From NCBI RefSeq assembly GCF_022921115.1, contig NZ_CP095075.1:372001-436000 (forward strand): a DNA stretch of 64,000 nt, in the 5' to 3' direction. Within the stretch, counting starts at the first letter, position 1. Every line of letters begins with the position of its first letter. Under the pieces are notes generated by a model. That model saw nothing but the letters and a program-made list of their open reading frames with translations, was not told where the DNA came from and made no database searches. This DNA is from Halobacillus amylolyticus (GTDB taxonomy: Bacteria > Bacillota > Bacilli > Bacillales > Halobacillaceae). Shown here one piece after another: positions 1 to 64,000 of the stretch. Made by a program: the position numbers and the translations under genes.

Positions 1-118
1 GACGCAACTCTGGAGAGTGTTTACGATAGGTAAACCACCCAAGAAGCAAGCGGACGAAAACGTCATTGTGTACGTTTTTAAAAACGCCAAACTTTCTGGT
101 GAAACGGACAGAGACTCC
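1..118 (+). promoter_or_regulatory. Glycine riboswitch (3' aptamer, partial at left edge)
   Basis: The first ~118 bases look like the last aptamer of a glycine riboswitch. An opening CTCTGGAGAG arm (9-18), a core resembling CACC-AAG-GCAAG (36-51), and a closing segment with TTTCTGG, then GAAACGGACAGAG (93-113), match the family layout. It stands directly before an intrinsic terminator and the glycine-cleavage genes, which is the classic location of this riboswitch in Bacillaceae. A first aptamer, if present, lies left of the window. By family precedent glycine binding prevents termination and turns the operon on. Confidence 0.85.
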
Positions 119-145
119 CGATAAAGCGGTAGAGTCTCTTTTTTT
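110..145 (+). terminator. Riboswitch-controlled terminator before gcvT
   Basis: AGAGACTC (110-117) pairs perfectly with GAGTCTCT (132-139), followed by a run of T to 145. The left arm overlaps the end of the aptamer, so aptamer folding and terminator folding can compete. This is the expression platform of the glycine switch. Confidence 0.9.
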
Positions 146-176
146 ATGCTTAATTAGATCTTATAGGAGTGATAGG

Positions 177-1277
177 ATGACTGAATTGAAGCGTACCCCC
201 CTTTTTTCTGAGTATAAGAGGTTAGAAGCGAAAACGATTGATTTTGGAGGATGGGATTTGCCTGTCCATTTTTCAAGTATTAAAAAGGAGCATGAAGCGA
301 CTCGTACAAAGGCAGGCCTTTTTGATGTTTCCCATATGGGAGAGGTCACGGTAAAAGGAAAAGACAGTCTTGACTATTTACAAGGGATGTTAACCAACGA
401 TGTGTCAAAGCTTGAGCCGGGAAAAGCACAATATACGATTATGTGCTATGAAGATGGTGGCACGGTGGACGATTTAATTGTTTACATGTTAGCTACAGAT
501 TATTATCTTCTTGTCATCAATGCAGCAAATCGTGATAAGGATGTGCAGTGGCTTAAGGATCATCAAAAAGGAGAAGTGACCATCACAGATGTCTCTGATG
601 ATTACGTTCAACTTGCACTTCAGGGGCCACAGGCAGAACAGGCATTGCAGCAACTGACAACTGCAGATCTGTCTTCGATTAAATTTTTCCGTTTCTTGCA
701 GGATGTTTCGTTCAGCGGTGTTGAAGATAAGGCCATCGTTTCACGTACCGGTTATACAGGTGAAGATGGCTTTGAAATTTATCTTCCTGCTGCATCAGGT
801 CCGGCCCTGTGGCGGGCAATTTTATCTGAAGGTGAAGCTTTCGGGGTGCAGCCAATTGGGCTGGGTGCTCGTGATACGCTGCGTTTTGAAGCTAACTTGG
901 CATTATATGGCCAAGAACTCAGTTCTGAAATCACGCCAATTGAAGCAGGACTTTCTTTTGCTGTGCGAGTGAAGAAAGATGCAGATTTTATTGGTAAAGA
1001 AGTACTGAAAAAGCAAAAAGAAGAGGGAACAGCACGCAAGCTAGTCGGTATTGAAATGATCGACAAAGGCATCCCGCGTACCCATTATGAAATATTAGAT
1101 GGTGAGAAGTCGATTGGATTTGTCACAACGGGGACACAATCACCGACACTAGGAAAGAATGTCGGTCTTGCTCTGCTGGATAGTGAATATACAGACGAGG
1201 GGACAGAAGTCACTGTTGTAGTACGTAAACGTAAGTTGCAAGCAAAAGTTGTCAAAACACCTTTTTATAAACGATAA
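177..1277 (+). CDS. gcvT: Aminomethyltransferase, glycine cleavage T protein
   Basis: T protein of the cytoplasmic glycine cleavage system. It transfers the methylene group from aminomethyl-lipoyl H protein to tetrahydrofolate and releases ammonia. The 366-residue product has the usual family length, beginning [14 protein letters not shown] and carrying the folate-domain signature DVSHMGEV. An open frame extends upstream to 66, but it runs through the riboswitch terminator. The ATG at 177 sits behind TAGGAGTG and is the better start. It is first in the gcvT-gcvPA-gcvPB operon, 18 bp before gcvPA, under glycine riboswitch control. Confidence 0.97.
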
Positions 1278-1295
1278 GAATGAGGGGGAAGAGTT

Positions 1296-2645
1296 ATGGA
1301 ATTCCGTTATTTACCGATGACTGAACGCGATAAACAACAGATGATGGAAACAGTTGGTGTCAAGTCAACAGACGAGCTGTTTGCAGATATACCTGAAAAT
1401 GTACGCTATAAAGGCGATTTAAATATCAAAGCTCCCAAAAACGAATTTGCACTTATGAAGGAACTCACACAGCTTGCTGGGCAAAATGTCAATCTGAAAT
1501 CACATACCTCATTTCTAGGGGCTGGTGTGTACGATCACTATATTCCTTCTATTGTCGATCACGTCATTTCAAGATCTGAATTTTATACAGCCTATACACC
1601 TTATCAGCCAGAGATCTCCCAAGGGGAGCTTCAGGCGATATTTGAATTTCAGACAATGATTTGTGAGCTTACAGGAATGGATGTGGCTAACTCATCCATG
1701 TATGACGGTGGAACAGCTCTTGCTGAAGCGGTTAACCTTTCGGCTGGACAAACGAAGAAGAAGAAAGTGCTCGTCTCAAAAGCGATCCACCCAGAGTCGA
1801 TGGCGGTTATCCATTCATACGTCAAAGGACCTGGGGTAGAGGTTGTTGAAATCGATCATAAAGATGGTGTAACAGACCTTGATCAATTAGAAAAAGAGTT
1901 GGATGAAGATACGGCTAGTGTAGTTGTACAATACCCTAACTTTTTCGGACAAGTAGAACCACTTCAGCAGGTGCGTTCTATTGTAGATACACAAAAGAAA
2001 GCAATGCTGATCACCTCAAGCAATCCATTATCCCTAGGATATCTCACGCCACCGGGTGAATTCGGGGCCGATATCGTTGTCGGGGATGCTCAAGTATTTG
2101 GAATCCCCGCCCAATACGGTGGACCTCATTGTGGTTATTTTGCTACAACCAAGAAACTTATGCGTAAAGTACCAGGGCGTTTAGTCGGCCAGACCAAGGA
2201 TGAAGAGGGCAGAAGAGGGTTCGTTTTAACACTGCAAGCTCGTGAGCAGCACATTCGTCGTGACAAGGCGACTTCAAATATCTGTTCAAATCAGGCGTTA
2301 AATGCGTTAGCTTCATCAGTAGCCATGTCATCCCTTGGGAAACAAGGATTAAGAAAAATGGCCTGGATGAACATGCAAAAGGCGGCGTACATGAAGCAGC
2401 AGCTAGAGTCTGCTGGATTTCCCATTGCTTATCAAGGAGCATTTTTTAATGAACTTGTCGTAAACATTGGCGATCATCTTGAAGAAGTAAATAAGAAGCT
2501 TTTACAAAAAGGAATCATTGGTGGGTACGATCTTGGAAAAAACTTCGACAATTTAGCAGGGCACATGCTTGTTGCAATTACAGAAATTCGTACGAAGGAA
2601 GAAATCGATCTTTTCGTTAAAGAACTGGGGGATATTCATGGCTAA
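1296..2645 (+). CDS. gcvPA: Glycine dehydrogenase (decarboxylating) subunit 1
   Basis: N-terminal half of the split P protein of glycine cleavage. With GcvPB it decarboxylates glycine using PLP and passes the aminomethyl group to lipoyl H protein. The 449-residue product starts [13 protein letters not shown] and keeps the conserved [10 protein letters not shown] and [10 protein letters not shown] stretches. The ribosome site GAGGGGGAAGAG precedes ATG 1296. Its 3' end overlaps the gcvPB start by 8 nt, implying translational coupling and equal synthesis of the two subunits. Confidence 0.97.
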
Positions 2646-4100
2646 TCAAGACTTTCCACTAATATTTGAATTGAGTCAAGAGAGTCGTACAGGCTTCAGC
2701 TTACCTGAGTTAGATGTGCCTGAAACGAATGTGGATGAGCAGTTAGGGGAGACCTACATTAGAAAAAATGAACCCGATCTGCCCGAGGTAAGCGAACTGC
2801 AGATCATGCGCCACTACACTGCGTTATCTAAGCGAAACCATGGAGTAGATTCTGGATTTTATCCATTAGGTTCATGTACGATGAAATATAATCCGAAAAT
2901 GAATGAAGATGTTGCTAGATTAGCCGGCTTCAGCCACATTCATCCATACCAAGCACCTGAGACCGTTCAGGGAGCCCTTGAACTACTGTATGATCTGCAA
3001 ACGACACTAGCTGAAATTACCGGTATGGATACAGTAACTTTACAGCCGGCAGCAGGCGCCCATGGGGAATGGACTGGCTTAATGATGATCCGTGCATTTC
3101 ATGAGGGAAATGGCGACTATGAACGAACTAAAGTCATTGTGCCGGATTCGGCTCACGGAACGAACCCAGCTTCAGCAACGGTAGCAGGGTTTGAAGCGGT
3201 TACAGTTAAAACAAATGAGCGAGGACTCGTTGATCTAGAAGATTTGAAGCGTGTAATCGATGAAAAAACAGCGGCCCTTATGCTTACAAACCCGAATACG
3301 CTCGGCTTATTTGAAGAGGACATTGAAGAGATGGCTGCGATCATCCATGAAGCAGGCGGGAAGCTGTACTATGATGGAGCGAATCTTAATGCCATTATGA
3401 GCTACGCCCGTCCTGGAGATATGGGCTTTGATGTCGTTCACCTTAATCTTCACAAAACATTTACAGGCCCACATGGTGGTGGGGGCCGGGATCAGGCCCT
3501 GTCGGTGTGACAGCAGAGTTTGAACCATTCCTGCCTAAGCCGATCTTAAAGAAACGTGATGACTCATTTGTATTTGAGGAGAATCGGCCACGATCAATCG
3601 GACGAGTGAAGCCTTATTATGGAAACTTCGGTATTAATGTTCGTGCTTACACGTATATCCGCACAATGGGAGCTGAAGGTTTAAGGAAAGTAAGTGAGTA
3701 TGCGGTGCTGAATGCAAATTATATGATGCGCAGACTTCAAGAAGAATACGAAGTACCGTTTGACCAGCATTGTAAACATGAATTTGTGTTGTCAGGTAAA
3801 CGACAGAAAAAACTCGGGGTGCGTACACTTGATATCGCTAAACGGTTGCTTGACTTTGGGTATCACCCACCAACTATCTACTTTCCAATCAACGTGGAGG
3901 AAGCTCTGATGGTTGAACCAACAGAAACAGAATCAAAAGAGACGCTTGATGCATTTGTTGATGCGATGATCCAAATTTCGCGTGAGGCTAAGGAGGACCC
4001 TGAGAAGGTTCAGGAGGCTCCTCATACAACGGTTGTCAGCCGGATGGATGAGACCACAGCTGCGAGAAAACCGATATTACGTTATATCAAAGAAGATTAA
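2638..4100 (+). CDS. gcvPB: Glycine dehydrogenase subunit 2 (single-base frame break near 3488)
   Basis: C-terminal half of the split P protein, holding the PLP lysine in [15 protein letters not shown]. The start ATG 2638 overlaps the gcvPA end. The first frame runs to about 3490 and then diverges. The rest of the protein ([11 protein letters not shown] onward to 4100) continues in the next frame. Adding one G to the five-G run at 3480-3484 restores the family sequence [12 protein letters not shown], giving ~487 residues. The break falls in a mononucleotide run and matches seven other such breaks in this window, so it is probably a sequence error and the gene is intact. Confidence 0.95.
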
Positions 4101-4103
4101 CAA

Positions 4104-4136
4104 AAAAGACGCTGCCTTTTTGAGCAGCGTCTTTCC
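4104..4136 (+). terminator. Terminator between convergent gcvPB and yqhL
   Basis: AAAGACGCTGC and GCAGCGTCTTT form an 11-bp stem around a T-rich loop, with T/C-rich sequence after it and A-rich sequence before it. It can stop transcription from both converging genes. Confidence 0.85.
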
Positions 4137-4137
4137 T

Positions 4138-4518
4138 TTACTTTTTAGTTTTAATTTTGCCTGTCCATTTTTTAAAGCCGCCTTTTAATTGATTAAGATC
4201 TGTGTACCCTTTCTTATTCAACATAAGTGCAGCTCTTGAGGAACGTGATCCATTTTGACAATAAAGATACACAGGCTTGTCTTTACGAATTTCAACTAAG
4301 CGATTTCTTAATTGTGATAGAGGAATATTTCGTGCACCTAAAATATGGCCGCCATCGAATTCTTTTGGTTCCCGTATATCAATTAATTGTGCCTTTCTAT
4401 ATCCTTGACGGAATTCATCCTCTGTTAATGTAGTCAATACTTTATTTGCCTTTATAAATCGGAACACGCCGAATGCAATTAAAAATACAACGGCACCTAA
4501 TAAAATCCAAAGTTCCAT
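4138..4518 (-). CDS. yqhL: Membrane-anchored rhodanese-like protein
   Basis: A 126-residue protein with one N-terminal membrane segment (about residues 4-22) followed by a single rhodanese domain. The active-site loop is YLYCQNGSRSSRA, whose cysteine would carry a persulfide, and IDIREPKEFDGGHI is the typical domain entry. It matches Bacillus YqhL in size and in position beside the gcv operon, convergent with gcvPB. The physiological sulfur acceptor is unknown. The catalytic domain is predicted to face the cytoplasm. Confidence 0.9.
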   Translation of the reverse strand: MELWILLGAVVFLIAFGVFRFIKANKVLTTLTEDEFRQGYRKAQLIDIREPKEFDGGHILGARNIPLSQLRNRLVEIRKDKPVYLYCQNGSRSSRAALMLNKKGYTDLNQLKGGFKKWTGKIKTKK

Positions 4519-4772
4519 TCTCTACATACCCCCTCTTCCCCTATCTATTATATGAGGGAATGCGTAGGTTTTCAAAGTATTTTTACAACACATGAAATGA
4601 AAATGAAAAATATGTAGATTCTGTTACCGGATTCAAGGCCTTAGTTTAGGCATTTTATACATGTGTGATGATGCAACAGATAAAAAAGTGAAAGAGTTAT
4701 AAAAAATCAGGGGTGTTCTCTTATTAGCTAAGTTTTTCTTTTGTTTTTGTAAAATTAGTAGATTGACAAAAT

Positions 4773-4801
4773 TGCTCGAAGTTGATCGAAACACAATATA
4801 T
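4773..4801 (+). promoter_or_regulatory. Candidate sigma-A promoter of nrdJ
   Basis: A consensus -35 TTGACA (4773-4778) is followed after 16-17 bp by an A/T-rich -10-like segment (AATATA/ATATAT, 4795-4801). The -10 overlaps the first NrdR-like box, so repressor binding would block polymerase. The 417-bp gap between yqhL and nrdJ otherwise shows no gene. Confidence 0.55.
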
Positions 4802-4838
4802 GGGTAGATTACTTAGAAATGAGTACAATATATTGATT
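4791..4838 (+). promoter_or_regulatory. Two NrdR-box-like sites upstream of nrdJ
   Basis: ACACAATATATGGGTA (4791-4806) and GTACAATATATTGATT (4823-4838) each resemble the partly palindromic NrdR box ACAC-ATATAT-GTGT. The box starts are 32 bp apart, about three helical turns, the spacing expected for tandem NrdR boxes. NrdR is the ATP/dATP-sensing repressor of ribonucleotide reductase genes. Its own gene is not in this window. Confidence 0.7.
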
Positions 4839-4935
4839 AACATTTTGTAAATGTGGTATGTTACCTATAGATATTAATTTAACAACACTATCAGCTTTGA
4901 ATAGGCAACATGAAAGTCGAAAAGGAGAGGTATAC

Positions 4936-7768
4936 ATGCAGACAACAACCACAGGCAGTACGCCAGCAAGATTAAATGTGGATCGGCTGAATGCGGATAT
5001 TCGCCAATTTGATCAAGTGCACGAAATAACACCAGATATGCACTTAACACATAGCGGAGTATCGCGGTTAGTAATGTTAGACCGCTATGCATTCAAAGAT
5101 ACAGAAAGGCTGACGTTGTCAGAAGGCGATTTCGTTGTTCTTACTGTTAAGGATGACCCGAAATTCCCTGCGCGAGGTTTTGGTTTTATTGAATCGATCG
5201 ATTGGGAACATCACAGGGCAAAAGTTAAAGTAGAGGAAGAGTTCATCAATGTGCTCGATAAAGAAGAAGAGCGCGAAACAGGTGTGATCACGAGAAATCT
5301 TGATACTATTGATAAACCACTAGAAGTCTTCTATGAACAGATTGCTTTAAGGAATGCAACTGGATTATCAGCCGTTGAAGTGGATGCCGAGAAGAGAGAG
5401 CAAAGCTTCAAGGCCTTTTATGAAGAGCTCTCGAACCTCAATTTTATTCCAGCGGGACGAGTTCTCTATGGAGCGGGGTCAAACACGGATGTGACCTATT
5501 TTAACTGTTACGTAATGCCTTATATTCAAGACTCTCGCGAAGGGATATCTGACCATCGTAAGCAGGTAATGGAAATCATGTCGCGCGGTGGTGGTGTCGG
5601 CACAAACGGTTCAACCCTAAGGCCCCGTAATACGCTGGCTAGGGGGTTAATGGCAAGTCGTCAGGTTCTGTATCCTGGTTAGATGATATTGCTAAGTTAA
5701 CTCATTTAGTTGAGCAAGGCGGATCAAGACGTGGGGCACAAATGATTATGTTATCAGATTGGCATCCTGACATCGTTGAATTCATCATTTCGAAAATGCA
5801 GAATCCACGTATTTTAAGATTTTTAATTGAAAATACCGAAGATGAACAAATTAAGGAACTGGCAGAAGAAAAACTAAAATTTACCCCGTTAACGGAAACG
5901 GAGAAAGACCTGTATCAAAGCGTAGTTAATTATAAAACCATGCCGGGTCAAGGTGGATTCACAGAAAGCAGCCTGCGCGAAGCAGAGGAAAAACTGCAAA
6001 CCGGCGGAACATACACCGTCCATAACCCCGAATTCTTAACAGGGGCGAACATATCTGTTTGTATTACAAAAGAATTTATGGAAGCAGTAGAAAACGACCA
6101 GGATTATCACCTGCGTTTCCCAGATGTGGAAGCCTACTCAAAAGAGGAAATGGCCATTTACAATGCAGAATGGCAGGAGAGTGGAGATGTACGTGAATGG
6201 GAAGCAAAAGGATTTGGTGTGAAAACATATCGCACAGTCAAAGCCGCAGAACTTTGGAAATTAATTAATATATGTGCGACGTACTCTGCTGAACCTGGTA
6301 TTTTCTTTATTGACAATGCCAATGAAAAAACAAACGCGAGTGCTTATGGTCAAAAGGTTGTAGCTACCAACCCATGTGGTAAAGTTGCTTAGTTTGCCTC
6401 ATGTAAATCATTGCGGAATGAAGCAGGGACCCTGAGACGGGAACCCGAACCGAAGGCCTTGTTTAACAACTTGGTCAGGGGCAACGCATAGATGGTGAAA
6501 CTAGTGGAGAACTAGAATATAATCCATCCACGAGGCCGCAAAACAACATGTTTATTAGAACGTTGTTAAAAGATATGCTGAACTAACAGAAATTCAACTG
6601 TTAGAACATAAGGATAAAAAGCCTTATGGGTAACAAATTGGAACAACCGTTAGCGCCTTTTTCTGTCTGTAATTTAGCAGCAGTAAACTTAGCTTCTGTT
6701 GCCGACAAGGAAGCGAAGAAAGTTAATTTTGACAAGTTGAGAAAAACAGTTGCGACAGGCGTACGCATGCAGGATAACGTTATCGATGCGACACCTTACT
6801 TCCTTGAAGAAAACAAGAAGCAGGCCTTGGGTGAGCGCCGTGTTGGTTTAGGTGTAATGGGGCTTCACGATTTGCTTATTTATTGTGAGACAGAGTATGG
6901 CTCTAAAGAGGGAAATAAACTCGTTGATGAAATCTTTGAAGTGATTGCAACAACGGCTTATCGTGAGTCCATTAATTTGGCGAAAGAAAAAGGCAGCTTC
7001 CCATTTCTACAAGGCGAGACCGAGGTGGAAACACAGCAGTTGAGACAACAGTTTGTTGAGACTGGTTATATGCGGGATATGCCTGAAGATATTCGTGAAG
7101 ATGTAATCAAATACGGAATCCGTAACTCTCACTTGTTAACTGTAGCCCCTACAGGTAGTACAGGAACGATGGTAGGTGTAAGTACAGGACTCGAGCCATA
7201 CTTCTCCTTCTCTTATTACAGAAGCGGGCGTCTTGGTAAGTTTATCGAAGTAAAAGCCGATATCGTTCAAGAATACTTGGACAAGCATCCTGACCAAGAC
7301 CCGGACAATCTCCCAGACTGGTTCGTTACAGCTATGACGATGGCTCCCGAAGCCCATGCGGATACACAGTGTGTGATCCAGCGCTGGGTAGACAGTTCGA
7401 TTTCAAAAACGGTGAACGCACCAAAAGGGTACACCGTTGAGCAAGTAGAACAAGTATATCAGCGTTTATATCATGGCGGGGCCAAAGGCGGCACGGTTTA
7501 TGTTGATGGAAGTCGTGATAGTCAAGTTCTGACGCTTAAAGCAGAAGAAAATGATTTTGACGGAGAACAGACCGAATTTGAATTTGATGAGGATAGGAAA
7601 CCACGTGTTGTTCTAATGGATACGGTCCATGAATTAGAAAAAACGAAGGTAACCATTGGATCAGAAGTTGGTGACACATGTCCGGTTTGCCGAAAAGGAA
7701 CCGTTGAGGACATCGGCGGCTGTAACACATGTACAAATTGTAATGCACAGTTGAAGTGTGGGTTATAA
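4936..7768 (+). CDS. nrdJ: Adenosylcobalamin-dependent (class II) ribonucleotide reductase, interrupted by a group I intron
   Basis: Reduces ribonucleotides to deoxyribonucleotides with a B12-derived radical, with no need for oxygen. ATG 4936 has the ribosome site AAAGGAGAGG. An upstream in-frame ATG at 4858 has none. Exon 1 carries TYFNCYVMP and GGGVGTNGSTLRPRNTLARG. One G appears to be missing in the five-G run at 5642-5646; restoring it gives GVNGKSSGSVSWLDD and joins the frame at 5742. A second interruption (6381-6640) is a self-splicing intron. After its removal the active-site motif reads NPCG-EQPLAPFSVCNL in frame. The C-terminus has a cysteine-rich tail (CPVC...CNTCTNC...CGL), typical of the disulfide relay. 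The spliced, corrected product is ~857 residues. Confidence 0.95.
6381..6640 (+). ncRNA. Group I intron in nrdJ (no homing endonuclease)
   Basis: A 260-nt insertion between GGT and GAA codons in phase 0. The 5' exon ends in T and the intron ends in G, as group I splicing requires. P1: exon CATGTGGT (6373-6380) pairs with internal guide GCCTCATG (6396-6403), with the U:G pair at the splice site. P3: TTGCGG (6411) with CCGCAA (6536). P7: CAACGCATA (6482-6490) with TATGCTG (6574-6580), preceded by AAAAGA. P7.1 is GATGG/CCATC and P7.2 is CTAGT/ACTAG, suggesting subgroup IA. P8: ACAAC/GTTGT. P9: CTAACAG/CTGTTAG. A last hairpin is ATAAGG/CCTTAT. No ORF fits inside. Unspliced mRNA meets a stop at 6390-6392. 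Confidence 0.93.
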
Positions 7769-7815
7769 AGCGAGAGTAAATGGCTTGACCATTTGGGCTG
7801 GATATATAAAGAGCA

Positions 7816-7850
7816 ACAGGCGATCAGCGGTGACTGGTCGTCTGTTTTTT
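7816..7850 (+). terminator. nrdJ terminator
   Basis: ACAGGCGATCAG (7816-7827) and CTGGTCGTCTGT (7834-7845) form a near-perfect stem with a short loop, followed by a T-run to 7850. Confidence 0.9.
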
Positions 7851-7939
7851 GTTGAGTAGGCTGCTTGTCAGAGAAAAGAAACTAGTGTATCATTTTTATG
7901 AAGCAACCTGCATAACACAGGCAATATTGGGGGTTTAAC

Positions 7940-8377
7940 ATGCCAACACCAAGCATGGAAGATTATATTGAACAAATTTATATCTTAATCGAAGATAAAG
8001 GATATGCACGAGTGTCTGACATTGCTGAAAACCTTCAAGTGCATCCATCCTCAGTAACTAAAATGGTTCAAAAATTAGATCGTGATCAATACTTAAACTA
8101 TGAAAAATATCGCGGACTTATTTTAACTCCAAAGGGGAAAAAAGTGGGGAAACGTTTGGTCTACCGTCACGACCTTCTCGAACAGTTTCTCGAAATCATT
8201 GGAGTGGATGATGATAAAATTTATGACGATGTGGAAGGAATTGAACATCATTTAAGTTGGGATTCAATTGACCGCATTGGAGATTTAGTTCAGTATTTTG
8301 AAGAAAACGTTGCCCGAGTTGAGGATCTTCGAGCTGTCCAACAGAAAAATGAAGAACAAAATAATGAACAAAAATGA
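7940..8377 (+). CDS. mntR: Manganese-dependent transcriptional repressor
   Basis: DtxR-family regulator that represses manganese uptake genes when Mn(II) is plentiful. The 145-residue product is nearly identical in layout to B. subtilis MntR (142 aa). It has an N-terminal winged helix with [16 protein letters not shown] as recognition region, then a dimerization/metal domain containing [18 protein letters not shown], whose Glu and His residues form the metal site, plus the N-terminal metal-site region [11 protein letters not shown]. Start ATG 7940 follows TTGGGGGTTT. It stands alone between the nrdJ terminator and its own long hairpin. Confidence 0.97.
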
Positions 8378-8418
8378 GACGCAGGTGGTTGCGTCTTTTT
8401 TGTTCATTATTTTGTTCT
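8353..8418 (+). terminator. Long hairpin terminator overlapping the end of mntR
   Basis: AGACGCA (8377-8383) and TGCGTCT (8390-8396) form the core with a T-run. The inverted repeat continues outward: AGAACAAAATAATGAAC (8353-8369) on the left matches GTTCATTATTTTGTTCT (8402-8418) on the right. This gives a stem of roughly 30 bp with a two-base bulge at the mntR stop codon. The outer left arm is coding (last residues of MntR). Confidence 0.85.
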
Positions 8419-8479
8419 ATCCGGCACTTTTCCCGTTTATATATGTAATAAGCGGGGTGATCGTATAAATATAGACGGG

Positions 8480-9352
8480 GTGTTTTCAGGCGGTGGTGTG
8501 AAAGCATTAGCATTTATTGGGGCTCTCGAAGTGTTGGATGAGAATGACTACCATTTTCGAAGAGTTGCAGGGACATCTGCCGGGGCGATTATAGCTTGCC
8601 TAATTGCTTCAGGGTATCAGGCTAAAGATCTAAAGAAGATCTTGTTCGATCTATCACTGGAAAAACTGACTGATGAACCGCTTCCTGAACGTATTTTCCC
8701 ATTTTCAAAGTGGCTTTTGCTCTATTTTCGTATGGGACTATATAAGGGCAACCGTTTAGAGAATATATTAGAGAAATGGCTTGAGCAAAAAGGAGTTCGT
8801 ACTTTCGCAGATCTACCCAGTGGAAGCTTGAAGGTGATCTGTTCTGACTTAACTTTAGGAAAGATGGTCGTCATTCCTGATGACCTGAAGGATTTGTACG
8901 GCATTGATCCAAGTACATTTTCAGTCGCCAAAGCAGCGCGAATAAGTGCAGGCCTGCCCTATTTTTTTATGCCTGTTAAGCTCCACGGAAAGAAGGGAAA
9001 GTCATTGCTAGTAGATGGGGGTGTTCTCAGTAATTTCCCCATATGGCTGTTTGAAAATGAGCATGGGAAGCGGAAACGGCCAATCCTCGGGATGCAGTTA
9101 AGCGACCCTCCCGATGAGCTGCCAGAGCAAAAAATTAAGAACGCCATACAAATGTTTCATGCCTTATTTCGAACTATGAAAAAAGCGCATGATGCCAGGT
9201 ATATATCTGAAGATACTAGTCGGGATGTCATCTTTATTCCGGTCAAAGGTATTGAGACAACTGACTTCCTTATGAATAACGAACAAAAGGAAAAATTAAT
9301 AAGTATTGGGAAAGAAAAAGCCGAACAATTTCTATGGCGTTGGAAAAAATAA
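8480..9352 (+). CDS. yqhO: Patatin-like phospholipase
   Basis: Patatin-family serine lipid acyl hydrolase. The oxyanion loop FSGGGVKAL is at the N-terminus, the nucleophile elbow AGTSAG follows ~25 residues later, and the catalytic aspartate is in VDGGVLSNFP. The 290-residue length fits YqhO. The first conventional start is GTG 8480, but the conserved N-terminus probably includes the preceding codons for N-I-D-G. An ATA codon at 8465, spaced behind GGGGTGAT, may be the true start or a mutated ATG. The substrate is unknown. It converges on yqhP. Confidence 0.88.
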   Translation: MFSGGGVKALAFIGALEVLDENDYHFRRVAGTSAGAIIACLIASGYQAKDLKKILFDLSLEKLTDEPLPERIFPFSKWLLLYFRMGLYKGNRLENILEKWLEQKGVRTFADLPSGSLKVICSDLTLGKMVVIPDDLKDLYGIDPSTFSVAKAARISAGLPYFFMPVKLHGKKGKSLLVDGGVLSNFPIWLFENEHGKRKRPILGMQLSDPPDELPEQKIKNAIQMFHALFRTMKKAHDARYISEDTSRDVIFIPVKGIETTDFLMNNEQKEKLISIGKEKAEQFLWRWKK

Positions 9353-9389
9353 AAAAAATCGAGCCGTCTAAAATGAGGCTCGATTTTTT
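9353..9389 (+). terminator. Bidirectional terminator between yqhO and yqhP
   Basis: AAAAAATCGAGCC (9353-9365) and GGCTCGATTTTTT (9377-9389) form a 13-bp stem with A-tract and T-tract ends, usable on both strands. The stem includes the stop codon of yqhP. Confidence 0.9.
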
Positions 9390-9769
9390 CCTTTGCTTTT
9401 ATTGCCTTCTATAACACGTAGATTAGGAGCGTTTTTGCGTTTTGGTTTCTTCTGCTTCGTGTTAGATGAAAATTTAGGTGTAGGTTTGGCTTTACTTTTA
9501 ACGGGAGCCGGGGATTTATACTTTTGTTTCGACTGTTTGACCGCTTGTTTATATTTTTTCATTTCGTTACTATTTCGGCCTGCACCTGCTCCGACCCGAT
9601 TACGAAGAAATAGGAAGTAAATGGCACCATATACTAGTACAGCGATCCCAATCATCATAATAATCGATGAAAGGAAGGACGAAGGATTTGTCACCATTTG
9701 ATACCCTACATAAAAAACAGCCAGGGTGATAAGCGTATACATAACAAGAGTACCCCAGTTTCTTGACAT
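9368..9769 (-). CDS. yqhP: YqhP-like small membrane protein
   Basis: A 133-residue protein with two hydrophobic segments (about residues 8-27 and 33-54) followed by a strongly basic, low-complexity tail rich in Lys, Ser and Pro, ending in NKSKGKNRASF. Size, topology and position match YqhP of B. subtilis. Function unknown. The start is ATG at 9769 with the ribosome site GAAGGAGGGAAC on the minus strand. The basic tail would lie in the cytoplasm and could bind nucleic acid or anionic lipid, but that is only a guess. Confidence 0.8.
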   Translation of the reverse strand: MSRNWGTLVMYTLITLAVFYVGYQMVTNPSSFLSSIIMMIGIAVLVYGAIYFLFLRNRVGAGAGRNSNEMKKYKQAVKQSKQKYKSPAPVKSKAKPTPKFSSNTKQKKPKRKNAPNLRVIEGNKSKGKNRASF

Positions 9770-9972
9770 TTTTAAAGTTCCCTCCTTCGCATTAGATTTT
9801 TTATAGGAAACACCTTACTATTGTGTATACCACCTATGTCTTTATTTTTATCATGTTCTAGCATCTTTTTAAGGAACATTAGACTTAGCCGTTCCTAGTT
9901 TCTTAGAGATTGTACCTGACTGTTAAATAATTTTAGATGCTTTACGCTATACCTATACTTGTTTGCCTATAT

Positions 9973-10131
9973 TCAGGTAGTAATTCCCCAAAGTAAAGAT
10001 AATGTCCTCGCTACTTTAGATTGTTTCCTTTCAAGCTGAAAATATTCAATACTCTCACCTTTTTGTTTTAACAGTTGTTGTTCACCATAGACTGGTTGTT
10101 TACTATTTGTCGTAAACCTCACTTCATTCAT
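9973..10131 (-). pseudogene. yqhQ: Remnant of yqhQ (DUF1385 family), N-terminal fragment
   Basis: A 52-codon minus-strand frame begins MNEVRFTTNSKQPVYG and continues with ESIEYFQLERKQSKVAR, ending at TGA 9973-9975. DUF1385/YqhQ membrane proteins start with a PVYGGQA... segment, soon followed by a SI-(E/D)-(Y/F)-F-x-L-x-RK segment. Intact YqhQ is ~318 residues. The middle of the N-terminal motif is missing here, and every frame to 9780 is full of stops. In B. subtilis yqhQ sits beside yqhP, as here. The family match is from memory, so this is a likely rather than certain decayed gene. The rest of the 9770-10245 gap shows nothing else. Confidence 0.5.
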
Positions 10132-10245
10132 AGGTTCTTGCTTCTATTTTACAGTAAAAACTGATGATTCACTACCTTTTTAAAAGATAAACTCTTAGGC
10201 ATGAAATAGCTCTTAATGGAGAAAATAGAAAATGAGGTGATTACA

Positions 10246-10764
10246 ATGGCTGACAAAACAAAAGAACAAAAAGGACCAAAGGAACATGAGGAACAAAACA
10301 AACAGGAACCTCCGCATAGTGTACTTTCTAAGACATTACTAATTGGTTTCATTGCAGGAATATTATGGAGTGGACTTGGTTCAATATCGTACTATTTCAA
10401 CTTCTCACAAGTATCCGCAGCTACCTTTGTTTTTCGTTCCTTCTGGCAAACAGACTGGACAAGTACGCTTCTTGCAGAAATATTGGCTATCGGAATCGTT
10501 GCCGTATTATCCATACTCACTGCGTTAATTTATTATGTCGCTTTAAAAGGAAAAAATGGAATGTGGCCAGGTTTTATTATGGGGATCATTCTATTCGGTC
10601 TCCTATTTTATGTGATGAACCCAATATTTCAAGCTGTTCCCGACTTTACTCAGCTTACAATTAACTCACTTGTAACTACAATTTGTTTATTTGTTTTATA
10701 TGGGGTGTTTATAGGGTATTCGATATCATATGAGTTTCAGGAATATAATCAGCCCTCAGAATGA
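10246..10764 (+). CDS. yqhR: YqhR family membrane protein
   Basis: A 172-residue protein with a charged ~25-residue N-terminal tail (Lys/Glu/Gln rich) and four hydrophobic segments near residues 28-48, 70-95, 102-120 and 132-155. The layout matches Bacillus YqhR. No enzyme motif was seen and the function is unknown. Start ATG 10246 follows ATGAGGTGAT. An upstream ATG at 10216 lacks a ribosome site. The 10765-10988 gap after it, where B. subtilis carries aroQ (yqhS), holds no recognizable gene. Confidence 0.82.
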   Translation: MADKTKEQKGPKEHEEQNKQEPPHSVLSKTLLIGFIAGILWSGLGSISYYFNFSQVSAATFVFRSFWQTDWTSTLLAEILAIGIVAVLSILTALIYYVALKGKNGMWPGFIMGIILFGLLFYVMNPIFQAVPDFTQLTINSLVTTICLFVLYGVFIGYSISYEFQEYNQPSE

Positions 10765-10988
10765 TGATATTCAAAGAGTATGATAAGATTAGAAAAGTGG
10801 AAGTGCTTTAGTTGATACGTTAGGGAGTTTAGGCTGAAATAGTCTTGTCTTATAATAGTCGACTATAAAAGGTCTATCTATTGTGCATCCCACAGGTGGC
10901 AGGCCTAAAGGGGAATATTTGATTGTAAGGGGTTTGCCGCCTATCATCCGTGGGTTTCATAGGCTATAATTTGAAGGGAGAAATGAGT

Positions 10989-12050
10989 ATGAATAAGTTA
11001 GAGAATTTGCGTCAAGCCATTATGGATCAAAAACTTGATGGTTTACTCATTATGAGCGGTCAAAACCGCCGCTACGTAACGAACTTTACCGGCTCATCTG
11101 GTGCTGTTTTAATTACAGCTCGGGATGCTGTTTTCATTACTGATTTTAGGTATACTGAACAGGCATCAGAACAAGCGAAAGGCTTTACTATTGTGGAGCA
11201 TAAGGTCCCAATGCATGAGGAGGTTGCGTCACAGGTTAAAAGGTTAGGCTTAACGAATCTAGGATTTGAGCAGGACCATGTTACATACACTCAATATGAT
11301 GTCTATCGTCAGCAGCTAGACGCGGAACTTATACCTACTTCTGGTTTAGTTGAAAAGTTACGCTTAATTAAGACAGATGAGGAGCTTACTATATTAAAGG
11401 ATGCTGTGAAGATTGCGGATGATGCATTTGAACATATTTTAGGCTACATTAAGCCTGGAGTGAAGGAAATTGATGTTTCTAACGAGTTAGAATTTTTCAT
11501 GAGAAAACAAGGTGCCACTTCCTCAAGTTTTGATATCATCGTTGCTTCCGGCTATCGCTCAGCGCTTCCGCACGGGGTAGCTTCTCAAAAGGAAATACAA
11601 TCAGGAGAGCTTGTTACATTAGATTTTGGAGCTCTTTATCAAGGGTATTGCTCAGATATTACACGTACCGTAGCTGTAGGTGAAATTAGTGATGAATTAA
11701 AGGAAATTTATAGTACGGTACTACAGGCACAGATCAAAGGTATGGAAGGCATTAAGTCAGGCATTACCGGTAAAGAAGCAGATGCGCTTACTCGTGATTA
11801 TATTGAGGAAAAAGGGTATGGTGAATATTTTGGGCATTCTACAGGTCATGGCATTGGCTTAGATGTGCATGAGGGCCCTGGGTTATCATTTAGAACTGAT
11901 CAGATGCTTGAGGCTGGTATGGTTGTGACGGTAGAACCGGGAATCTATGTACCTAACGTAGGCGGCTGCAGAATTGAGGATGATACCGTCGTAACTACGA
12001 CGGGTAATGAACGTCTCAGTCATTCTCGAAAAGAATTAATTATATTATAA
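10989..12050 (+). CDS. yqhT: Xaa-Pro aminopeptidase-type M24 metallopeptidase
   Basis: Pita-bread-fold dimetal peptidase that removes N-terminal residues preceding proline. The 353-residue product has the creatinase-like N-terminal domain (to ~130) and the M24 catalytic domain. Metal ligands are visible in LDFGALYQGYCSDITRT (two Asp), GHSTGHGIGLDVHEGP (His), TVEPGIY (Glu) and RIEDD (Glu). Of two nearby ATGs, 10989 is better spaced (8 nt) behind GAAGGGAG than 10983. It lies upstream of efp with 31 bp between, the usual Bacillus order, so the two are probably co-transcribed. Confidence 0.93.
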   Translation: MNKLENLRQAIMDQKLDGLLIMSGQNRRYVTNFTGSSGAVLITARDAVFITDFRYTEQASEQAKGFTIVEHKVPMHEEVASQVKRLGLTNLGFEQDHVTYTQYDVYRQQLDAELIPTSGLVEKLRLIKTDEELTILKDAVKIADDAFEHILGYIKPGVKEIDVSNELEFFMRKQGATSSSFDIIVASGYRSALPHGVASQKEIQSGELVTLDFGALYQGYCSDITRTVAVGEISDELKEIYSTVLQAQIKGMEGIKSGITGKEADALTRDYIEEKGYGEYFGHSTGHGIGLDVHEGPGLSFRTDQMLEAGMVVTVEPGIYVPNVGGCRIEDDTVVTTTGNERLSHSRKELIIL

Positions 12051-12081
12051 AAAGCTTGGGCGATTTTAGAGGAGGAATAGA

Positions 12082-12638
12082 ATGATTTCTGTAAACGACT
12101 TTCGAACAGGACTAACCATTGAGGTAGACGGAAATATTTGGCAGGTTATGGACTTTCAACATGTGAAGCCAGGAAAAGGGCTGCGTTTGTCCGCTCCAAA
12201 CTTCGCAATCTTAGAAATGGCAACATCCAGGAAAAGACCTTCCGTGGCGGTGAAAAGGTAGAGCGCGCGCACATTGAGAACCGTAAAATGCAATATTTAT
12301 ATGCTTCGGGTGATATGCATGCCTTTATGGATTCTGAAACATTTGAGCAAGTAGAGTTGCCAACCGCACAAATTTCTGACCAACTCAACTATTTAAAAGA
12401 GAACATGGAAGTGCAAATCCAGTCCTATCATGCGGAAACAATTGGTGTTGAGCTGCCAAATAACGTCGAGCTTAAAGTGACAGAAACAGAGCCAGGAATT
12501 AAGGGAGATACGGCAAGCGGTGGAACAAAGCCTGCCACCTTAGAAACAGGTCTCATTGTACAAGTTCCGTTTTTCATTAATGAAGGTGAAGTGCTGCTCA
12601 TTAATACAAGTGACGGAAAATATGTATCACGTGCATAA
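12082..12638 (+). CDS. efp: Elongation factor P (single-base frame break at 12180)
   Basis: EF-P rescues ribosomes stalled at polyproline stretches. From ATG 12082 the frame reads [17 protein letters not shown] to HVKPGKG at 12180. There one G seems to be lost (GGG where GGGG is expected), and the rest ([11 protein letters not shown] onward) continues in the next frame to 12638. The corrected length is 185 residues, normal for EF-P, with the KPGKG loop lysine that is the usual modification site. The ribosome site is GAGGAGGAA. An intact gene with a sequence error is more likely than a pseudogene. Confidence 0.95.
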
Positions 12639-12655
12639 GCAATACTAGAACGCTT

Positions 12656-12688
12656 GAGCTACTCCTCTTATGGGGTAGCTCTTTTTTT
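12656..12688 (+). terminator. efp terminator
   Basis: GAGCTAC (12656-12662) pairs with GTAGCTC (12675-12681), followed by seven T. It separates efp from the spoIIIA operon. Confidence 0.9.
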
Positions 12689-12734
12689 ATACTTAGTTTT
12701 GCTAGATTAAGGTGTGTTTTTCAAGAGAGAACTG

Positions 12735-12763
12735 TCATAACTCATGTACTTGTACATAGATAT
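12735..12763 (+). promoter_or_regulatory. Candidate sigma-E promoter of the spoIIIA operon
   Basis: TCATAAC (12735-12741) and CATAGATAT (12755-12763), spaced about 13 bp, resemble the mother-cell sigma-E pattern (-35 ATA-rich, -10 CATA-N-AT). They lie 33 bp upstream of spoIIIAA. The B. subtilis operon is sigma-E controlled, which supports the call. Confidence 0.5.
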
Positions 12764-12795
12764 AAGGTAAATCAATAAAAGGAGTTTTTGGTTGA

Positions 12796-13716
12796 ATGAA
12801 AGAGATTATTCGGTTGTTTCCAGAACATTATCAACCTCTCCTATCAAATGATGTTGATTGGACTAGTGTACAAGAAATAAGATTACGGGTTCATCAACGA
12901 CTGGAGGTGCTAGATTCAACAGACGTTCATACATTTCCAAATTTACAGCTGTCGCAAGCCGATTTGACTTATGTATTAAATCAAATTAGTCAATTTTCTC
13001 TATATCGACTTCAGGATGAAATAAAAGAGGGATTCATCACCATTGAAGGTGGACATCGGGTTGGATTAGCAGGAAAAGCGAACACCATCAATCATGATAT
13101 TGACACATTAAAGCATATTTCATTTATGAATATTCGCATAGCACGTCCTTCTGTGAATCGAGCGGAACAGTTCTTGCCACATTTGCTTATGCGGGGAGAG
13201 TGGATGAATACATTAATTATCGGTCCCCCTCATTCAGGAAAAACAACATTGCTTCGAGAGCTTTCTAAATCCATCGGTTCAGGAACAACATTAAAAAGGG
13301 CATCAAAGGTTGCTTTAATTGATGAACGGTCAGAGCTTGCAGCCTGTCACCGAGGTATTCCACAACTAGACGTTGGGGAACGGACAGATGTGATGGATGC
13401 CTGCCCTAAAGCTGAAGGCATGATGATGATGATCCGTTCCATGTCCCCTGATCTTATTTTAGTAGACGAATTAGGTGGAGAAAAGGATGCTGAAGCAGTT
13501 AGGGAGGCAACGTTTACAGGAGTAAAAGTCATTTGTAGCATTCATGGGGGCAGTCTTGAGACAGTTATGAAGCGGAGGGCTGCAAACGGATTAATAACAG
13601 ATCAGATATTTGATCGATATATTGTGCTTAATCGCTTAACCCCTCATAGGCCAAGCTCTATTCGTATTCTTAACGCGCAAGGAGCGCAAATTACTTCCTT
13701 TGAAGGGGAGTTGGCA
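12796..13716 (+). CDS. spoIIIAA: Stage III sporulation protein AA, ATPase
   Basis: Secretion-type ATPase of the mother-cell side of the SpoIIIA-SpoIIQ channel that keeps the engulfed forespore alive and supports sigma-G activity. Walker A is GPPHSGKTTLLREL, and LILVDELGG is the Walker B region. The first 307 codons match the normal protein length. ATG 12796 follows AAAAGGAG. No stop codon separates it from spoIIIAB: the frame runs straight on through ATG 13717. Either the two are fused here or a base is missing near the GGGG at 13705-13708. Confidence 0.93.
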
Positions 13717-14226
13717 ATGGGTTGGATCGGCGCCTTAATCGTATTAACGGTTAGTACATGGGTTGGATTTGACATAGCTGCCAAATTTAAAAAACGTCCT
13801 GGTCAAATTAGGCAATGGAAGAGTGCTTTACAAATGATCGAAGCAGAAATGGTTTATGGACAGTCTTCTCTTTGGGAAGTATGTGAGCGAATCTCAAACC
13901 AGCTCCCCACTCCCATTTGTGAGTTTTTTTCCAACTTATTATCAGAGAAAGAAACGTGTACCAATTTTGCAGAACTATGGGAAACGAAGCTTCAAAAGCA
14001 TGGGCATGGAAATGCCTTAACAAAAACGGATTCAGATATAGTAGCTCAATTTGGGAGCACTTTAGGACAGCACGATCTCCTTCAGCAACAGAAGCAAATA
14101 AAGTTAACTCTTCATCATCTCGATCTGCAACTTAATGATGCAATCGAATCTTCAGGTAAACATCAGAAGGTAGCGCGGGGGATGGGGGTCTTAAGTGGGC
14201 TGTTAGTCATTATATTACTCATTTGA
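13717..14226 (+). CDS. spoIIIAB: Stage III sporulation protein AB
   Basis: Membrane component of the SpoIIIA channel, related to type II secretion GspF. The 169-residue product has an N-terminal membrane segment (WIGALIVLTVSTWVGFDIA), the conserved KFKKRPGQIRQWKSALQMIEAE stretch (given in part) and a C-terminal membrane segment (GVLSGLLVIILLI). The strong ribosome site AAGGGGAG at 13703-13710 points to ATG 13717 as an independent start, even though spoIIIAA is in frame and open across it. Confidence 0.9.
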   Translation: MGWIGALIVLTVSTWVGFDIAAKFKKRPGQIRQWKSALQMIEAEMVYGQSSLWEVCERISNQLPTPICEFFSNLLSEKETCTNFAELWETKLQKHGHGNALTKTDSDIVAQFGSTLGQHDLLQQQKQIKLTLHHLDLQLNDAIESSGKHQKVARGMGVLSGLLVIILLI

Positions 14227-14243
14227 TAAGGGGAAGGGACATT

Positions 14244-14450
14244 GTGCTTCAAGATGCATCCATCCTGTTTCAGATTGCTGGAGTCGGTATTATCGTAGCT
14301 ATGATCCACAGTATTTTAAAACAAATGGGCAAAGAAGAAATTGCCCAAGTTGTTACATTAACAGGATTTATCATTGTTCTGTTTATCGTTATTCACCGAC
14401 TTGCAGAATTGTTTCAGCAAATTAAATCAGTCTTTTTATATCAGGGGTAG
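14244..14450 (+). CDS. spoIIIAC: Stage III sporulation protein AC
   Basis: Small membrane protein of the SpoIIIA complex with two membrane segments, containing FQIAGVGIIVAMIHSILKQM and ending in KSVFLYQG as in the family. GTG 14244, eight bases behind AAGGGGAAGGG, gives exactly 68 residues, the normal size. The longer frame from 14223 would start inside the ribosome site. Confidence 0.93.
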   Translation: MLQDASILFQIAGVGIIVAMIHSILKQMGKEEIAQVVTLTGFIIVLFIVIHRLAELFQQIKSVFLYQG

Positions 14451-14455
14451 AGAAC

Positions 14456-14854
14456 ATGGGGATTGTACAAATCGTTTCTCTAGGATTAGTCGCAACACTA
14501 TTAATCGTTTTGTTGAAGGAACAAAAGACGTCTATTGCATTTTTACTCCTATTAATCACCGTGATCATTATCTTTACAACAGTTCTTGATCAGATCAAAT
14601 ACATTTTTTCCTTACTCCAGTACATGGCTGATCAAGCTCAAATAGAGTCCGTTTACTTTAAAACCATCCTAAAAATCATTGGAATTGCCTATATAACCGA
14701 ATTCGGAGCTCAATTGATAAGGGATGCGGGTTTGAACGCTTTGGCTTCTAAGGTTGAACTGGTTGGAAAGCTATTCATTCTGATGCTAGCTATCCCGATT
14801 ATTACAGCGGTTATTAGGACGATAATGGAATTTATTCCTGGAGCGACAGGATGA
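14456..14854 (+). CDS. spoIIIAD: Stage III sporulation protein AD
   Basis: A 132-residue membrane protein (family ~133) with hydrophobic stretches near residues 3-20, 27-47, 66-85 and 102-125, starting MGIVQIVSLGLVATLL. With SpoIIIAC it forms the membrane part of the channel complex. It begins five bases after spoIIIAC with ribosome site AGGGGTAGAG, so the two are tightly coupled. Confidence 0.95.
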   Translation: MGIVQIVSLGLVATLLIVLLKEQKTSIAFLLLLITVIIIFTTVLDQIKYIFSLLQYMADQAQIESVYFKTILKIIGIAYITEFGAQLIRDAGLNALASKVELVGKLFILMLAIPIITAVIRTIMEFIPGATG

Positions 14855-14871
14855 GAATTGAGAGGTACAAA

Positions 14872-16034
14872 ATGAAACGTTTATTCTTCATAAGCTGCGT
14901 GCTGATGGGGCGATCTGTTTTCCTGTTGTGGTCTCTGCTTCCGCACCACAAGATGCTGTACCTTCCTTAATGGAGCATGTTTCTACAGAGGAGCTTGAGG
15001 AGAGTTTGCAACAGCTCAATCAACAATATGGCGATTATTTACCAGATATTTCGATAGATGATTTTCGCGACTTGGCGAAAGAGAAAGGAGCTAGTGACCC
15101 AAAAGGATGGGTGTCTGGCATACTGTCTTTTCTTTTTCATGAATTGTTGGTGAACGGAAAGTTGTTAGCCTCTCTGCTGTTTCTGACTTTATTTAGTACG
15201 CTGCTTCAAGCTATGCAGTCTTCGTTTGAAAATACAGTTGTTAGTCGGATTGCCTATATGGTGATTTATCTCGTATTAATTGCGCTTGCACTAGAAAGTT
15301 TTGGACTAGTTATTGATTACACAATCGGGGCTATTAATCAAATGAGTAGTTTCATGATTGGACTACTGCCTTTGCTCCTTGGCATTATGGCATCATTCAG
15401 CCACCTTATGTCTTTCTCGTTTTTTCACCCCATCATTGTCGTTCTTGTTCAATCGAGCGGGTTGTTAGTTAAATTCTTACTGGTCCCGCTTTTTTCCTCT
15501 TCAGCCTTACTTTTAATTGTCGGTACGTTAAATGATACCTATAAGGTGGATCAATTGGCTGAATTATTAAGGAAAACAGGAATGGCGATCATGGGTGCTT
15601 ATTTAACTATATTCCTTGGGGTTATATCTGTACAAGGAACAGTAACAGCCGTTCAGGATGGTGTAACGATGAAGACAGCGCGGTTTGTCACAGGAAATTT
15701 CGTGCCTGTGGTCGGACGCTTGTTCACGGATGCTACAGACACCATCCTTGGTGCTTCTCTAGTGTTGAAAAATACTTTAGGTCTTGCTGGGGTTATTATT
15801 CTTCTCGGCATTGCAGTATTTCCGGCACTGAAAGTTTTCGCGATTGCCTTGATTTATAAATTGGCGGCCGCTCTACTGCAGCCTTTAGGTGATGGACCTG
15901 TTATTACAGCGATGGCCATCGTTAGTCGTCATATCATGTACATTTTCGCGGCGTTACTTATGGTCTCCATGATGTTTTTTCTTGTCATTGTTATTATGGT
16001 CGCTGCTAGTAATATAACCATGATGGTTCGATAA
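14872..16034 (+). CDS. spoIIIAE: Stage III sporulation protein AE (single-base frame break at 14908)
   Basis: Large polytopic membrane protein of the SpoIIIA channel. ATG 14872 begins MKRLFFISCVLMG. One G is apparently missing from the GGGG run at 14907-14910. Restoring it gives AICFPVVVSASAPQDAVP, completing a signal peptide with cleavage likely after ASA, and joins the long frame to 16034. The corrected product is ~387 residues, normal for the family. At least six further hydrophobic segments follow from residue ~85. The ribosome site GAGAGG precedes the start. Confidence 0.93.
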
Positions 16035-16043
16035 GGGTGATAA

Positions 16044-16648
16044 ATGATGTCAGCATTTACACAATGGATCACACAAATTGTATTATTTTTGCTGCTAGCA
16101 ATGGTGGCAGATGCCCTCCTACCTACAGGATCAATGAAAAAATATGCAAGGTTAGTGATGTCCATTTTGTTGCTCTTAGTTTTACTCGGTCCATTGTTAA
16201 GGGTTCTCCAGGTCGACCCGAACACTTTGTTACAATCAGCAGAAAATCAACTTGACAACCGTGCAAATTCGGAACAACTAACCGAGAAAATTGAGTCAAA
16301 GAAAAAAGAAATAATGCGTGGACAAGATGCATATACATTACAACAAGTTACAGAATCCATCACGAACAAAGTGGAGGAGCCTCTTCAAGATCAGTTCGAT
16401 CTATCTCTAGAAAATGTAGACATGGAGTTTTCCGGGACACCGCATAGGTGGGATTCATTGGACAAGCTGGTTCTCTCTATTGCTTCTAAACCAGGAGAAG
16501 GGGCGGTAGATGAGGTAACCATTTCAGTTGCTGAAGAGGAAGAGACATCGAACCGAAAGCTTACAGGGAGGTTCAACAAATGGCAGCCGATTTGTTAGCG
16601 CTGAAAAAAGATCAAATTGAAATCCGCTGGGAGGAAGACTATGAGTAA
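16044..16648 (+). CDS. spoIIIAF: Stage III sporulation protein AF (single-base frame break near 16567)
   Basis: Bitopic/two-segment membrane protein of the SpoIIIA complex with two N-terminal hydrophobic helices (residues ~8-26 and ~35-53) and an extracytoplasmic C-terminal domain. The frame from 16044 (or ATG 16047) runs to KLTG. After one added G in the GGG at 16566-16568 the tail reads EVQQMAADLLALKKDQIEIRWEEDYE, ending at TAA 16646-16648. This is the normal family ending and overlaps the spoIIIAG start. The corrected length is ~201 residues, against ~206 in B. subtilis. Confidence 0.92.
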
Positions 16649-17252
16649 ATGGTGGGATAAGCTGTTCAAGCCTCTTTCTTCAAAAGACGGCCAAAAAATA
16701 AATAAGCCGAAATATTTTATCATCGTTGGCTTAATTGGCGTGCTATTCCTTATTATGAGCAATTTTTTTCAAACATCGACCAATGAGCCCCCTCCACGAC
16801 AAGAGACTGTCCAAGAGCCAACGAGTAAAAAACAGGATACCTCTGCGGTCTCCATTGGTCAGCTGGAGGTTGAATATGAAAAACAGCTCGCACCTCTTCT
16901 TGAAAATATAAAGGGGGTCAGTGAAGTAGAGCTTATGATTAATCTAGCTGCCACTAAAGAAAAAGTGTTCGATAAAAATTTAATTATATCTAAGCAGACA
17001 ACACAGGAGACTGATACGAATGGGGGAGAGCGAGAAATTGAGGATTATTCTAAGGAACAGCAGCTAGTTCTTGTACGTCAAGGTGATCGGGAGGTTCCGC
17101 TTTTAATTAAAACGGAGAAGCCTGAGGTAAGAGGGGTTTTTGTAACAGCGAAAGGCGTAGACCAGATGACAGTGAAGGGATGGGTGGTTGAAGCTGTTTC
17201 AAGAGTGTTGGATGTACCTAGTCATAGAGTTTCCGTTTTGCCTAAATCATAG
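16641..17252 (+). CDS. spoIIIAG: Stage III sporulation protein AG
   Basis: Forms the large ring in the intermembrane space of the SpoIIIA-SpoIIQ channel. ATG 16641 (MSKWWDKLFK) overlaps the corrected spoIIIAF end and lies behind GGGAGGAAG. An earlier in-frame ATG (16617) lies inside spoIIIAF. The 203-residue product has one N-terminal membrane helix (residues ~23-42) and a soluble ring-building domain with GVSEVELMINLAATKEKV. Confidence 0.94.
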   Translation: MSKWWDKLFKPLSSKDGQKINKPKYFIIVGLIGVLFLIMSNFFQTSTNEPPPRQETVQEPTSKKQDTSAVSIGQLEVEYEKQLAPLLENIKGVSEVELMINLAATKEKVFDKNLIISKQTTQETDTNGGEREIEDYSKEQQLVLVRQGDREVPLLIKTEKPEVRGVFVTAKGVDQMTVKGWVVEAVSRVLDVPSHRVSVLPKS

Positions 17253-17264
17253 GGAGGGATTATT

Positions 17265-17807
17265 TTGGTAAAAAAACAAACAGTTTGGTTGTTAACGATG
17301 TTAAGCTTGCTTATTGTTCTAAGTGTGTATTACATGACGTCACCTGATAATGGAGAAATGGCATTTATTCAAGATACTGAATTAGAACAAGCAGCGAGTG
17401 AAGGGGAAATGAATGGTGAAAATGCTGATGATACAGTAATTTCACAAGTGTCAACAGACGAACTTTTTGCAGCCGTTCGCCTAGAAATGAAAAATAAACG
17501 AGATAAAATGGAAGAGCAGTTAAATGCCGTGATGGCTTCCACAACAGCAACCATTCAAGAAAAGGCTGAAGCAACGGAAAAATTAGACTCATTACAAGAT
17601 AAAAGGTCGAAAGAAGCGATACTTGAAAAGACAATTAGCGCAGGCGTGCCTTATGAAGACGTCTTAGTAAGGGCCGAAGAAAATACGGTTCACGTAACAG
17701 TAAAAGCAAACGAATTATCAAAATCTCAGACACGTGAAATTATGCAGATGGTCTCAGATGAATTTGGCGACATCCCCGTTGATGTCAAATTCCAACCTAC
17801 GAAATAA
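17265..17807 (+). CDS. spoIIIAH: Stage III sporulation protein AH
   Basis: Mother-cell partner of forespore SpoIIQ. The two proteins interact across the intermembrane space to make the channel. TTG 17265 follows AGGGAGGG and gives MVKKQTVWLLTMLSLLIVLS, the near-invariant N-terminal signal anchor of the family. The 180 residues (218 in B. subtilis) include a shorter linker and a C-terminal YscJ/FliF-like ring domain (AISAGVPYEDVLVRAEE region). It is last in the operon. Confidence 0.93.
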   Translation: MVKKQTVWLLTMLSLLIVLSVYYMTSPDNGEMAFIQDTELEQAASEGEMNGENADDTVISQVSTDELFAAVRLEMKNKRDKMEEQLNAVMASTTATIQEKAEATEKLDSLQDKRSKEAILEKTISAGVPYEDVLVRAEENTVHVTVKANELSKSQTREIMQMVSDEFGDIPVDVKFQPTK

Positions 17808-17840
17808 GAAAAGCGCAAGCGTCCTTGCAAGAGAGCTGGA
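17805..17840 (+). repeat. Truncated dispersed repeat end after spoIIIAH
   Basis: TAAGAAAAGCGCAAGCG begins at the spoIIIAH stop codon. It matches, in the opposite orientation, the end of the larger repeat at 51385-51574 (GGGGCGCTAGCGCTTTTGTTCTTA). Sequences of this GAAAAGCGCAAGCG type recur just after genes in many Bacillaceae. Confidence 0.5.
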
Positions 17841-17863
17841 CCATTGAGGAAAAATAATATAAG

Positions 17864-17910
17864 GTAAAGTAACAGTCCCTGACCATAATGGTCAGGGACT
17901 GTTACTTTAC
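17864..17910 (+). repeat. 47-bp perfect palindrome
   Basis: The segment starting GTAAAGTAACAGTCCC and ending GGGACTGTTACTTTAC is a perfect inverted repeat of 23 bases per arm around a single central A (17887). No T-run follows, so it is not a standard terminator, though it could act as one or protect the spoIIIA mRNA 3' end. It may also be a mobile palindromic unit. Confidence 0.85.
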
Positions 17911-17974
17911 GAAAGGTACAACGTTTTAACGTAGTTGCAGGTATTAGACATGTAGCGTAAAATGATAAGGGGAA

Positions 17975-17992
17975 TTATAGTACCAGATATAA
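17975..17992 (+). promoter_or_regulatory. Possible FapR-like operator upstream of accB
   Basis: TATAGTACCAGATATAAA contains TAGTACC-N-GATA. It resembles the FapR operator TTAGTACCTGATACTAA on its left half, but the right half is imperfect. It lies 31 bp before the accB start. FapR represses fatty-acid synthesis genes and responds to malonyl-CoA, the product of this enzyme. Confidence 0.35.
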
Positions 17993-18022
17993 AGTAAACT
18001 ACATAAAAGGAGTGCCAATATT

Positions 18023-18520
18023 ATGTTAAAGGTGCAAGAAATACGTGAGCTTATTAAGCTGATTGATGAATCCCATATTGACGAGTTCAGCTATGAGACG
18101 AATGGGACGAAAGTGTCTATGAAGAAGAACGGTGGTCAGATTATTACGGAAACACCAACTGAAACTAAGCCAGCAACTCCTCAAAAACCGCAGCCTGTAC
18201 AGGAAGAGGAGCTGAAACCGCAGGAAGAAGTTGTTGAAAAGAAAGACCAGGAGACAGCAGCTGAGCAAAGCTCAAATTATGATCAAGAGATCACATCCCC
18301 GATGGTCGGGACCTTCTATCAATCACCTTCCCCTGATCAAGGTGCATATGTACAAGTAGGCGACCAAGTGAAACAGGATTCAGTTGTCTGTATTGTGGAA
18401 GCGATGAAGTTATTTAATGAAATTGAAGCGGAAGTTTCAGGAGAGGTCGTAGAAATCCTTGTTAAAGACGGCGAGCTTGTGGAATACGGCCAGCCGATGT
18501 TCCGCGTGAAAACTGTATAA
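18023..18520 (+). CDS. accB: Biotin carboxyl carrier protein of acetyl-CoA carboxylase
   Basis: Carries CO2 on biotin between the carboxylase and transferase halves of acetyl-CoA carboxylase, the first step of fatty-acid synthesis. It has an N-terminal helical part (residues 1-35), a Pro/Glu/Gln-rich hinge (~45-85) and a biotinyl domain ending with [13 protein letters not shown], where the lysine is biotinylated. At 165 residues it has the usual length. ATG 18023 has AAAAGGAG. accC follows 15 bp later. Confidence 0.97.
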
Positions 18521-18535
18521 ATCGGGGGTTAAATC

Positions 18536-19908
18536 ATGATAAAAAAAGTGTTGATTGCGAACCGAGGGGAAATAGCCGTTCGTATTATTCGTGCATGTAA
18601 AGAAATGGGCATCGAAACTGTAGCAGTGTATTCAGAAGCTGATAAAGAAGCGTTGCATGTCCAAATTGCTGATGAGGCGTACTGTGTTGGTCCGACCTTA
18701 AGTAAAGATAGCTATTTAAATTATACAAACATATTGAGTTTAGCTACGCTAACCGAAACAGATGCTATCCATCCTGGTTATGGTTTCTTAGCTGAGAATG
18801 CCGAATTTGCCGAAATGTGTGAAGAGTGTAATATTACGTTTGTTGGCCCTTCTTCTTATGCTATCCAAAATATGGGGATGAAAGACGTAGCGAGAGAAAC
18901 GATGAGAGCTGCGGGGGTTCCGGTAGTTCCAGGCTCAGAAGGAATTATTGCTGATGCTGAGGAAGGGAAGCAAGTGGCCAACGAGATTGGCTACCCTGTA
19001 ATTATTAAAGCAACGGCTGGCGGCGGCGGGAAAGGAATCCGTGTCGCCCGTACAGAAGAAGATCTTGTAAAAGGAATCAATGTGACTCAACAAGAAGCGG
19101 AAACCGCTTTTGGTAACCCTGGTGTGTACATTGAAAAATTTATAGAAGATTTCAGACATGTGGAAATTCAAGTGTTAGCTGATAATCATGGCAATGCCGT
19201 ACACTTAGGTGAGCGTGATTGTACAATTCAACGACGATTGCAGAAGCTTATTGAAGAGACTCCTTCGCCTGCCGTCACGCCAGATATTCGAGAAAAAATG
19301 GGTGATGCAGCTGTTAAAGCCGCTTTAGCTGTTGATTACTCGGGGCGGGGACGGTTGAGTTCATTTTTGACAAGAGGGAGAATTCGTTCTATTTCATGGA
19401 GATGAACACACGTATTCAAGTTGAGCATCCTGTTACTGAGATGGTGACAGGAATCGATTTAATAAAAGAGCAGTTGAAAGTAGCTGACAATGAATCCCTG
19501 TCCTTTACGCAGGAAGAGATTACTTTTGAAGGCTGGGCGATGGAATGCAGAATTAATGCAGAAGATCCTCACAAAAACTTCATGCCATCTGCTGGACGTA
19601 TTGATATGTACTTAGCACCTGGTGGATTAGGTGTGCGAGTGGATTCTGCAGCCTATCCAGGATATATGATTCCGCCATACTATGATTCAATGGTAGCAAA
19701 ATTGATCACCTACGGCCGTGATCGAGACGAAGCGATTCGGAAGATGAGAAGAGCATTGGATGAATTCGTGATTGAAGGGGTCAAAACTACCATTCCATTC
19801 CACAGTCGTATGATGGAACATGAGGTATTTGTTGGCGGTGACTTTAACACGAAATTCTTAGAAAACTATACTATAATGGAAGACAACAAAGAGGGGAGTG
19901 GGCAGTAG
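18536..19908 (+). CDS. accC: Biotin carboxylase subunit of acetyl-CoA carboxylase (single-base frame break near 19342)
   Basis: ATP-grasp enzyme that carboxylates biotin on AccB. It has the N-terminal motif [16 protein letters not shown] and the glycine-rich loop [14 protein letters not shown]. At ~19342 one G is missing (TCGGGGCGGGG where TCGGGGGCGGGG is expected). Adding it restores [13 protein letters not shown] and the [15 protein letters not shown] motif, in the frame that ends at 19908. The corrected length is ~457 residues, slightly above the usual ~450. The gene is normally essential, so a sequence error is likely. Its stop overlaps the next start (TAGTG). Confidence 0.96.
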
Positions 19909-20309
19909 TGAGTGAGAAGCAACTGCTAAACGTTACAGAGGGGTCCACACTTGGTAATGTAGAAATTGCTCCAGAAGTCATTGAAGTTATAGCTGGTATT
20001 GCTGTTTCAGAAGTCGCAGGTGTCGCTTCCATGCGAGGGAATTTTGCTTCAGGTGTGGTCGAGCGCCTTGGCAAAAAGAACCATGGTAAGGGTGTAAAAG
20101 TAGAGCTCACGGAAGAAGGAATTTTAATTGAAGCTTTTGTTGTAATGGACTATGGGATCTCCATTCCTGATACGGCAAAAAAAATTCAAGACAACACGAG
20201 GCAGGCATTGAAAAATATGACGGCACTCGAAATTAAGGAAATTAATGTCCACATTGTTGGGGTTCAAATGGAAGGTAAAGAAGAAGAATTTGAAGTTGAA
20301 GAAGTTTAA
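19908..20309 (+). CDS. yqhY: Asp23/Gls24 family envelope stress protein
   Basis: A 133-residue Asp23-family protein, starting with GTG 19908, which shares one base with the accC stop. The conserved core includes EVAGVASMRGNFASG and VELTEEGILIEAFVVMDYG. In B. subtilis the homologue YqhY is made with AccBC and is linked genetically to control of acetyl-CoA carboxylase activity. The tight overlap here supports that partnership. The C-terminus is Glu-rich. Confidence 0.93.
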   Translation: MSEKQLLNVTEGSTLGNVEIAPEVIEVIAGIAVSEVAGVASMRGNFASGVVERLGKKNHGKGVKVELTEEGILIEAFVVMDYGISIPDTAKKIQDNTRQALKNMTALEIKEINVHIVGVQMEGKEEEFEVEEV

Positions 20310-20314
20310 TACAG

Positions 20315-20352
20315 AGACCAGTGAGGGTTTGTTAGCCCGACTGGTCTTTCTT
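20315..20352 (+). terminator. Terminator of accB-accC-yqhY
   Basis: AGACCAGT (20315-20322) pairs with ACTGGTCT (20340-20347), with GGG/CCC extending the stem inward. A T/C-rich tail follows. The 20353-20551 leader of nusB holds only a weak inverted repeat (CTCTGCTT 20406 / AAGCAGAG 20444). Confidence 0.8.
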
Positions 20353-20551
20353 TGTTAGTCAGGAATATAAGTTATTCTTGGCGGTTGTAGTGTCTATCAG
20401 GTCCTCTCTGCTTTCTGCTGCAAGGTGTAGATCTTCGCAACGTAAGCAGAGCGCTTCAGGTCTGAACACCCTCTTCCACTTTTCTTGTTATAGCTTTTCA
20501 CATAGTAAAATGTTATTATTCTAACGGATATGACATTAAAGGAGAATTTAT

Positions 20552-20929
20552 ATGAAACGACGCATAGCTAGGGAAAAAGCTTTTCAGGCTCTTTTTCAAA
20601 TAGATTCAAGCGAAATAAATGCAGATGAAGCGATTGAACATGTGGTAGATGAGCAAATTCACGATGCCTTTTTAAATCAACTGGTACATGGGGTTGTGAC
20701 ACACAAAGAAGACATTGATCAGTGGATAGGAAATCATCTTGAGAATTGGTCATTTCCTCGACTGGCCCGTGTTGAAAAAACATTACTTCGCATGGCTGCC
20801 TATGAAATGAGATACAGTGAAGATGTTCCAGCACAAGTGGCTATTAATGAAGCGATTGAGTTAGCGAAAGTTTTTGGTGAGGATCAATCAGGAAAGTTTA
20901 TTAATGGTGTTTTATCGAAAATGGTCTAG
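20552..20929 (+). CDS. nusB: Transcription antitermination factor NusB
   Basis: All-helical RNA-binding protein that with NusE binds boxA and permits read-through in rRNA operons. At 125 residues it has near-normal length. It starts [18 protein letters not shown] and ends [19 protein letters not shown], both typical. The ribosome site AAAGGAG precedes ATG 20552. It begins the run nusB-folD-xseA-xseB-ispA. Confidence 0.97.
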
Positions 20930-20950
20930 TCAATAGAGGAGGACAGTTAT

Positions 20951-21802
20951 ATGTCAGCTGAAATTATTTACGGGAAACAATTAGCAGAAGAACTTCGACA
21001 AGAGATGAAGGAAGAGGTTACAGAATTATCAAAGCAGGGTATTCATCCGAAATTAGTTGTCGTAATCCTTGGTGAGGACCCAGCATCCATGTCATATGTA
21101 AAAGGGAAGCAGCGGGCTTCCGAAAAAGTAGGCATGGACTCTGAACTGATGGAGCTCTCTGAAGAAACTCCTGAGTCAGAGTTATTAACGATTATCAATC
21201 AATTAAATAACGATGAAACGGTACATGGAATTCTTGTGCAATTGCCATTGCCTAAGCAGATTGACGAGCAAAAAGTTATTGAAGCGATAGATCCTAGTAA
21301 AGATGTGGATGGCTTTCATCCTAGTAATGCAGGGCGTTTGATGACAGGGCAGGAAACGTTCTATCCTTGTACACCCTACGGAATTTTGGTCATGTTAAAG
21401 CGCGCCCATATTGATATAGAAGGCAAGCATGTAGTTATTATTGGAAGGAGTAATCTTGTCGGGAAACCGGTCGGACAACTATTGTTAAATGAACATGCAA
21501 CCGTGACACACTGTCATTCTAGGACGAAAAACTTGCGTGAGCATACAAAACGGGCAGATATTCTAATTGTAGCAGCTGGAAAAGCTGATTTAGTTACAGG
21601 TGAGGATATATCTGAAGGTGCTGTGGTTATAGACGTTGGTGTAAACCGTGTGGATGGCAAGTTGACAGGGGACGTGGATTTTGAGTCGGCTAAAGAGAAA
21701 GCCTCACATATAACGCCCGTTCCTAAAGGGGTAGGACCGATGACAATCACCATGTTGCTTCATAACACTATTAAAGCCGCAAAGTGGATTCACCAAAAGT
21801 AA
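20951..21802 (+). CDS. folD: Methylenetetrahydrofolate dehydrogenase / methenyl-THF cyclohydrolase
   Basis: Bifunctional one-carbon enzyme that interconverts 5,10-methylene-, methenyl- and 10-formyl-THF. It complements the gcv operon, which makes methylene-THF. The 283 residues include YVKGKQRASEKVG (catalytic lysine in the Y-x-K motif), the substrate stretch DVDGFHPSNAGRL, and the NADP motif VVIIGRSNLVGKPVGQLL. The ribosome site AGAGGAGGA precedes ATG 20951. Confidence 0.98.
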   Translation: MSAEIIYGKQLAEELRQEMKEEVTELSKQGIHPKLVVVILGEDPASMSYVKGKQRASEKVGMDSELMELSEETPESELLTIINQLNNDETVHGILVQLPLPKQIDEQKVIEAIDPSKDVDGFHPSNAGRLMTGQETFYPCTPYGILVMLKRAHIDIEGKHVVIIGRSNLVGKPVGQLLLNEHATVTHCHSRTKNLREHTKRADILIVAAGKADLVTGEDISEGAVVIDVGVNRVDGKLTGDVDFESAKEKASHITPVPKGVGPMTITMLLHNTIKAAKWIHQK

Positions 21803-21815
21803 GGAGACATTTCTT

Positions 21816-23162
21816 GTGAATGATCGATATTTAACAGTTTCAGCCTTAACTAAATATATCAAACGAAAACTTTCTCACGATCCTCATCTCAAGGAAGTAT
21901 GGCTAAGAGGGGAAATATCTAATTTCAAGCTTCATACCCGCGGTCATATGTATTTATCGATCAAGGACGACAAGTCTCGAATTCAAGCAGTTATGTTTGC
22001 CGGAAATAACCGCAAACTGAAATTTGCTCCGGAGAATGGGATGAATGTATTAATACGTGGTGAAATCAATGTATATGAACCTATGGGGAATTATCAGTTG
22101 TACATCCAGGACATGCAGCCAGATGGGATCGGGGCACTGTATCTGGCCTTTGAACAATTGAAGGAAAAGCTTCAAAGGGAGGGGTTGTTTGACGGTTCAT
22201 TAAAGAAAGAACTGCCGAGCTATCCTGAACACATAGGTGTAATCACTTCGCAAACAGGAGCGGCTGTCCGGGATATATTAACGACAATTAAGCGTCGGTA
22301 CCCAATTGTCAAAGTTTCCATTATTCCTGTACTCGTTCAAGGGAACTCAGCAGCCGTTTCCGTAGATAAAGCGATTCGATATGCTAACGAACAGTTGGAT
22401 TGTGATGTTTTAATTGTAGGTCGTGGCGGTGGATCGATAGAGGATTTATGGTCTTTTAACGAAGAGATCGTGGCACGTGCCATTCATTCGTCACTCATTC
22501 CGATAATCTCTGCGGTGGGTCATGAAACCGATACAACGATTAGTGATTTTGTTGCCGATGTAAGGGCTGCAACGCCCACAGGTGCAGCCGAAATTGCTGT
22601 TCCATCATTGAAGGAACTTTCAGAACAGCTTAGATTGACAACACAGCGCCTTACACGTGCTGTAACAGTAAAGCAGGCAGAGGCAAATGAACAACTTATA
22701 CGCTTAAGAAAATCATATGCATTTAAGTATCCCGAGCAGCTAATGAAGCAAAAAGAGCAAGATCTTGACCGGGTTCTTGAGCAGCTCTCCAAAGGGATAC
22801 ACGATCTCCAAAGGAAAAAAACAGATCGGTTAACACACATTAACAAGCGCCTCAATCAACAGCATCCTGCTTCCGATGTACAAGTGAGCCGAAAGCAACT
22901 GATTAAACAAACAAAACAGCTGGCAGGTAATTTTGACATGCAACTCCGGATTAAAAAGGATCAATTTCATACTGTATTGGACAAGCTTACATTATTAAAT
23001 CCTTTAGACATCATGAAAAGAGGCTATGCTATTCCTTATAGACAGGGAGGCAGTGTGCTGAAAAGTGTTAATCAAACAGAAACCGGTGATCGGTTAACAG
23101 TAAAAGTACAGGATGGTCAGTTTCACTGTACTGTCAATGAAATTGAGGAGGATGAATCATGA
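21816..23162 (+). CDS. xseA: Exodeoxyribonuclease VII large subunit
   Basis: Catalytic subunit of exonuclease VII, which degrades single-stranded DNA from both ends. It has an N-terminal OB fold ([15 protein letters not shown]), the catalytic domain with [13 protein letters not shown] and [11 protein letters not shown], and a long coiled coil from ~270 to ~400. The 448-residue length is normal. It starts at GTG 21816 behind AAGGAGAC and overlaps xseB by 4 nt (ATGA). Confidence 0.97.
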
Positions 23163-23395
23163 CGAATCAAGAGACTGAACTTACTTTTGAACAAGCAATG
23201 GAGCAATTGGAGGAACTGGTAGAAAAGCTTGAAGCAGGAGATGTTCCTTTAGAAAAAGCGATTCAGTATTACCAGGATGGGATGAGGCTATCTAAGCTAT
23301 GTAATGAAAAACTTGGCCGTGTTGAAGAACAGATGCAGCAAGTGTTGAATGAACACGGAGAATTTGTTCCTTATGAAGTTCAGGAGGATGAGTAA
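23159..23395 (+). CDS. xseB: Exodeoxyribonuclease VII small subunit
   Basis: A 78-residue helical hairpin that binds the XseA coiled coil. The conserved stretch [18 protein letters not shown] is followed by [16 protein letters not shown]. The ATGA overlap with xseA ensures coupled synthesis, and its stop codon abuts the ispA start. Confidence 0.97.
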
Positions 23396-24277
23396 GTGGA
23401 CTCTTTCAAGAAGTATTTAATCGATTACCAGCAGATTATAAACGAGAAGCTGTTTACGTATGTGAGGGAGTATACAGATCCTGGAAGACTTCAAGAAGCC
23501 ATGCTGTACTCTATTGAAGCCGGCGGAAAACGAATACGGCCGGTTCTTCTTCTTTCTACAATGGATGCACTTGGAGCTCAACATAACCGTGGTTATTCCG
23601 TGGCTTGTGCTTTAGAGATGGTTCATACATACTCACTTATTCATGACGACCTCCCGGCAATGGATGATGATGATACCAGGCGCGGACAAGCTACGAACCA
23701 TAAAGCTTTTGACGAAGCAACGGCAATTCTAGCCGGTGATGCACTCCTTACCTTGAGTTTTCAAGTGATTACTGAGGATCCAAGTCTTACTGATGAAGAA
23801 AAAGTTTATCTAGTCCGTGAGCTGTCGAAAGCTAGCGGCGGTACCGGAATGGTAGCAGGGCAAATGGAAGATATGTTAAGTGAGAGTAAACAAATTTCAA
23901 TTGATGCATTAAAATCAATCCATGTAAATAAAACAGGACAGCTGCTGTCTTTTGCCATTACAGCTGGTGCCTATTTGAGTCACCCAGCTGAGAAGTCACT
24001 TCAAGAACTAACAAAAATGGCTAATGTTCTTGGGCTCATCTTTCAAATACAAGATGACATCTTAGACATTACCGGAGATGCTGGTGCAATTGGAAAACCA
24101 GTCGGTAGTGATGAAGGCAATTCGAAAAGCACCTATCCTAAAATATTAGGTTTGCAAGGGGCAATTAAAGAAAAAGAGCAGTATACAGACATTGCTTTAC
24201 AATCACTCAAACGGGCAGGCGTGAATGCCACATCATTATCCAGATTAATTGACTACTTAAGCTCACGGGATCGCTAA
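23396..24277 (+). CDS. ispA: Geranyl/farnesyl diphosphate synthase
   Basis: Condenses isopentenyl diphosphate with allylic diphosphates to make farnesyl diphosphate for quinones, carotenoids and undecaprenyl carrier. Both aspartate-rich motifs are present: HDDLPAMDDDDTRRG and IFQIQDDILDITGD. GTG 23396 immediately follows the xseB stop, with CAGGAGGAT as ribosome site. The product is 293 residues. Downstream come OLE RNA, oapA and then dxs, so two isoprenoid genes bracket the RNA locus. Confidence 0.96.
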   Translation: MDSFKKYLIDYQQIINEKLFTYVREYTDPGRLQEAMLYSIEAGGKRIRPVLLLSTMDALGAQHNRGYSVACALEMVHTYSLIHDDLPAMDDDDTRRGQATNHKAFDEATAILAGDALLTLSFQVITEDPSLTDEEKVYLVRELSKASGGTGMVAGQMEDMLSESKQISIDALKSIHVNKTGQLLSFAITAGAYLSHPAEKSLQELTKMANVLGLIFQIQDDILDITGDAGAIGKPVGSDEGNSKSTYPKILGLQGAIKEKEQYTDIALQSLKRAGVNATSLSRLIDYLSSRDR

Positions 24278-24291
24278 GCAAGGGAAATATA

Positions 24292-24320
24292 TTGAGCAAA
24301 TAAGTCGAATATGGTATATT
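24292..24320 (+). promoter_or_regulatory. Candidate sigma-A promoter for OLE RNA
   Basis: TTGAGC (24292-24297), a 17-bp spacer, and TATATT (24315-24320) are positioned to start transcription near 24327, just where the structured RNA begins. Read-through from ispA is also possible. Confidence 0.5.
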
Positions 24321-24326
24321 ATAAAT

Positions 24327-24930
24327 TATAAAAGGGATGGTGCAGTATTCTAGTCGGTCCTCCGTTCCTGAAGGCGGGCCTAAAAATCCGCCAAAGGGCA
24401 CATCGATGAAGTTCCTTGTGCCGGCTTGAGGCGCCCAGCCTTGGGTCGGTGCTGGGAGTTAAGGTCGCAGGGCGATCCACAAAGGCATGTGGGCGTTGAC
24501 CCTGCTTCCGCGGAGGCCCATCTTTGTAAGAAGATCTCTAGCCGGAGATTCTTATGAAATGGGGTATGAACCTGCTTTATACGGATTAATACCTGTATAA
24601 GCAGCGTAGCCTGCCTTGAGTGGTTTTGAGGGGATTACAGTCATTAAAACATTCATTGTCTTTGGATGGCCACTGAAGATTGGATGTTTGCACTGGATGA
24701 AATCAGAGTTGCAAAAGAGGCTAAGGATCGGTCAAAGGCTGTCGGGGAAATCCCCTAGACTGTTCTTCTTGCGATGGACATGAAAAGGGAATTATAGTAC
24801 GGACTCAGTGGTAATCTAGTCCAGTCATCGGAGACGAGGCTGAATCGGATTTAATGGGGAACCGCCAGAGTGGTGACACTCGGTATCTGATTGGGAAAAC
24901 CTACTAGACCTAAGCCGTAATTTTTACCTT
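24327..24930 (+). ncRNA. ole: OLE RNA (ornate, large, extremophilic)
   Basis: A ~600-nt non-coding, GC-richer block between ispA and a membrane-protein gene next to dxs, the conserved genomic site of OLE RNA. The ends can pair: TCTAGT (24349-24354) with ACTAGA (24903-24908). Internally there are many short complementary arms, for example GGGGAAATCCCC near 24748. No long open frame crosses it. OLE RNA is one of the largest structured bacterial RNAs and is linked to membrane localization and to tolerance of cold, alcohol and Mg stress in alkaliphilic Bacillus. The identification rests on location, size, end pairing and the neighbouring oapA. Exact ends are estimated. Confidence 0.88.
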
Positions 24931-24980
24931 TTTCATGACCATTCCTTTCTACATACTATATTAAAATATTGAGGTTCAAA

Positions 24981-25583
24981 ATGGATAATCAATTTAAAAA
25001 ATCACTAAAATTTAGCTTGAGTATTGCCGTTATCACATTTGTGCTAGCGGCTATTTTTTCAGTTATCTCATCTTCTGCATTAAGCGGCGTTATATGGATA
25101 GTTGGGATTTTTATTGTACTAGTCATTGTATTTATAGGGGTGATTTTTGATATGCTAGGGATAGCTGCAACAGCTGCGCAAGAAACACCCTTTCATGCAA
25201 TGGCCTCTGAAAAAATACGAGGGGCTAAAGAAGCGATTATTATTGTTAGGAATGCTGACCGCTTTGCGAGTTTTTGTAATGACGTTATCGGGGATATATC
25301 TGGTATAGTCAGTGGGACAGCTTCTACCGTAGTAGTGCTCCAAGTTGTTAATGTGCTCGGGTATAACGATGGATCGACCTTTCAACTAGTTCTTTCCGTT
25401 GTTGTAACCAGTGTGGTCGCTGCTATTACGGTTGGCGGGAAGGCACTTGGAAAATATTTCGCCATCCACTCTTCTACCAAGGTTATATTTGCTGCTGCAC
25501 GGTTCATCGCTTTGGTAGAGGATAAAACTAAAATCAACATTCTTTCTAGTGCGTCGAACAATCAAGCTAGAAAATCACGTTAG
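24981..25583 (+). CDS. oapA: OLE-associated membrane protein
   Basis: A 200-residue integral membrane protein with about four hydrophobic segments (residues ~12-31, ~36-60, ~100-127 and ~137-157) and charged loops such as [20 protein letters not shown] and a basic C-terminal tail. In other species the gene right after OLE RNA encodes OapA, which binds the RNA and holds it at the membrane. Size, topology and position match. ATG 24981 follows GAGG. A TTG at 24969 has no ribosome site. The gene lies 11 bp upstream of dxs. Confidence 0.88.
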
Positions 25584-25594
25584 GGGGTCCTTTA

Positions 25595-27484
25595 ATGGAT
25601 CTGTATAAAATTAAAGAGCCTTCAGTTTTGAAGGAAATGTCAATTAGTCAATTAGAAGCACTATCCCTAGATGTTCGCAAATTTCTCATTGAGAATCTAT
25701 CTGCTACAGGCGGTCATTTAGGCGCTAACTTAGGTGTTGTAGAACTTACTTTAGCACTTCACAAAGTATTTGAAAGCCCGAAAGATCGTTTATTGTTTGA
25801 TGTCGGACATCAGTCTTATATTCATAAAATATTGACAGGACGAGCCGGTCAATTCGATACATTAAGACAATATAAAGGTCTCTGTGGATTTCCTAAAAGG
25901 AATGAAAGTGAACACGATGTTTGGGAAACAGGGCATAGTTCTACATCATTATCAGCTGCAATGGGAATGGCCATTGCCCGCGATTTAAATAATGAATCAC
26001 ACTCCATTGTGCCAATTATAGGAGATGGCGCCCTTACTGGCGGGATGGCCTTAGAAGCTCTCAACCATATTGGGGATGAAAAAAAGAATGTAACCGTTAT
26101 CTTAAATGATAATGAAATGTCTATTGCAAGGAACGTGGGTGCTTTACATGGCGCACTAGCACGAATGAGAAGTGCGGGTAAATATAATCGGGCGAAAGAC
26201 GATCTTGAGTGGCTGTTGAAAAGAATTCCCGCTGTAGGCGGAAAGCTTGCTCAGGCTGCTGAAAGATTAAAAGACAGTATGAAATATTTTGTTGTTCCCG
26301 GAATGTTTTTTGAAGAGTTAGGGTTTACGTATTATGGTCCTGTAGACGGGCATGATTATCATGATTTGTTCGAAAATTTAACCTATGCTAAAAAGACAAG
26401 CGGCCCGGTTATCGTTCACGTTATTACTCAAAAGGGCAAAGGGTATCATCCAGCTGAAAATGATAATAAAGACAAATGGCACGGAGTAGGCCCATATAAA
26501 ATTGAGTCAGGAGAAAAAATTAAACCAATTGATGCTCCACCGGCATGGAGTGAAGTCATCAGTGAAACATTGAGAAAAGAAGCAAGGGTTGATAAGAGGG
26601 TTGTAGCCGTCACCCCAGCCATGGTACTTGGTTCTAAGCTTGAGAAGTTTGGAGAGGAATTCCCGGATCGATTATTTGACGTCGGAATCGCAGAACAGCA
26701 TGCAACAACCTTATCAGCGGGCCTAGCTACACAGGGGATGAAACCATTCTTAGCGATTTACTCTACATTCTTACAACGCGGGTATGATCAGCTGATTCAT
26801 GATGTGGCCAGGCAAAATCTTAATGTTACATTCGGGATCGACCGTGCCGGTTTAGTTGGCGCCGATGGGGAAACCCACCAAGGTGTGTTTGATGTGGCTT
26901 TCCTTCGTTCAGTTCCTAATATGGTTGTTATGATGCCAAAGGATGAAAATGAAGGACAACACCTTGTTCATACAGCGATTTCCTATGATGATGGCCCGAT
27001 TGCGATTCGTTATCCGCGGGGGAACGGACTAGGCGTTAAGATGGATGAGCGATTAAAAACCGTTCCTATCGGCAGCTGGGAGGTCCTAAAGGAAGGTACA
27101 GATGCAGTGATTCTTACATTTGGTACAACCATTCCGATGGCTCTGACTGCTAGTGAACAGCTTAGTAAAGAGGGAGTCTCCGTTCGGGTGGTCAATGCTC
27201 GCTTTATTAAACCGATGGATGAAGCCATGCTCCATGATATTATGAAGGCAAAGCTGCCTATTTTAACAATTGAAGAAGCTGTCCTTAAGGGTGGCTTTGG
27301 TTCGGGTGTGCTTGAATTTAAAGAAGAGCATAACTATGTTTCCTGGGTAAATCGTCTTGGAGTTCCTGATCGATTTATTGAACACGGCAGTGTGGCGAAG
27401 TTGTGGGAAGAAATTGGCTTAACTGAAGACAATGTAAAAAAACAGGTTAAAGCGATCATTCCAAATAAAAAACTGAGGGCCTAA
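25595..27484 (+). CDS. dxs: 1-deoxy-D-xylulose-5-phosphate synthase
   Basis: Thiamine-diphosphate enzyme that joins pyruvate and glyceraldehyde 3-phosphate, the entry step of the MEP isoprenoid pathway. The 629 residues show the TPP motif [15 protein letters not shown]...NDNEMSI (given in part), the transketolase-type pyrimidine domain [16 protein letters not shown], and the C-terminal domain. The ribosome site TAGGGGGTCC precedes ATG 25595. It is probably in one transcript with oapA. Confidence 0.98.
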
Positions 27485-27488
27485 CATT

Positions 27489-28310
27489 ATGAGCAAAAAG
27501 GTACGTTTAGATTTATTGTTAGTCGAGCGCGGACTTATTGAGACGAGAGAAAAGGCGAAGCGAACCATTATGGCGGGCCTGGTTTATGAACAAAATATAT
27601 GTCTTGATAAACCTGGGCAAAAGGTGAATGAAGACATTGACATAACGGTAAAAGGACGAGCTATTCCGTATGTCAGCAGAGGCGGATTAAAACTGGAGAA
27701 AGCCCTCCGAACCTTTTCCTTAGATTTAAAGGGTAAAACGATGATTGATATCGGATCATCGACAGGAGGTTTTACTGACTGCGGTCTGCAAAATGGTGTT
27801 CGCTTAAGTTACGCGATTGATGTCGGTTACAATCAACTCGACTGGCGGCTTAGAAACCATCCCCAAGTGATCGTTATGGAACGGACGAATTTTCGCTATG
27901 TTATACCAGATGACCTTACAGAAGGACAGCCGAATTTCGCCTCCATCGATGTTTCGTTTATTTCGCTGCGGATAATTCTTCCGGTTTTAGCTACATTACT
28001 AGCAGCAAAGAGTGACGTTGTTGCCTTGATTAAACCACAATTTGAAGCGGGGCGAGAACAAGTAGGCAAAAAAGGAATTGTAAAGGATCCTGCTATCCAT
28101 AAACAAGTGATTGAACAAATCCTTACTTTTTCTACTGACCTTGGCTTTATCGTTAAGAATTTAACGTATTCTCCAATAACAGGGGGGGACGGAAATATTG
28201 AGTTTCTTGTTCACCTATATTGGTCTGGCGAAAAAGAAGGAAAAAGGGAGCCTGATGTCGAAATGAATACAATCGTGCATGAAGCACATGAAGCACATCA
28301 TAAAGGGTAA
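27489..28310 (+). CDS. tlyA: TlyA-family rRNA 2'-O-methyltransferase (S4 + FtsJ domains)
   Basis: A 273-residue homologue of YqxC/TlyA. The N-terminal S4 RNA-binding domain (RLDLLLVERGLIETREKAKR) is followed by an FtsJ-like methyltransferase with the SAM motif MIDIGSSTGGFTDCGL. TlyA proteins methylate ribose in 16S and 23S rRNA. Activity in Bacillus is inferred. It begins five bases after dxs. Confidence 0.93.
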   Translation: MSKKVRLDLLLVERGLIETREKAKRTIMAGLVYEQNICLDKPGQKVNEDIDITVKGRAIPYVSRGGLKLEKALRTFSLDLKGKTMIDIGSSTGGFTDCGLQNGVRLSYAIDVGYNQLDWRLRNHPQVIVMERTNFRYVIPDDLTEGQPNFASIDVSFISLRIILPVLATLLAAKSDVVALIKPQFEAGREQVGKKGIVKDPAIHKQVIEQILTFSTDLGFIVKNLTYSPITGGDGNIEFLVHLYWSGEKEGKREPDVEMNTIVHEAHEAHHKG

Positions 28311-28325
28311 TACTTGTTAACATCT

Positions 28326-28350
28326 AAGGGCTAACTTCTAGCCCTTTTGT
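28326..28350 (+). terminator. Terminator after tlyA
   Basis: AAGGGCTA (28326-28333) pairs with TAGCCCTT (28339-28346), followed by TTGTT. It may be partial, since argR and recN follow in the same direction. Confidence 0.75.
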
Positions 28351-28371
28351 TATGGGAGGGTAGTTTTCTAT

Positions 28372-28821
28372 ATGAATAAAGGCCAACGACATATTAAAAT
28401 TCGGGAATTGATTACGAATGATGACATTGAAACCCAGGATGAATTAGTGGATCGTTTAAAAGCGATGGACTATAACGTAACACAGGCAACAATCTCTCGT
28501 GATATCAAAGAACTGCACCTTGTGAAAGTGCCTATGCTCGATGGACGTTATAAGTACAGTTTACCAGCGGACCAGCGTTTTAATCCATTTGAAAAATTGA
28601 AACGCTTAATGATGGATGCTTTCGTTAGTATTGATCAGGCTGGACATTTTATTATTTTAAAAACGCTGCCGGGCAATGCCAATGCAGTGGGAGCTCTAAT
28701 TGATAATCTTGATTGGGAAGCAATCATGGGTACGATATGTGGCGACGATACTTGTTTAATTATATGCAGGAGCAAAGAGCAAACCGAGAGCATCAGTGAA
28801 GAATTGTTAAATATGCTATAA
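28372..28821 (+). CDS. argR: Arginine repressor
   Basis: Hexameric arginine-sensing regulator (AhrC/ArgR), repressing arginine synthesis and activating catabolism. It has an N-terminal winged helix with [17 protein letters not shown], and a C-terminal oligomerization/arginine domain with [15 protein letters not shown] and [14 protein letters not shown]. The 149-residue length is exact for the family. The location before recN is conserved in Firmicutes. Confidence 0.97.
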
Positions 28822-28839
28822 ACTGAGGTGACTCGTTTT

Positions 28840-30567
28840 ATGTTAACAGAATTATCCATAAAGGATTTTGCAATCATTGATCAGGTTTCCATTACTTTTA
28901 AAGAAGGACTCACAGTTCTGACCGGTGAGACAGGGGCAGGAAAGTCCATCATTATAGATGCCATTCAACTTCTATCTGGCGGACGCGGTTCTGTAGAGTA
29001 TGTCCGCCACGGTGCAGCTAAGGCAGAGATTGAGGGGTTATTTACCGTCCAAACAGGGCATGCTGTTTATCAAAAGGGAAAGCAGTTTGGTGTGGAGATT
29101 GGTGAAGATGGAATGGTTGTGCTGCAACGAACCATTACACATCAAGGGAAAAGCATTTGCCGAGTCAATGGAAAACTTGTGACCTTAGGCATCCTAAAAG
29201 AGTTTGGCTACAGCTTAATTGATATCCATAGCCAACATGAAACGCAATCTTTAATGGATCCGGACCATCATATTGAATTGCTAGATATGTTTGCTAAAGA
29301 CCAGCTTCGCGTTTCCTTAGATGAATACAAACAACTGTATTCAAAGTATCAAACCGTGAAAAAACGCTATAAAGAGCTTAGTGAGAATGAACAGGAAATG
29401 GCTCAACGTTTAGACTTACTTGAGTTTCAGCTGAGAGAACTTCAGGAAGCTGAATTACGTCCATATGAGGATGAGGAGCTTGAGGAAGAACGTAAGAAGC
29501 TTATGAACTATGAGAAAGTGTATCAAGGAATCCACGATGCCTATTATGCTTTATATGGAGAGCAAAAAGGGTTAGATTGGTTAAGCCTTGCAATGAATTC
29601 ATTAGAAAGTACGTCAGATTATGATAACCAGCTGGCTAAGCTCTCAGAAGATATGTCAAACAGCTATTATGTTATTGAAGAATTGACTTTTCAATTAAGC
29701 ACTCAAATGTCTGAACTCGAATTTGATCCTGAGCGTCTAAATGAGATAGAATCACGCTTAAATGAACTTAACCGATTAAAGAAGAAATATGGTCAAACGG
29801 TTGAGGACATGATGGAATATGCCTCAGAAATAGAAGAGGAAATGGATGAAATTAAAAATAAGGATTCTCATCTTCACAAATTAGAACAGCAAATAACGGA
29901 ACTTGGTGAGGATGCTGTCTTAGAAGCTAAGAATATCCATGATATACGAAAACAGACTTCAGAACGGTTATCTGGACTTATTCATTCGGAGTTAACAGAT
30001 CTTTATTTAGAAAAAGCCTCATTTCAAGCTGATATCTCAATAAAGGAAGGAAGCCAAGATAATCCCGAATTTGAAGGAAAGCATGTTCGTCTACTTCCTA
30101 ATGGCTTTAACACCATTACCTTCCTAATTACAACGAATCCAGGCGAGCCTCTAAAGGAAATACATAAAGTAGCTTCTGGAGGGGAAATGTCGCGGATTAT
30201 GCTAGCGTTAAAACGTATTTTTTCACGTCATCAAGGTGTAACAAGTGTTATATTTGATGAGGTGGATACAGGTGTAAGTGGAAGAGTAGCACAGGCTATT
30301 GCAGAAAAGATCCATGGTATTTCAGTCGGTTCACAGGTGCTTTGTATTTCTCATTTACCGCAGGTTGCAGCTATGGCTGATACGCATGTAAGAATTGAGA
30401 AAAATATCAGCAATCAACGCACCTCCACAGTTGTTACTGAACTATCTGAAGAGGATAAAGCAGATGAGCTATCCCGGATGATAACGGGTGCAGAATTGAC
30501 TAATACGACACTTGAACATGCAAGAGAGTTGCTGAAGCTGGCTTCAAAACATAAACAAAAGGTTTAA
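28840..30567 (+). CDS. recN: DNA repair protein RecN
   Basis: SMC-like ATPase acting early in double-strand-break repair. Walker A is LTGETGAGKSIIIDA near residue 30, the long central region 150-370 is coiled coil, and the ABC signature ASGGEMSRIMLALK is followed by the Walker B region VIFDEVDTGVSG. ATG 28840 (MLTELSIKDFAIID) is the family start and is spaced 9 nt behind GAGGTG. The upstream GTG 28828 overlaps that ribosome site. The product is 575 residues. Confidence 0.97.
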   Translation: MLTELSIKDFAIIDQVSITFKEGLTVLTGETGAGKSIIIDAIQLLSGGRGSVEYVRHGAAKAEIEGLFTVQTGHAVYQKGKQFGVEIGEDGMVVLQRTITHQGKSICRVNGKLVTLGILKEFGYSLIDIHSQHETQSLMDPDHHIELLDMFAKDQLRVSLDEYKQLYSKYQTVKKRYKELSENEQEMAQRLDLLEFQLRELQEAELRPYEDEELEEERKKLMNYEKVYQGIHDAYYALYGEQKGLDWLSLAMNSLESTSDYDNQLAKLSEDMSNSYYVIEELTFQLSTQMSELEFDPERLNEIESRLNELNRLKKKYGQTVEDMMEYASEIEEEMDEIKNKDSHLHKLEQQITELGEDAVLEAKNIHDIRKQTSERLSGLIHSELTDLYLEKASFQADISIKEGSQDNPEFEGKHVRLLPNGFNTITFLITTNPGEPLKEIHKVASGGEMSRIMLALKRIFSRHQGVTSVIFDEVDTGVSGRVAQAIAEKIHGISVGSQVLCISHLPQVAAMADTHVRIEKNISNQRTSTVVTELSEEDKADELSRMITGAELTNTTLEHARELLKLASKHKQKV

Positions 30568-30573
30568 CAAACT

Positions 30574-30606
30574 AAGTGTGTGGGGAAATCCCATGCACTT
30601 TTTACT
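30574..30606 (+). terminator. recN terminator
   Basis: AAGTGTGTGGG and CCCATGCACTT form an imperfect stem around GAAAT, ending in a T-run. The 30607-30810 leader of spoIVB shows no other gene; a sporulation promoter there could not be assigned with confidence. Confidence 0.75.
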
Positions 30607-30810
30607 TATTTAACACATTGTTACAAAACACTATATATTTTTCTGCGCAGCTCAATATAGTACTATACACTTTTCTTGTTGGTGAATGTTTCTTTCAAAG
30701 GCAATGCATCCTATAATTTCTGTGATTATGCTCGTTTAAAAAGACCGCTTGAAGACCACATTATAAGTAAGCCAATTCATTGGCGCAGGAGTGAGAAGGA
30801 GTGGTCAGCA

Positions 30811-32073
30811 TTGTTTCGTCAATTTAAAATAAAATATATTTGTGGCTCCGTTCTCCTGTTGTTGATGCTCGCTTTACCTTTATTTAGCCCATTTCAAGAA
30901 TATATATCCATCCCTACGGAACTTCGTATTAGTACTTCCCAAACACCTGAGACTTCTCAAGTGTGGAGTCAATCAGATGAAGCAAGGACAGCCTTCTCAT
31001 CAGAGAACGTGGATCCAACCACAAGTGACGTGTATCATGAGTTTGCAGGAATCCCATTAAAGAAAACGGATGTAAGAGAAATGAAAGACATCCACTTAAT
31101 TCCTGGTGGTCACTCGGTTGGAGTACAACTACAAACAAAGGGAGTTCTTGTAGTCGGACATCATCTTGTTAATGAGAATAAGGAAGAGCCAACGTCACCG
31201 GGAGAGCGGTCAGATATAAATGTTGGAGATATTCTCTTGAAGGGGAATGGAAAAGAATTAAACAGTATGGAAGAGCTTTCTGACATTGTAGAAAGTTCTG
31301 GAGATCAAAATGAATCGATCAAACTTAAAGTTAAAAGAGGAGAAGAAACCTTTGAGACATCCTTAACTCCTTCTTTAAATAAGCAAGACGGACAATATCA
31401 AATCGGGCTTTATGTTCGCGATTCAGCTGCTGGAATAGGAACAATGAGTTTTTACCACCCTGAATCGGGTAAATATGGTGCGTTAGGTCATGTCATTGCT
31501 GATATGGATACAAGACAGCCTATCGAGATTAGTGAAGGCACAATAGTTGAATCAAATGTAACCTCGATTGAAAAGGGAAGTCAGGGGGTACCTGGAGAGA
31601 AAAAGGCAGAATTCTCTCTGCGAAAAGATCGAATAGGTACAATTACGAAGAACAGTTCATTTGGAATATTCGGTAAGTTAGATGAGGATATGGAGAACGA
31701 GAAGTATCCTGATGGCCTACCTGTTGGGTATTCTGAACAGGTTAAAGAAGGACCGGCAAAAATCTTAACGGTTCTTGAAGGAGAGAAGCTCCAAGAATTT
31801 GATGTGGAGATTGTCAGTAACATGCCTAAGGATGAACCGGTAACTAAAGGAATGATTGTGAAAGTTACCGACCCAGAGCTTTTAAAGAAAACAGGAGGAA
31901 TTGTTCAAGGAATGAGCGGTAGTCCGATTATACAGGATGGAAAGATTATCGGTGCCGTAACTCATGTATTTGTTAATGATCCCACCTCAGGATATGGTGT
32001 TCACATTGAATGGATGCTGAAAGAAGCAGGCGTCGATATTTATAAAGAAGAGGAAATAAATAAAGCTGGATAA
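30811..32073 (+). CDS. spoIVB: SpoIVB serine peptidase (sigma-K checkpoint)
   Basis: Forespore-made PDZ serine protease that crosses into the intermembrane space and triggers pro-sigma-K processing. TTG 30811, nine bases behind GAAGGAG, gives MFRQFKIKYICGSVLLLLML, a clear signal anchor. A longer frame from 30676 lacks a ribosome site. The PDZ domain spans residues ~90-185 (GVLVVGHH region). The SpoIVB-type peptidase domain ends with the nucleophile in QGMSGSPIIQDGKIIGAVTH. It has ~420 residues and lies directly upstream of spo0A, as in all Bacillus. Confidence 0.95.
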   Translation: MFRQFKIKYICGSVLLLLMLALPLFSPFQEYISIPTELRISTSQTPETSQVWSQSDEARTAFSSENVDPTTSDVYHEFAGIPLKKTDVREMKDIHLIPGGHSVGVQLQTKGVLVVGHHLVNENKEEPTSPGERSDINVGDILLKGNGKELNSMEELSDIVESSGDQNESIKLKVKRGEETFETSLTPSLNKQDGQYQIGLYVRDSAAGIGTMSFYHPESGKYGALGHVIADMDTRQPIEISEGTIVESNVTSIEKGSQGVPGEKKAEFSLRKDRIGTITKNSSFGIFGKLDEDMENEKYPDGLPVGYSEQVKEGPAKILTVLEGEKLQEFDVEIVSNMPKDEPVTKGMIVKVTDPELLKKTGGIVQGMSGSPIIQDGKIIGAVTHVFVNDPTSGYGVHIEWMLKEAGVDIYKEEEINKAG

Positions 32074-32078
32074 TTTAG

Positions 32079-32110
32079 AGAGTGTCTCATGAGTGAGGCA
32101 CTCTATTTTT
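32079..32110 (+). terminator. spoIVB terminator
   Basis: AGAGTGTCTCA (32079-32089) pairs with TGAGGCACTCT (32094-32104) with one G:U, followed by a T-run. Confidence 0.85.
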
Positions 32111-32111
32111 A

Positions 32112-32262
32112 TTCGACAAAATTCGACAATTCAGGAGTCGTTCCTGTAAGTATTTATCGAATTATAGTGAAAATGAGAGCAATTAGAAGCATTTTAAAGA
32201 TAATGTTAAATAACTCGAATTTATTTGTTATAATAAAGAGGGTTATTTTTCCTGGTGTCGAA
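32112..32262 (+). promoter_or_regulatory. Three 0A boxes in the spo0A control region
   Basis: The Spo0A target TGTCGAA occurs three times: inverted (TTCGACA) at 32112-32118 and 32122-32128, ten bases apart, and direct at 32256-32262. The pair sits on the spoIVB side and the single box 46 bp before the spo0A start. This fits Spo0A autoregulation known in B. subtilis. Confidence 0.8.
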
Positions 32263-32307
32263 TTAGTTTAGTGGAGAGTTAGGAATTTCTTGTGAGGAGG
32301 AAGTGTA

Positions 32308-33081
32308 ATGGAAAAAATTAAAGTTTGTTTGGCAGATGATAATCGTGAGTTAATAAATCTTCTGGAGGAGAATTTTTCAGAAACTCAGGATATTGAAGTG
32401 ATTGGTGCAGCATATAACGGGAAAGATTGTTTGGACATGCTAGCTAGCAAAAAGCCTGACGTACTTATATTAGACATTATTATGCCGCACATTGACGGTC
32501 TTGCTGTGCTTCAAAAGGTCAAAGAGTTCGAAAAACCGCCAGAAGTCATTATGCTTACAGCGTTTGGACAAGAAGAAGTCACCAAAAAAGCAGTTGAATT
32601 AGGCGCCGCGTACTTTATGATGAAACCATTCGACTTAGATCACTTAAGTGAGCAGGTAAGACAGATTAAACATGCTGGTGACCCGATTAATCGTGCCGTG
32701 GGAAGCAGCTATACGAAACCGAAAAAGCCAGATCTTGATACGAGCATTACGCACATTATCCATGAAGTGGGAGTACCAGCCCATATAAAAGGGTACTTGT
32801 ATTTGCGAGAAGCGATCACCATGGTTTACAATGATCTTGAACTTCTAGGCTCCATTACGAAAGTACTTTATCCAGACATTGCTACGAAATATAATACGAC
32901 AGCCTCTCGTGTTGAGCGCGCCATCAGGCATGCGATTGAAGTAGCCTGGAATCGTGGCAATATTGATGCCATTTCGTCACTATTTGGTTACACAATTTCT
33001 TCCACAAAAGCTAAACCAACGAACAGTGAATTTATTGCGATGGTCGCTGACCGCCTGCGTCTAGAGCATAAAGCCAGCTAG
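32308..33081 (+). CDS. spo0A: Sporulation master regulator Spo0A
   Basis: Response regulator that commits the cell to sporulation when phosphorylated through the phosphorelay. The receiver domain (1-125) has the acidic pair Asp10-Asp11 and phospho-acceptor Asp56 in [13 protein letters not shown]. The C-terminal DNA-binding domain has the near-invariant helices [20 protein letters not shown] and SSLFGYTIS. The 257-residue length is normal. ATG 32308 follows GAGGAGGAAG. Confidence 0.99.
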
Positions 33082-33088
33082 TGATTAA

Positions 33089-33120
33089 GGATCCCTCTCT
33101 TCATACGAGAGGGATTTTTA
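33089..33120 (+). terminator. spo0A terminator
   Basis: ATCCCTCTC (33091-33099) pairs with GAGAGGGAT (33107-33115), ending in TTTTT. Confidence 0.9.
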
Positions 33121-33197
33121 ATTTTTAAATAGAAAGCGTTTATGATACAATTCTTAATTATTAATTACTTTAGTTCATGAATTGAGGAGTTGTACAT

Positions 33198-34547
33198 ATG
33201 AAGGTAGTAAAGTTTGGGGGAAGCTCAGTAGCTGATGCAAGCCAGTTCAAAAAAGTGACAGATATTATCAGAAGTGATGATAGGAGAAAAGTAATTGTGG
33301 TATCAGCTCCTGGTAAAAGGAATGCGAATGATACAAAAACAACAGATTTGTTAATATCCTTAGGTGAATCCATAAATAATGGAAGTAAAGATGAACAGAT
33401 TTACAACAAGGTGATGGATCGTTTCGCCGAAATTGCTAAGGACTTGAATATTTCTGGCGAGGTTTTGGGAAGGATAGAAAAAAGAATTAAAGAAGCGTGT
33501 GAAGCCGTCTCTCGTGATTATATCGCCGGGTTAAATGCGCTTAAGTCTTGTGGAGAAGATGGTACGGCCTTACTTTTAAGTGCTTATCTACAATCAAGTG
33601 GACTAGAATCATCTTATGTTAACCCAAAAGAGGCTGGGATTTTCGTTAGTGATGAGCCAGGGGGAGCATTGGTACTCGATGAGAGCTTTGATCACTTATA
33701 CGAACTCAGAAGACGTGACGAAATTCTAGTCATTCCGGGATTCTTTGGATATACACCAGAAGGAAAGCTGGTGACATTTTCTCGGGGAGGTTCGGATATT
33801 ACAGGGTCAATCGTCGCAGCAGGTGTCAAAGCAGAGTTATATGAAAATTTCACTGATGTTGATTCTGTTTTTTGTGTTAACCCAACCATCGTAGACAATC
33901 CGAAGAAACTGTCGACATTAACTTACAAGGAGATGCGTGAGCTTTCTTACGCTGGTTTTTCCGTATTCCATGATGAAGCTTTAATTCCCGCTTTTAAGGA
34001 GAAGATTCCTGTCTGCATTAAAAATACGAATAATCCAGCTGGACAAGGTACGATGATTGTTAATAAGCGTGAGGAAAAAGACGGCCATGTCATTGGAATA
34101 GCGAGTGATAAAGGTTTTTTAAACTTATATGTGAGTAAGTATCTAATGAACCGTGAGCTCGGTTTTGGGCGCAGACTTTTGCAAATATTAGAAGATGAAG
34201 GGATTTCATTTGAACATGCTCCTTCAGGGATTGATGATATGTCTGTTATTATTCGTGAACACCAATTGCCTAAGGAGAAAGAGGCTGTTGTAACGAGGCG
34301 GATTGCGGAGGAACTGCATGTAGATACCATAACAGTAGAGAGAGATATGGCAATGATCATGCTCGTTGGTGAAGGGATGAACCAAACCATAGGCATAGCG
34401 AGTCAAGCAGCTACTGCCTTTAGACATGCGAATGTAAACATTGAGATGATTAACCAGGGTTCATCTGAAGTATCTATGATGTTTGGGATCAAGTCAGATG
34501 GATTAGCATCTGCTGTTCAGTCACTTTACCGAACGTTTTTCAGCTAA
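33198..34547 (+). CDS. Aspartokinase (aspartate kinase III type)
   Basis: Phosphorylates aspartate, the first step toward lysine, threonine, methionine and diaminopimelate. At 449 residues it has the size of the YclM/ThrD-type single-chain enzyme. It has the kinase motif KFGGSSVADA at the start, FSRGGSDITGSIVA in the nucleotide/substrate region, and two C-terminal ACT domains (from ~300) for allosteric control. ATG 33198 follows TTGAGGAG. In B. subtilis this gene is elsewhere, so its position after spo0A is a rearrangement relative to that genome. Confidence 0.92.
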   Translation: MKVVKFGGSSVADASQFKKVTDIIRSDDRRKVIVVSAPGKRNANDTKTTDLLISLGESINNGSKDEQIYNKVMDRFAEIAKDLNISGEVLGRIEKRIKEACEAVSRDYIAGLNALKSCGEDGTALLLSAYLQSSGLESSYVNPKEAGIFVSDEPGGALVLDESFDHLYELRRRDEILVIPGFFGYTPEGKLVTFSRGGSDITGSIVAAGVKAELYENFTDVDSVFCVNPTIVDNPKKLSTLTYKEMRELSYAGFSVFHDEALIPAFKEKIPVCIKNTNNPAGQGTMIVNKREEKDGHVIGIASDKGFLNLYVSKYLMNRELGFGRRLLQILEDEGISFEHAPSGIDDMSVIIREHQLPKEKEAVVTRRIAEELHVDTITVERDMAMIMLVGEGMNQTIGIASQAATAFRHANVNIEMINQGSSEVSMMFGIKSDGLASAVQSLYRTFFS

Positions 34548-34552
34548 TAAGA

Positions 34553-34592
34553 AGCGAGAAAGTCTTTTATTTAGACTTTCTCGCTTTTTTTG
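34553..34592 (+). terminator. Bidirectional terminator after the aspartokinase gene
   Basis: AGCGAGAAAGTCT (34553-34565) and AGACTTTCTCGCT (34573-34585) form a perfect 13-bp stem with T-run, shared with the convergent exonuclease gene, whose last codons lie inside the stem. Confidence 0.92.
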
Positions 34593-35313
34593 TATCGTTC
34601 AGCACGCTTTTTAACTCTCCATATGTTTGAATGCCATTTTGTATAGAGTGTTCGAGTAATTTGAAGAACAATTCGGAGGTCATCATCGCATCATTTAAGG
34701 CGTGATGGCGTTCTCTTTTTTCAATATGAAAATGTTTTAATAACGGGTCAAGCTGATGTCTCTTTGCAGGGAAAAGCCATTGAGCCATAATTTGTGAATC
34801 AATTACAGGCGGATGATAATGAGGAAGCTTCCAACGTTTTAGCATCGATTGCAAAAATCGCATGTCGAACTTAGCTGGGTGGGCAACAAGAACAGAACCT
34901 TTGCTAAATTCCATGAAATCCTTGAAGCTTCCAACGAAAGGATGTCCATTAGCAATCTGCTCACGGGTCAATCCAGTCAATTTAAATGTGGATTTAGAAA
35001 CAGGTCTAATAGGCCTGATGATTTGGTGAAACGTGTCAATGTGACAGGTTTCAAGACCGTGAATTCTGACGGCGCCGATTGATATGATCTCATGGCCGAT
35101 CTCTGGAATGAAACCGGTCGTTTCTAAGTCAAAGATGGTGTAATCAATGTCCTTCAGATTTGCTAGTCCTATATTTGGTTCCCCGTCATACAACTGCAGT
35201 CTCTCATACAACTCTTGATAAGAAGCCCATTTAAATTGAGGACGAAGTTTATAAGCGTAAATCGGTTTTTCAAAAAAAATATACTTTAAAATTTGCAAGT
35301 CAATAGGTAACAT
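34567..35313 (-). CDS. DEDDh 3'-5' exonuclease (DnaQ-like)
   Basis: A 248-residue exonuclease of the DNA polymerase III epsilon fold. A ~57-residue N-terminal extension precedes the catalytic domain with motif I FDLETTG (Asp62, Glu64), motif II AHPAKFDMRFL (Asp) and motif III HHALNDAMMTSELF (His...Asp), so all five DEDDh residues are present. It could trim DNA or RNA ends. Its start shares one base with the stop of the upstream minus-strand gene (TAATG), implying translational coupling and a joint job. Its exact substrate is unknown. Confidence 0.88.
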   Translation of the reverse strand: MLPIDLQILKYIFFEKPIYAYKLRPQFKWASYQELYERLQLYDGEPNIGLANLKDIDYTIFDLETTGFIPEIGHEIISIGAVRIHGLETCHIDTFHQIIRPIRPVSKSTFKLTGLTREQIANGHPFVGSFKDFMEFSKGSVLVAHPAKFDMRFLQSMLKRWKLPHYHPPVIDSQIMAQWLFPAKRHQLDPLLKHFHIEKRERHHALNDAMMTSELFFKLLEHSIQNGIQTYGELKSVLNDTKKARKSK

Positions 35314-37220
35314 TACTTCACCCGATTTCGGTTATAGCTCAGTTCAAGCACTTGTTGGAGACGTTTAGCTATCAATAATCCGTCTTTTAAGGAACGTCGT
35401 TCAATCTTGTTAAGCTGAGTTAATTGCAAATCATTCGAGAGGGGTTTATTATTTTGCAATTGGTTTAAGTTCTCTTTTAAACGAAATAACATAAGACGAT
35501 GCAATGCAAGCTTGGTATTTTCTACGTCTCTAGGATGAAATCGTTCTTGTTCTGCTAAGGCATCTAATCGATTGATTGTGTTAATGGACTCGACACCGTA
35601 CTTCATGCTATAAATTCGAATCGCATTAACAATTTGCATGATGGCTGACTTTTTAATATTTAAGGTGCGTTTTTTCCCAACCGCGGAAATTCTTCCAAAT
35701 GGTTGGACTGGGACTCGGAACCGCAACGTGTCCTTCATGAGTAATTGGTGTAATCCTAGGGATCGTTGCACTCGTTGTACAACATATTTTTTTAAATCAT
35801 AGGCGAGTGAAAAATCCCCGGAAATAGGGCGGAAATCCATAAAAATAGTAAAATCCCTTATTTCCTCCGCATCCATTTTCTTAATCCAGTCGTTGATGTT
35901 GTTGCGCCACTCACTCATTTGTTGTCTCCACTTGTTTTCTTTCGCCATGATCCCTCCAGTACAGTAAGGGTAACCACATTCATTTAACATGGCATTAATT
36001 TTTTGTGAAAAATAGAGAAAATATTGTTCGATATGCTCCCTATTTCTCGATTGGTCATAATCGGAGAGAATCATTCCGTTATCTTGGTCTGTTGAAAAGG
36101 CTTGTTCCTTGCGACCTTCACTACCCATTACCAAGAAACAATAGTTGACTGGAGGAGTTCCGTGACCTTCTGCAATCATTTCGTCCTCTGCAATTTGCAC
36201 GACTTGCTTATGAATTCGATCATTGTAGTTTGTCATTAATTCAGCAATGTCATAGGCGAACATTTGCTCATCAATTAAGCTTGCAACAAACTCCTGGAAC
36301 CCTTGGTTATACACTGGAGAAAGTGCTTTGATTTCATCAACACTCGTTGCATTAGAAATTTGATAGGTCAAATCAAAATAAACAGAATTTTTTATTGTAA
36401 AGAAGGAGGACTGCCTTAGGATCCCAACAATTTTGTCCTTATGATGGACAGGGATGATTTCTGTTGGGTGGTGCTTTAAATAACTTAAGGCATCATAAAT
36501 GAATTCCTGATCACTTATGGAATACGATTCTTCTGACATGTGATCGTTGACAGGATCTTGATGGTTATTCTCAAAATAGGCCTTTAGTAAATCTCCATAG
36601 CCAATCATTCCTAGTAGACTTTCACGGTCTTCACTGACAATTAGCGCTTCAATTTTTTGCTGTTGTAACATTCTCGCGGCTTTTTCCACTGATTCTGCCG
36701 GATGAATGAAGGTAGGAGGCTCCATATAAGCGCCGGCTCTTTTTTTATAAAGTTCACGATCATCCTGTTCATCTGTTGAACTTTTGTATTTAACTTCATC
36801 ATAAAGGCTTTTCATAAGGTGACTGATTCCGTCCAACACTACTTTTGAAAATTGTGTATTGTTCGACATGATCTCTAGAAAAGAGGCTTGGTTAAAACGA
36901 AGTGTTTTTACAGATTCAAGTGCCTGAACAGAGAATCTCATCTCTCCGCTTGTCAGCAGAATCATTATCCCGACTAGATCTCCCGGATAGTAAAAGCGGA
37001 CGGAAAGTTGTCTTCCGTTCGATCGGTGCATAATATTTTGGGCTAAGCCCGAGACGAGAAAATGAATATCTATTGTGTCCTCGTTCTCATCTTCGTGGAT
37101 AATAAATTCATTCTTACTATATTCTTTAACAACCGCATTACCAAATATCTCTTCAAATTCTTTATCTGTTAATAATTCAAATGGGTATTGGCTTCTGTAA
37201 AATTCAAATGTGTGGCTCAC
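35313..37220 (-). CDS. Cyclic-nucleotide-binding / CBS / DUF294 nucleotidyltransferase-like protein
   Basis: A 635-residue signalling-type protein in four parts: a cNMP-binding cupin (~15-130, with YYPGDLVGIMILL), a pair of CBS domains (~175-290), a GlnE/GlnD-like nucleotidyltransferase domain with MGSEGRKEQAFSTDQDNGMIL (~370-395; the Gly-Ser and paired Asp metal site are intact), and a helical DUF294 C-terminal domain. This architecture suggests transfer of a nucleotidyl group to a target in response to small nucleotides. The target is not known. The ribosome site AAAAGGAGTG lies before the start at 37220. It is followed with overlap by the exonuclease. Confidence 0.9.
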   Translation of the reverse strand: MSHTFEFYRSQYPFELLTDKEFEEIFGNAVVKEYSKNEFIIHEDENEDTIDIHFLVSGLAQNIMHRSNGRQLSVRFYYPGDLVGIMILLTSGEMRFSVQALESVKTLRFNQASFLEIMSNNTQFSKVVLDGISHLMKSLYDEVKYKSSTDEQDDRELYKKRAGAYMEPPTFIHPAESVEKAARMLQQQKIEALIVSEDRESLLGMIGYGDLLKAYFENNHQDPVNDHMSEESYSISDQEFIYDALSYLKHHPTEIIPVHHKDKIVGILRQSSFFTIKNSVYFDLTYQISNATSVDEIKALSPVYNQGFQEFVASLIDEQMFAYDIAELMTNYNDRIHKQVVQIAEDEMIAEGHGTPPVNYCFLVMGSEGRKEQAFSTDQDNGMILSDYDQSRNREHIEQYFLYFSQKINAMLNECGYPYCTGGIMAKENKWRQQMSEWRNNINDWIKKMDAEEIRDFTIFMDFRPISGDFSLAYDLKKYVVQRVQRSLGLHQLLMKDTLRFRVPVQPFGRISAVGKKRTLNIKKSAIMQIVNAIRIYSMKYGVESINTINRLDALAEQERFHPRDVENTKLALHRLMLFRLKENLNQLQNNKPLSNDLQLTQLNKIERRSLKDGLLIAKRLQQVLELSYNRNRVK

Positions 37221-37305
37221 ATAGCAGCACTCCTTTTACTTAATAAGAGAGGATAGATTGTTTTGGTATCTAGCCTAAGAGGGACGCCTCGTGCCCTCAA
37301 GGAAA

Positions 37306-37335
37306 TAAAAAAAGCAGAGCAAACAGGCTCTACTT
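37306..37335 (-). terminator. yqzF terminator
   Basis: On the minus strand GTAGAGC and GCTCTGC form a stem around CTGTTT, followed by seven T. It overlaps the stop of yqzF. Confidence 0.75.
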
Positions 37336-37563
37336 CTTCTTAAAGCGTCCTTTGGTAAGGTTTCTTTTACGGTCACGATGAAGGATGAACCCGCCAATAA
37401 ACGCAATCCCTCCCACAACAAAAAGTACCCCGATAATCCCCTGAATAGCTACATGAAAAAACATGGGATGAAACACATTAAATAAGGCATCCCGGATTAA
37501 TTTTATTCCAATAACTGCAATAACCCCAGGCGTAACTAATAATAGTAGAGCAATAATCCGCAT
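37330..37563 (-). CDS. yqzF: DUF2627 small membrane protein
   Basis: A 77-residue protein with two hydrophobic segments (residues ~3-24 and ~38-62) and a very basic C-terminus (HRDRKRNLTKGRFKKK). It matches DUF2627/YqzF, which in Bacillus is divergent from bkdR exactly as here. Function unknown. It starts at 37563 with AGGAGAAC as ribosome site on the minus strand. Confidence 0.85.
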   Translation of the reverse strand: MRIIALLLLVTPGVIAVIGIKLIRDALFNVFHPMFFHVAIQGIIGVLFVVGGIAFIGGFILHRDRKRNLTKGRFKKK

Positions 37564-37700
37564 GAAACTGTTCTCCTTTGTTATTCAATCAATCCTTAGT
37601 ATACCAAAAGCAGATTGAACTGAAAATAGAGCCGCCTCTTGCTAAAGTATGCATAATAAGATACGATGGAATTGCGCAAAATATTGCAGGATGTGATGAT

Positions 37701-39769
37701 ATGAAACGTGTACTCATTGTCGGAGCTGGCAAAGGCGGTATGGCCTTAATGCAGTTATTAAAAGAAACAGATCGTATGGCTGTGGTCGCTGTTACAGATA
37801 TTAACCCTGAAGCTGAAGGGCTTAAGCAGGCTGTCTCATTTGGTATCGCAACAGGTGAAAACTGGCGTGACTATATACATAACAATATAGATATTGTCAT
37901 CGAGGCAACAGGAAGTGATCAAGTTTTTGAGGATATTCGTGCTGAACGTTCGAGCAAAACGGTATTAATTCCCGGTGACGTTGCTTATATCACATCTGAA
38001 CTATTGGAAGAGAAGGAATCTCTACTTACAGAACTAAAACAGCAAACAGATAATCAAACATTGATTTTAAATAGTATTCATGATGGTATGATCGTCATTG
38101 ACGCAAATGAGCGTGTGTCTTTTATGAATAAAAGCAGTGAGCGAATCCTTCGGAAGAACAGACGCGAGGTTATTGGAGAACATGTAAATAAGGTGATTCC
38201 AGATTCAAGGCTGCCCCATTTATTATCAACACAGCGTAAAGAGGTGAATCAAAAACTTCAGCTTAAAAATGGGAATAAGGTAATCACTACGCGAATTCCT
38301 ATTGTGGGAAGTAACGAGAAAGTAATTGGCGCTTATGCGGTATTTAAAGATATTACAGAAGTCGTGGATTTAGCAGAAGAGATCACCGATTTGAAAGAAG
38401 TAAAAACAATGCTTGAGGCAATAATTCAGTCTTCAGACGAGGCTATTTCCGTCGTAGATGAAAATGGAAACGGTTTAATGGTAAACCCTGCCTACACCCG
38501 AATTACTGGACTTAAAGAAAAGGAAATCATCGGCAGACCGGCGACTGTCGACATTTCTGAAGGGGAAAGTATGCACATGAAGGTTCTTAAAACACGTCGG
38601 CCAGTTCGGGGCACCCGAATGAAAGTGGGACCTTCTGATAAAGACGTACTAGTCAATGTTGCTCCTGTTATCGTTGATGGGAAACTAAAAGGAAGTGTTG
38701 GTGTTCTACATGACGTAACAGAAATTCAATCATTAACAAGTGAGTTGAGACGAGCGCGACAAATAATAAGGAGTCTCGAAGCTAAGTATACCTTTGATGA
38801 TGTCATTGGCGGATCCCAGGAAATGACATTACCCCTTGAGCAAGCAAAAGTGGGTGCAAGAACACCAGCGACGGTTCTTCTCCGTGGAGAGTCTGGTACA
38901 GGTAAAGAGCTGTTTGCTCACGCCATTCATAATGAAAGTAAGCGGAGACACAATAAGTTTATCCGTGTAAATTGTGCAGCTATTGCTGAAACGATGCTTG
39001 AGAGCGAACTATTTGGTTACGAGGACGGTACTTTTGCTGGTGCAAAACGGAATGGGAGGAAAGGTTTTTTTGAAGAGGCGAACAATGGCAGTATATTTCT
39101 GGATGAAATTGGTGAACTAACCTTAACGATGCAAGCAAAACTCCTGCGTGTTTTGCAGGAAAAAGAGATTGTACGAGTTGGAGGGACGAAGCCCATCCAT
39201 GTTGATGTACGAGTGATTGCCGCTACGAACATTAATTTAGAAAAAGCCATCATGAAAAAAAGCTTTAGGGAGGATCTTTATTATCGTCTCAACCGCTTAC
39301 CCATTTATATCCCGCCGCTTCGGGAACGGAAAGAGGACCTCAAGCCGCTTACCACCCATTTAATTCAAAAGCTGAATGAGGATTACGGGAGAAATGTAAC
39401 GTGCATTCATGAGGAAGCATTAGAGAAGCTGTGCGAATATGATTGGCCCGGGAATGTAAGAGAGCTTGAGAATATTATCGGCAGAGCAATGATTTATATG
39501 GAGAATTATCAAGATATCATTGAAAAAAAACATATTCCCTCTCTATTAAAAAATGAAACGGCTTTTTCAGATATCCAGGGTGAAGAATCTATTTGGCTTG
39601 GGGGACACTTCAAGATGCAGTCGATGAATATGAGAAGGATCTGTTGGCAGACGCGTTCCGTTCCCATAACTTTAATAAAACTAGGACCGCTAAAGCCTTA
39701 GGAATTTCGATTCGAAATCTTTATTATAAGCTTGATAAGTATAAGCTTGATAAAGAACGTGCGAAATGA
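37701..39769 (+). CDS. bkdR: Sigma-54-type activator of the bkd operon (single-base frame break near 39601; altered GAFTGA loop)
   Basis: Regulator with an N-terminal Rossmann-like domain ([10 protein letters not shown]), two PAS domains (~115-220 and ~235-345), an AAA+ domain with Walker [13 protein letters not shown] and Walker [12 protein letters not shown], and a Fis-type helix-turn-helix. ATG 37701 is the family start. One G is missing in the five-G run at 39600-39604. Restoring it gives [13 protein letters not shown] and the HTH ([16 protein letters not shown]) to the stop at 39769, ~689 residues (692 in B. subtilis). The sigma-54 contact loop reads GTFAGA instead of GAFTGA, lacking the key threonine. 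Confidence 0.92.
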
Positions 39770-39827
39770 ATGAGTTTTGCAAAAAGTTGCATGGTCGTTA
39801 AGCGGATCGGAAAAAAGAGGTGAGAAA

Positions 39828-40727
39828 ATGAAGTCATTAGATGATTTGCTTGAAACAATAGATCGAAACAATCTTCAAACTGTGGCCGTTGCTCAGGCGG
39901 CTGACCACGAGGTACTAAGAGCAGTTAAACATGCACTTGAGATAAACATGGCAAGGTTTCTTTTAGTTGGTGACCAAGACAACATCAAACTTCTTGCAGA
40001 GGAAGTTGGGTTAGATTTGTCACAGTCTGGTGTCAGCGTTAAGTCTTCTGCTGAAGGGCAATTTGCTGATGAAGCAGTAAAAGCTGTTCGTGAAGGAGAA
40101 GCACATGTAGTGATGAAAGGCCACATCGACACGAAACACTTACTTAAAGCTGTCTTAAACAAACAACATGGCTTACGGTCAAATCGTGTCCTTTCACACG
40201 TTGCTTTGTTTGAAGTTCCAAACAAAGACCGACTTATCTTTTTAACAGATTCAGCGATGAATATTGCTCCTACTTTAGATGAGAAGGCTCAAATCGTTAG
40301 GAATGTAGTAGAGGTAGCAAATCATGCAGGTTGGACTTTACCAAAGGTTGCACCGCTTGCTGCAGTCGAAGTAGTTAACCTGGCAATGCCTGCTACTCAA
40401 GATGCGGCGATGTTGACGCAAATGAATCGTCGCGGACAAATCAAAAATTGTATCATAGATGGTCCGCTGGCATTTGATAATGCTGTTGATTTACAAGCTG
40501 CTAAGCAAAAAGGGATCAACTCAGAAGTGGCTGGCGCTGCTGATATACTAATGGTGCCGACAATTGAAGTGGCAAATGCATTATATAAGTCGTTTATATA
40601 TTTTGCCGGTGCAAAGGTGGCTGGTGTGATCAGTGGGGCCAAAGCTCCGATCGTGTTAACATCAAGAGCCGATTCTGCTCAAAGCAAAGTGTATTCATTA
40701 GCATTAGCTTTACAATCAAGCAAATAA
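39828..40727 (+). CDS. ptb: Phosphate butyryltransferase
   Basis: Converts branched or straight butyryl-CoA-type thioesters and phosphate to acyl phosphates, paired with Buk. ATG 39828 ([13 protein letters not shown]) follows AGAGGTGAG and gives 299 residues, the family size. It belongs to the phosphate acetyl/butyryltransferase family, with [15 protein letters not shown] and the C-terminal [16 protein letters not shown] motif. It is first in the branched-chain keto-acid operon, 15 bp before bcd. Confidence 0.95.
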
Positions 40728-40741
40728 TTGGAGGAATAACA

Positions 40742-41835
40742 ATGGAAATTTTCAAATATATGACTGAGTATGATTACGAGCAATTACTTTTCTGCCAAGA
40801 TGAACAATCAGGCTTGAAAGCGATTATCGCCATTCATGATACAACGCTCGGACCTGCGTTAGGCGGGACACGTATTTGGCAATATGAAACGGAAGAAGCA
40901 GCTATTGAAGATGCACTTCGTCTTGCAAAAGGAATGACGTATAAAAATGCTGCAGCTGGACTTAACCTTGGCGGTGGAAAGACGGTCATCATGGGGGACC
41001 CTAAAACGGTGAAAAATGAAGCTTTGTTTCGTGCCTTTGGACGTTACATTCAAGGTTTAAACGGACGTTACATTACAGCAGAGGATGTCGGCACAACAGT
41101 TCAAGATATGGATCTCATTCACGAAGAGACTGATTACGTAACAGGCATCTCTGAGGCATTTGGGTCCTCAGGGAATCCATCTCCTGTAACAGCTTATGGT
41201 GTTTACCGCGGAATGAAAGCGGCAGCGAAAGAAGGATTTGGAAGTGATTCTCTTGAGGGTAAAACGATTGCTGTACAAGGTGTAGGAAATGTCGCCTTCA
41301 CCCTATGCCGCCACCTTCACGAAGAAGGCGCGCATTTAATTGTAACGGACATCAATAAAGAGGCGGTTCAGCGTGCAGTAGATGAATTCGGAGCTAGGGC
41401 CGTTACAACGGAAGAAATTTATAGTGTTGATTGTGACATTTATGCCCCTTGTGCGTTGGGTGCAACGATCAACGATGATACGATTCCGCAAATTAAAGCT
41501 AAAGTAATTGCTGGTGCAGCCAACAACCAATTAAAAGAAACCAAGCATGGCGATATTCTTCATGAGAAAGGCGTTGTTTATACACCAGACTATGTAATTA
41601 ATGCAGGGGGGTTATAAACGTTGCTGACGAACTAAATGGTTACAACGAAGAACGTGCCATGAAACGTGTAGAAACAATCTATGACAATGTTACACGGGTG
41701 TTCGAAATTTCTCGCCGTGACGATATTCCAACTTATAAAGCTGCTGACCGCATGGCTGAGGAGCGAATTGAGCGTATGCGTAAATCTCGTAGCCAGTTCC
41801 TACAAAATGGTCACCATATTTTAAGTAGAAGATAA
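40742..41835 (+). CDS. bcd: Branched-chain amino acid (leucine) dehydrogenase (single-base frame break near 41605)
   Basis: Oxidatively deaminates Leu, Val and Ile to 2-keto acids for the downstream BKD complex. The catalytic lysines lie in [11 protein letters not shown] and the [11 protein letters not shown] region. The NAD motif is [12 protein letters not shown]. The frame runs to NAGGL. One G missing from the six-G run at 41606-41611 explains the break: adding it gives [12 protein letters not shown], and the frame continues to TAA 41833-41835 for 364 residues. The ribosome site TTGGAGGAAT precedes ATG 40742. Confidence 0.95.
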
Positions 41836-41856
41836 GGACAACGGAGGTCAACGAAT

Positions 41857-42942
41857 TTGCAATCACACCGAATACTTGTTATAAACCCTGGTTCCACATC
41901 TACAAAAATAGGTGTTTTTGACGATGAGCAAGTCGTATTTGAAAAAACGATCCGTCATACGCCAGAAGAAGTGAATCAGTATAAAAGAATTATTGATCAG
42001 TATGAATTTCGAAAACAGGTCATTTTGACTGTGCTAGATGAAGAGGGTATGAACATAAGTAAACTCAGCGCTGTGTGCGGGCGCGGAGGTTTGCTTCGTC
42101 CTATCGAAGGCGGCACATACGAAGTGAACGATGCTATGCTTAAGGATTTAAGAGATGGTTACAATGGAGAGCATGCCTCAAATTTGGGGGGGATTATTGC
42201 TCATGAAATTGCTAAAGGGTTAAACATAAGGGCCTACATTGTTGACCCGGTTGTTGTAGATGAGCTCCATGAATTAGCACGTATTTCCGGCGTACCCGAA
42301 ATACCGAGAAAAAGCATTTTTCATGCTTTGAATCAAAAGGCTGTGGCTAGGAGAGCAGCGCAGGACCTGGATAAATCTTATAAAAAATCTCGATTAATCG
42401 TCACACACATGGGTGGAGGGATTACTGTTGGTGCCCACGCGAATGGACGAGTCATCGATGTGAACAATGGACTTCATGGTGATGGGCCTTTCTCTCCTGA
42501 ACGAGCAGGAACTGTCCCTGCTGGAGATCTTGTTTCACTCTGTTATTCAGGACAATTCTATCGTGATGAAGTTATGAAGAAGCTTGTGGGGCAAGGCGGC
42601 TTAATGGCCTATCTAGATACGAATGATGCGCTCGAAGTGGAGAAAATGGTTGAACATGGTGATAGGAAAGCTAAGCTTATCTACGAGGCCATGGCGTACC
42701 AAATTGCTAAAGAGATTGGAAGTATGAGTGTTACTCTTGAAGGACGAATAGACGCGATTGCCTTAACCGGCGGTCTTGCCTACGGAAAGGCATTTATTGC
42801 TGAAATTTCAAAGCGCATCAGCTGGATTGCGGATGTTCTTGTTTATCCGGGTGAAAATGAACTAGAAGCGCTTAATGAAGGAACCCTTCGTGTCTTAAAC
42901 AATGAAGAGGTTCCCAAGCACTATCCAAATTTTGCTGAATAA
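41857..42942 (+). CDS. buk: Butyrate kinase
   Basis: ASKHA-fold kinase making ATP from butyryl/isobutyryl/isovaleryl phosphate, with Ptb upstream supplying the acyl phosphate. The 361-residue product contains [13 protein letters not shown] (phosphate 1 motif), [12 protein letters not shown] and the C-terminal [14 protein letters not shown] 41857 is the start, with ribosome site ACGGAGGTC. A MITE-like repeat directly follows and separates it from lpdV. Confidence 0.96.
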
Positions 42943-42943
42943 A

Positions 42944-43097
42944 AGAGGTTGTTCAAAAAGTCACCAAATGATAAGAGGCGAATCTCTTCGTTGGCTTGTT
43001 TTCGCTACTCACGTATCATTAAGCATACGTTCCGTTGCTCAAAACTACGCCGCCTCGACCTTCTTTCTTCTAATTTGGCAACTTTTTGAACACTCAC
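42944..43097 (+). mobile_element. MITE-like element, copy A
   Basis: About 150 bp with terminal inverted repeats GTTCAAAAAGT (42951-42961) and ACTTTTTGAAC (43081-43091). The whole element recurs, inverted and nearly identical, at 55945-56100, including the flanks AGAGG and ACTCAC. No transposase is encoded. It sits inside the bkd operon between buk and lpdV. Repeats of this type are common in Bacillaceae. Confidence 0.88.
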
Positions 43098-43118
43098 TAA
43101 AAGGGAGTAGAGACAAAT

Positions 43119-44540
43119 ATGGCAGAAGAGTATGATTTAGTCGTATTAGGTGGAGGCACTGGCGGATATGTGGCTGCCATACGTGCGTCAAAGCTTGGTT
43201 TGAAAGTAGCGATCGTTGAGAAGCAAGAACTCGGGGGGACATGCTTGCATCGTGGTTGTATTCCTTCTAAAGCACTTTTGCGTAGTGCGGAAGTTTTTCG
43301 TCAAACAAAAGAAGCGGGAGACTATGGCATAACAACAAATGAGCCAACATTAAACTTTACGAGAGTCCAAGAACGAAAGCAATCGATTGTTGATACTCTA
43401 CATAAAGGTGTTCAAGGTTTGATGAAAAAAGGAAAAATCGATGTTATTGAGGGGTTTGGCCGAATCCTTGGACCTTCTATTTTCTCGCCAACAGCAGGAA
43501 CGATTTCTGTAGAGATGAACAATGGGGAAGAAAATGAAATGATCGTACCAAAGAATGTACTAATCGCCACAGGTTCAAGTCCAAAACCACTTCCTGGTCT
43601 TGAGGTCGACGGGGAGTTCGTGCTGACCTCAGATGAGGCTCTCCATATGGACAAGTTACCATCATCAATCATTATTGTAGGTGGAGGTGTTATTGGGATT
43701 GAATGGGCATCTATGTTGGCTGATTTTGATGTTAAGGTGACGGTACTTGAGTACTTGCCTCACATTCTCCCGACTGAGGATCAAGATGTTTCTAAAGAGA
43801 TGTTGAAACAAATCAAGAAAAAAGGTGTCGAGATCATTACAGATGCCAAAGTTCTATCAGAGACATTGCAAACTGATAACGGTGTAGCTATTCAGGCAGA
43901 AGTGGATGGGGAAACCGTTACCTACAAGGCTGAGCGAATGCTCGTGTCTGTAGGACGTTCGGCAAATATCAACAATATCGGTCTTGAAAATACAGATATT
44001 GAAGTAGAAAATGGCTTCATTCAGACGAATGCAAATTATCAAACAAAAGAATCTCATATTTACGCAATTGGGGATGTCATTGGTGGAATGCAACTGGCTC
44101 ACGTTGCTTCACATGAAGGTATGATTGCAGTTGAACATATGGCTAATAAACATCCACATCCAATGAACCCTGATCAAGTGCCAACATGTATTTATTCCAA
44201 TCCAGAAGTTGCTAGTGTCGGTTTAACTGAGCAGCAGGCGAAAGAGCAAGGATATGAATTGAAAGTTGGCAAGTTTCCATTTCAAGCAATTGGAAAAGCT
44301 CTTGTTTTTGGTGAGACAGATGGTTTTGTGAAAATCATTGCAAATAAAGAGAATGATGACTTACTAGGGGTTCATATGATTGGTCCGCACGTAACAGATA
44401 TGATTTCTGAAGCCGGGCTTGCCAAAGTACTGGACGCTACACCTTGGGAAATCTCTGAAAGTATTCACCCCCATCCAACGTTGTCTGAAGCTATTGGTGA
44501 GGCTGCAATGGCCGTTGATGGTAATCAAATACATGGTTAA
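43119..44540 (+). CDS. lpdV: Dihydrolipoyl dehydrogenase (E3) of the branched-chain complex
   Basis: FAD disulfide oxidoreductase that reoxidizes lipoamide of BkdB with NAD. The FAD motif VLGGGTGGYVAAI, redox disulfide GGTCLHRGCIPSK, NAD motif IIIVGGGVIGIEWA and C-terminal base region SIHPHPTLSEA are all present. It has 473 residues. ATG 43119 follows AAAGGGAGTAG. It is the first gene downstream of the MITE-like element, so its expression may depend on read-through across it. Confidence 0.96.
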   Translation: MAEEYDLVVLGGGTGGYVAAIRASKLGLKVAIVEKQELGGTCLHRGCIPSKALLRSAEVFRQTKEAGDYGITTNEPTLNFTRVQERKQSIVDTLHKGVQGLMKKGKIDVIEGFGRILGPSIFSPTAGTISVEMNNGEENEMIVPKNVLIATGSSPKPLPGLEVDGEFVLTSDEALHMDKLPSSIIIVGGGVIGIEWASMLADFDVKVTVLEYLPHILPTEDQDVSKEMLKQIKKKGVEIITDAKVLSETLQTDNGVAIQAEVDGETVTYKAERMLVSVGRSANINNIGLENTDIEVENGFIQTNANYQTKESHIYAIGDVIGGMQLAHVASHEGMIAVEHMANKHPHPMNPDQVPTCIYSNPEVASVGLTEQQAKEQGYELKVGKFPFQAIGKALVFGETDGFVKIIANKENDDLLGVHMIGPHVTDMISEAGLAKVLDATPWEISESIHPHPTLSEAIGEAAMAVDGNQIHG

Positions 44541-44561
44541 GAAATAAAAGGAGGGATTCAC

Positions 44562-45554
44562 GTGGCTAAAAATCGCCATAAATCATTAGGATTAAGTGAC
44601 GATCAAGTGTTAGATATGTACCGAACGATGCTGTTAGCAAGAAAAGTCGATGAACGTATGTGGCTGTTAAACAGAGCAGGTAAAATACCGTTTGTTATCT
44701 CTTGTCAAGGCCAGGAGGCAGCACAGGTCGGTGCCTCTTACGCTCTCGATCGTGACAAGGATTATGCACTGCCTTACTATCGTGATATGGGAGTTGTGCT
44801 TTCTTTTGGAATGACAGTAAAAGACCTAATGCTCTCAGGCTTTGCTAAAGCTGAAGATCCGAACTCAGGCGGACGCCAGATGCCGGGTCACTTTGGTCAG
44901 AAGAAAAATCGTATTGTTACCGGCTCTTCACCTGTAACAACTCAAGTTCCACATGCTGTAGGCATTGCATTGGCAGGAAAAATGGAGAAGAAAGACTTTG
45001 TCTCTCTTGTAACCTTTGGGGAGGGCTCATCTAACCAGGGAGATTTCCATGAAGGAGCAAACTTTGCCGGGGTTCACAAGCTTCCTGTTATTTTCATGGT
45101 GGAGAACAACAAATACGCGATTTCCGTTCCTGTCCAAAAGCAACTGGCTTGTGAAAAGGTATCCGATAGAGCCATTGGCTACGGCATGCCAGGCCACACG
45201 GTTGATGGCAATGACCCGCTTGCTGTATATGAAGTTGTAAAAGCAGCTGCTGACCGTGGTCGCAAAGGGGAAGGTCCTTCACTCATAGAGGCAGTATCTT
45301 ATCGTCTAACACCTCACTCTAGTGATGATGATGACCGCACATACCGTGAACGTGATGAAGTGGATGAAGCGAAAAAGAAAGACTCCATTGTTACATTTGC
45401 TAATTATTTACGTGAGCAAAATATTTTAACAGAAGAAAAAGAAACAGAGTTGAACGAAGAGCTGAACAAATTAGTCAATGAGGCAACAGACTATGCAGAA
45501 AATGCTGCATATGCTGAAGCTGAATCTGCATTGAACTATGTATATGAGGAGTAA
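44562..45554 (+). CDS. bkdAA: 2-oxoisovalerate dehydrogenase E1 alpha
   Basis: Thiamine-diphosphate-binding alpha subunit of branched-chain keto-acid decarboxylase, making branched acyl-CoA. The product is 330 residues. The TPP motif GEGSSNQGDFHEGANFA...ENNKYAIS (in part) and the phosphorylation-loop-like segment YRLTPHSSDDDDRTYR are characteristic. GTG 44562 lies behind AGGAGGGA. It is followed by bkdAB 17 bp later. Confidence 0.97.
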   Translation: MAKNRHKSLGLSDDQVLDMYRTMLLARKVDERMWLLNRAGKIPFVISCQGQEAAQVGASYALDRDKDYALPYYRDMGVVLSFGMTVKDLMLSGFAKAEDPNSGGRQMPGHFGQKKNRIVTGSSPVTTQVPHAVGIALAGKMEKKDFVSLVTFGEGSSNQGDFHEGANFAGVHKLPVIFMVENNKYAISVPVQKQLACEKVSDRAIGYGMPGHTVDGNDPLAVYEVVKAAADRGRKGEGPSLIEAVSYRLTPHSSDDDDRTYRERDEVDEAKKKDSIVTFANYLREQNILTEEKETELNEELNKLVNEATDYAENAAYAEAESALNYVYEE

Positions 45555-45571
45555 GGAGGGAGAGCTTTAAA

Positions 45572-46555
45572 ATGGCAGTCATATCTTATATTCAAGCTGT
45601 AACACAAGCATTGAAAGAAGAAATGCAACGTGATGAGAAAGTATTTGTCTTAGGCGAAGATGTTGGTAAGCGTGGAGGCGTATTCCGTGCGACCGATGGG
45701 TTATATGATGAGTTTGGGGAAGATCGTGTATTGGATACCCCATTAGCTGAGTCCGCCATCGCTGGTGTTGGAATCGGTGCAGCCATGTACGGAATGCGTC
45801 CAGTTGCCGAAATGCAATTTGCGGATTTTATTATGCCGGCTGTGAACCAAATTATTTCAGAAGCAGCAAAAACTCGTTACCGTTCCAACAACGACTGGAA
45901 TGTACCTATGACGATTCGCGCTCCTTATGGTGGAGGCGTACATGGTGCCCTTTATCATTCCCAGTCTGTTGAAGCTGTTTTTGCAAATCAACCAGGATTG
46001 AAGATTGTCATGCCTTCTACTCCTTATGATGTAAAAGGCCTGCTTAAAGCATCGATTCGTGACAATGACCCTGTCCTTTTCTTTGAACATAAACGTGCCT
46101 ATCGCTTAATCAAAGGTGAGGTGCCAGAGGATGACTATACACTGCCTCTAGGAAAAGCGGATGTAAAACGGGAAGGATCAGACATTACCGTGATTACTTA
46201 TGGTCTTTGTGTCCACTTTGCTTTACAAGCGGCTGAGAAACTAGAAGAAGAAGGAATCGACGCCCACATCCTCGACTTAAGAACGGTTTACCCGCTGGAT
46301 CAAGAAGCAATTATCGAAGCAGCTTCTAAAACTGGAAAAGTTCTGCTGGTTACAGAGGATAATAAAGAAGGCGGGATCATTTCTGAAGTGTCCGCGATCA
46401 TAAGCGAGAATTGCTTGTTTGACTTAGATGCTCCTGTGAAACGACTAGCTGGACCTGATGTTCCATCCATGCCATACGCACCTACTATGGAAAAATACTT
46501 TATGATGAACCCTGATAAAGTTGAAAAAGCTATGCGTGATTTAGCGGAATTTTAA
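45572..46555 (+). CDS. bkdAB: 2-oxoisovalerate dehydrogenase E1 beta
   Basis: Transketolase-pyrimidine subunit pairing with BkdAA. The 327 residues include VFVLGEDVGKRGGVFRAT, DTPLAESAIAGVGIGAAM and RAPYGGGVHGALYHSQS. The product branched acyl-CoAs prime iso/anteiso fatty acids as well as feeding catabolism. The ribosome site AAGGAGGGAG precedes ATG 45572. Confidence 0.97.
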   Translation: MAVISYIQAVTQALKEEMQRDEKVFVLGEDVGKRGGVFRATDGLYDEFGEDRVLDTPLAESAIAGVGIGAAMYGMRPVAEMQFADFIMPAVNQIISEAAKTRYRSNNDWNVPMTIRAPYGGGVHGALYHSQSVEAVFANQPGLKIVMPSTPYDVKGLLKASIRDNDPVLFFEHKRAYRLIKGEVPEDDYTLPLGKADVKREGSDITVITYGLCVHFALQAAEKLEEEGIDAHILDLRTVYPLDQEAIIEAASKTGKVLLVTEDNKEGGIISEVSAIISENCLFDLDAPVKRLAGPDVPSMPYAPTMEKYFMMNPDKVEKAMRDLAEF

Positions 46556-46573
46556 TTAGAGGAGGAGTTCCTT

Positions 46574-47875
46574 GTGGGAGTAGAGAAAATCAACATGCCT
46601 CAGCTTGGTGAGAGTGTTACGGAAGGTACGATCAATTCGTGGCTTGTCCAGCCTGGTGACAAAGTAAATAAGTATGACCCAATTGCTGAAGTTATGACAG
46701 ATAAAGTAAATGCAGAGGTTCCGTCCTCATTTACTGGAACAATTAAAGAGCTTATTGCCCAAGAAGGCGATACCATCGAAGTCGGTGAATTAATGTGCCA
46801 TATCGAGGTTGAGGGTGCCGGCTCTTCTGCTAGTACGGCTGAAGAAAAGACGGATGATTCTCCTAAAGCAGAGTCACCTGAGAAACAAGTTTCAGAGAAA
46901 ACGGATACGAAACCTAAACAGGAAAAAGGCAATAAGAAGCGTTATTCTCCAGCAGTCATGACTTTAGCTCAAGACAATGACATAGATTTGAATCAGGTTG
47001 AAGGGTCAGGACGGGGCGGGCGAATTACCCGTAAAGACATTGAGAAGATCATTGCAAGTGGCGATATGCCTCGAGCCAAAGAGGAGTCAGCTTCTGAACG
47101 GCCTGCAGCTGAACGGGCTCCTGAGCAAGCAGCGCCAAAAACATCGGTATCAGCTCCAAATGTACAAGCTGGTGAAGGTGACGTAGAAATTCCTGTTACA
47201 GGTGTTAGAAAAGCGATCGCACAGAACATGGTCAAATCAACAACTGAAATTCCACATGCTTGGATGATGGTGGAAGTCGATGTCACCAACTTGGTCGAGC
47301 TTCGTAATTCACTTAAGAAGCAGTTTAAAGAAAAAGAAGGCTATAGCCTAACGTTCTTCTCCTTTTTCGTTAAAGCTGTTGCTCAAGCATTGAAAGACTA
47401 TCCCCAGCTTAATAGTACGTGGGCAGGAGATAAGATCATTCAACGTAAAGCGATTAATTTAAATATTGCTGTTGCCAAAGAGGACGAGCTCTTCGTGCCT
47501 GTTATAAAAGATGCTGATGAGAAGAGCATTAAAGGCATTGCACGTGATATTACCGACATTGCTGGCAAAGCACGCCAAGGCAAGTTAACTTCGAAAGATA
47601 TGGAAGGTGGAACGTTTACGGTGAACAATACCGGGTCGTTTGGTTCTGTGCAATCCATGGGTGTTATTAATCATCCCCAGGCCGCGATCTTACAAGTAGA
47701 ATCGATCGTGAAAAAGCCGGTTTATCAGGACGGCATGTTTGGAGCACGTGACATGGTCAATTTATGCCTATCCTTAGACCATAGAGTGTTAGATGGTCTA
47801 GTAGCTGGCAACTTCTTAGCAAGAGTCAAAGAAATTCTTGAAAACATGTCCAAAGAGCATACATCTGTTTATTAA
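46574..47875 (+). CDS. bkdB: Dihydrolipoyl transacylase (E2) of the branched-chain complex
   Basis: Core of the complex. It has an N-terminal lipoyl domain (1-76) with lysine in VMTDKVNAEVPS, an acidic/Pro/Ala linker, a peripheral-subunit-binding domain (YSPAVMTLAQDNDIDL...GRGGRITRKDI, ~115-150), a second linker, and a C-terminal catalytic domain with active-site histidine in CLSLDHRVLDGLVAG. It has 433 residues. GTG 46574 follows GAGGAGG. It is last in the operon and is followed by a terminator. Confidence 0.96.
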   Translation: MGVEKINMPQLGESVTEGTINSWLVQPGDKVNKYDPIAEVMTDKVNAEVPSSFTGTIKELIAQEGDTIEVGELMCHIEVEGAGSSASTAEEKTDDSPKAESPEKQVSEKTDTKPKQEKGNKKRYSPAVMTLAQDNDIDLNQVEGSGRGGRITRKDIEKIIASGDMPRAKEESASERPAAERAPEQAAPKTSVSAPNVQAGEGDVEIPVTGVRKAIAQNMVKSTTEIPHAWMMVEVDVTNLVELRNSLKKQFKEKEGYSLTFFSFFVKAVAQALKDYPQLNSTWAGDKIIQRKAINLNIAVAKEDELFVPVIKDADEKSIKGIARDITDIAGKARQGKLTSKDMEGGTFTVNNTGSFGSVQSMGVINHPQAAILQVESIVKKPVYQDGMFGARDMVNLCLSLDHRVLDGLVAGNFLARVKEILENMSKEHTSVY

Positions 47876-47882
47876 AATTTGT

Positions 47883-47912
47883 GCCTCAGATTATTCTGGG
47901 GCTATTTTTTTG
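47883..47912 (+). terminator. bkd operon terminator
   Basis: GCCTCAGA (47883-47890) pairs with TCTGGGGC (47895-47902), then a T-run. The direct-repeat array starts nine bases later. Confidence 0.85.
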
Positions 47913-47920
47913 TCAAATAT

Positions 47921-48040
47921 GCAATTAATCGGTTTTTCGTGCAATTAATTAGTTTTATGTGCAATTAATTCAAATTTCATGCAATTATCCTGAATTTCGC
48001 GCAATTAATTTAAATTTCATGCAATAAAGCAGGATTAATA
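47921..48040 (+). repeat. Direct-repeat array upstream of the NERD gene (6 x 20 bp)
   Basis: Units start at 47921, 47941, 47961, 47981, 48001 and 48021, a strict 20-bp period. The left half is nearly constant (GCAATTAAT) and the right half is looser (about N3-4 then TTTCRT). The last unit is degenerate. All are in the same orientation. The array ends about 50 bp before the NERD gene start. Confidence 0.95.
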
Positions 48041-48088
48041 GTTAGGGGTAGAGAATATAACACAGAACTATATTGAAGGAGTGAATCA

Positions 48089-49033
48089 ATGATTAGAAAA
48101 AAGAGAAAACGGCCAATAAGACTTTTAAAACAAGGGGCGTTAGTAAGTAGAGTATTAGCGGATCAGTCAAAGGTATCTCTAATCGAAAAAGATTATGCAA
48201 CATCACTGGCAGGTTTTCGAGGGGAAGAATCCATAGATTATCATCTTAAGTTTTTATCAAAAGAAGCTCACATCCTTCATGATCTAAGATTACCAATTGA
48301 AGATTACTTCGTTCAAATGGATACGTTATTGATAACTCCAAAATTCCTAACCATCATCGAGGTTAAAAATATCGCAGGTAAACTCACTTTTGATGAAGAA
48401 CGGCATCAATTGGTTCGTTCGCATGATGGAAAAGAAGAGGGCTTTCTCGATCCCCTTATCCAAGTAAAAAGGCAGAAACTTCACCTTCAAAAGTGGCTCC
48501 GTTCAAATTCTGTGCTTACTCCCCCGATTGAAACCTTAATTGTCATTAGTAAAAATTCCACAATTCTAGATACAACAAACGAGTCAGTCATTCACAACGC
48601 TTATCTCCCATTTAAAATGAAAGAACTGCAGGATAAGTATAGAGAACATTTGCTTACTTCAAGGGAAATGGAGCAACTATGCGTTAAATTAATCGCCTGC
48701 GATACTCCATCCGATATCAATATTCTTCATTACTATGGCTTGAATGAACAAAACATTCGCAAAGGGATTCACTGTCCTAACTGCCTAGCTACTTCTATGC
48801 AAAGAAAACATGGGAAGTGGTTTTGCCAGGTCTGCAGGTTTGAGTCAGTTGAAGCCCACCTCCCGGCTTTAAAGGATTACTCCCTTCTTATAAAACCAAA
48901 AATCACAAATAGTGAGTTACGCGACTTTCTCCAGTTTTCGTCTCGAAGTATCGCCACATCAATTTTAAGATCAATGAACTTACCCACGTATGGAATGACA
49001 AAAGGGAGGGTATATGACTTGAAAAAATTGTAA
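48089..49033 (+). CDS. NERD-domain protein with zinc ribbon and putative C-terminal HTH
   Basis: A 314-residue protein. The N-terminal half carries a nuclease-related (NERD) domain with FRGEESIDYHL, QMDTLLITPKFLTIIEVKN and GKL, keeping the Glu, Asp and E-x-K residues of the PD-(D/E)xK fold. A zinc ribbon follows (HCPNCLATS...WFCQVC, residues ~230-250). The last ~45 residues (ITNSELRDFL to GMTKGRVYDL) look like a winged-helix DNA-binding segment. ATG 48089 follows GAAGGAG. Repeat arrays stand on both sides. Function is unknown; DNA binding and cleavage are inferred from the folds. Confidence 0.87.
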   Translation: MIRKKRKRPIRLLKQGALVSRVLADQSKVSLIEKDYATSLAGFRGEESIDYHLKFLSKEAHILHDLRLPIEDYFVQMDTLLITPKFLTIIEVKNIAGKLTFDEERHQLVRSHDGKEEGFLDPLIQVKRQKLHLQKWLRSNSVLTPPIETLIVISKNSTILDTTNESVIHNAYLPFKMKELQDKYREHLLTSREMEQLCVKLIACDTPSDINILHYYGLNEQNIRKGIHCPNCLATSMQRKHGKWFCQVCRFESVEAHLPALKDYSLLIKPKITNSELRDFLQFSSRSIATSILRSMNLPTYGMTKGRVYDLKKL

Positions 49034-49037
49034 ATAT

Positions 49038-49158
49038 GCAATTATCCAATAATATGTGCAATTAGTGCCTCAAATTGTGCAATTATCACTTATTATGTGC
49101 AATTAATTCAAATTTCGCGCAATTATCCTGTTTTTCCTGCGATTAAGTTCTTAATACC
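49038..49158 (+). repeat. Direct-repeat array downstream of the NERD gene (6 units)
   Basis: Units start at 49038, 49058, 49079, 49099, 49119 and 49139 (20-bp period, one 21). They share GCAATTAT/GCAATTAAT with the upstream array, in the same orientation; the sixth is GCGATTAAG. The first unit begins four bases after the NERD stop codon. No transcription terminator was seen for the gene apart from this array. Confidence 0.93.
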
Positions 49159-49259
49159 TCCCATTCAACCAATTGTTCCCCTCACTCGTTGCAAGTTAAT
49201 TGAAAGAACCCGAAGATCTTGGTAAAATGTTGATAATATTTAAAAAAGGAGCCATGTAT

Positions 49260-49691
49260 ATGGATTTCAATATTTATATGAATGATGTTGTCACCAAAGC
49301 ACGTGATGAGATTACCCAGGCAGGTTATTCAGAGCTAACGACAGCTGAACAAGTGGAGGAAGCTCTATCAAAGCAAGGTACGACACTTGTCATGATAAAT
49401 TCCGTTTGTGGTTGTGCTGGAGGCATTGCCCGCCCGGCAGCTTCACATGCTATCCACTATGATAAGCGCCCGGATCATTTAGTTACTGTTTTTGCTGGAC
49501 AAGATCGTGAAGCGACTGAGAGAGCGCGTCAATTCTTTGAAGGCTATCCTCCATCTTCTCCATCCTTTGCACTTATGAAGGACGGCAAGATCCAGACAAT
49601 GGTTGAGCGCCATGATATTGAAGGTTTTGAACCGATGGAAGTCATCGGTAAGCTTCAACGCAACTTTGAGGAGTATTGTAAAGAGGTATAA
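49260..49691 (+). CDS. brxB: Bacilliredoxin BrxB
   Basis: Thiol-disulfide protein that removes bacillithiol from S-bacillithiolated proteins. The DUF1094 family active site CGC is in [14 protein letters not shown] [19 protein letters not shown], and the conserved [17 protein letters not shown] and [10 protein letters not shown] follow. ATG 49260 is nine bases behind AAAGGA and gives 143 residues. ATG 49254 is also possible. It matches YqiW of B. subtilis in sequence and location. Confidence 0.96.
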
Positions 49692-49705
49692 AAAATGTGT
49701 ATGAT

Positions 49706-49740
49706 AAAAGGGATCTTTGTTTAGACAAGGATCCCTTTTT
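49706..49740 (+). terminator. brxB terminator
   Basis: AAAAGGGATC (49706-49715) pairs with GATCCCTTTT (49730-49739), ending in a T-run. Confidence 0.9.
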
Positions 49741-49774
49741 ACATAGAAAGCGTTTAATTTGAGGTGACATAGGT

Positions 49775-50725
49775 TTGAAAATAGGATACCGTACGATTAA
49801 AACAGCTATTGGAACCCCTTTTGCCATCTGGATAGCTCAGCTGCTGCAAGTAGATAATTATGCTTCAGCTGGGATTCTCACCATTCTGTGCATTCAAATC
49901 ACGAGAAAGAGATCTTTTCTGTCGGCTTGGCACCGGTTCGCTGCCTGCTTCGTAGCAATGGGTTTTTCCCTTCTCTTCTTTGAACTGATTGGCTACCATC
50001 CTTTAGCGATCGGTCTAATGTTGTTTGTCTTCATTCCTGCCACAGTATGGCTGAAGATTACCCCCGGAATTGTCACGAGTTCTGTTATTATTCTACATCT
50101 TTATGGTTCAGGTGGAATTTCAGCTTCTCTTATATGGAACGAGCTACTGCTCATGCTCGTGGGGATTGGAACGGCATTACTGCTTAATGTTTATATGCCG
50201 AGTCTTGAAGGTAAGCTTGAGGAATATCAGCAACAAACGGAGGATAACTTTGCTGTAATATTGAGAGAACTGTCACGATTCCTAAAAGATGGAAATGATG
50301 GTTGGACAGGCAAAGAATTAACTGATACTGCAGCTCTTTTGGAGGAGGCAAAATCTCTTTCCTTTCGAGACGTAGAAAATCACCTGCTCCGTACCCACAA
50401 CCAGTTTTATCACTATTTTCACATGCGGACAAAGCAGTTTGAACTGCTTGAGCGCATGCTTCCGCTTGTTACCAGAATTTCAGGGCCAAATAAGCATGCG
50501 AAACGGATCGCGCAATTTTTTGAGGAGTTGGCTGAGGGCATTCACCCAGGCAACACAGCCGTGCTTTATTTACAGCAGTTAAAAGAAATGAAAGAGGATT
50601 TTAGAAATGATGAACTGCCAGTAACGAGGGACGAATTTGAAGTTAGGGCAAGTTTATTTCATTTATTGAACGAAATCGAAGAGTATTTAATTATTAAGCG
50701 CTCCTTTAAAAAGAGTGATGTATAG
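49775..50725 (+). CDS. yqjA: Aromatic acid exporter family protein (DUF939)
   Basis: A 316-residue membrane protein: four to five hydrophobic segments in residues 10-145 (ArAE_1 fold) followed by a long soluble helical C-terminal domain with ELTDTAALLEEAKSLSFRDVE. It matches Bacillus YqjA. Transport of aromatic acids or other anions is inferred from the family only. TTG 49775 is the start behind GAGGTGAC. Confidence 0.88.
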   Translation: MKIGYRTIKTAIGTPFAIWIAQLLQVDNYASAGILTILCIQITRKRSFLSAWHRFAACFVAMGFSLLFFELIGYHPLAIGLMLFVFIPATVWLKITPGIVTSSVIILHLYGSGGISASLIWNELLLMLVGIGTALLLNVYMPSLEGKLEEYQQQTEDNFAVILRELSRFLKDGNDGWTGKELTDTAALLEEAKSLSFRDVENHLLRTHNQFYHYFHMRTKQFELLERMLPLVTRISGPNKHAKRIAQFFEELAEGIHPGNTAVLYLQQLKEMKEDFRNDELPVTRDEFEVRASLFHLLNEIEEYLIIKRSFKKSDV

Positions 50726-50770
50726 TGGTTTCTTTTCTCGGGGAAACTTTGAGAAAAAGGATGACAGGCT

Positions 50771-51286
50771 ATGCAAATGATCGCCCTGATCTTAATGATG
50801 TTTAGTTCGTTTTTACCACCCTCAATTACAGAGGAACCAGTAATGCTTGTGAACAAATCATCACATGAACTTGCTGTTTACCAATCCGGAAAAGAAATAT
50901 TTCATACTAAGGCAGCTACAGGCAAAACGAAGGAATTGACACCGGAAGGACATTTTTCTATTCGTGTCAAAGCGAAGGACCCTTACTATCGGAAGAAAGA
51001 CATTCCAGGAGGAGTACCTGAAAATCCACTCGGAAGCCGCTGGATTGGTTTTGATGCAAACGGTACGGATGGGCGAATATTTGGTGTTCATGGTACGAAT
51101 CAGCCAGAGTCAATAGGAAATGCTGTATCAGCAGGTTGTATTCGTCTTACCAATGAAAAAGTTGAACAGCTTTATGAGCTTGTGGAAGAGGGGACAGAAA
51201 TTATTATTGTCGATGAATCGTCGACTTCATTTGAACAAATGTATGAGCAATGGCATAAAGGGAAACTCAAAGCGTTCTTCTCATAA
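50771..51286 (+). CDS. L,D-transpeptidase (YkuD domain), exported
   Basis: A 171-residue cell-wall enzyme with a short signal peptide (MQMIALILMMFSSFLPPSIT) and a YkuD domain. The catalytic motif is HGTNQPESIGNAVSAGCIRLTNE (His...Ser-x-Gly-Cys-x-Arg, given in part). Such enzymes make 3-3 peptidoglycan crosslinks or trim peptides outside the membrane, often in spores. The substrate lysin motif is absent. ATG 50771 follows AAGGATGACAGG. Confidence 0.93.
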   Translation: MQMIALILMMFSSFLPPSITEEPVMLVNKSSHELAVYQSGKEIFHTKAATGKTKELTPEGHFSIRVKAKDPYYRKKDIPGGVPENPLGSRWIGFDANGTDGRIFGVHGTNQPESIGNAVSAGCIRLTNEKVEQLYELVEEGTEIIIVDESSTSFEQMYEQWHKGKLKAFFS

Positions 51287-51291
51287 AATAA

Positions 51292-51334
51292 GCCGCAAGC
51301 TAAGTAAATTTACACTTAACTTGCGGCGTTTTAT
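51292..51334 (+). terminator. Terminator of the L,D-transpeptidase gene
   Basis: GCCGCAAG (51292-51299) with inner TAAGT pairs with ACTTA and CTTGCGGC (51320-51327), then TTTT. Confidence 0.88.
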
Positions 51335-51384
51335 TTGCCTAGGAAGTTATAAAAATTTGCCTGTGGATAAGCTTACATGAAGTT

Positions 51385-51574
51385 AGCCACATCCAGCTTC
51401 AGCGCCCAGACACTCGAGACATAAGTCAATCGCCTCCGTGGAGGAAAACCACTCCACTGCGCCGCTCGTCTTGGGCCCGCAGGACGCGGGTCAGTTCGAC
51501 GTTGGCACAGGACGTGCCGTTTTTAGTCGAACTTCCTCTGTCGTGTCTACCGGGGCGCTAGCGCTTTTGTTCTT
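51385..51574. repeat. Dispersed, highly structured repeat
   Basis: A GC-rich, non-coding block unlike its neighbours. Inner palindromes are CCTCCGTGGAGG, CCCGC/GCGGG, and GTTCGAC (51495) with GTCGAAC (51527) enclosing GGCAC/GTGCC. It ends in GGGGCGCTAGCGCTTTTGTTCTTA, related to the repeat end after spoIIIAH (17805) in the opposite orientation. Both copies abut a stop codon (here that of prli42). Open frames through it are accidental. Confidence 0.6.
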
Positions 51575-51692
51575 ACATAAAGAAAGACGCTCCGGCAAGA
51601 AGAGAGGAGAGAACCATTGAAAGAATCATCACATAAATGATCGCCTTCATCCGGCGCTCGCGCTTGGATTTTTTTTTCTTAGAATGAGCCAA
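51573..51692 (-). CDS. prli42: Stressosome-associated membrane miniprotein Prli42
   Basis: A 39-residue minus-strand gene. TTG start at 51690-51692 behind the very strong AAAAGGAGGTC. The product MAHSKKKKSKRERRMKAIIY continues into one membrane helix rich in Met/Leu/Ser and ends in LLAGASFFM. The basic N-tail plus single helix ending SxLLAGxSxF is the Prli42 pattern (31 residues in Listeria), where it anchors the stressosome. Its N-terminal tail is longer here. The gene is too short for usual gene finders. Confidence 0.85.
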   Translation of the reverse strand: MAHSKKKKSKRERRMKAIIYVMILSMVLSSLLAGASFFM

Positions 51693-51808
51693 GGTAAAAT
51701 GACCTCCTTTTAACAATATCCTATAAACATTTTACATGGAACCTGTGGTTTGGACAAGGGAAGAAAATCATATACAATAGAATTGTGAATTCTAATAATT
51801 TTTAAAAA

Positions 51809-51822
51809 CGTAAGCGCTTTAT
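51809..51822 (+). promoter_or_regulatory. Possible cre (CcpA) site upstream of the mutase operon
   Basis: CGTAAGCGCTTTAT matches 11 of 14 positions of the catabolite response element. It lies 48 bp before mutB. Repression by carbon catabolite control would suit a propionyl-CoA pathway. Confidence 0.4.
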
Positions 51823-51869
51823 ATTTGGTATGCTAGAGGGGAAGATTTTTCAAGTGGGGAGGAGACAGT

Positions 51870-53525
51870 ATGAATCAATCAAATAACTATCAACGAATTA
51901 AAGATAACTGGAAACACGATGTAAAAAAAACAGAACAACGTTTCCCAGAACGAAAGCAAACTTTTACGACTAGTTCAGAACTTGAGATTAATCGTCTATA
52001 CACACCCAAAGAATCGAGTGAGACTTATACAGAAGAACTAGGTTTTCCGGGGCAATTCCCGTATACCAGGGGAATACAACCGACCATGTATCGTAGTAGG
52101 TACTGGACAATGCGCCAATATGCCGGGTTTGGTTCGGCAGAAGAAACGAATGAACGGTTTAGATATTTATTAGCACAAGGACAAACAGGGCTATCTGTTG
52201 CCTTCGACTTACCTACTCAAATTGGTTATGACTCTGATGATCCGATGGCAGAAGGGGAAGTGGGTAAGGTTGGAGTGGCAATTGATACACTGTTAGACAT
52301 GGAACGTCTTTTTGACCAAATCCCGTTAGACAAGGTGAGTACGTCCATGACGATCAATGCTCCAGCATCGATTTTATTAGCGATGTACATTGCTGTCGGG
52401 GAAAAGCAAGGGGTGAGTCCAGAAAAATTAACAGGTACGATTCAAAACGATATCTTAAAAGAATATATCGCACGGGGTACATATATTTACCCGCCGAAGC
52501 CGTCTATGCGTCTGATCACAGACATTTTTGGCTATTGCCATGAGCAGTTGCCAAAATTCAATACCATAAGCATCTCAGGGTACCATATCCGTGAGGCAGG
52601 CTCGACAGCTGTTCAAGAGGTGGCATTTACAATCGCGAATGGGATGGCCTATGTGGATGCAGCCATTGAATCTGGACTTGAGGTTGATCAATTTGCACCA
52701 AGGTTGGCCTTCTTCTTTAATGCACACAATCAATTTTTTGAAGAAGCGGCCAAGTTTCGCGCAGCAAGACGAATTTGGGCAAAGATTATGAAGGATCATT
52801 ATAAAGCAGAAAATCCGAAAAGCTGGAAGCTTCGATTTCATACACAAACAGGCGGGAGTACGTTAACCGCACAACAGCCGGATAACAATATTGTTCGAGT
52901 AACTGTTCAAGCTTTGTCAGCGGTTATGGGGGGAACGCAAAGCTTACATACCAATTCACGTGATGAAGCCCTGGCTTTGCCGACAGAGGACTCTGCACGG
53001 ATTGCACTAAGAACGCAGCAAATCATTGCTCAAGAAAGCGGTGTAGCAGATACGATCGATCCCCTGGGCGGTTCTTATTATGTAGAGGCATTGACGGATG
53101 AAATTGAAGAGGAGGTCAACAAGTATCTTGAACGTATTAAAGAACTGGGTGGAGCGGTCCAAGCTGTTGAGGAAGGATTTATGCAAAGGGAAATCCACCA
53201 GACGGCATATGAAGCGCAGAAACGCATTGAGTCCAACGAGGATATTGTTGTTGGATTAAACGATTATAAGTTGGAGGAAGAGGTTAATCCAGACTTACTA
53301 CGGGTTGATGAAGCATTAGAAACGGATCAAATTGAAAAAACTGAACAAGTCCGAAATTCACGTAATCAAACAGAGGTAGACGAATGCCTCAAAGGGCTCA
53401 AACAAGCAGCGAAAACAAATGAAAATGTCATGCCGCATATCGTTGCGGCTGTCAGGGTTTATGCAACAGTAGGTGAAATTGCGAATGTACTTCGTGACGA
53501 ATTTGGAGAATATACAGGAGTGTAG
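51870..53525 (+). CDS. Methylmalonyl-CoA mutase, large catalytic chain without B12 domain
   Basis: TIM-barrel catalytic chain (551 residues) of acyl-CoA mutase. The substrate-binding segments [20 protein letters not shown] and [12 protein letters not shown] are conserved, as are [14 protein letters not shown] and [10 protein letters not shown]. The C-terminal cobalamin domain of the usual ~700-residue mutase is encoded by the next gene, so the enzyme is split, as in several Bacillaceae and archaea. ATG 51870 follows GGGGAGGAG. The YTRG active-site tyrosine favours methylmalonyl-CoA over isobutyryl-CoA. Confidence 0.93.
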
Positions 53526-53541
53526 GAAGGATGATGGACAG

Positions 53542-54354
53542 ATGAAACCAATACGCGTTCTGATTGCTAAACCAGGACTTGATGGTCATGATAGAGGAGC
53601 ACTTATTATTGCTCAAGCGTTAAGAGACCATGGGATGGAAGTTATTTATACAGGATTAAGACAATCACCCATTCAAATTGCTCGTGCTGCTGTGCAGGAA
53701 GACGTAGACGTTGTTGGCCTTTCCTCGCTATCAGGGGCTCACAATTCGCTTTTTCCTAAAGTAGTAGCTGCTTTAGAAAAGGAAGGGGCTTCAGACATTC
53801 CTGTTATTGGTGGAGGAGTTATCCCGGCTGAAGATATCCCGCATTTAGAAGAGCAGGGTGTGAAGAAAATTTTCACAAGCGGGGCTCCTACTGATGCAAC
53901 GGCGATCTATATCAAACAATTAATGAATCAGGAAACGAGAACTGCTCCGAAGAAAGTGTCCCATATTGGAATCGCTGTTGAGAACATTGAACAGTCTCTA
54001 GCTTTTTATCAACATACGCTGGGCCTTGAAGTGGAGGCAGTTGAAGAAGTAGCCTCAGAACAAGTAAGGGTAGCTTTTCTTCCCATCGGTGACACCCGGA
54101 TCGAACTGCTTGAGCCGTTAAGTGATGAATCCTCCATTCGTAAATTTATAGCAAAAAAAGGGGAAGGGATTCACCATATCGCCCTTGAGGTTGATGATAT
54201 TGCTAAAAGGCTTGAACAGTATCAGGTAGAAGGTGTACCACTGATTCATAAAGAACCAAAACAAGGTGCTCATAACAGTCAAATTGCATTTTTACATCCA
54301 AAGGCTGCAGGCGGTGTCCTTTATGAGTTAACCGAACCTAAGGGGGAGCAGTAA
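53542..54354 (+). CDS. Fusion: mutase cobalamin-binding subunit + methylmalonyl-CoA epimerase
   Basis: Residues ~1-130 form the B12-binding subunit, with the base-off signature KPGLDGHDRGALIIAQAL (D-x-H-x-x-G) and VIGGGVIPAEDI. Residues ~138-270 form a VOC-fold methylmalonyl-CoA epimerase beginning VSHIGIAVENIEQSLAFY, with metal ligands in SHIGIA (His), IHHIALEVDD (His) and VLYELTEP (Glu). A short linker (MNQETRTAPKK) joins them with no stop. ATG 53542 gives 270 residues. Racemization and rearrangement of methylmalonyl-CoA would be on one chain. Separate genes are more usual. Confidence 0.9.
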   Translation: MKPIRVLIAKPGLDGHDRGALIIAQALRDHGMEVIYTGLRQSPIQIARAAVQEDVDVVGLSSLSGAHNSLFPKVVAALEKEGASDIPVIGGGVIPAEDIPHLEEQGVKKIFTSGAPTDATAIYIKQLMNQETRTAPKKVSHIGIAVENIEQSLAFYQHTLGLEVEAVEEVASEQVRVAFLPIGDTRIELLEPLSDESSIRKFIAKKGEGIHHIALEVDDIAKRLEQYQVEGVPLIHKEPKQGAHNSQIAFLHPKAAGGVLYELTEPKGEQ

Positions 54355-54356
54355 TC

Positions 54357-55907
54357 ATGGATATTTATGATAAGATTAACGAGCTTTATGACAAAAGAAG
54401 GCAGTCCGAACTAGGTGGCGGCGACGAGCGAATTAATAGACAACATGAAAAAGGCAAGTGGACGGCGCGAGAACGAATTGACTATTTAGTTGATGAGAAC
54501 AGTTTTATTGAACTTAACCCGTTTATCGAACAACGTCAAAGTGATTTTGGCATGAATGGGAATGAGGCCCACGGGGAAGGTGTTGTAACTGGTTTTGGTA
54601 AGATTGATGGCCGAGATATTTATTTATTTGCGCAAGATTTTACCGTATATGGGGGAGCTCTTGGGGAAATGCATGCCAAAAAAATTGCTGCGGTGATGGA
54701 TCTAGCAGTGAAAAATGGCACGCCATTCATCGGGCTTAACGACTCTGGCGGCGCTCGCATTCAAGAAGGGGTGTCCTCCCTTGATGGTTATGGTCAAGTC
54801 TTTTATCGTAACTCGATCTACTCTGGAGTAATCCCGCAAATCTCTGTCATCATGGGACCATGTGCCGGCGGGGCGGTTTACTCCCCGGCAATCACTGACT
54901 TTGTCATTATGGTTGAAGAAACATCGCAAATGTTTATCACAGGACCTAAAGTAATTGAAACGGTTACTGGGGAACAAATTTCTGCTGAGGATTTGGGAGG
55001 AGCTAACGTACATAATACGTTGAGCGGGAATGCCCATATTAAAACAGAAGATGAAGCTTCCGCCCTTGATGCTGTACGAGATCTAGTGAAATATCTGCCT
55101 GCAAATAACAAAGAAAAACCGCAGCGTATCGAGGTGAATGACGAGAAAGACGATTACCGTGCAGATTTAACAGATAAAATCCCATTTGATCCAGTTAGAC
55201 CGTATGATGTCCGTGTGATTATTGAGGAAGTGGTAGACGAAGATTCCTTTTTTGAGATCCACAAAGACTTTGCCAAGAACATTGTCGTAGGTTTCGCGCG
55301 TCTGAAAGGACAAACAGTCGGGCTAGTCTGTAACCAACCTAAATATATGGCTGGCGGCCTAGATATTGACTCAAGTGATAAAGCTGCACGTTTTATCCGT
55401 TTTTGTGATTCTTTCAATATTCCACTTATCACGTTTGAAGATGTGACCGGTTTCTTCCCTGGCATTAAGCAAGAACATGGAGGGATCATTCGTCATGGAG
55501 CGAAAATTTTATATGCCTATTCAGAGGCAACTGTCCCTAAACTGACTGTTATCACCCGTAAGGCTTATGGTGGTGCGTATGTAGCTCTTAATAGTAAATC
55601 GATTGGCGCAGATTTAGTTTATGCTTGGCCAAATGCTGAAATTGCTGTTATGGGGCCAGAGGGGGCTGCAAACATTATTTTCGCAAAAGAAATCAAAGAT
55701 AGCGAGAATCCTGAAGAAACTAGACAGAATAAAATTAATGAATACCGTGAACGCTTTGCAAATCCCTATGTAGCTGCTGGGCTCGGTATGGTTGACGACG
55801 TGATCGATCCTAGAGAAACAAGAATTACCCTTATCAATGCACTTGATATGCTGAAAAATAAGCAAGAAGACCGCCCCTATAAAAAACATGGCAATATTCC
55901 TCTCTAA
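54357..55907 (+). CDS. Acyl-CoA (propionyl-CoA) carboxylase beta chain
   Basis: Carboxyltransferase subunit (516 residues) with both crotonase-like halves: N-terminal GLNDSGGARIQEGVSSLDGYG and GPCAGGAVYSPA, C-terminal PKYMAGGLDIDSSDKAARF and RKAYGGAYVALNSK. With a biotin carboxylase/carrier from elsewhere it would carboxylate propionyl-CoA to methylmalonyl-CoA. No carboxylase or carrier gene is adjacent. It starts two bases after the fusion gene. It matches YqjD in B. subtilis. Confidence 0.93.
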   Translation: MDIYDKINELYDKRRQSELGGGDERINRQHEKGKWTARERIDYLVDENSFIELNPFIEQRQSDFGMNGNEAHGEGVVTGFGKIDGRDIYLFAQDFTVYGGALGEMHAKKIAAVMDLAVKNGTPFIGLNDSGGARIQEGVSSLDGYGQVFYRNSIYSGVIPQISVIMGPCAGGAVYSPAITDFVIMVEETSQMFITGPKVIETVTGEQISAEDLGGANVHNTLSGNAHIKTEDEASALDAVRDLVKYLPANNKEKPQRIEVNDEKDDYRADLTDKIPFDPVRPYDVRVIIEEVVDEDSFFEIHKDFAKNIVVGFARLKGQTVGLVCNQPKYMAGGLDIDSSDKAARFIRFCDSFNIPLITFEDVTGFFPGIKQEHGGIIRHGAKILYAYSEATVPKLTVITRKAYGGAYVALNSKSIGADLVYAWPNAEIAVMGPEGAANIIFAKEIKDSENPEETRQNKINEYRERFANPYVAAGLGMVDDVIDPRETRITLINALDMLKNKQEDRPYKKHGNIPL

Positions 55908-55944
55908 TTGACACGTAAGTGCTGTTTGAGCTAACGTACTAAGA

Positions 55945-56100
55945 GTGAGTGTTCAAAAAGTTGCCAAATTAGAAGCAAGAAGGTAGAGGCGGCGTAGCTT
56001 TGAGCAACGGAACGTATGCTTATTGATACGTGAGTAGCGGAAAAGCAAGCCAACGAAGAGATTCGTCGCTTATCATTTGGTGACTTTTTGAACATCCTCT
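55945..56100 (-). mobile_element. MITE-like element, copy B (inverted relative to copy A)
   Basis: TIRs GTTCAAAAAGT (55951-55961) and ACTTTTTGAAC (56083-56093). The reverse complement matches copy A (42944-43097) almost base for base, including outer flanks. It is non-coding and sits between the carboxylase gene and the M20 peptidase gene. Confidence 0.88.
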
Positions 56101-56142
56101 AAGAGGAATAAGTTTTTACATATACTTTGTCTGGAGGTTGAA

Positions 56143-57273
56143 ATGATGGTAGCTGTTAATAAAGACCGTTTAATCGAAGAATTCCTTGAACTAGTTCAAG
56201 TGGATTCTGAAACAAAGGATGAAGCAAAGATTGCTCAAGTACTGATAAAGAAATTTCAGGATCTAGGTCTTGATGTCACCGAAGACGATGCCAAAGATAA
56301 AACCGGACACGGTGCCGGGAATCTTATTTGTAATTTGAAAGGAACAAAAGAAGGAATCGACACGATTTATTTCACGTCCCATATGGATACAGTTGTACCG
56401 GGGATCAATGTAAAAGCATCCATTAAAGATGATTACATCGTGACAGACGGGACAACCATTCTGGGTGCGGATGATAAAGCTGGTCTTGCCGCCATATTAG
56501 AAGCGATTCGTTCCATTAAGGAACAAGATGTTGAGCATGGCGATCTGCAATTTATCATCACTGTTGGAGAAGAAAGCGGGCTCGTTGGGGCGAAGGCGCT
56601 TGACAGTGCCCATTTGAAAGCAAAATATGGTTATGCCATTGATAGTAATGGACAGGTAGGTAACATTATCGTTGCTGCACCTACACAGGCGAAAATTAAG
56701 GCCGTTGTTAAAGGTCGTACGGCTCATGCTGGCCTTGCTCCTGAAAAAGGGGTATCTGCCATTACGCTTGCTTCTAAAGCTGTCGCAAGAATGCCTCTTG
56801 GGCGCATTGATGAGGAAACAACAGCAAATATCGGCCGCTTTGAAGGTGGAAAGCAAACGAATATTGTTTGCGACCATGTTGAAATTTTAGCAGAGGCCCG
56901 TTCACTCGTTCCCGAAAAGATGAATGAACAGGTCGATAAAATGAAGCAGGCTTTTATTGAGACAGCTGAAGAAATGGGCGGTGAAGTCGAACTTCAAGTC
57001 GACATTATGTATCCAGGCTTTAAACAGCAAGCAGGCGATCATGTTGTTGAAGTTGCTAGAGCAGCAGCGAAGAAGATTGGCCGTGAAAGCGAATTGTTAA
57101 CAAGTGGTGGAGGCAGTGATGCTAACGTCATCGCTGGTCATGGTATTCCAACTGTGAACCTTGCTGTAGGATATGAAGAAATTCATACAACAAATGAACG
57201 GATGCCAGTAGGAGAGCTTGTGAAAATTGCGGAACTTGTTACAGCAATTATCGAGGAAGCTGCAGGTCAATAA
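56143..57273 (+). CDS. M20 family peptidase (tripeptidase T-like)
   Basis: A 376-residue dizinc exopeptidase. Metal ligands are visible in FTSHMDTVVPG (His, Asp), LGADDKAG (bridging Asp), GEESGLVGA (catalytic Glu pair) and AIDSNG (Asp); the lid domain follows from ~190. It resembles YqjE of B. subtilis, annotated as a PepT-type tripeptidase. The ribosome site CTGGAGGTTG serves ATG 56143 or 56146. Confidence 0.9.
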   Translation: MMVAVNKDRLIEEFLELVQVDSETKDEAKIAQVLIKKFQDLGLDVTEDDAKDKTGHGAGNLICNLKGTKEGIDTIYFTSHMDTVVPGINVKASIKDDYIVTDGTTILGADDKAGLAAILEAIRSIKEQDVEHGDLQFIITVGEESGLVGAKALDSAHLKAKYGYAIDSNGQVGNIIVAAPTQAKIKAVVKGRTAHAGLAPEKGVSAITLASKAVARMPLGRIDEETTANIGRFEGGKQTNIVCDHVEILAEARSLVPEKMNEQVDKMKQAFIETAEEMGGEVELQVDIMYPGFKQQAGDHVVEVARAAAKKIGRESELLTSGGGSDANVIAGHGIPTVNLAVGYEEIHTTNERMPVGELVKIAELVTAIIEEAAGQ

Positions 57274-57288
57274 TAAAGTCGGCACAAG

Positions 57289-57314
57289 GCAGTCATGTAC
57301 ATGGCTGCTTTTTT
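57289..57314 (+). terminator. Terminator of the M20 peptidase gene
   Basis: GCAGTCATG and CATGGCTGC form a stem with little loop, then six T. It lies just before the dinB promoter. Confidence 0.75.
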
Positions 57315-57330
57315 CTTGTGTTATAATTTA

Positions 57331-57344
57331 AGAACAATTGTTCG
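57331..57344 (+). promoter_or_regulatory. LexA (SOS) box of dinB
   Basis: AGAACAATTGTTCG matches the Bacillus LexA target CGAAC-N4-GTTCG except for its first base. It lies just after a TATAAT at 57322-57327 and 17 bp before the dinB start, where LexA would block transcription until DNA damage. Confidence 0.8.
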
Positions 57345-57360
57345 AAAAGGAAGGATCACT

Positions 57361-58608
57361 ATGTCGAAGTGGTACCCAAAAAACGGTCGGGTTATTTTTC
57401 ACGTAGATATGAACAGTTTCTACGCATCAGTAGAAATGGCTTTTGACCCATCTTTAAAGGGCAAACCGCTAGCGATTGCGGGGAATCCTGAGGAAAGGCG
57501 TGGCATTGTCGTCACAAGCAGCTATGAAGCTCGGAAATACGGTGTGAAGACAACGATGCCAGTGGGTGAAGCTAAGCGCCTTTGCAAAAATTTAATCGTC
57601 ATGTCACCAACCTTTGAGCGATATCGTGCTGCATCGAGAGAAATGTTTAAAATTCTTGCAGATGTCACTGATACTGTTCAACCTGTTTCCATTGACGAAG
57701 GCTACATGGATATCACTGCATGCCATGAGCAAGGTTCTCCTCCAGAGATTGCCGAGCGGATCCAGTCTCGTATAAAAGACGAACTGGACCTGCCATGCAG
57801 TATAGGAATCGCACCAAATAAATTTCTGGCCAAGATGGCTTCGGATATGAAAAAGCCAATGGGCATTACCATTTTGCGTAAACGGGATTTGCAGCATAAA
57901 TTGTGGCCCCTCCCTATAGAGGAAATGTACGGCGTAGGTGAAAAAACAGCCTCCAAGTTAAGAAACATTGGAGTAGAAACCATTGGTGATCTAGCTGAGC
58001 ACCCTGTCTTAGATCTTAAACGTGTGCTCGGTATTAATGGCGAACGCTTACAGAGTAGAGCAAATGGAATCGACGAAAAACCCGTTGATCCAGAAGCCGT
58101 TCACGAATTTAAAAGTATTGGCACATCGACAACACTTCCCCATGATACAACCGATGAAGCGGAAGTTCGTCAAGTACTTAGAAAGCTTGCTGCAAAAGTA
58201 GAAGCACGCATGAAGAATAAAGGCGTTCTTGCTCAAAATGTTCAACTCATGATCCGTTATCATGATCGTAAAACAGTAACCAGAAGTCGTCAGCTTTCCG
58301 ACTTTATTGGAACAGCGGATGAGCTGTTTCAAGCCGCTTTTCAACAATTTGATGAGCATTGGAATCAACAACCTATTCGACTGCTAGGTATAACCGCCCA
58401 AGATCTAGCCGAAAAAAACGAACTTACTCAGCAACTTGACCTATTTAACTATCAACAATATGCAGAAAAAGAAAAGCTCTATCATGTGATTGATACACTA
58501 ACTGAAAAGTATGGTCAAAACCCGTTTCAGAAGCTAAAAAATCCATCAGATGCTAAGATTACCACGAGTTTTCAGAAAGATTTTCTGGATGATTATAAAA
58601 ATAAATAG
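57361..58608 (+). CDS. dinB: DNA polymerase IV (Y family)
   Basis: Error-prone translesion polymerase. ATG 57361 (MSKWYPKNGRVIFHVDMNSFY) gives 415 residues; the frame upstream runs through the LexA box and lacks a ribosome site, whereas AAAGGAAGGATC stands before 57361. Catalytic acidic residues are in FHVDMNSFYASVE and SIDEGYMD. HhH DNA-binding (YGVGEKTASKLRNIGV) and little-finger domains follow. The C-terminal QLDLF is the beta-clamp binding motif. Confidence 0.96.
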   Translation: MSKWYPKNGRVIFHVDMNSFYASVEMAFDPSLKGKPLAIAGNPEERRGIVVTSSYEARKYGVKTTMPVGEAKRLCKNLIVMSPTFERYRAASREMFKILADVTDTVQPVSIDEGYMDITACHEQGSPPEIAERIQSRIKDELDLPCSIGIAPNKFLAKMASDMKKPMGITILRKRDLQHKLWPLPIEEMYGVGEKTASKLRNIGVETIGDLAEHPVLDLKRVLGINGERLQSRANGIDEKPVDPEAVHEFKSIGTSTTLPHDTTDEAEVRQVLRKLAAKVEARMKNKGVLAQNVQLMIRYHDRKTVTRSRQLSDFIGTADELFQAAFQQFDEHWNQQPIRLLGITAQDLAEKNELTQQLDLFNYQQYAEKEKLYHVIDTLTEKYGQNPFQKLKNPSDAKITTSFQKDFLDDYKNK

Positions 58609-58686
58609 GGTGAAATAAACGTGAATGAAACCTGAAAACTCACACACAATATCATAGTATCCATATCCAAAAGGAGGAAAATGATT

Positions 58687-58914
58687 ATGCCACAACAACA
58701 AGCTCAACAAGCACTTCAGCAGATTGCTCAAATTGCTCAACAATTGGAGCAGCAAGAACAACAAAATGCTCAACAACTTCAAGGACAAGGACAACCCCAA
58801 GGGGCAGCTATGAATTCACAACAACAAATGGCTCAACGTGAGCAAAATGCTTCTCAGCAGTTGCAGCAAATTCAGCAACTTGTACAACAGTGTCAACAAC
58901 AGTTGAATCAATAA
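58687..58914 (+). CDS. Glutamine-rich small protein
   Basis: A 75-residue protein of which more than a third is Gln, with runs such as QQAQQALQQIAQIAQQLEQQ and QQIQQLVQQCQQQLNQ. The hydrophobic residues (Ile, Leu, Ala) fall in heptad-like spacing, so two coiled-coil helices with a Gly/Pro/Gln break (residues ~33-42) are likely. There is one Cys and no membrane segment. ATG 58687 is nine bases behind AAGGAGG. No family was recognized; gamma-type spore proteins are also Gln-rich, but their repeats are not present. It is a single gene with its own terminator. Confidence 0.75.
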   Translation: MPQQQAQQALQQIAQIAQQLEQQEQQNAQQLQGQGQPQGAAMNSQQQMAQREQNASQQLQQIQQLVQQCQQQLNQ

Positions 58915-58963
58915 GACTCCACCTCTGTAGGCTCAAAACAATAAAAGAAGTCTATACGGCTGT

Positions 58964-58999
58964 AAAATGACCCTGGTACATGTGCCAGGGTCATTTCTT
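58964..58999 (+). terminator. Terminator of the Q-rich gene
   Basis: AAATGACCCTGG (58964-58975) pairs perfectly with CCAGGGTCATTT (58985-58996). Confidence 0.9.
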
Positions 59000-59143
59000 T
59001 CCTAAAATGAAATTTCATTATTTTCATTATGGAAATTTAGTTAATAAGGATGCCTGTCAGCTATTTTCATTTTAGTTTGGTATAAAAAGGCGGACTTTTA
59101 GGAATTTTAGTTACTGAGAGATCCTATAATAGGGGGAATTGAC

Positions 59144-60478
59144 ATGGCAAGTGAAAAGATCAATAGAGACAAGCCTGAATCAGATATAACGACACAGGAC
59201 CATAATCCTTATGATATCGTAAAAGGATTAATTAAGGAGTCCGTGACAACCCTTGGTTTGAACGAGAATGTTTATCAGGTACTTAAAAAACCGATGAGAA
59301 TGCTTGAGGTGTCGCTTCCGGTTCGTATGGATGATGGGACAATTCAAAACTTTACCGGATATCGCTCCCAGCACATTGATATTCTTGGGCCAACTAAGGG
59401 AGGAATTCGCTTTCACCCGAAAGTTAACGTTGATGAGGTGAAGGCGCTTTCTATTTGGATGTCTCTAAAAGCTGCGATTCTCGATATTCCTTTTGGCGGC
59501 GGTAAAGGGGGAGTCATCGTTGATCCTGAGAAACTATCTGTACGAGAACTTGAAACATTAAGTCGTACCTATATCAGAAAAATTACACCGATCATTGGTC
59601 CACAAAAGGATATTCCGGCTCCAGATGTCAATACGAGCCCGGAGGTAATGGGCTGGATGATTGATGAATTTGATCAGCTTCGGGGGTATAACATTCCGGG
59701 TATGATTACAGGGAAACCAGTTATTATTGGTGGATCCTTAGGACGATTGGAAGCTACAGGTCGTGGAGTTGTCTTGACGATCCGTGAGGCTGCTAGGGTT
59801 TTGGAAATGGATTTAAGCAAATCTACAGCAGCCCTTCAAGGATTTGGCAATGTGGGAAGTATGACAGCTAAGTTTTTACATGAATTAGGAGTTAAGGTTG
59901 TCGCTATTACCGATGCAAAAGGTGGAATCTACAATGAGGAAGGGATAGACATTCCTGCCCTGCTTGAGTTTGTGAAAGATGGGAAAAACTATGCATCTAA
60001 ATTCTCCGATGCGGAGTCGATCACGAACGAGAAAATGTTTAGCCTCCCTGTAGATATTCTCATTCCGGCGGCCATTGAAAACCAGGTAACCAAAGAGAAT
60101 GCACCAAACATACAGGCGAAAATCTTAGCTGAAGCAGCCAATGGGCCAACCACACCTGAAGGGGATAAAATTCTTGAAGAAAAAGGAATTTTTGTTATTC
60201 CGGATATCCTTTGTAATGCCGGCGGTGTAACCGTATCCTATTTTGAATGGGTACAAAATACGATGAACTACTACTGGAAAGAGGAAGAAGTGAACAAGAA
60301 GCTTGAGGAGCATATGTTGTTTGGTTTTGATAAAGTATTGGACATGAAAAAGGATAAGCAATGCCGCATGAGGGATGCTGCTTATATGGTAGGGATCAAT
60401 CACCTCGTAAAAGCAATGGAAGCACGCGGCTGGATTAAAGATACCGAGATGGAAAAGCATAACAATGATATGAAATAA
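59144..60478 (+). CDS. Glutamate dehydrogenase (catabolic, NAD type)
   Basis: Interconverts glutamate and 2-oxoglutarate plus ammonia. The product is 444 residues, about 20 longer than RocG/GudB at the N-terminus. The substrate pocket GGIRFHP and catalytic GGGKGGVIVDP, with the second lysine in KAAILDIPFGGGKGG, are intact. The NAD motif is LQGFGNVGSMTA. ATG 59144 follows ATAGGGGGAA. A double hairpin ends the unit. RocG or GudB assignment is not possible from sequence alone. Confidence 0.93.
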   Translation: MASEKINRDKPESDITTQDHNPYDIVKGLIKESVTTLGLNENVYQVLKKPMRMLEVSLPVRMDDGTIQNFTGYRSQHIDILGPTKGGIRFHPKVNVDEVKALSIWMSLKAAILDIPFGGGKGGVIVDPEKLSVRELETLSRTYIRKITPIIGPQKDIPAPDVNTSPEVMGWMIDEFDQLRGYNIPGMITGKPVIIGGSLGRLEATGRGVVLTIREAARVLEMDLSKSTAALQGFGNVGSMTAKFLHELGVKVVAITDAKGGIYNEEGIDIPALLEFVKDGKNYASKFSDAESITNEKMFSLPVDILIPAAIENQVTKENAPNIQAKILAEAANGPTTPEGDKILEEKGIFVIPDILCNAGGVTVSYFEWVQNTMNYYWKEEEVNKKLEEHMLFGFDKVLDMKKDKQCRMRDAAYMVGINHLVKAMEARGWIKDTEMEKHNNDMK

Positions 60479-60533
60479 GACTGAATGAGAACCTAATCTG
60501 CCTATGCTGTGCCAAAATTCTCATATGAAAAAA

Positions 60534-60593
60534 GACTATGACGTAAGCGTCATAGTCTCAGGCTGTCGAGAAAGTCTCGACAGCCTATTTTTT
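60534..60593 (+). terminator. Double hairpin terminator after glutamate dehydrogenase
   Basis: First stem: GACTATGACG (60534) with CGTCATAGTC (60548). Second stem: AGGCTGTCGAGA (60560) with TCTCGACAGCCT (60575), then ATTTTTTC. Two perfect hairpins stand two bases apart; the second has the T-run of an intrinsic terminator. Confidence 0.88.
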
Positions 60594-61163
60594 CTCTCTA
60601 TCACCGCGGATTCCGTTATAAAAAAGGAGAAAGGTGGCGGGGAACGACTCCTTATGATCATTAAGGTTAACGGAACCGCTATATTAGATCTTGATCACTT
60701 GCTTTAGGTATTTCATTCTGCAATCATTGTGTACATTTTGACTAGTACATTCTTAACGTTTACCTTAAAGTTCTTAGCGTCATACGCACGACTTATAGTA
60801 GTGATGGCTGATCACGTGTACACCCGCTACAAGTCACGGTTCTGTTCCTATCTCTGTTTCTAACAACGGAACCGTGATTCTGTTCCTAACCTTTATTCCA
60901 GATTACGGCTTATTAATTCAATAACCATATTCCCGTTATTCCTGCCATAATTTATTCCATTATATAGTGACTTCACCTAAATATTGCGATTACAGAATTC
61001 TGCTCGGTTATACAATGGTCTTGTGGGTTTCGCTAGGAGACTCGAGAACATGAACAAGGAAGTTCGATTAAGCGCGTGGTATTTTCTTCCACGAAGGAAG
61101 GATAAAAAAACTTGTAAAAAAACTAACTAGGGGTTTCTCTACAAGCTGACTATGATGGAAATG
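60594..61163. other. 570-bp gene-free interval with one long hairpin
   Basis: No supportable gene. One imperfect hairpin, TCACGGTTCTGTT (60834-60846) with AACGGAACCGTGA (60865-60877), encloses a loop with repeated GTTCCTA/GTTTCTA. Short repeats of GGTTCTGTTCCTA and GATTCTGTTCCTA lie on either side (60838 and 60876). The end near 61060-61130 contains GAAGGAAGGAT with an A-rich stretch but no open frame. Confidence 0.6.
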
Positions 61164-62606
61164 TCAAAGTCTTTTTTCGTTAAGGTTAATCCCGATAAAT
61201 TTTAACTCTGTCATATCATCGATGGCGTATTTCACACCTTCACGGCCGATTCCACTTTGCTTCACACCACCATAAGGGTGATTGTCCTGACGGTAGGTGG
61301 AGATTTCATTAATCCATACTCCACCCATTTCGAGTTCGTTAGCCACCCGAAGAGCCCGGTTAATATCTTTGGTAAACACTCCTGCTTGTAAACCGTAAAT
61401 CGAATCATTGGAAAGCTTGACGACTTCTTCCTCTGTTTCAAAAGGAATGATTGACACGATCGGGGCAAATACTTCTTCTGCGATGATTTTCATGTCATTT
61501 TTTACCTCAGTCATGATCGTTGGGGTCAGCATGGTTCCGTCCAATTCACCGCCTGTCGCAATTTTGGCTCCTTTTGATGCGGCATCGTCGATCCATGTTT
61601 TAGCTCTCTCAGCAGCATCTTTATTGATCATCGGGCCAAAATCCGTATTCTCATTAGTCGGATCACCAATCGTAAGAGCCTCTGTTTGTTTGACATATTC
61701 CTTGAGAAATGAGTCGTAAAGGGAATGGTGAACATAAATCCTTTGGGCCGATATACACACTTGACCGGAGAAGGCGAAGGCACCCTTGACTAAGTCTTCG
61801 ACTGCCTGCTTCATATCAGCATCTTCAAATAAAATATTAGGAGAATTTGATCCTAATTCTAACGTAACCTTCTTGAACCCGGCCTTTTCTCGGATATTCT
61901 TACCAACAGGTAAACTGCCAGTAAAGGTAACCTTATGAACTTTTTCGTGTTGAACTAGCGGGTCGCCAACTTCTTCACCTTTGCCCATGATTAGATTCAT
62001 AGCTCCTGTTGGGAGGCCAGCCTCATGAAAAAGTTGGACAAGCATGTAAGCTGAAATGGGTGTTTTTTCCGCTGGTTTAAACACGACTGTATTGCCGGCC
62101 GCTATCGCTGGTGCAAGTTTGTGGAGCGACAGGTTGAGCGGGAAGTTAAACGGTGTAATCGCAGCCACAACCCCCAGAGGAGTCCGTTTCGTAAACCCTA
62201 GGCGATTTTCCCCTCCAACCGCAGCATCTAGAGGAATGACTTCACTATAAATATGTTTGGCTCTTTCCGATGCAAAACGGAGTACTTGAACAGCACGGTC
62301 CACTTCACCTCGACTATACTTTAGCGGCTTTCCTGCCTCTTTAGCTATCGTTTCGGCAAATGATTCTTTTCGGTCCTCGAGAAGGTCCGCAGTTTTTAGT
62401 AAAATGTTCGCTCGTTGATAGGCGGGCATTGTTTTCATTGTACTGTGAAAGGTATCGTAGCTTTGTTCAATCGCTTTATTTAAATCTTCGATGTTTGCTA
62501 ACACAATATCAGCTATTTTTTCTTGGTTATAAGGATTATGGACAGCTAATGTTTCGCGCTGTTCCTCTTTGTATTCTTTTCCATTGATAATGGATCCAAT
62601 TCTCAT
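61164..62606 (-). CDS. NAD(P)-dependent aldehyde dehydrogenase
   Basis: A 480-residue ALDH superfamily enzyme. The active site shows FNFP (oxyanion Asn), FKPAEKTP (cofactor Lys), LELGSNSP (general base Glu) and SGQVCISAQRI (nucleophile Cys). LELGSNSP rather than LELGGxxP resembles semialdehyde, lactaldehyde or GAPN-like branches. The substrate cannot be fixed. It starts at 62606, 12 bp after the acetolactate-synthase-like gene, with AACGAGGTGAT as ribosome site, so the two form an operon. Confidence 0.88.
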   Translation of the reverse strand: MRIGSIINGKEYKEEQRETLAVHNPYNQEKIADIVLANIEDLNKAIEQSYDTFHSTMKTMPAYQRANILLKTADLLEDRKESFAETIAKEAGKPLKYSRGEVDRAVQVLRFASERAKHIYSEVIPLDAAVGGENRLGFTKRTPLGVVAAITPFNFPLNLSLHKLAPAIAAGNTVVFKPAEKTPISAYMLVQLFHEAGLPTGAMNLIMGKGEEVGDPLVQHEKVHKVTFTGSLPVGKNIREKAGFKKVTLELGSNSPNILFEDADMKQAVEDLVKGAFAFSGQVCISAQRIYVHHSLYDSFLKEYVKQTEALTIGDPTNENTDFGPMINKDAAERAKTWIDDAASKGAKIATGGELDGTMLTPTIMTEVKNDMKIIAEEVFAPIVSIIPFETEEEVVKLSNDSIYGLQAGVFTKDINRALRVANELEMGGVWINEISTYRQDNHPYGGVKQSGIGREGVKYAIDDMTELKFIGINLNEKRL

Positions 62607-62618
62607 TATATCACCTCG

Positions 62619-64000
62619 TTAGCAGTTAATATTTTTAAGTTTCTCGGTCAATTTCATATTTTCCGCGTAATCGACAGGGCAATCGATTAAAACAGGTTTG
62701 TTCATGGCTATGGCTTGTTCTAGGGCTGGTTTCAAATCTTCTGCTTTTTCCATCGCCATCGCTTCAAATCCGTAAGACTTGGCCAGTTGCACAAAATCCG
62801 GGTTGCCAAAGCTAATATGGGAAGCACGTTCGAACTTTTTCAACTGATGCCATTCGATAAGCCCATAGCCGTCATCCCTCCACAGTAAAATAACAATAGG
62901 AAGGTTGAGACGGACAGCTGTTTCCAGTTCTGCGCCTGTCATTTGAAAAGCTCCATCACCGCATACAGCTACGACATTACGTTCAGGAGAAGCCAGTTTA
63001 GCTCCAATCGCTCCGGGGACAGCTACACCCATAGAGGCTAATCCATTTGAGATGAGACAAGTGTCTGGTTCGGCAGTATGGTACATCCGCGCCATCCACA
63101 TCTTATGGGCCCCGACATCGGATATCGCAATATCCTCGTCTTTTAAAACAGAGCGCAGATCGGAAATGATTTTTTGTGGTTTGATTGGAAAGCCAGTATC
63201 ATGCTTGTACTCTTCTAACTCAGAAAGGATTTGATTTCTAATCGAAGCAACCCAAGTTAGGTCCCGTTCTTTATTAGGTATGATATTTATTAACTCATTT
63301 AAGTTTTCTCTAATATCTCCAACCACATTCAAAGCAACAGGATAATGGGAATCAATTTCAGCTTCTTCTGTATCGATATGCAAAATTGGAGTAGAAGCTT
63401 CTGGGTTCCAGTTTTGCGGAGGTGTTTCGGCCATATCAAATCCGATACAAATGATTAAATCCGCTTGTTTGAATCCGCACGTAATATAATCTTTTCCACT
63501 AATTCCTGCTGTCAGCAAGCTTAATTCGTTCTTCCAGGAGAGTGTCCCTTTTCCCATAAAGGAATGGACAACTGGGATTTGTTTCTTTTCTACAAGCATG
63601 CGCAAACTTTCCGTTGCTTTTCCACGTTCGATCCCATTTCCGGCGAGGATAAGCGGATAGTCTGCTTTATTAATCAGTGCAGAAGCATCCTTGAGCACTT
63701 TTTCATCAGCTTGTGGGAGCGAATGGCCGGTAACTTGAAGGGGCTCTCCATCTACCTCCATCCCCGCAATATCTTCAGGGAGATCAATATGTGTAGCGCC
63801 TTGTTTTTCCTGGCTGGCTAATTGATACGCTTTCCTAACGACCTCAGGAACGATCTCTCCCGTTTTAATTTGTACATTCCACTTGGTTACAGGTTCATAA
63901 ATGTCAACGAGGTCATAATATTGATGAGATGTTTTATGCTGACGATTCATGCCGGCCTGACCGGTAATCGCAATTAGTGGGCAATGGTCCATATTGGAGT
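62619..64000 (-). CDS. Acetolactate synthase-like TPP enzyme (N-terminus beyond the window)
   Basis: A C-terminal ~460 residues of a thiamine-diphosphate enzyme of the AlsS/IlvB family (normally 540-570). The frame is open to the right edge, entering at SNMDHCPLIAITGQAG, so the first ~95 residues, including the catalytic Glu, lie outside. The TPP/Mg motif AVCGDGAFQMTGAELETA and the following WRDDGYGLIEW are clear, and NGLASMGVAVPGAIGA is typical. No small regulatory subunit is next to it, pointing to a catabolic enzyme rather than biosynthetic IlvB. Pairing with an aldehyde dehydrogenase is unusual for acetoin synthesis. Confidence 0.88.
   Translation of the reverse strand, partial: SNMDHCPLIAITGQAGMNRQHKTSHQYYDLVDIYEPVTKWNVQIKTGEIVPEVVRKAYQLASQEKQGATHIDLPEDIAGMEVDGEPLQVTGHSLPQADEKVLKDASALINKADYPLILAGNGIERGKATESLRMLVEKKQIPVVHSFMGKGTLSWKNELSLLTAGISGKDYITCGFKQADLIICIGFDMAETPPQNWNPEASTPILHIDTEEAEIDSHYPVALNVVGDIRENLNELINIIPNKERDLTWVASIRNQILSELEEYKHDTGFPIKPQKIISDLRSVLKDEDIAISDVGAHKMWMARMYHTAEPDTCLISNGLASMGVAVPGAIGAKLASPERNVVAVCGDGAFQMTGAELETAVRLNLPIVILLWRDDGYGLIEWHQLKKFERASHISFGNPDFVQLAKSYGFEAMAMEKAEDLKPALEQAIAMNKPVLIDCPVDYAENMKLTEKLKNINC

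Follow-up and report, generated by a model that had tools for sequence, protein, structure and literature searches.

A family of NERD nuclease-like genes in Bacillales usually adjoins arrays of its own private repeat

Introduction

What connects a gene for a nuclease-like protein with the short, evenly spaced repeats on either side of it? The question is raised by a locus on a 4,154,097-bp contig of Halobacillus amylolyticus, where a gene encoding a NERD domain, a zinc ribbon and a predicted C-terminal winged helix (wHTH) lies between two repeat arrays. A sequence-only reading of this DNA had suggested that the protein may bind its own arrays and may act as a nuclease, a silencer or a self-propagating/defence unit. 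Here we examine the locus in its window (the whole stretch of DNA analysed, 64 kb in length), the remainder of the same genome (G000), and related genes and repeats elsewhere in the order.

Two kinds of known system come to mind. Plasmid iterons are tandem sites placed about two helical turns apart beside the gene for their own binding protein. In the REPIN–RAYT system the protein is a tyrosine (Y1) transposase and the repeats are palindromic REP sequences, or inverted doublets of these, that form hairpins. Such short repeats have been treated as an intragenomic population (PMC3116915, PMC8049555).

Results

The locus and its protein

The upstream array (47920..48028, + strand) consists of five units of T/C-GCAATTA at a 20-bp period, with GCAATTA starting at 47921, 47941, 47961, 47981 and 48001, followed by a sixth, altered unit (GCAATAA) at 48021. 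The downstream array (49037..49146, + strand) begins 4 bp past the stop codon of the gene and holds five GCAATTA units, starting at 49038, 49058, 49079, 49099 and 49119, plus GCGATTA at 49139; its steps are 20, 21, 20, 20 and 20 bp. The two arrays are oriented alike, the final unit of either one has a single changed base, and about 12–13 bp separate successive 8-bp cores. At a period of 20 the upstream array matches itself at 43 of 60 positions and the downstream array at 36 of 60; across periods of 14 to 33, none of 500 dinucleotide-preserving shuffles of either flank scored as high. The initial description of the arrays (six 20-bp units on each side, one step of 21, a common direction, a start 4 bp after the stop) was thus exact. 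No inverted repeat with both arms inside the arrays was found, and at a threshold of 35/60 the 64-kb window contains no further arrays of 20- or 21-bp period. A 33-bp tandem repeat of about two units at 58703-58795 is CAA/CAG-rich and unrelated to the arrays. The upstream neighbour (46574-47875) we take to be a dihydrolipoamide-acyltransferase-like gene, and the downstream open reading frame (49200-49691) is presumably a bacilliredoxin-like gene.

The gene itself (48089..49033, + strand; stop TAA at 49031-49033) encodes 314 amino acids. Residues 42-154 (48212..48550, +) form a NERD nuclease domain of the PD-(D/E)xK kind, which scores 67.6 bits against Pfam PF08378 (cut-off 22.1); in an alignment of 86 homologs the conserved residues include D78, E91, K93 and Q125, with E46, Q76, K93 and Q125 invariant and D78 and E91 at least 90% conserved. 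The zinc ribbon (48764..48844, +) carries four cysteines (Cys229/232/246/249) that are invariant among the 86 homologs, and in both of two alignments. An AlphaFold model built on the 86-row alignment (mean pLDDT 95.3) places helices at 274-281 and 286-295 and a strand at 308-310 near the C-terminus, a predicted layout that we read as a winged helix; the wHTH (48857..49030, +), with its helix at 286-295 and its wing near 300-310, is delimited by this model together with the covariation described below. A structure search matched no solved structure at E ≤ 0.001; its best, weak matches include the PD-(D/E)xK enzymes Bax1, BspD6I and Can2. In the Pfam scan the only other matches were sub-threshold (Auto_anti-p27 and Zn_ribbon_InsA), and neither a Rep domain nor a tyrosine (Y1) transposase was present. 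Matches in PADLOC were weak (PglW, 16.2 bits; PDC-M16A, 15 bits).

Arrays beside related genes across Bacillales

An order-wide sample of 80 genes took the best match, among those listed, in 68 genomes, one per genome, and a further six in each of two of them. With an array defined as a self-match of at least 34/60 at a period of 19-22 within 400-bp flanks, a 20/21-bp array lies beside 63 of the 80 NERD–zinc-ribbon–wHTH genes, compared to 15 of 246 neighbouring genes; under a second criterion the counts are 65 of 80 and, for other genes, 16 of 228. The last upstream unit lies 19-458 bp ahead of the gene start in this sample, and the largest arrays reach 25 units, some of them nearly identical. 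In a second set, made of the best 80 of 320 confirmed loci and comprising in part the same genes as the other locus set, 63 of 80 loci have arrays compared to 4 of 39 other genes; five other spacing windows applied to the same flanks returned arrays at none of the 80.

Adding 15 full-length loci of the window's genus and 40 Fictibacillus loci to the order-wide sample gave 135 loci. Arrays were detected at 112 (upstream only at 59, downstream only at 30, on both sides at 23) and went undetected at 23. Where both sides carry an array the two point in the same direction at 20 of 23 loci; the other three are inverted, one of them with a nearly palindromic core. A strand polarity of cores (60 A-rich, 36 T-rich, p = 0.018) was set aside as a blunt measure.

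At E ≤ 1e-20 the gene has a match in 111 of 150 genomes of the order and none in 39. A sample of the phylum yielded matches in nine of 249 genomes, two of which are the window's own genome and another of the order; among the remaining seven, full-length matching is confined to G369, which belongs to the same class. G369 has arrays at two of four very distant full-length relatives and at none of seven NERD proteins in which the match stops short of the wHTH. Across Bacillus-like bacteria, then, one family of nuclease-like genes usually adjoins repeat arrays of its own.

At one Halobacillus locus (L042, G000:C1:2441988-2445932) the reading frame of the NERD gene stays open through the upstream array, so that the open frame spans 424 amino acids and its first part consists of SADKSGV repeats. 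In-frame arrays of this kind probably create spurious 'proteins' in databases.

Each lineage has its own motif, which changes with the winged helix

The sequence-only reading had proposed a search for GCAATTA repeats beside related NERD genes. Taken literally, that scan fails: no GCAATTA array was found within 1.5 kb of any of 29 other examined Halobacillus loci with a NERD match, and 16 other regions of the window's genome have such arrays with no NERD gene in the stretches read. Inspection of the flanks showed that many of these loci have the same array architecture built on a different core: ATGTCAGAAAA in three orthologs about 50% identical, and GAGCGCCGATAAAAG, TTATTTnAGAATCC and GTTAAAGAACAATC at others. 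The absence of GCAATTA from the 29 flanks led to the idea of lineage-private motifs, and privacy of the motif to each protein lineage is why the literal scan fails.

Correlations across the order between protein identity and motif similarity are weak (whole protein, rho 0.03, reached by 141 of 500 permutations; NERD, 0.056, 53 of 500; zinc ribbon, 0.080, 14 of 500; wHTH, 0.084, 19 of 500), because almost all pairs at that scale are too far apart; to resolve the relation, close relatives within a single genus are needed. Fictibacillus provides these, with arrays at 45 of 50 genes examined and hence 990 pairs. The same motif is shared by none of 840 pairs below 50% identity, by 8 of 89 at 50-60%, 13 of 28 at 60-70%, 11 of 17 at 70-80%, 6 of 10 at 80-90% and all six above 90%. 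Over 163 proteins the motif is shared by 75 of 12711 pairs below 50% identity and by all 11 above 90%. In all such comparisons of identity and motif the pairs are not fully independent. By these comparisons each NERD–zinc-ribbon–wHTH lineage has its own motif. One NERD protein of Fictibacillus enclensis (L384), 42% identical to that of the window, has practically the same core (TTTCGTGCAATTA).

Four pairs mark switches of motif (L188-L241, L190-L240, L240-L253 and L247-L262): their cores differ at an overall identity of 83-87%, and their NERD domains are 92-95% identical but their wHTH domains only 59-67% (93% and 62% for L190/L240). Among 46 pairs at least 60% identical, motif similarity correlates with identity of the wHTH (rho 0.58) and barely with that of the NERD domain (0.08). 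Over a set of 57 pairs the two coefficients are 0.63 for the wHTH and 0.26 for NERD; when motifs were permuted within ortholog clusters, the observed wHTH value was reached in none of 2000 permutations and the NERD value in 22 of 2000. Two of the eight clusters went slightly the other way, the motif agreeing more closely with NERD than with the wHTH. Sets of non-overlapping pairs gave a mean rho of 0.67 for the wHTH, 0.46 for the zinc ribbon and 0.29 for NERD. Two proteins lacking the C-terminus (L167, L243) and pairs with an uncomparable region were left out. Where NERD domains are at least 80% identical, the motif is kept in 10 of 11 pairs with a wHTH identity of at least 72% and in one of seven below that line, which was drawn afterwards.

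Single residues point to the same region. In the 163 proteins, with phylogeny ignored, the top links between residues and tetramers of the motif are H287–GAGC, N304–GATA, H287–AGCA and R286–CATA; positions 286, 287 and 304, where the links are strongest, correspond to the recognition helix and the wing. Again with phylogeny ignored, links at p < 1e-7 number seven in 19312 tests of wHTH columns and one in 62696 tests of columns 37-222; at p < 1e-4 the counts are 30 and 63, a small contrast. A candidate role for R286 as reader of GCAATTA was unsupported (5 of 11 against 40 of 152 proteins, p = 0.15).

The core of the array thus covaries more with the C-terminal wHTH than with the nuclease domain, and the data suggest that gene and sites evolve together like lock and key. 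The proposal that the protein may bind its own arrays gains strong support from this covariation, on which the predicted binding is based.

Arrays scattered through genomes

In the window's genome 43 GCAATTA pair matches were found, five of them the window's own, compared to none for the reversed control. All 19 TGCAATTA arrays examined are intergenic (small open reading frames made of the array itself being ignored), and 17 of these lie outside the window. The stretches read around the 16 other regions that hold these 17 arrays contain no NERD gene. Eleven of the 17 fall within about 272 kb (G000:C1:3056003-3328518), the gene being far off at 0.42 Mb. Neither an avoidance of divergent gene pairs (1 of 19 arrays against 69 of 369, p = 0.11) nor an excess at convergent pairs (6 of 19 against 60 of 369, p = 0.08) is significant.

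Arrays of other motifs are present as well. Thirty-six evenly spaced 20-kb chunks of the same genome gave 13 matches at period 20/21, of which two look by eye like coding repeats. The other 11 represent ten sites: eight carry the motif of one of this genome's NERD genes or pseudogenes, and two (TAGCGGCTAA and CGTCCATAAA) are without a matching NERD motif.

The fit between arrays and genes across genomes is cleanest for GTGCATAGA. Among 18 genomes, GTGCATAGA arrays occur in three of the five that have the ortholog and in none of the 13 that do not (p = 0.012), in agreement with the predicted binding of the protein to its own arrays. The orthologs in those three genomes are 74-100% identical; of the two carriers without GTGCATAGA, one (75%) has changed to GACTCATAGA and the other (65%) has no detected array and adjoins a contig end. 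The five scattered GTGCATAGA sites of G088, a Fictibacillus genome, are no more than 154 kb away from the gene, and for four GACTCATAGA sites of G198 the corresponding figure is 57 kb (chance about 3e-6 and 7e-7, respectively, under uniform placement and with both cases picked afterwards). A wide spread, over many contigs or megabases, is seen instead for GTGCATAGA in G154 and for TAACGTG in G192 and G198. At the N position of TAACGTGNGATT all 32 units, from 12 sites, have G in G192; the counts in G198 are C 14, T 9 and G 7.

Other motifs fit less cleanly. GACTCATAGA arrays occur in five of the 18 genomes and a gene with that motif was seen only in G198, the genes of the others being partly read; AATCTGTC arrays occur in nine of the 18, with an adjacent gene in five. 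G088 has TAACGTG arrays, and of the seven of its nine NERD matches that were read, six have other motifs and one has no array. The sister species G006 retains TGCAATTA arrays, but no gene bearing that motif was found in it. Arrays do not, then, always track the gene.

Gain, loss and conservation

At the position of the window's locus, G006 has two units and no gene, G003 has a decayed six-unit array (one core perfect by eye) and no gene, and G005 has no array; the other seven members of the genus showed no gene at this place. Several genes of the family are broken by stops (L046 at G006:C1:918094-921519, and L200 and L201 in G000), from which gene loss seems frequent.

Scattered arrays were compared unit by unit between G000 and G006 at six sites, out of seven that could be placed through flanking sequence. 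Cores differ at 2 of 144 positions and spacers at 39 of 216; chains begin at an exact core, which introduces a mild bias toward conservation, and one site (L062) is anchored by a single flank. The seventh site (L057b) is degenerate, has lost its units and was not counted, and L054 was left out for want of a flank match. Sites chosen by exact pattern, a biased set, show 0 of 207 core and 36 of 271 spacer differences. A base-by-base alignment (core 49 of 194, spacer 79 of 246, p = 0.14) failed because unit numbers differ, and is superseded by the comparison of units. Cores left near-unchanged while spacers diverged suggest that the scattered cores were under selection until recently, or still are.

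Four Fictibacillus genomes share a second locus at which the last 31 codons of the NERD gene occur together with five or six units, in the order found at the gene side. In the three genomes compared, 194-219 bp are shared with the gene-side array at 84-89% identity. This gene-tail array could be a copy of the gene-side array, or the tail of a dead second NERD gene; in either case it represents one ancient event common to the four species. At the 16 other array regions of the window's genome no gene remnant was found beyond one match of 21 residues (E 0.005), and these regions thus give no sign of having been copied from beside the gene. The early suggestion of a self-propagating unit gains plausibility from the second-locus array with its gene tail.

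Discussion

We consider it fairly probable that gene and repeats form a two-part, co-evolving protein–repeat system in which predicted binding and DNA breakage drive spread, functionally like REPIN–RAYT. The NERD nuclease-like protein would use its C-terminal wHTH to read a core of about 8-12 bp that is specific to the lineage and recurs every 20-21 bp, that is, every two helical turns; given this spacing, we propose that one face of the helix can accommodate several protein molecules. Arrays of a protein's own core would flank its gene and lie scattered between genes of the same genome, new arrays arising by tandem amplification and, at least once, seemingly by copying of a gene-side array to another place. 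A change in wHTH specificity would bring forth a new set of arrays with a new core; upon loss of the gene its arrays could outlive it, and decay. The nuclease is presumed active, with binding and breakage driving amplification and spread, and a single protein would serve the repeats, which would behave as an intragenomic population. The sequences themselves show the association of gene and array, the privacy of the motifs, their coupling to the wHTH, the dispersal and the one gene-tail array; of what we infer beyond this, the putative binding partnership stands firmest. Action of the predicted nuclease at its own arrays would explain amplification, spread and private motifs alike. More tentatively, and short of an even prospect, these may represent a new class of intragenomic replicator, in which the wHTH of a nuclease evolves specificities that each found and maintain a private set of two-turn arrays.

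The repeats might instead serve the host, the protein coating them to label the chromosome or being stored there for the cutting of invaders, with arrays kept by host need. The scattered arrays do look selected, given cores nearly unchanged between sister species whose spacers diverge; the catalytic residues are conserved, and one core position is uniform over 12 sites of one genome. However, the fast turnover of motifs is unlike that of a housekeeping label, the neighbours examined in the window and at five loci of the genus look ordinary and metabolic, PADLOC returned only weak matches, and 39 of 150 genomes of the order do without a match at E ≤ 1e-20. We regard a host role as unlikely; for the silencer and defence functions first suggested, this analysis yielded no positive evidence.

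Two further explanations seem to us quite improbable. If the arrays were operators through which the NERD gene regulates itself, and scattered arrays by-products of recombination, the 59 of 112 array loci with an upstream array only, ending 19-458 bp ahead of the start, would be as expected, but not the 30 with a downstream array only, nor the retention of cores in scattered arrays. The other, no less doubtful, is that array, gene and array together are mobile and that solo arrays are what recombination between arrays leaves when the gene is lost, in the manner of solo LTRs. Arrays without the gene at the window's site (two units in G006, six decayed units in G003), the common direction at 20 of 23 double-array loci and the one solo array with a gene tail are in keeping with such tombstones; the 16 other TGCAATTA regions, which hold no NERD remnant except the 21-residue match and whose cores are mostly not decaying as relics would, speak against them.

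The co-evolving protein–repeat system that we favor resembles REPIN–RAYT in that short, intergenic repeats are scattered through the genome and a gene lies beside its own repeat class (PMC3116915, PMC8049555). It differs in its NERD nuclease and wHTH, the Pfam scan having found no tyrosine transposase, and in its tandem repeats, spaced at 20-21 bp and mostly not palindromic. We read it as working like REPIN–RAYT while being unrelated to it. The nuclease domain is a member of the NERD family (PF08378), with the conserved PD-(D/E)xK residues; unlike the genes considered here, those of the seven NERD proteins that match only outside the wHTH have no arrays. Unlike plasmid iterons, the repeats belong to a 4.15-Mb contig and to a gene without a Rep domain, are dispersed, and have a motif for each gene lineage. 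The spacers in the window, at about 12-13 bp, are too short for guides of a CRISPR-like array, and a homing endonuclease gene destroys its recognition site by inserting there, whereas here and at 23 of 112 loci the gene has arrays of one core standing intact to either side. Among non-CRISPR systems with interspersed repeats, Altae-Tran et al. (2023) mention six and, in one section, describe two, with an AddB-like nuclease and a GGDEF protein (PMC10910872). These too place nucleic-acid enzymes beside regular repeats with variable spacers; the two described are not NERD systems, a comparison that covers those two of the six, and in the main text NERD appears once, in a legend on CRISPR auxiliary genes (PMC10910872). 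No published description of such a gene–repeat pairing was found in the literature searched, most subscription journals being outside its scope.

The pairing accounts for a common kind of bacterial repeat of which we found no description, and provides a case, in bacteria, of a DNA-reading domain and its target sequence co-evolving rapidly. It offers a large natural data set for decoding wHTH specificity, and a second, unrelated case in which to ask how populations of short repeats persist in bacterial genomes. If the replicator reading is true, there would exist, in many lineages, a natural and readable code of protein–DNA recognition.
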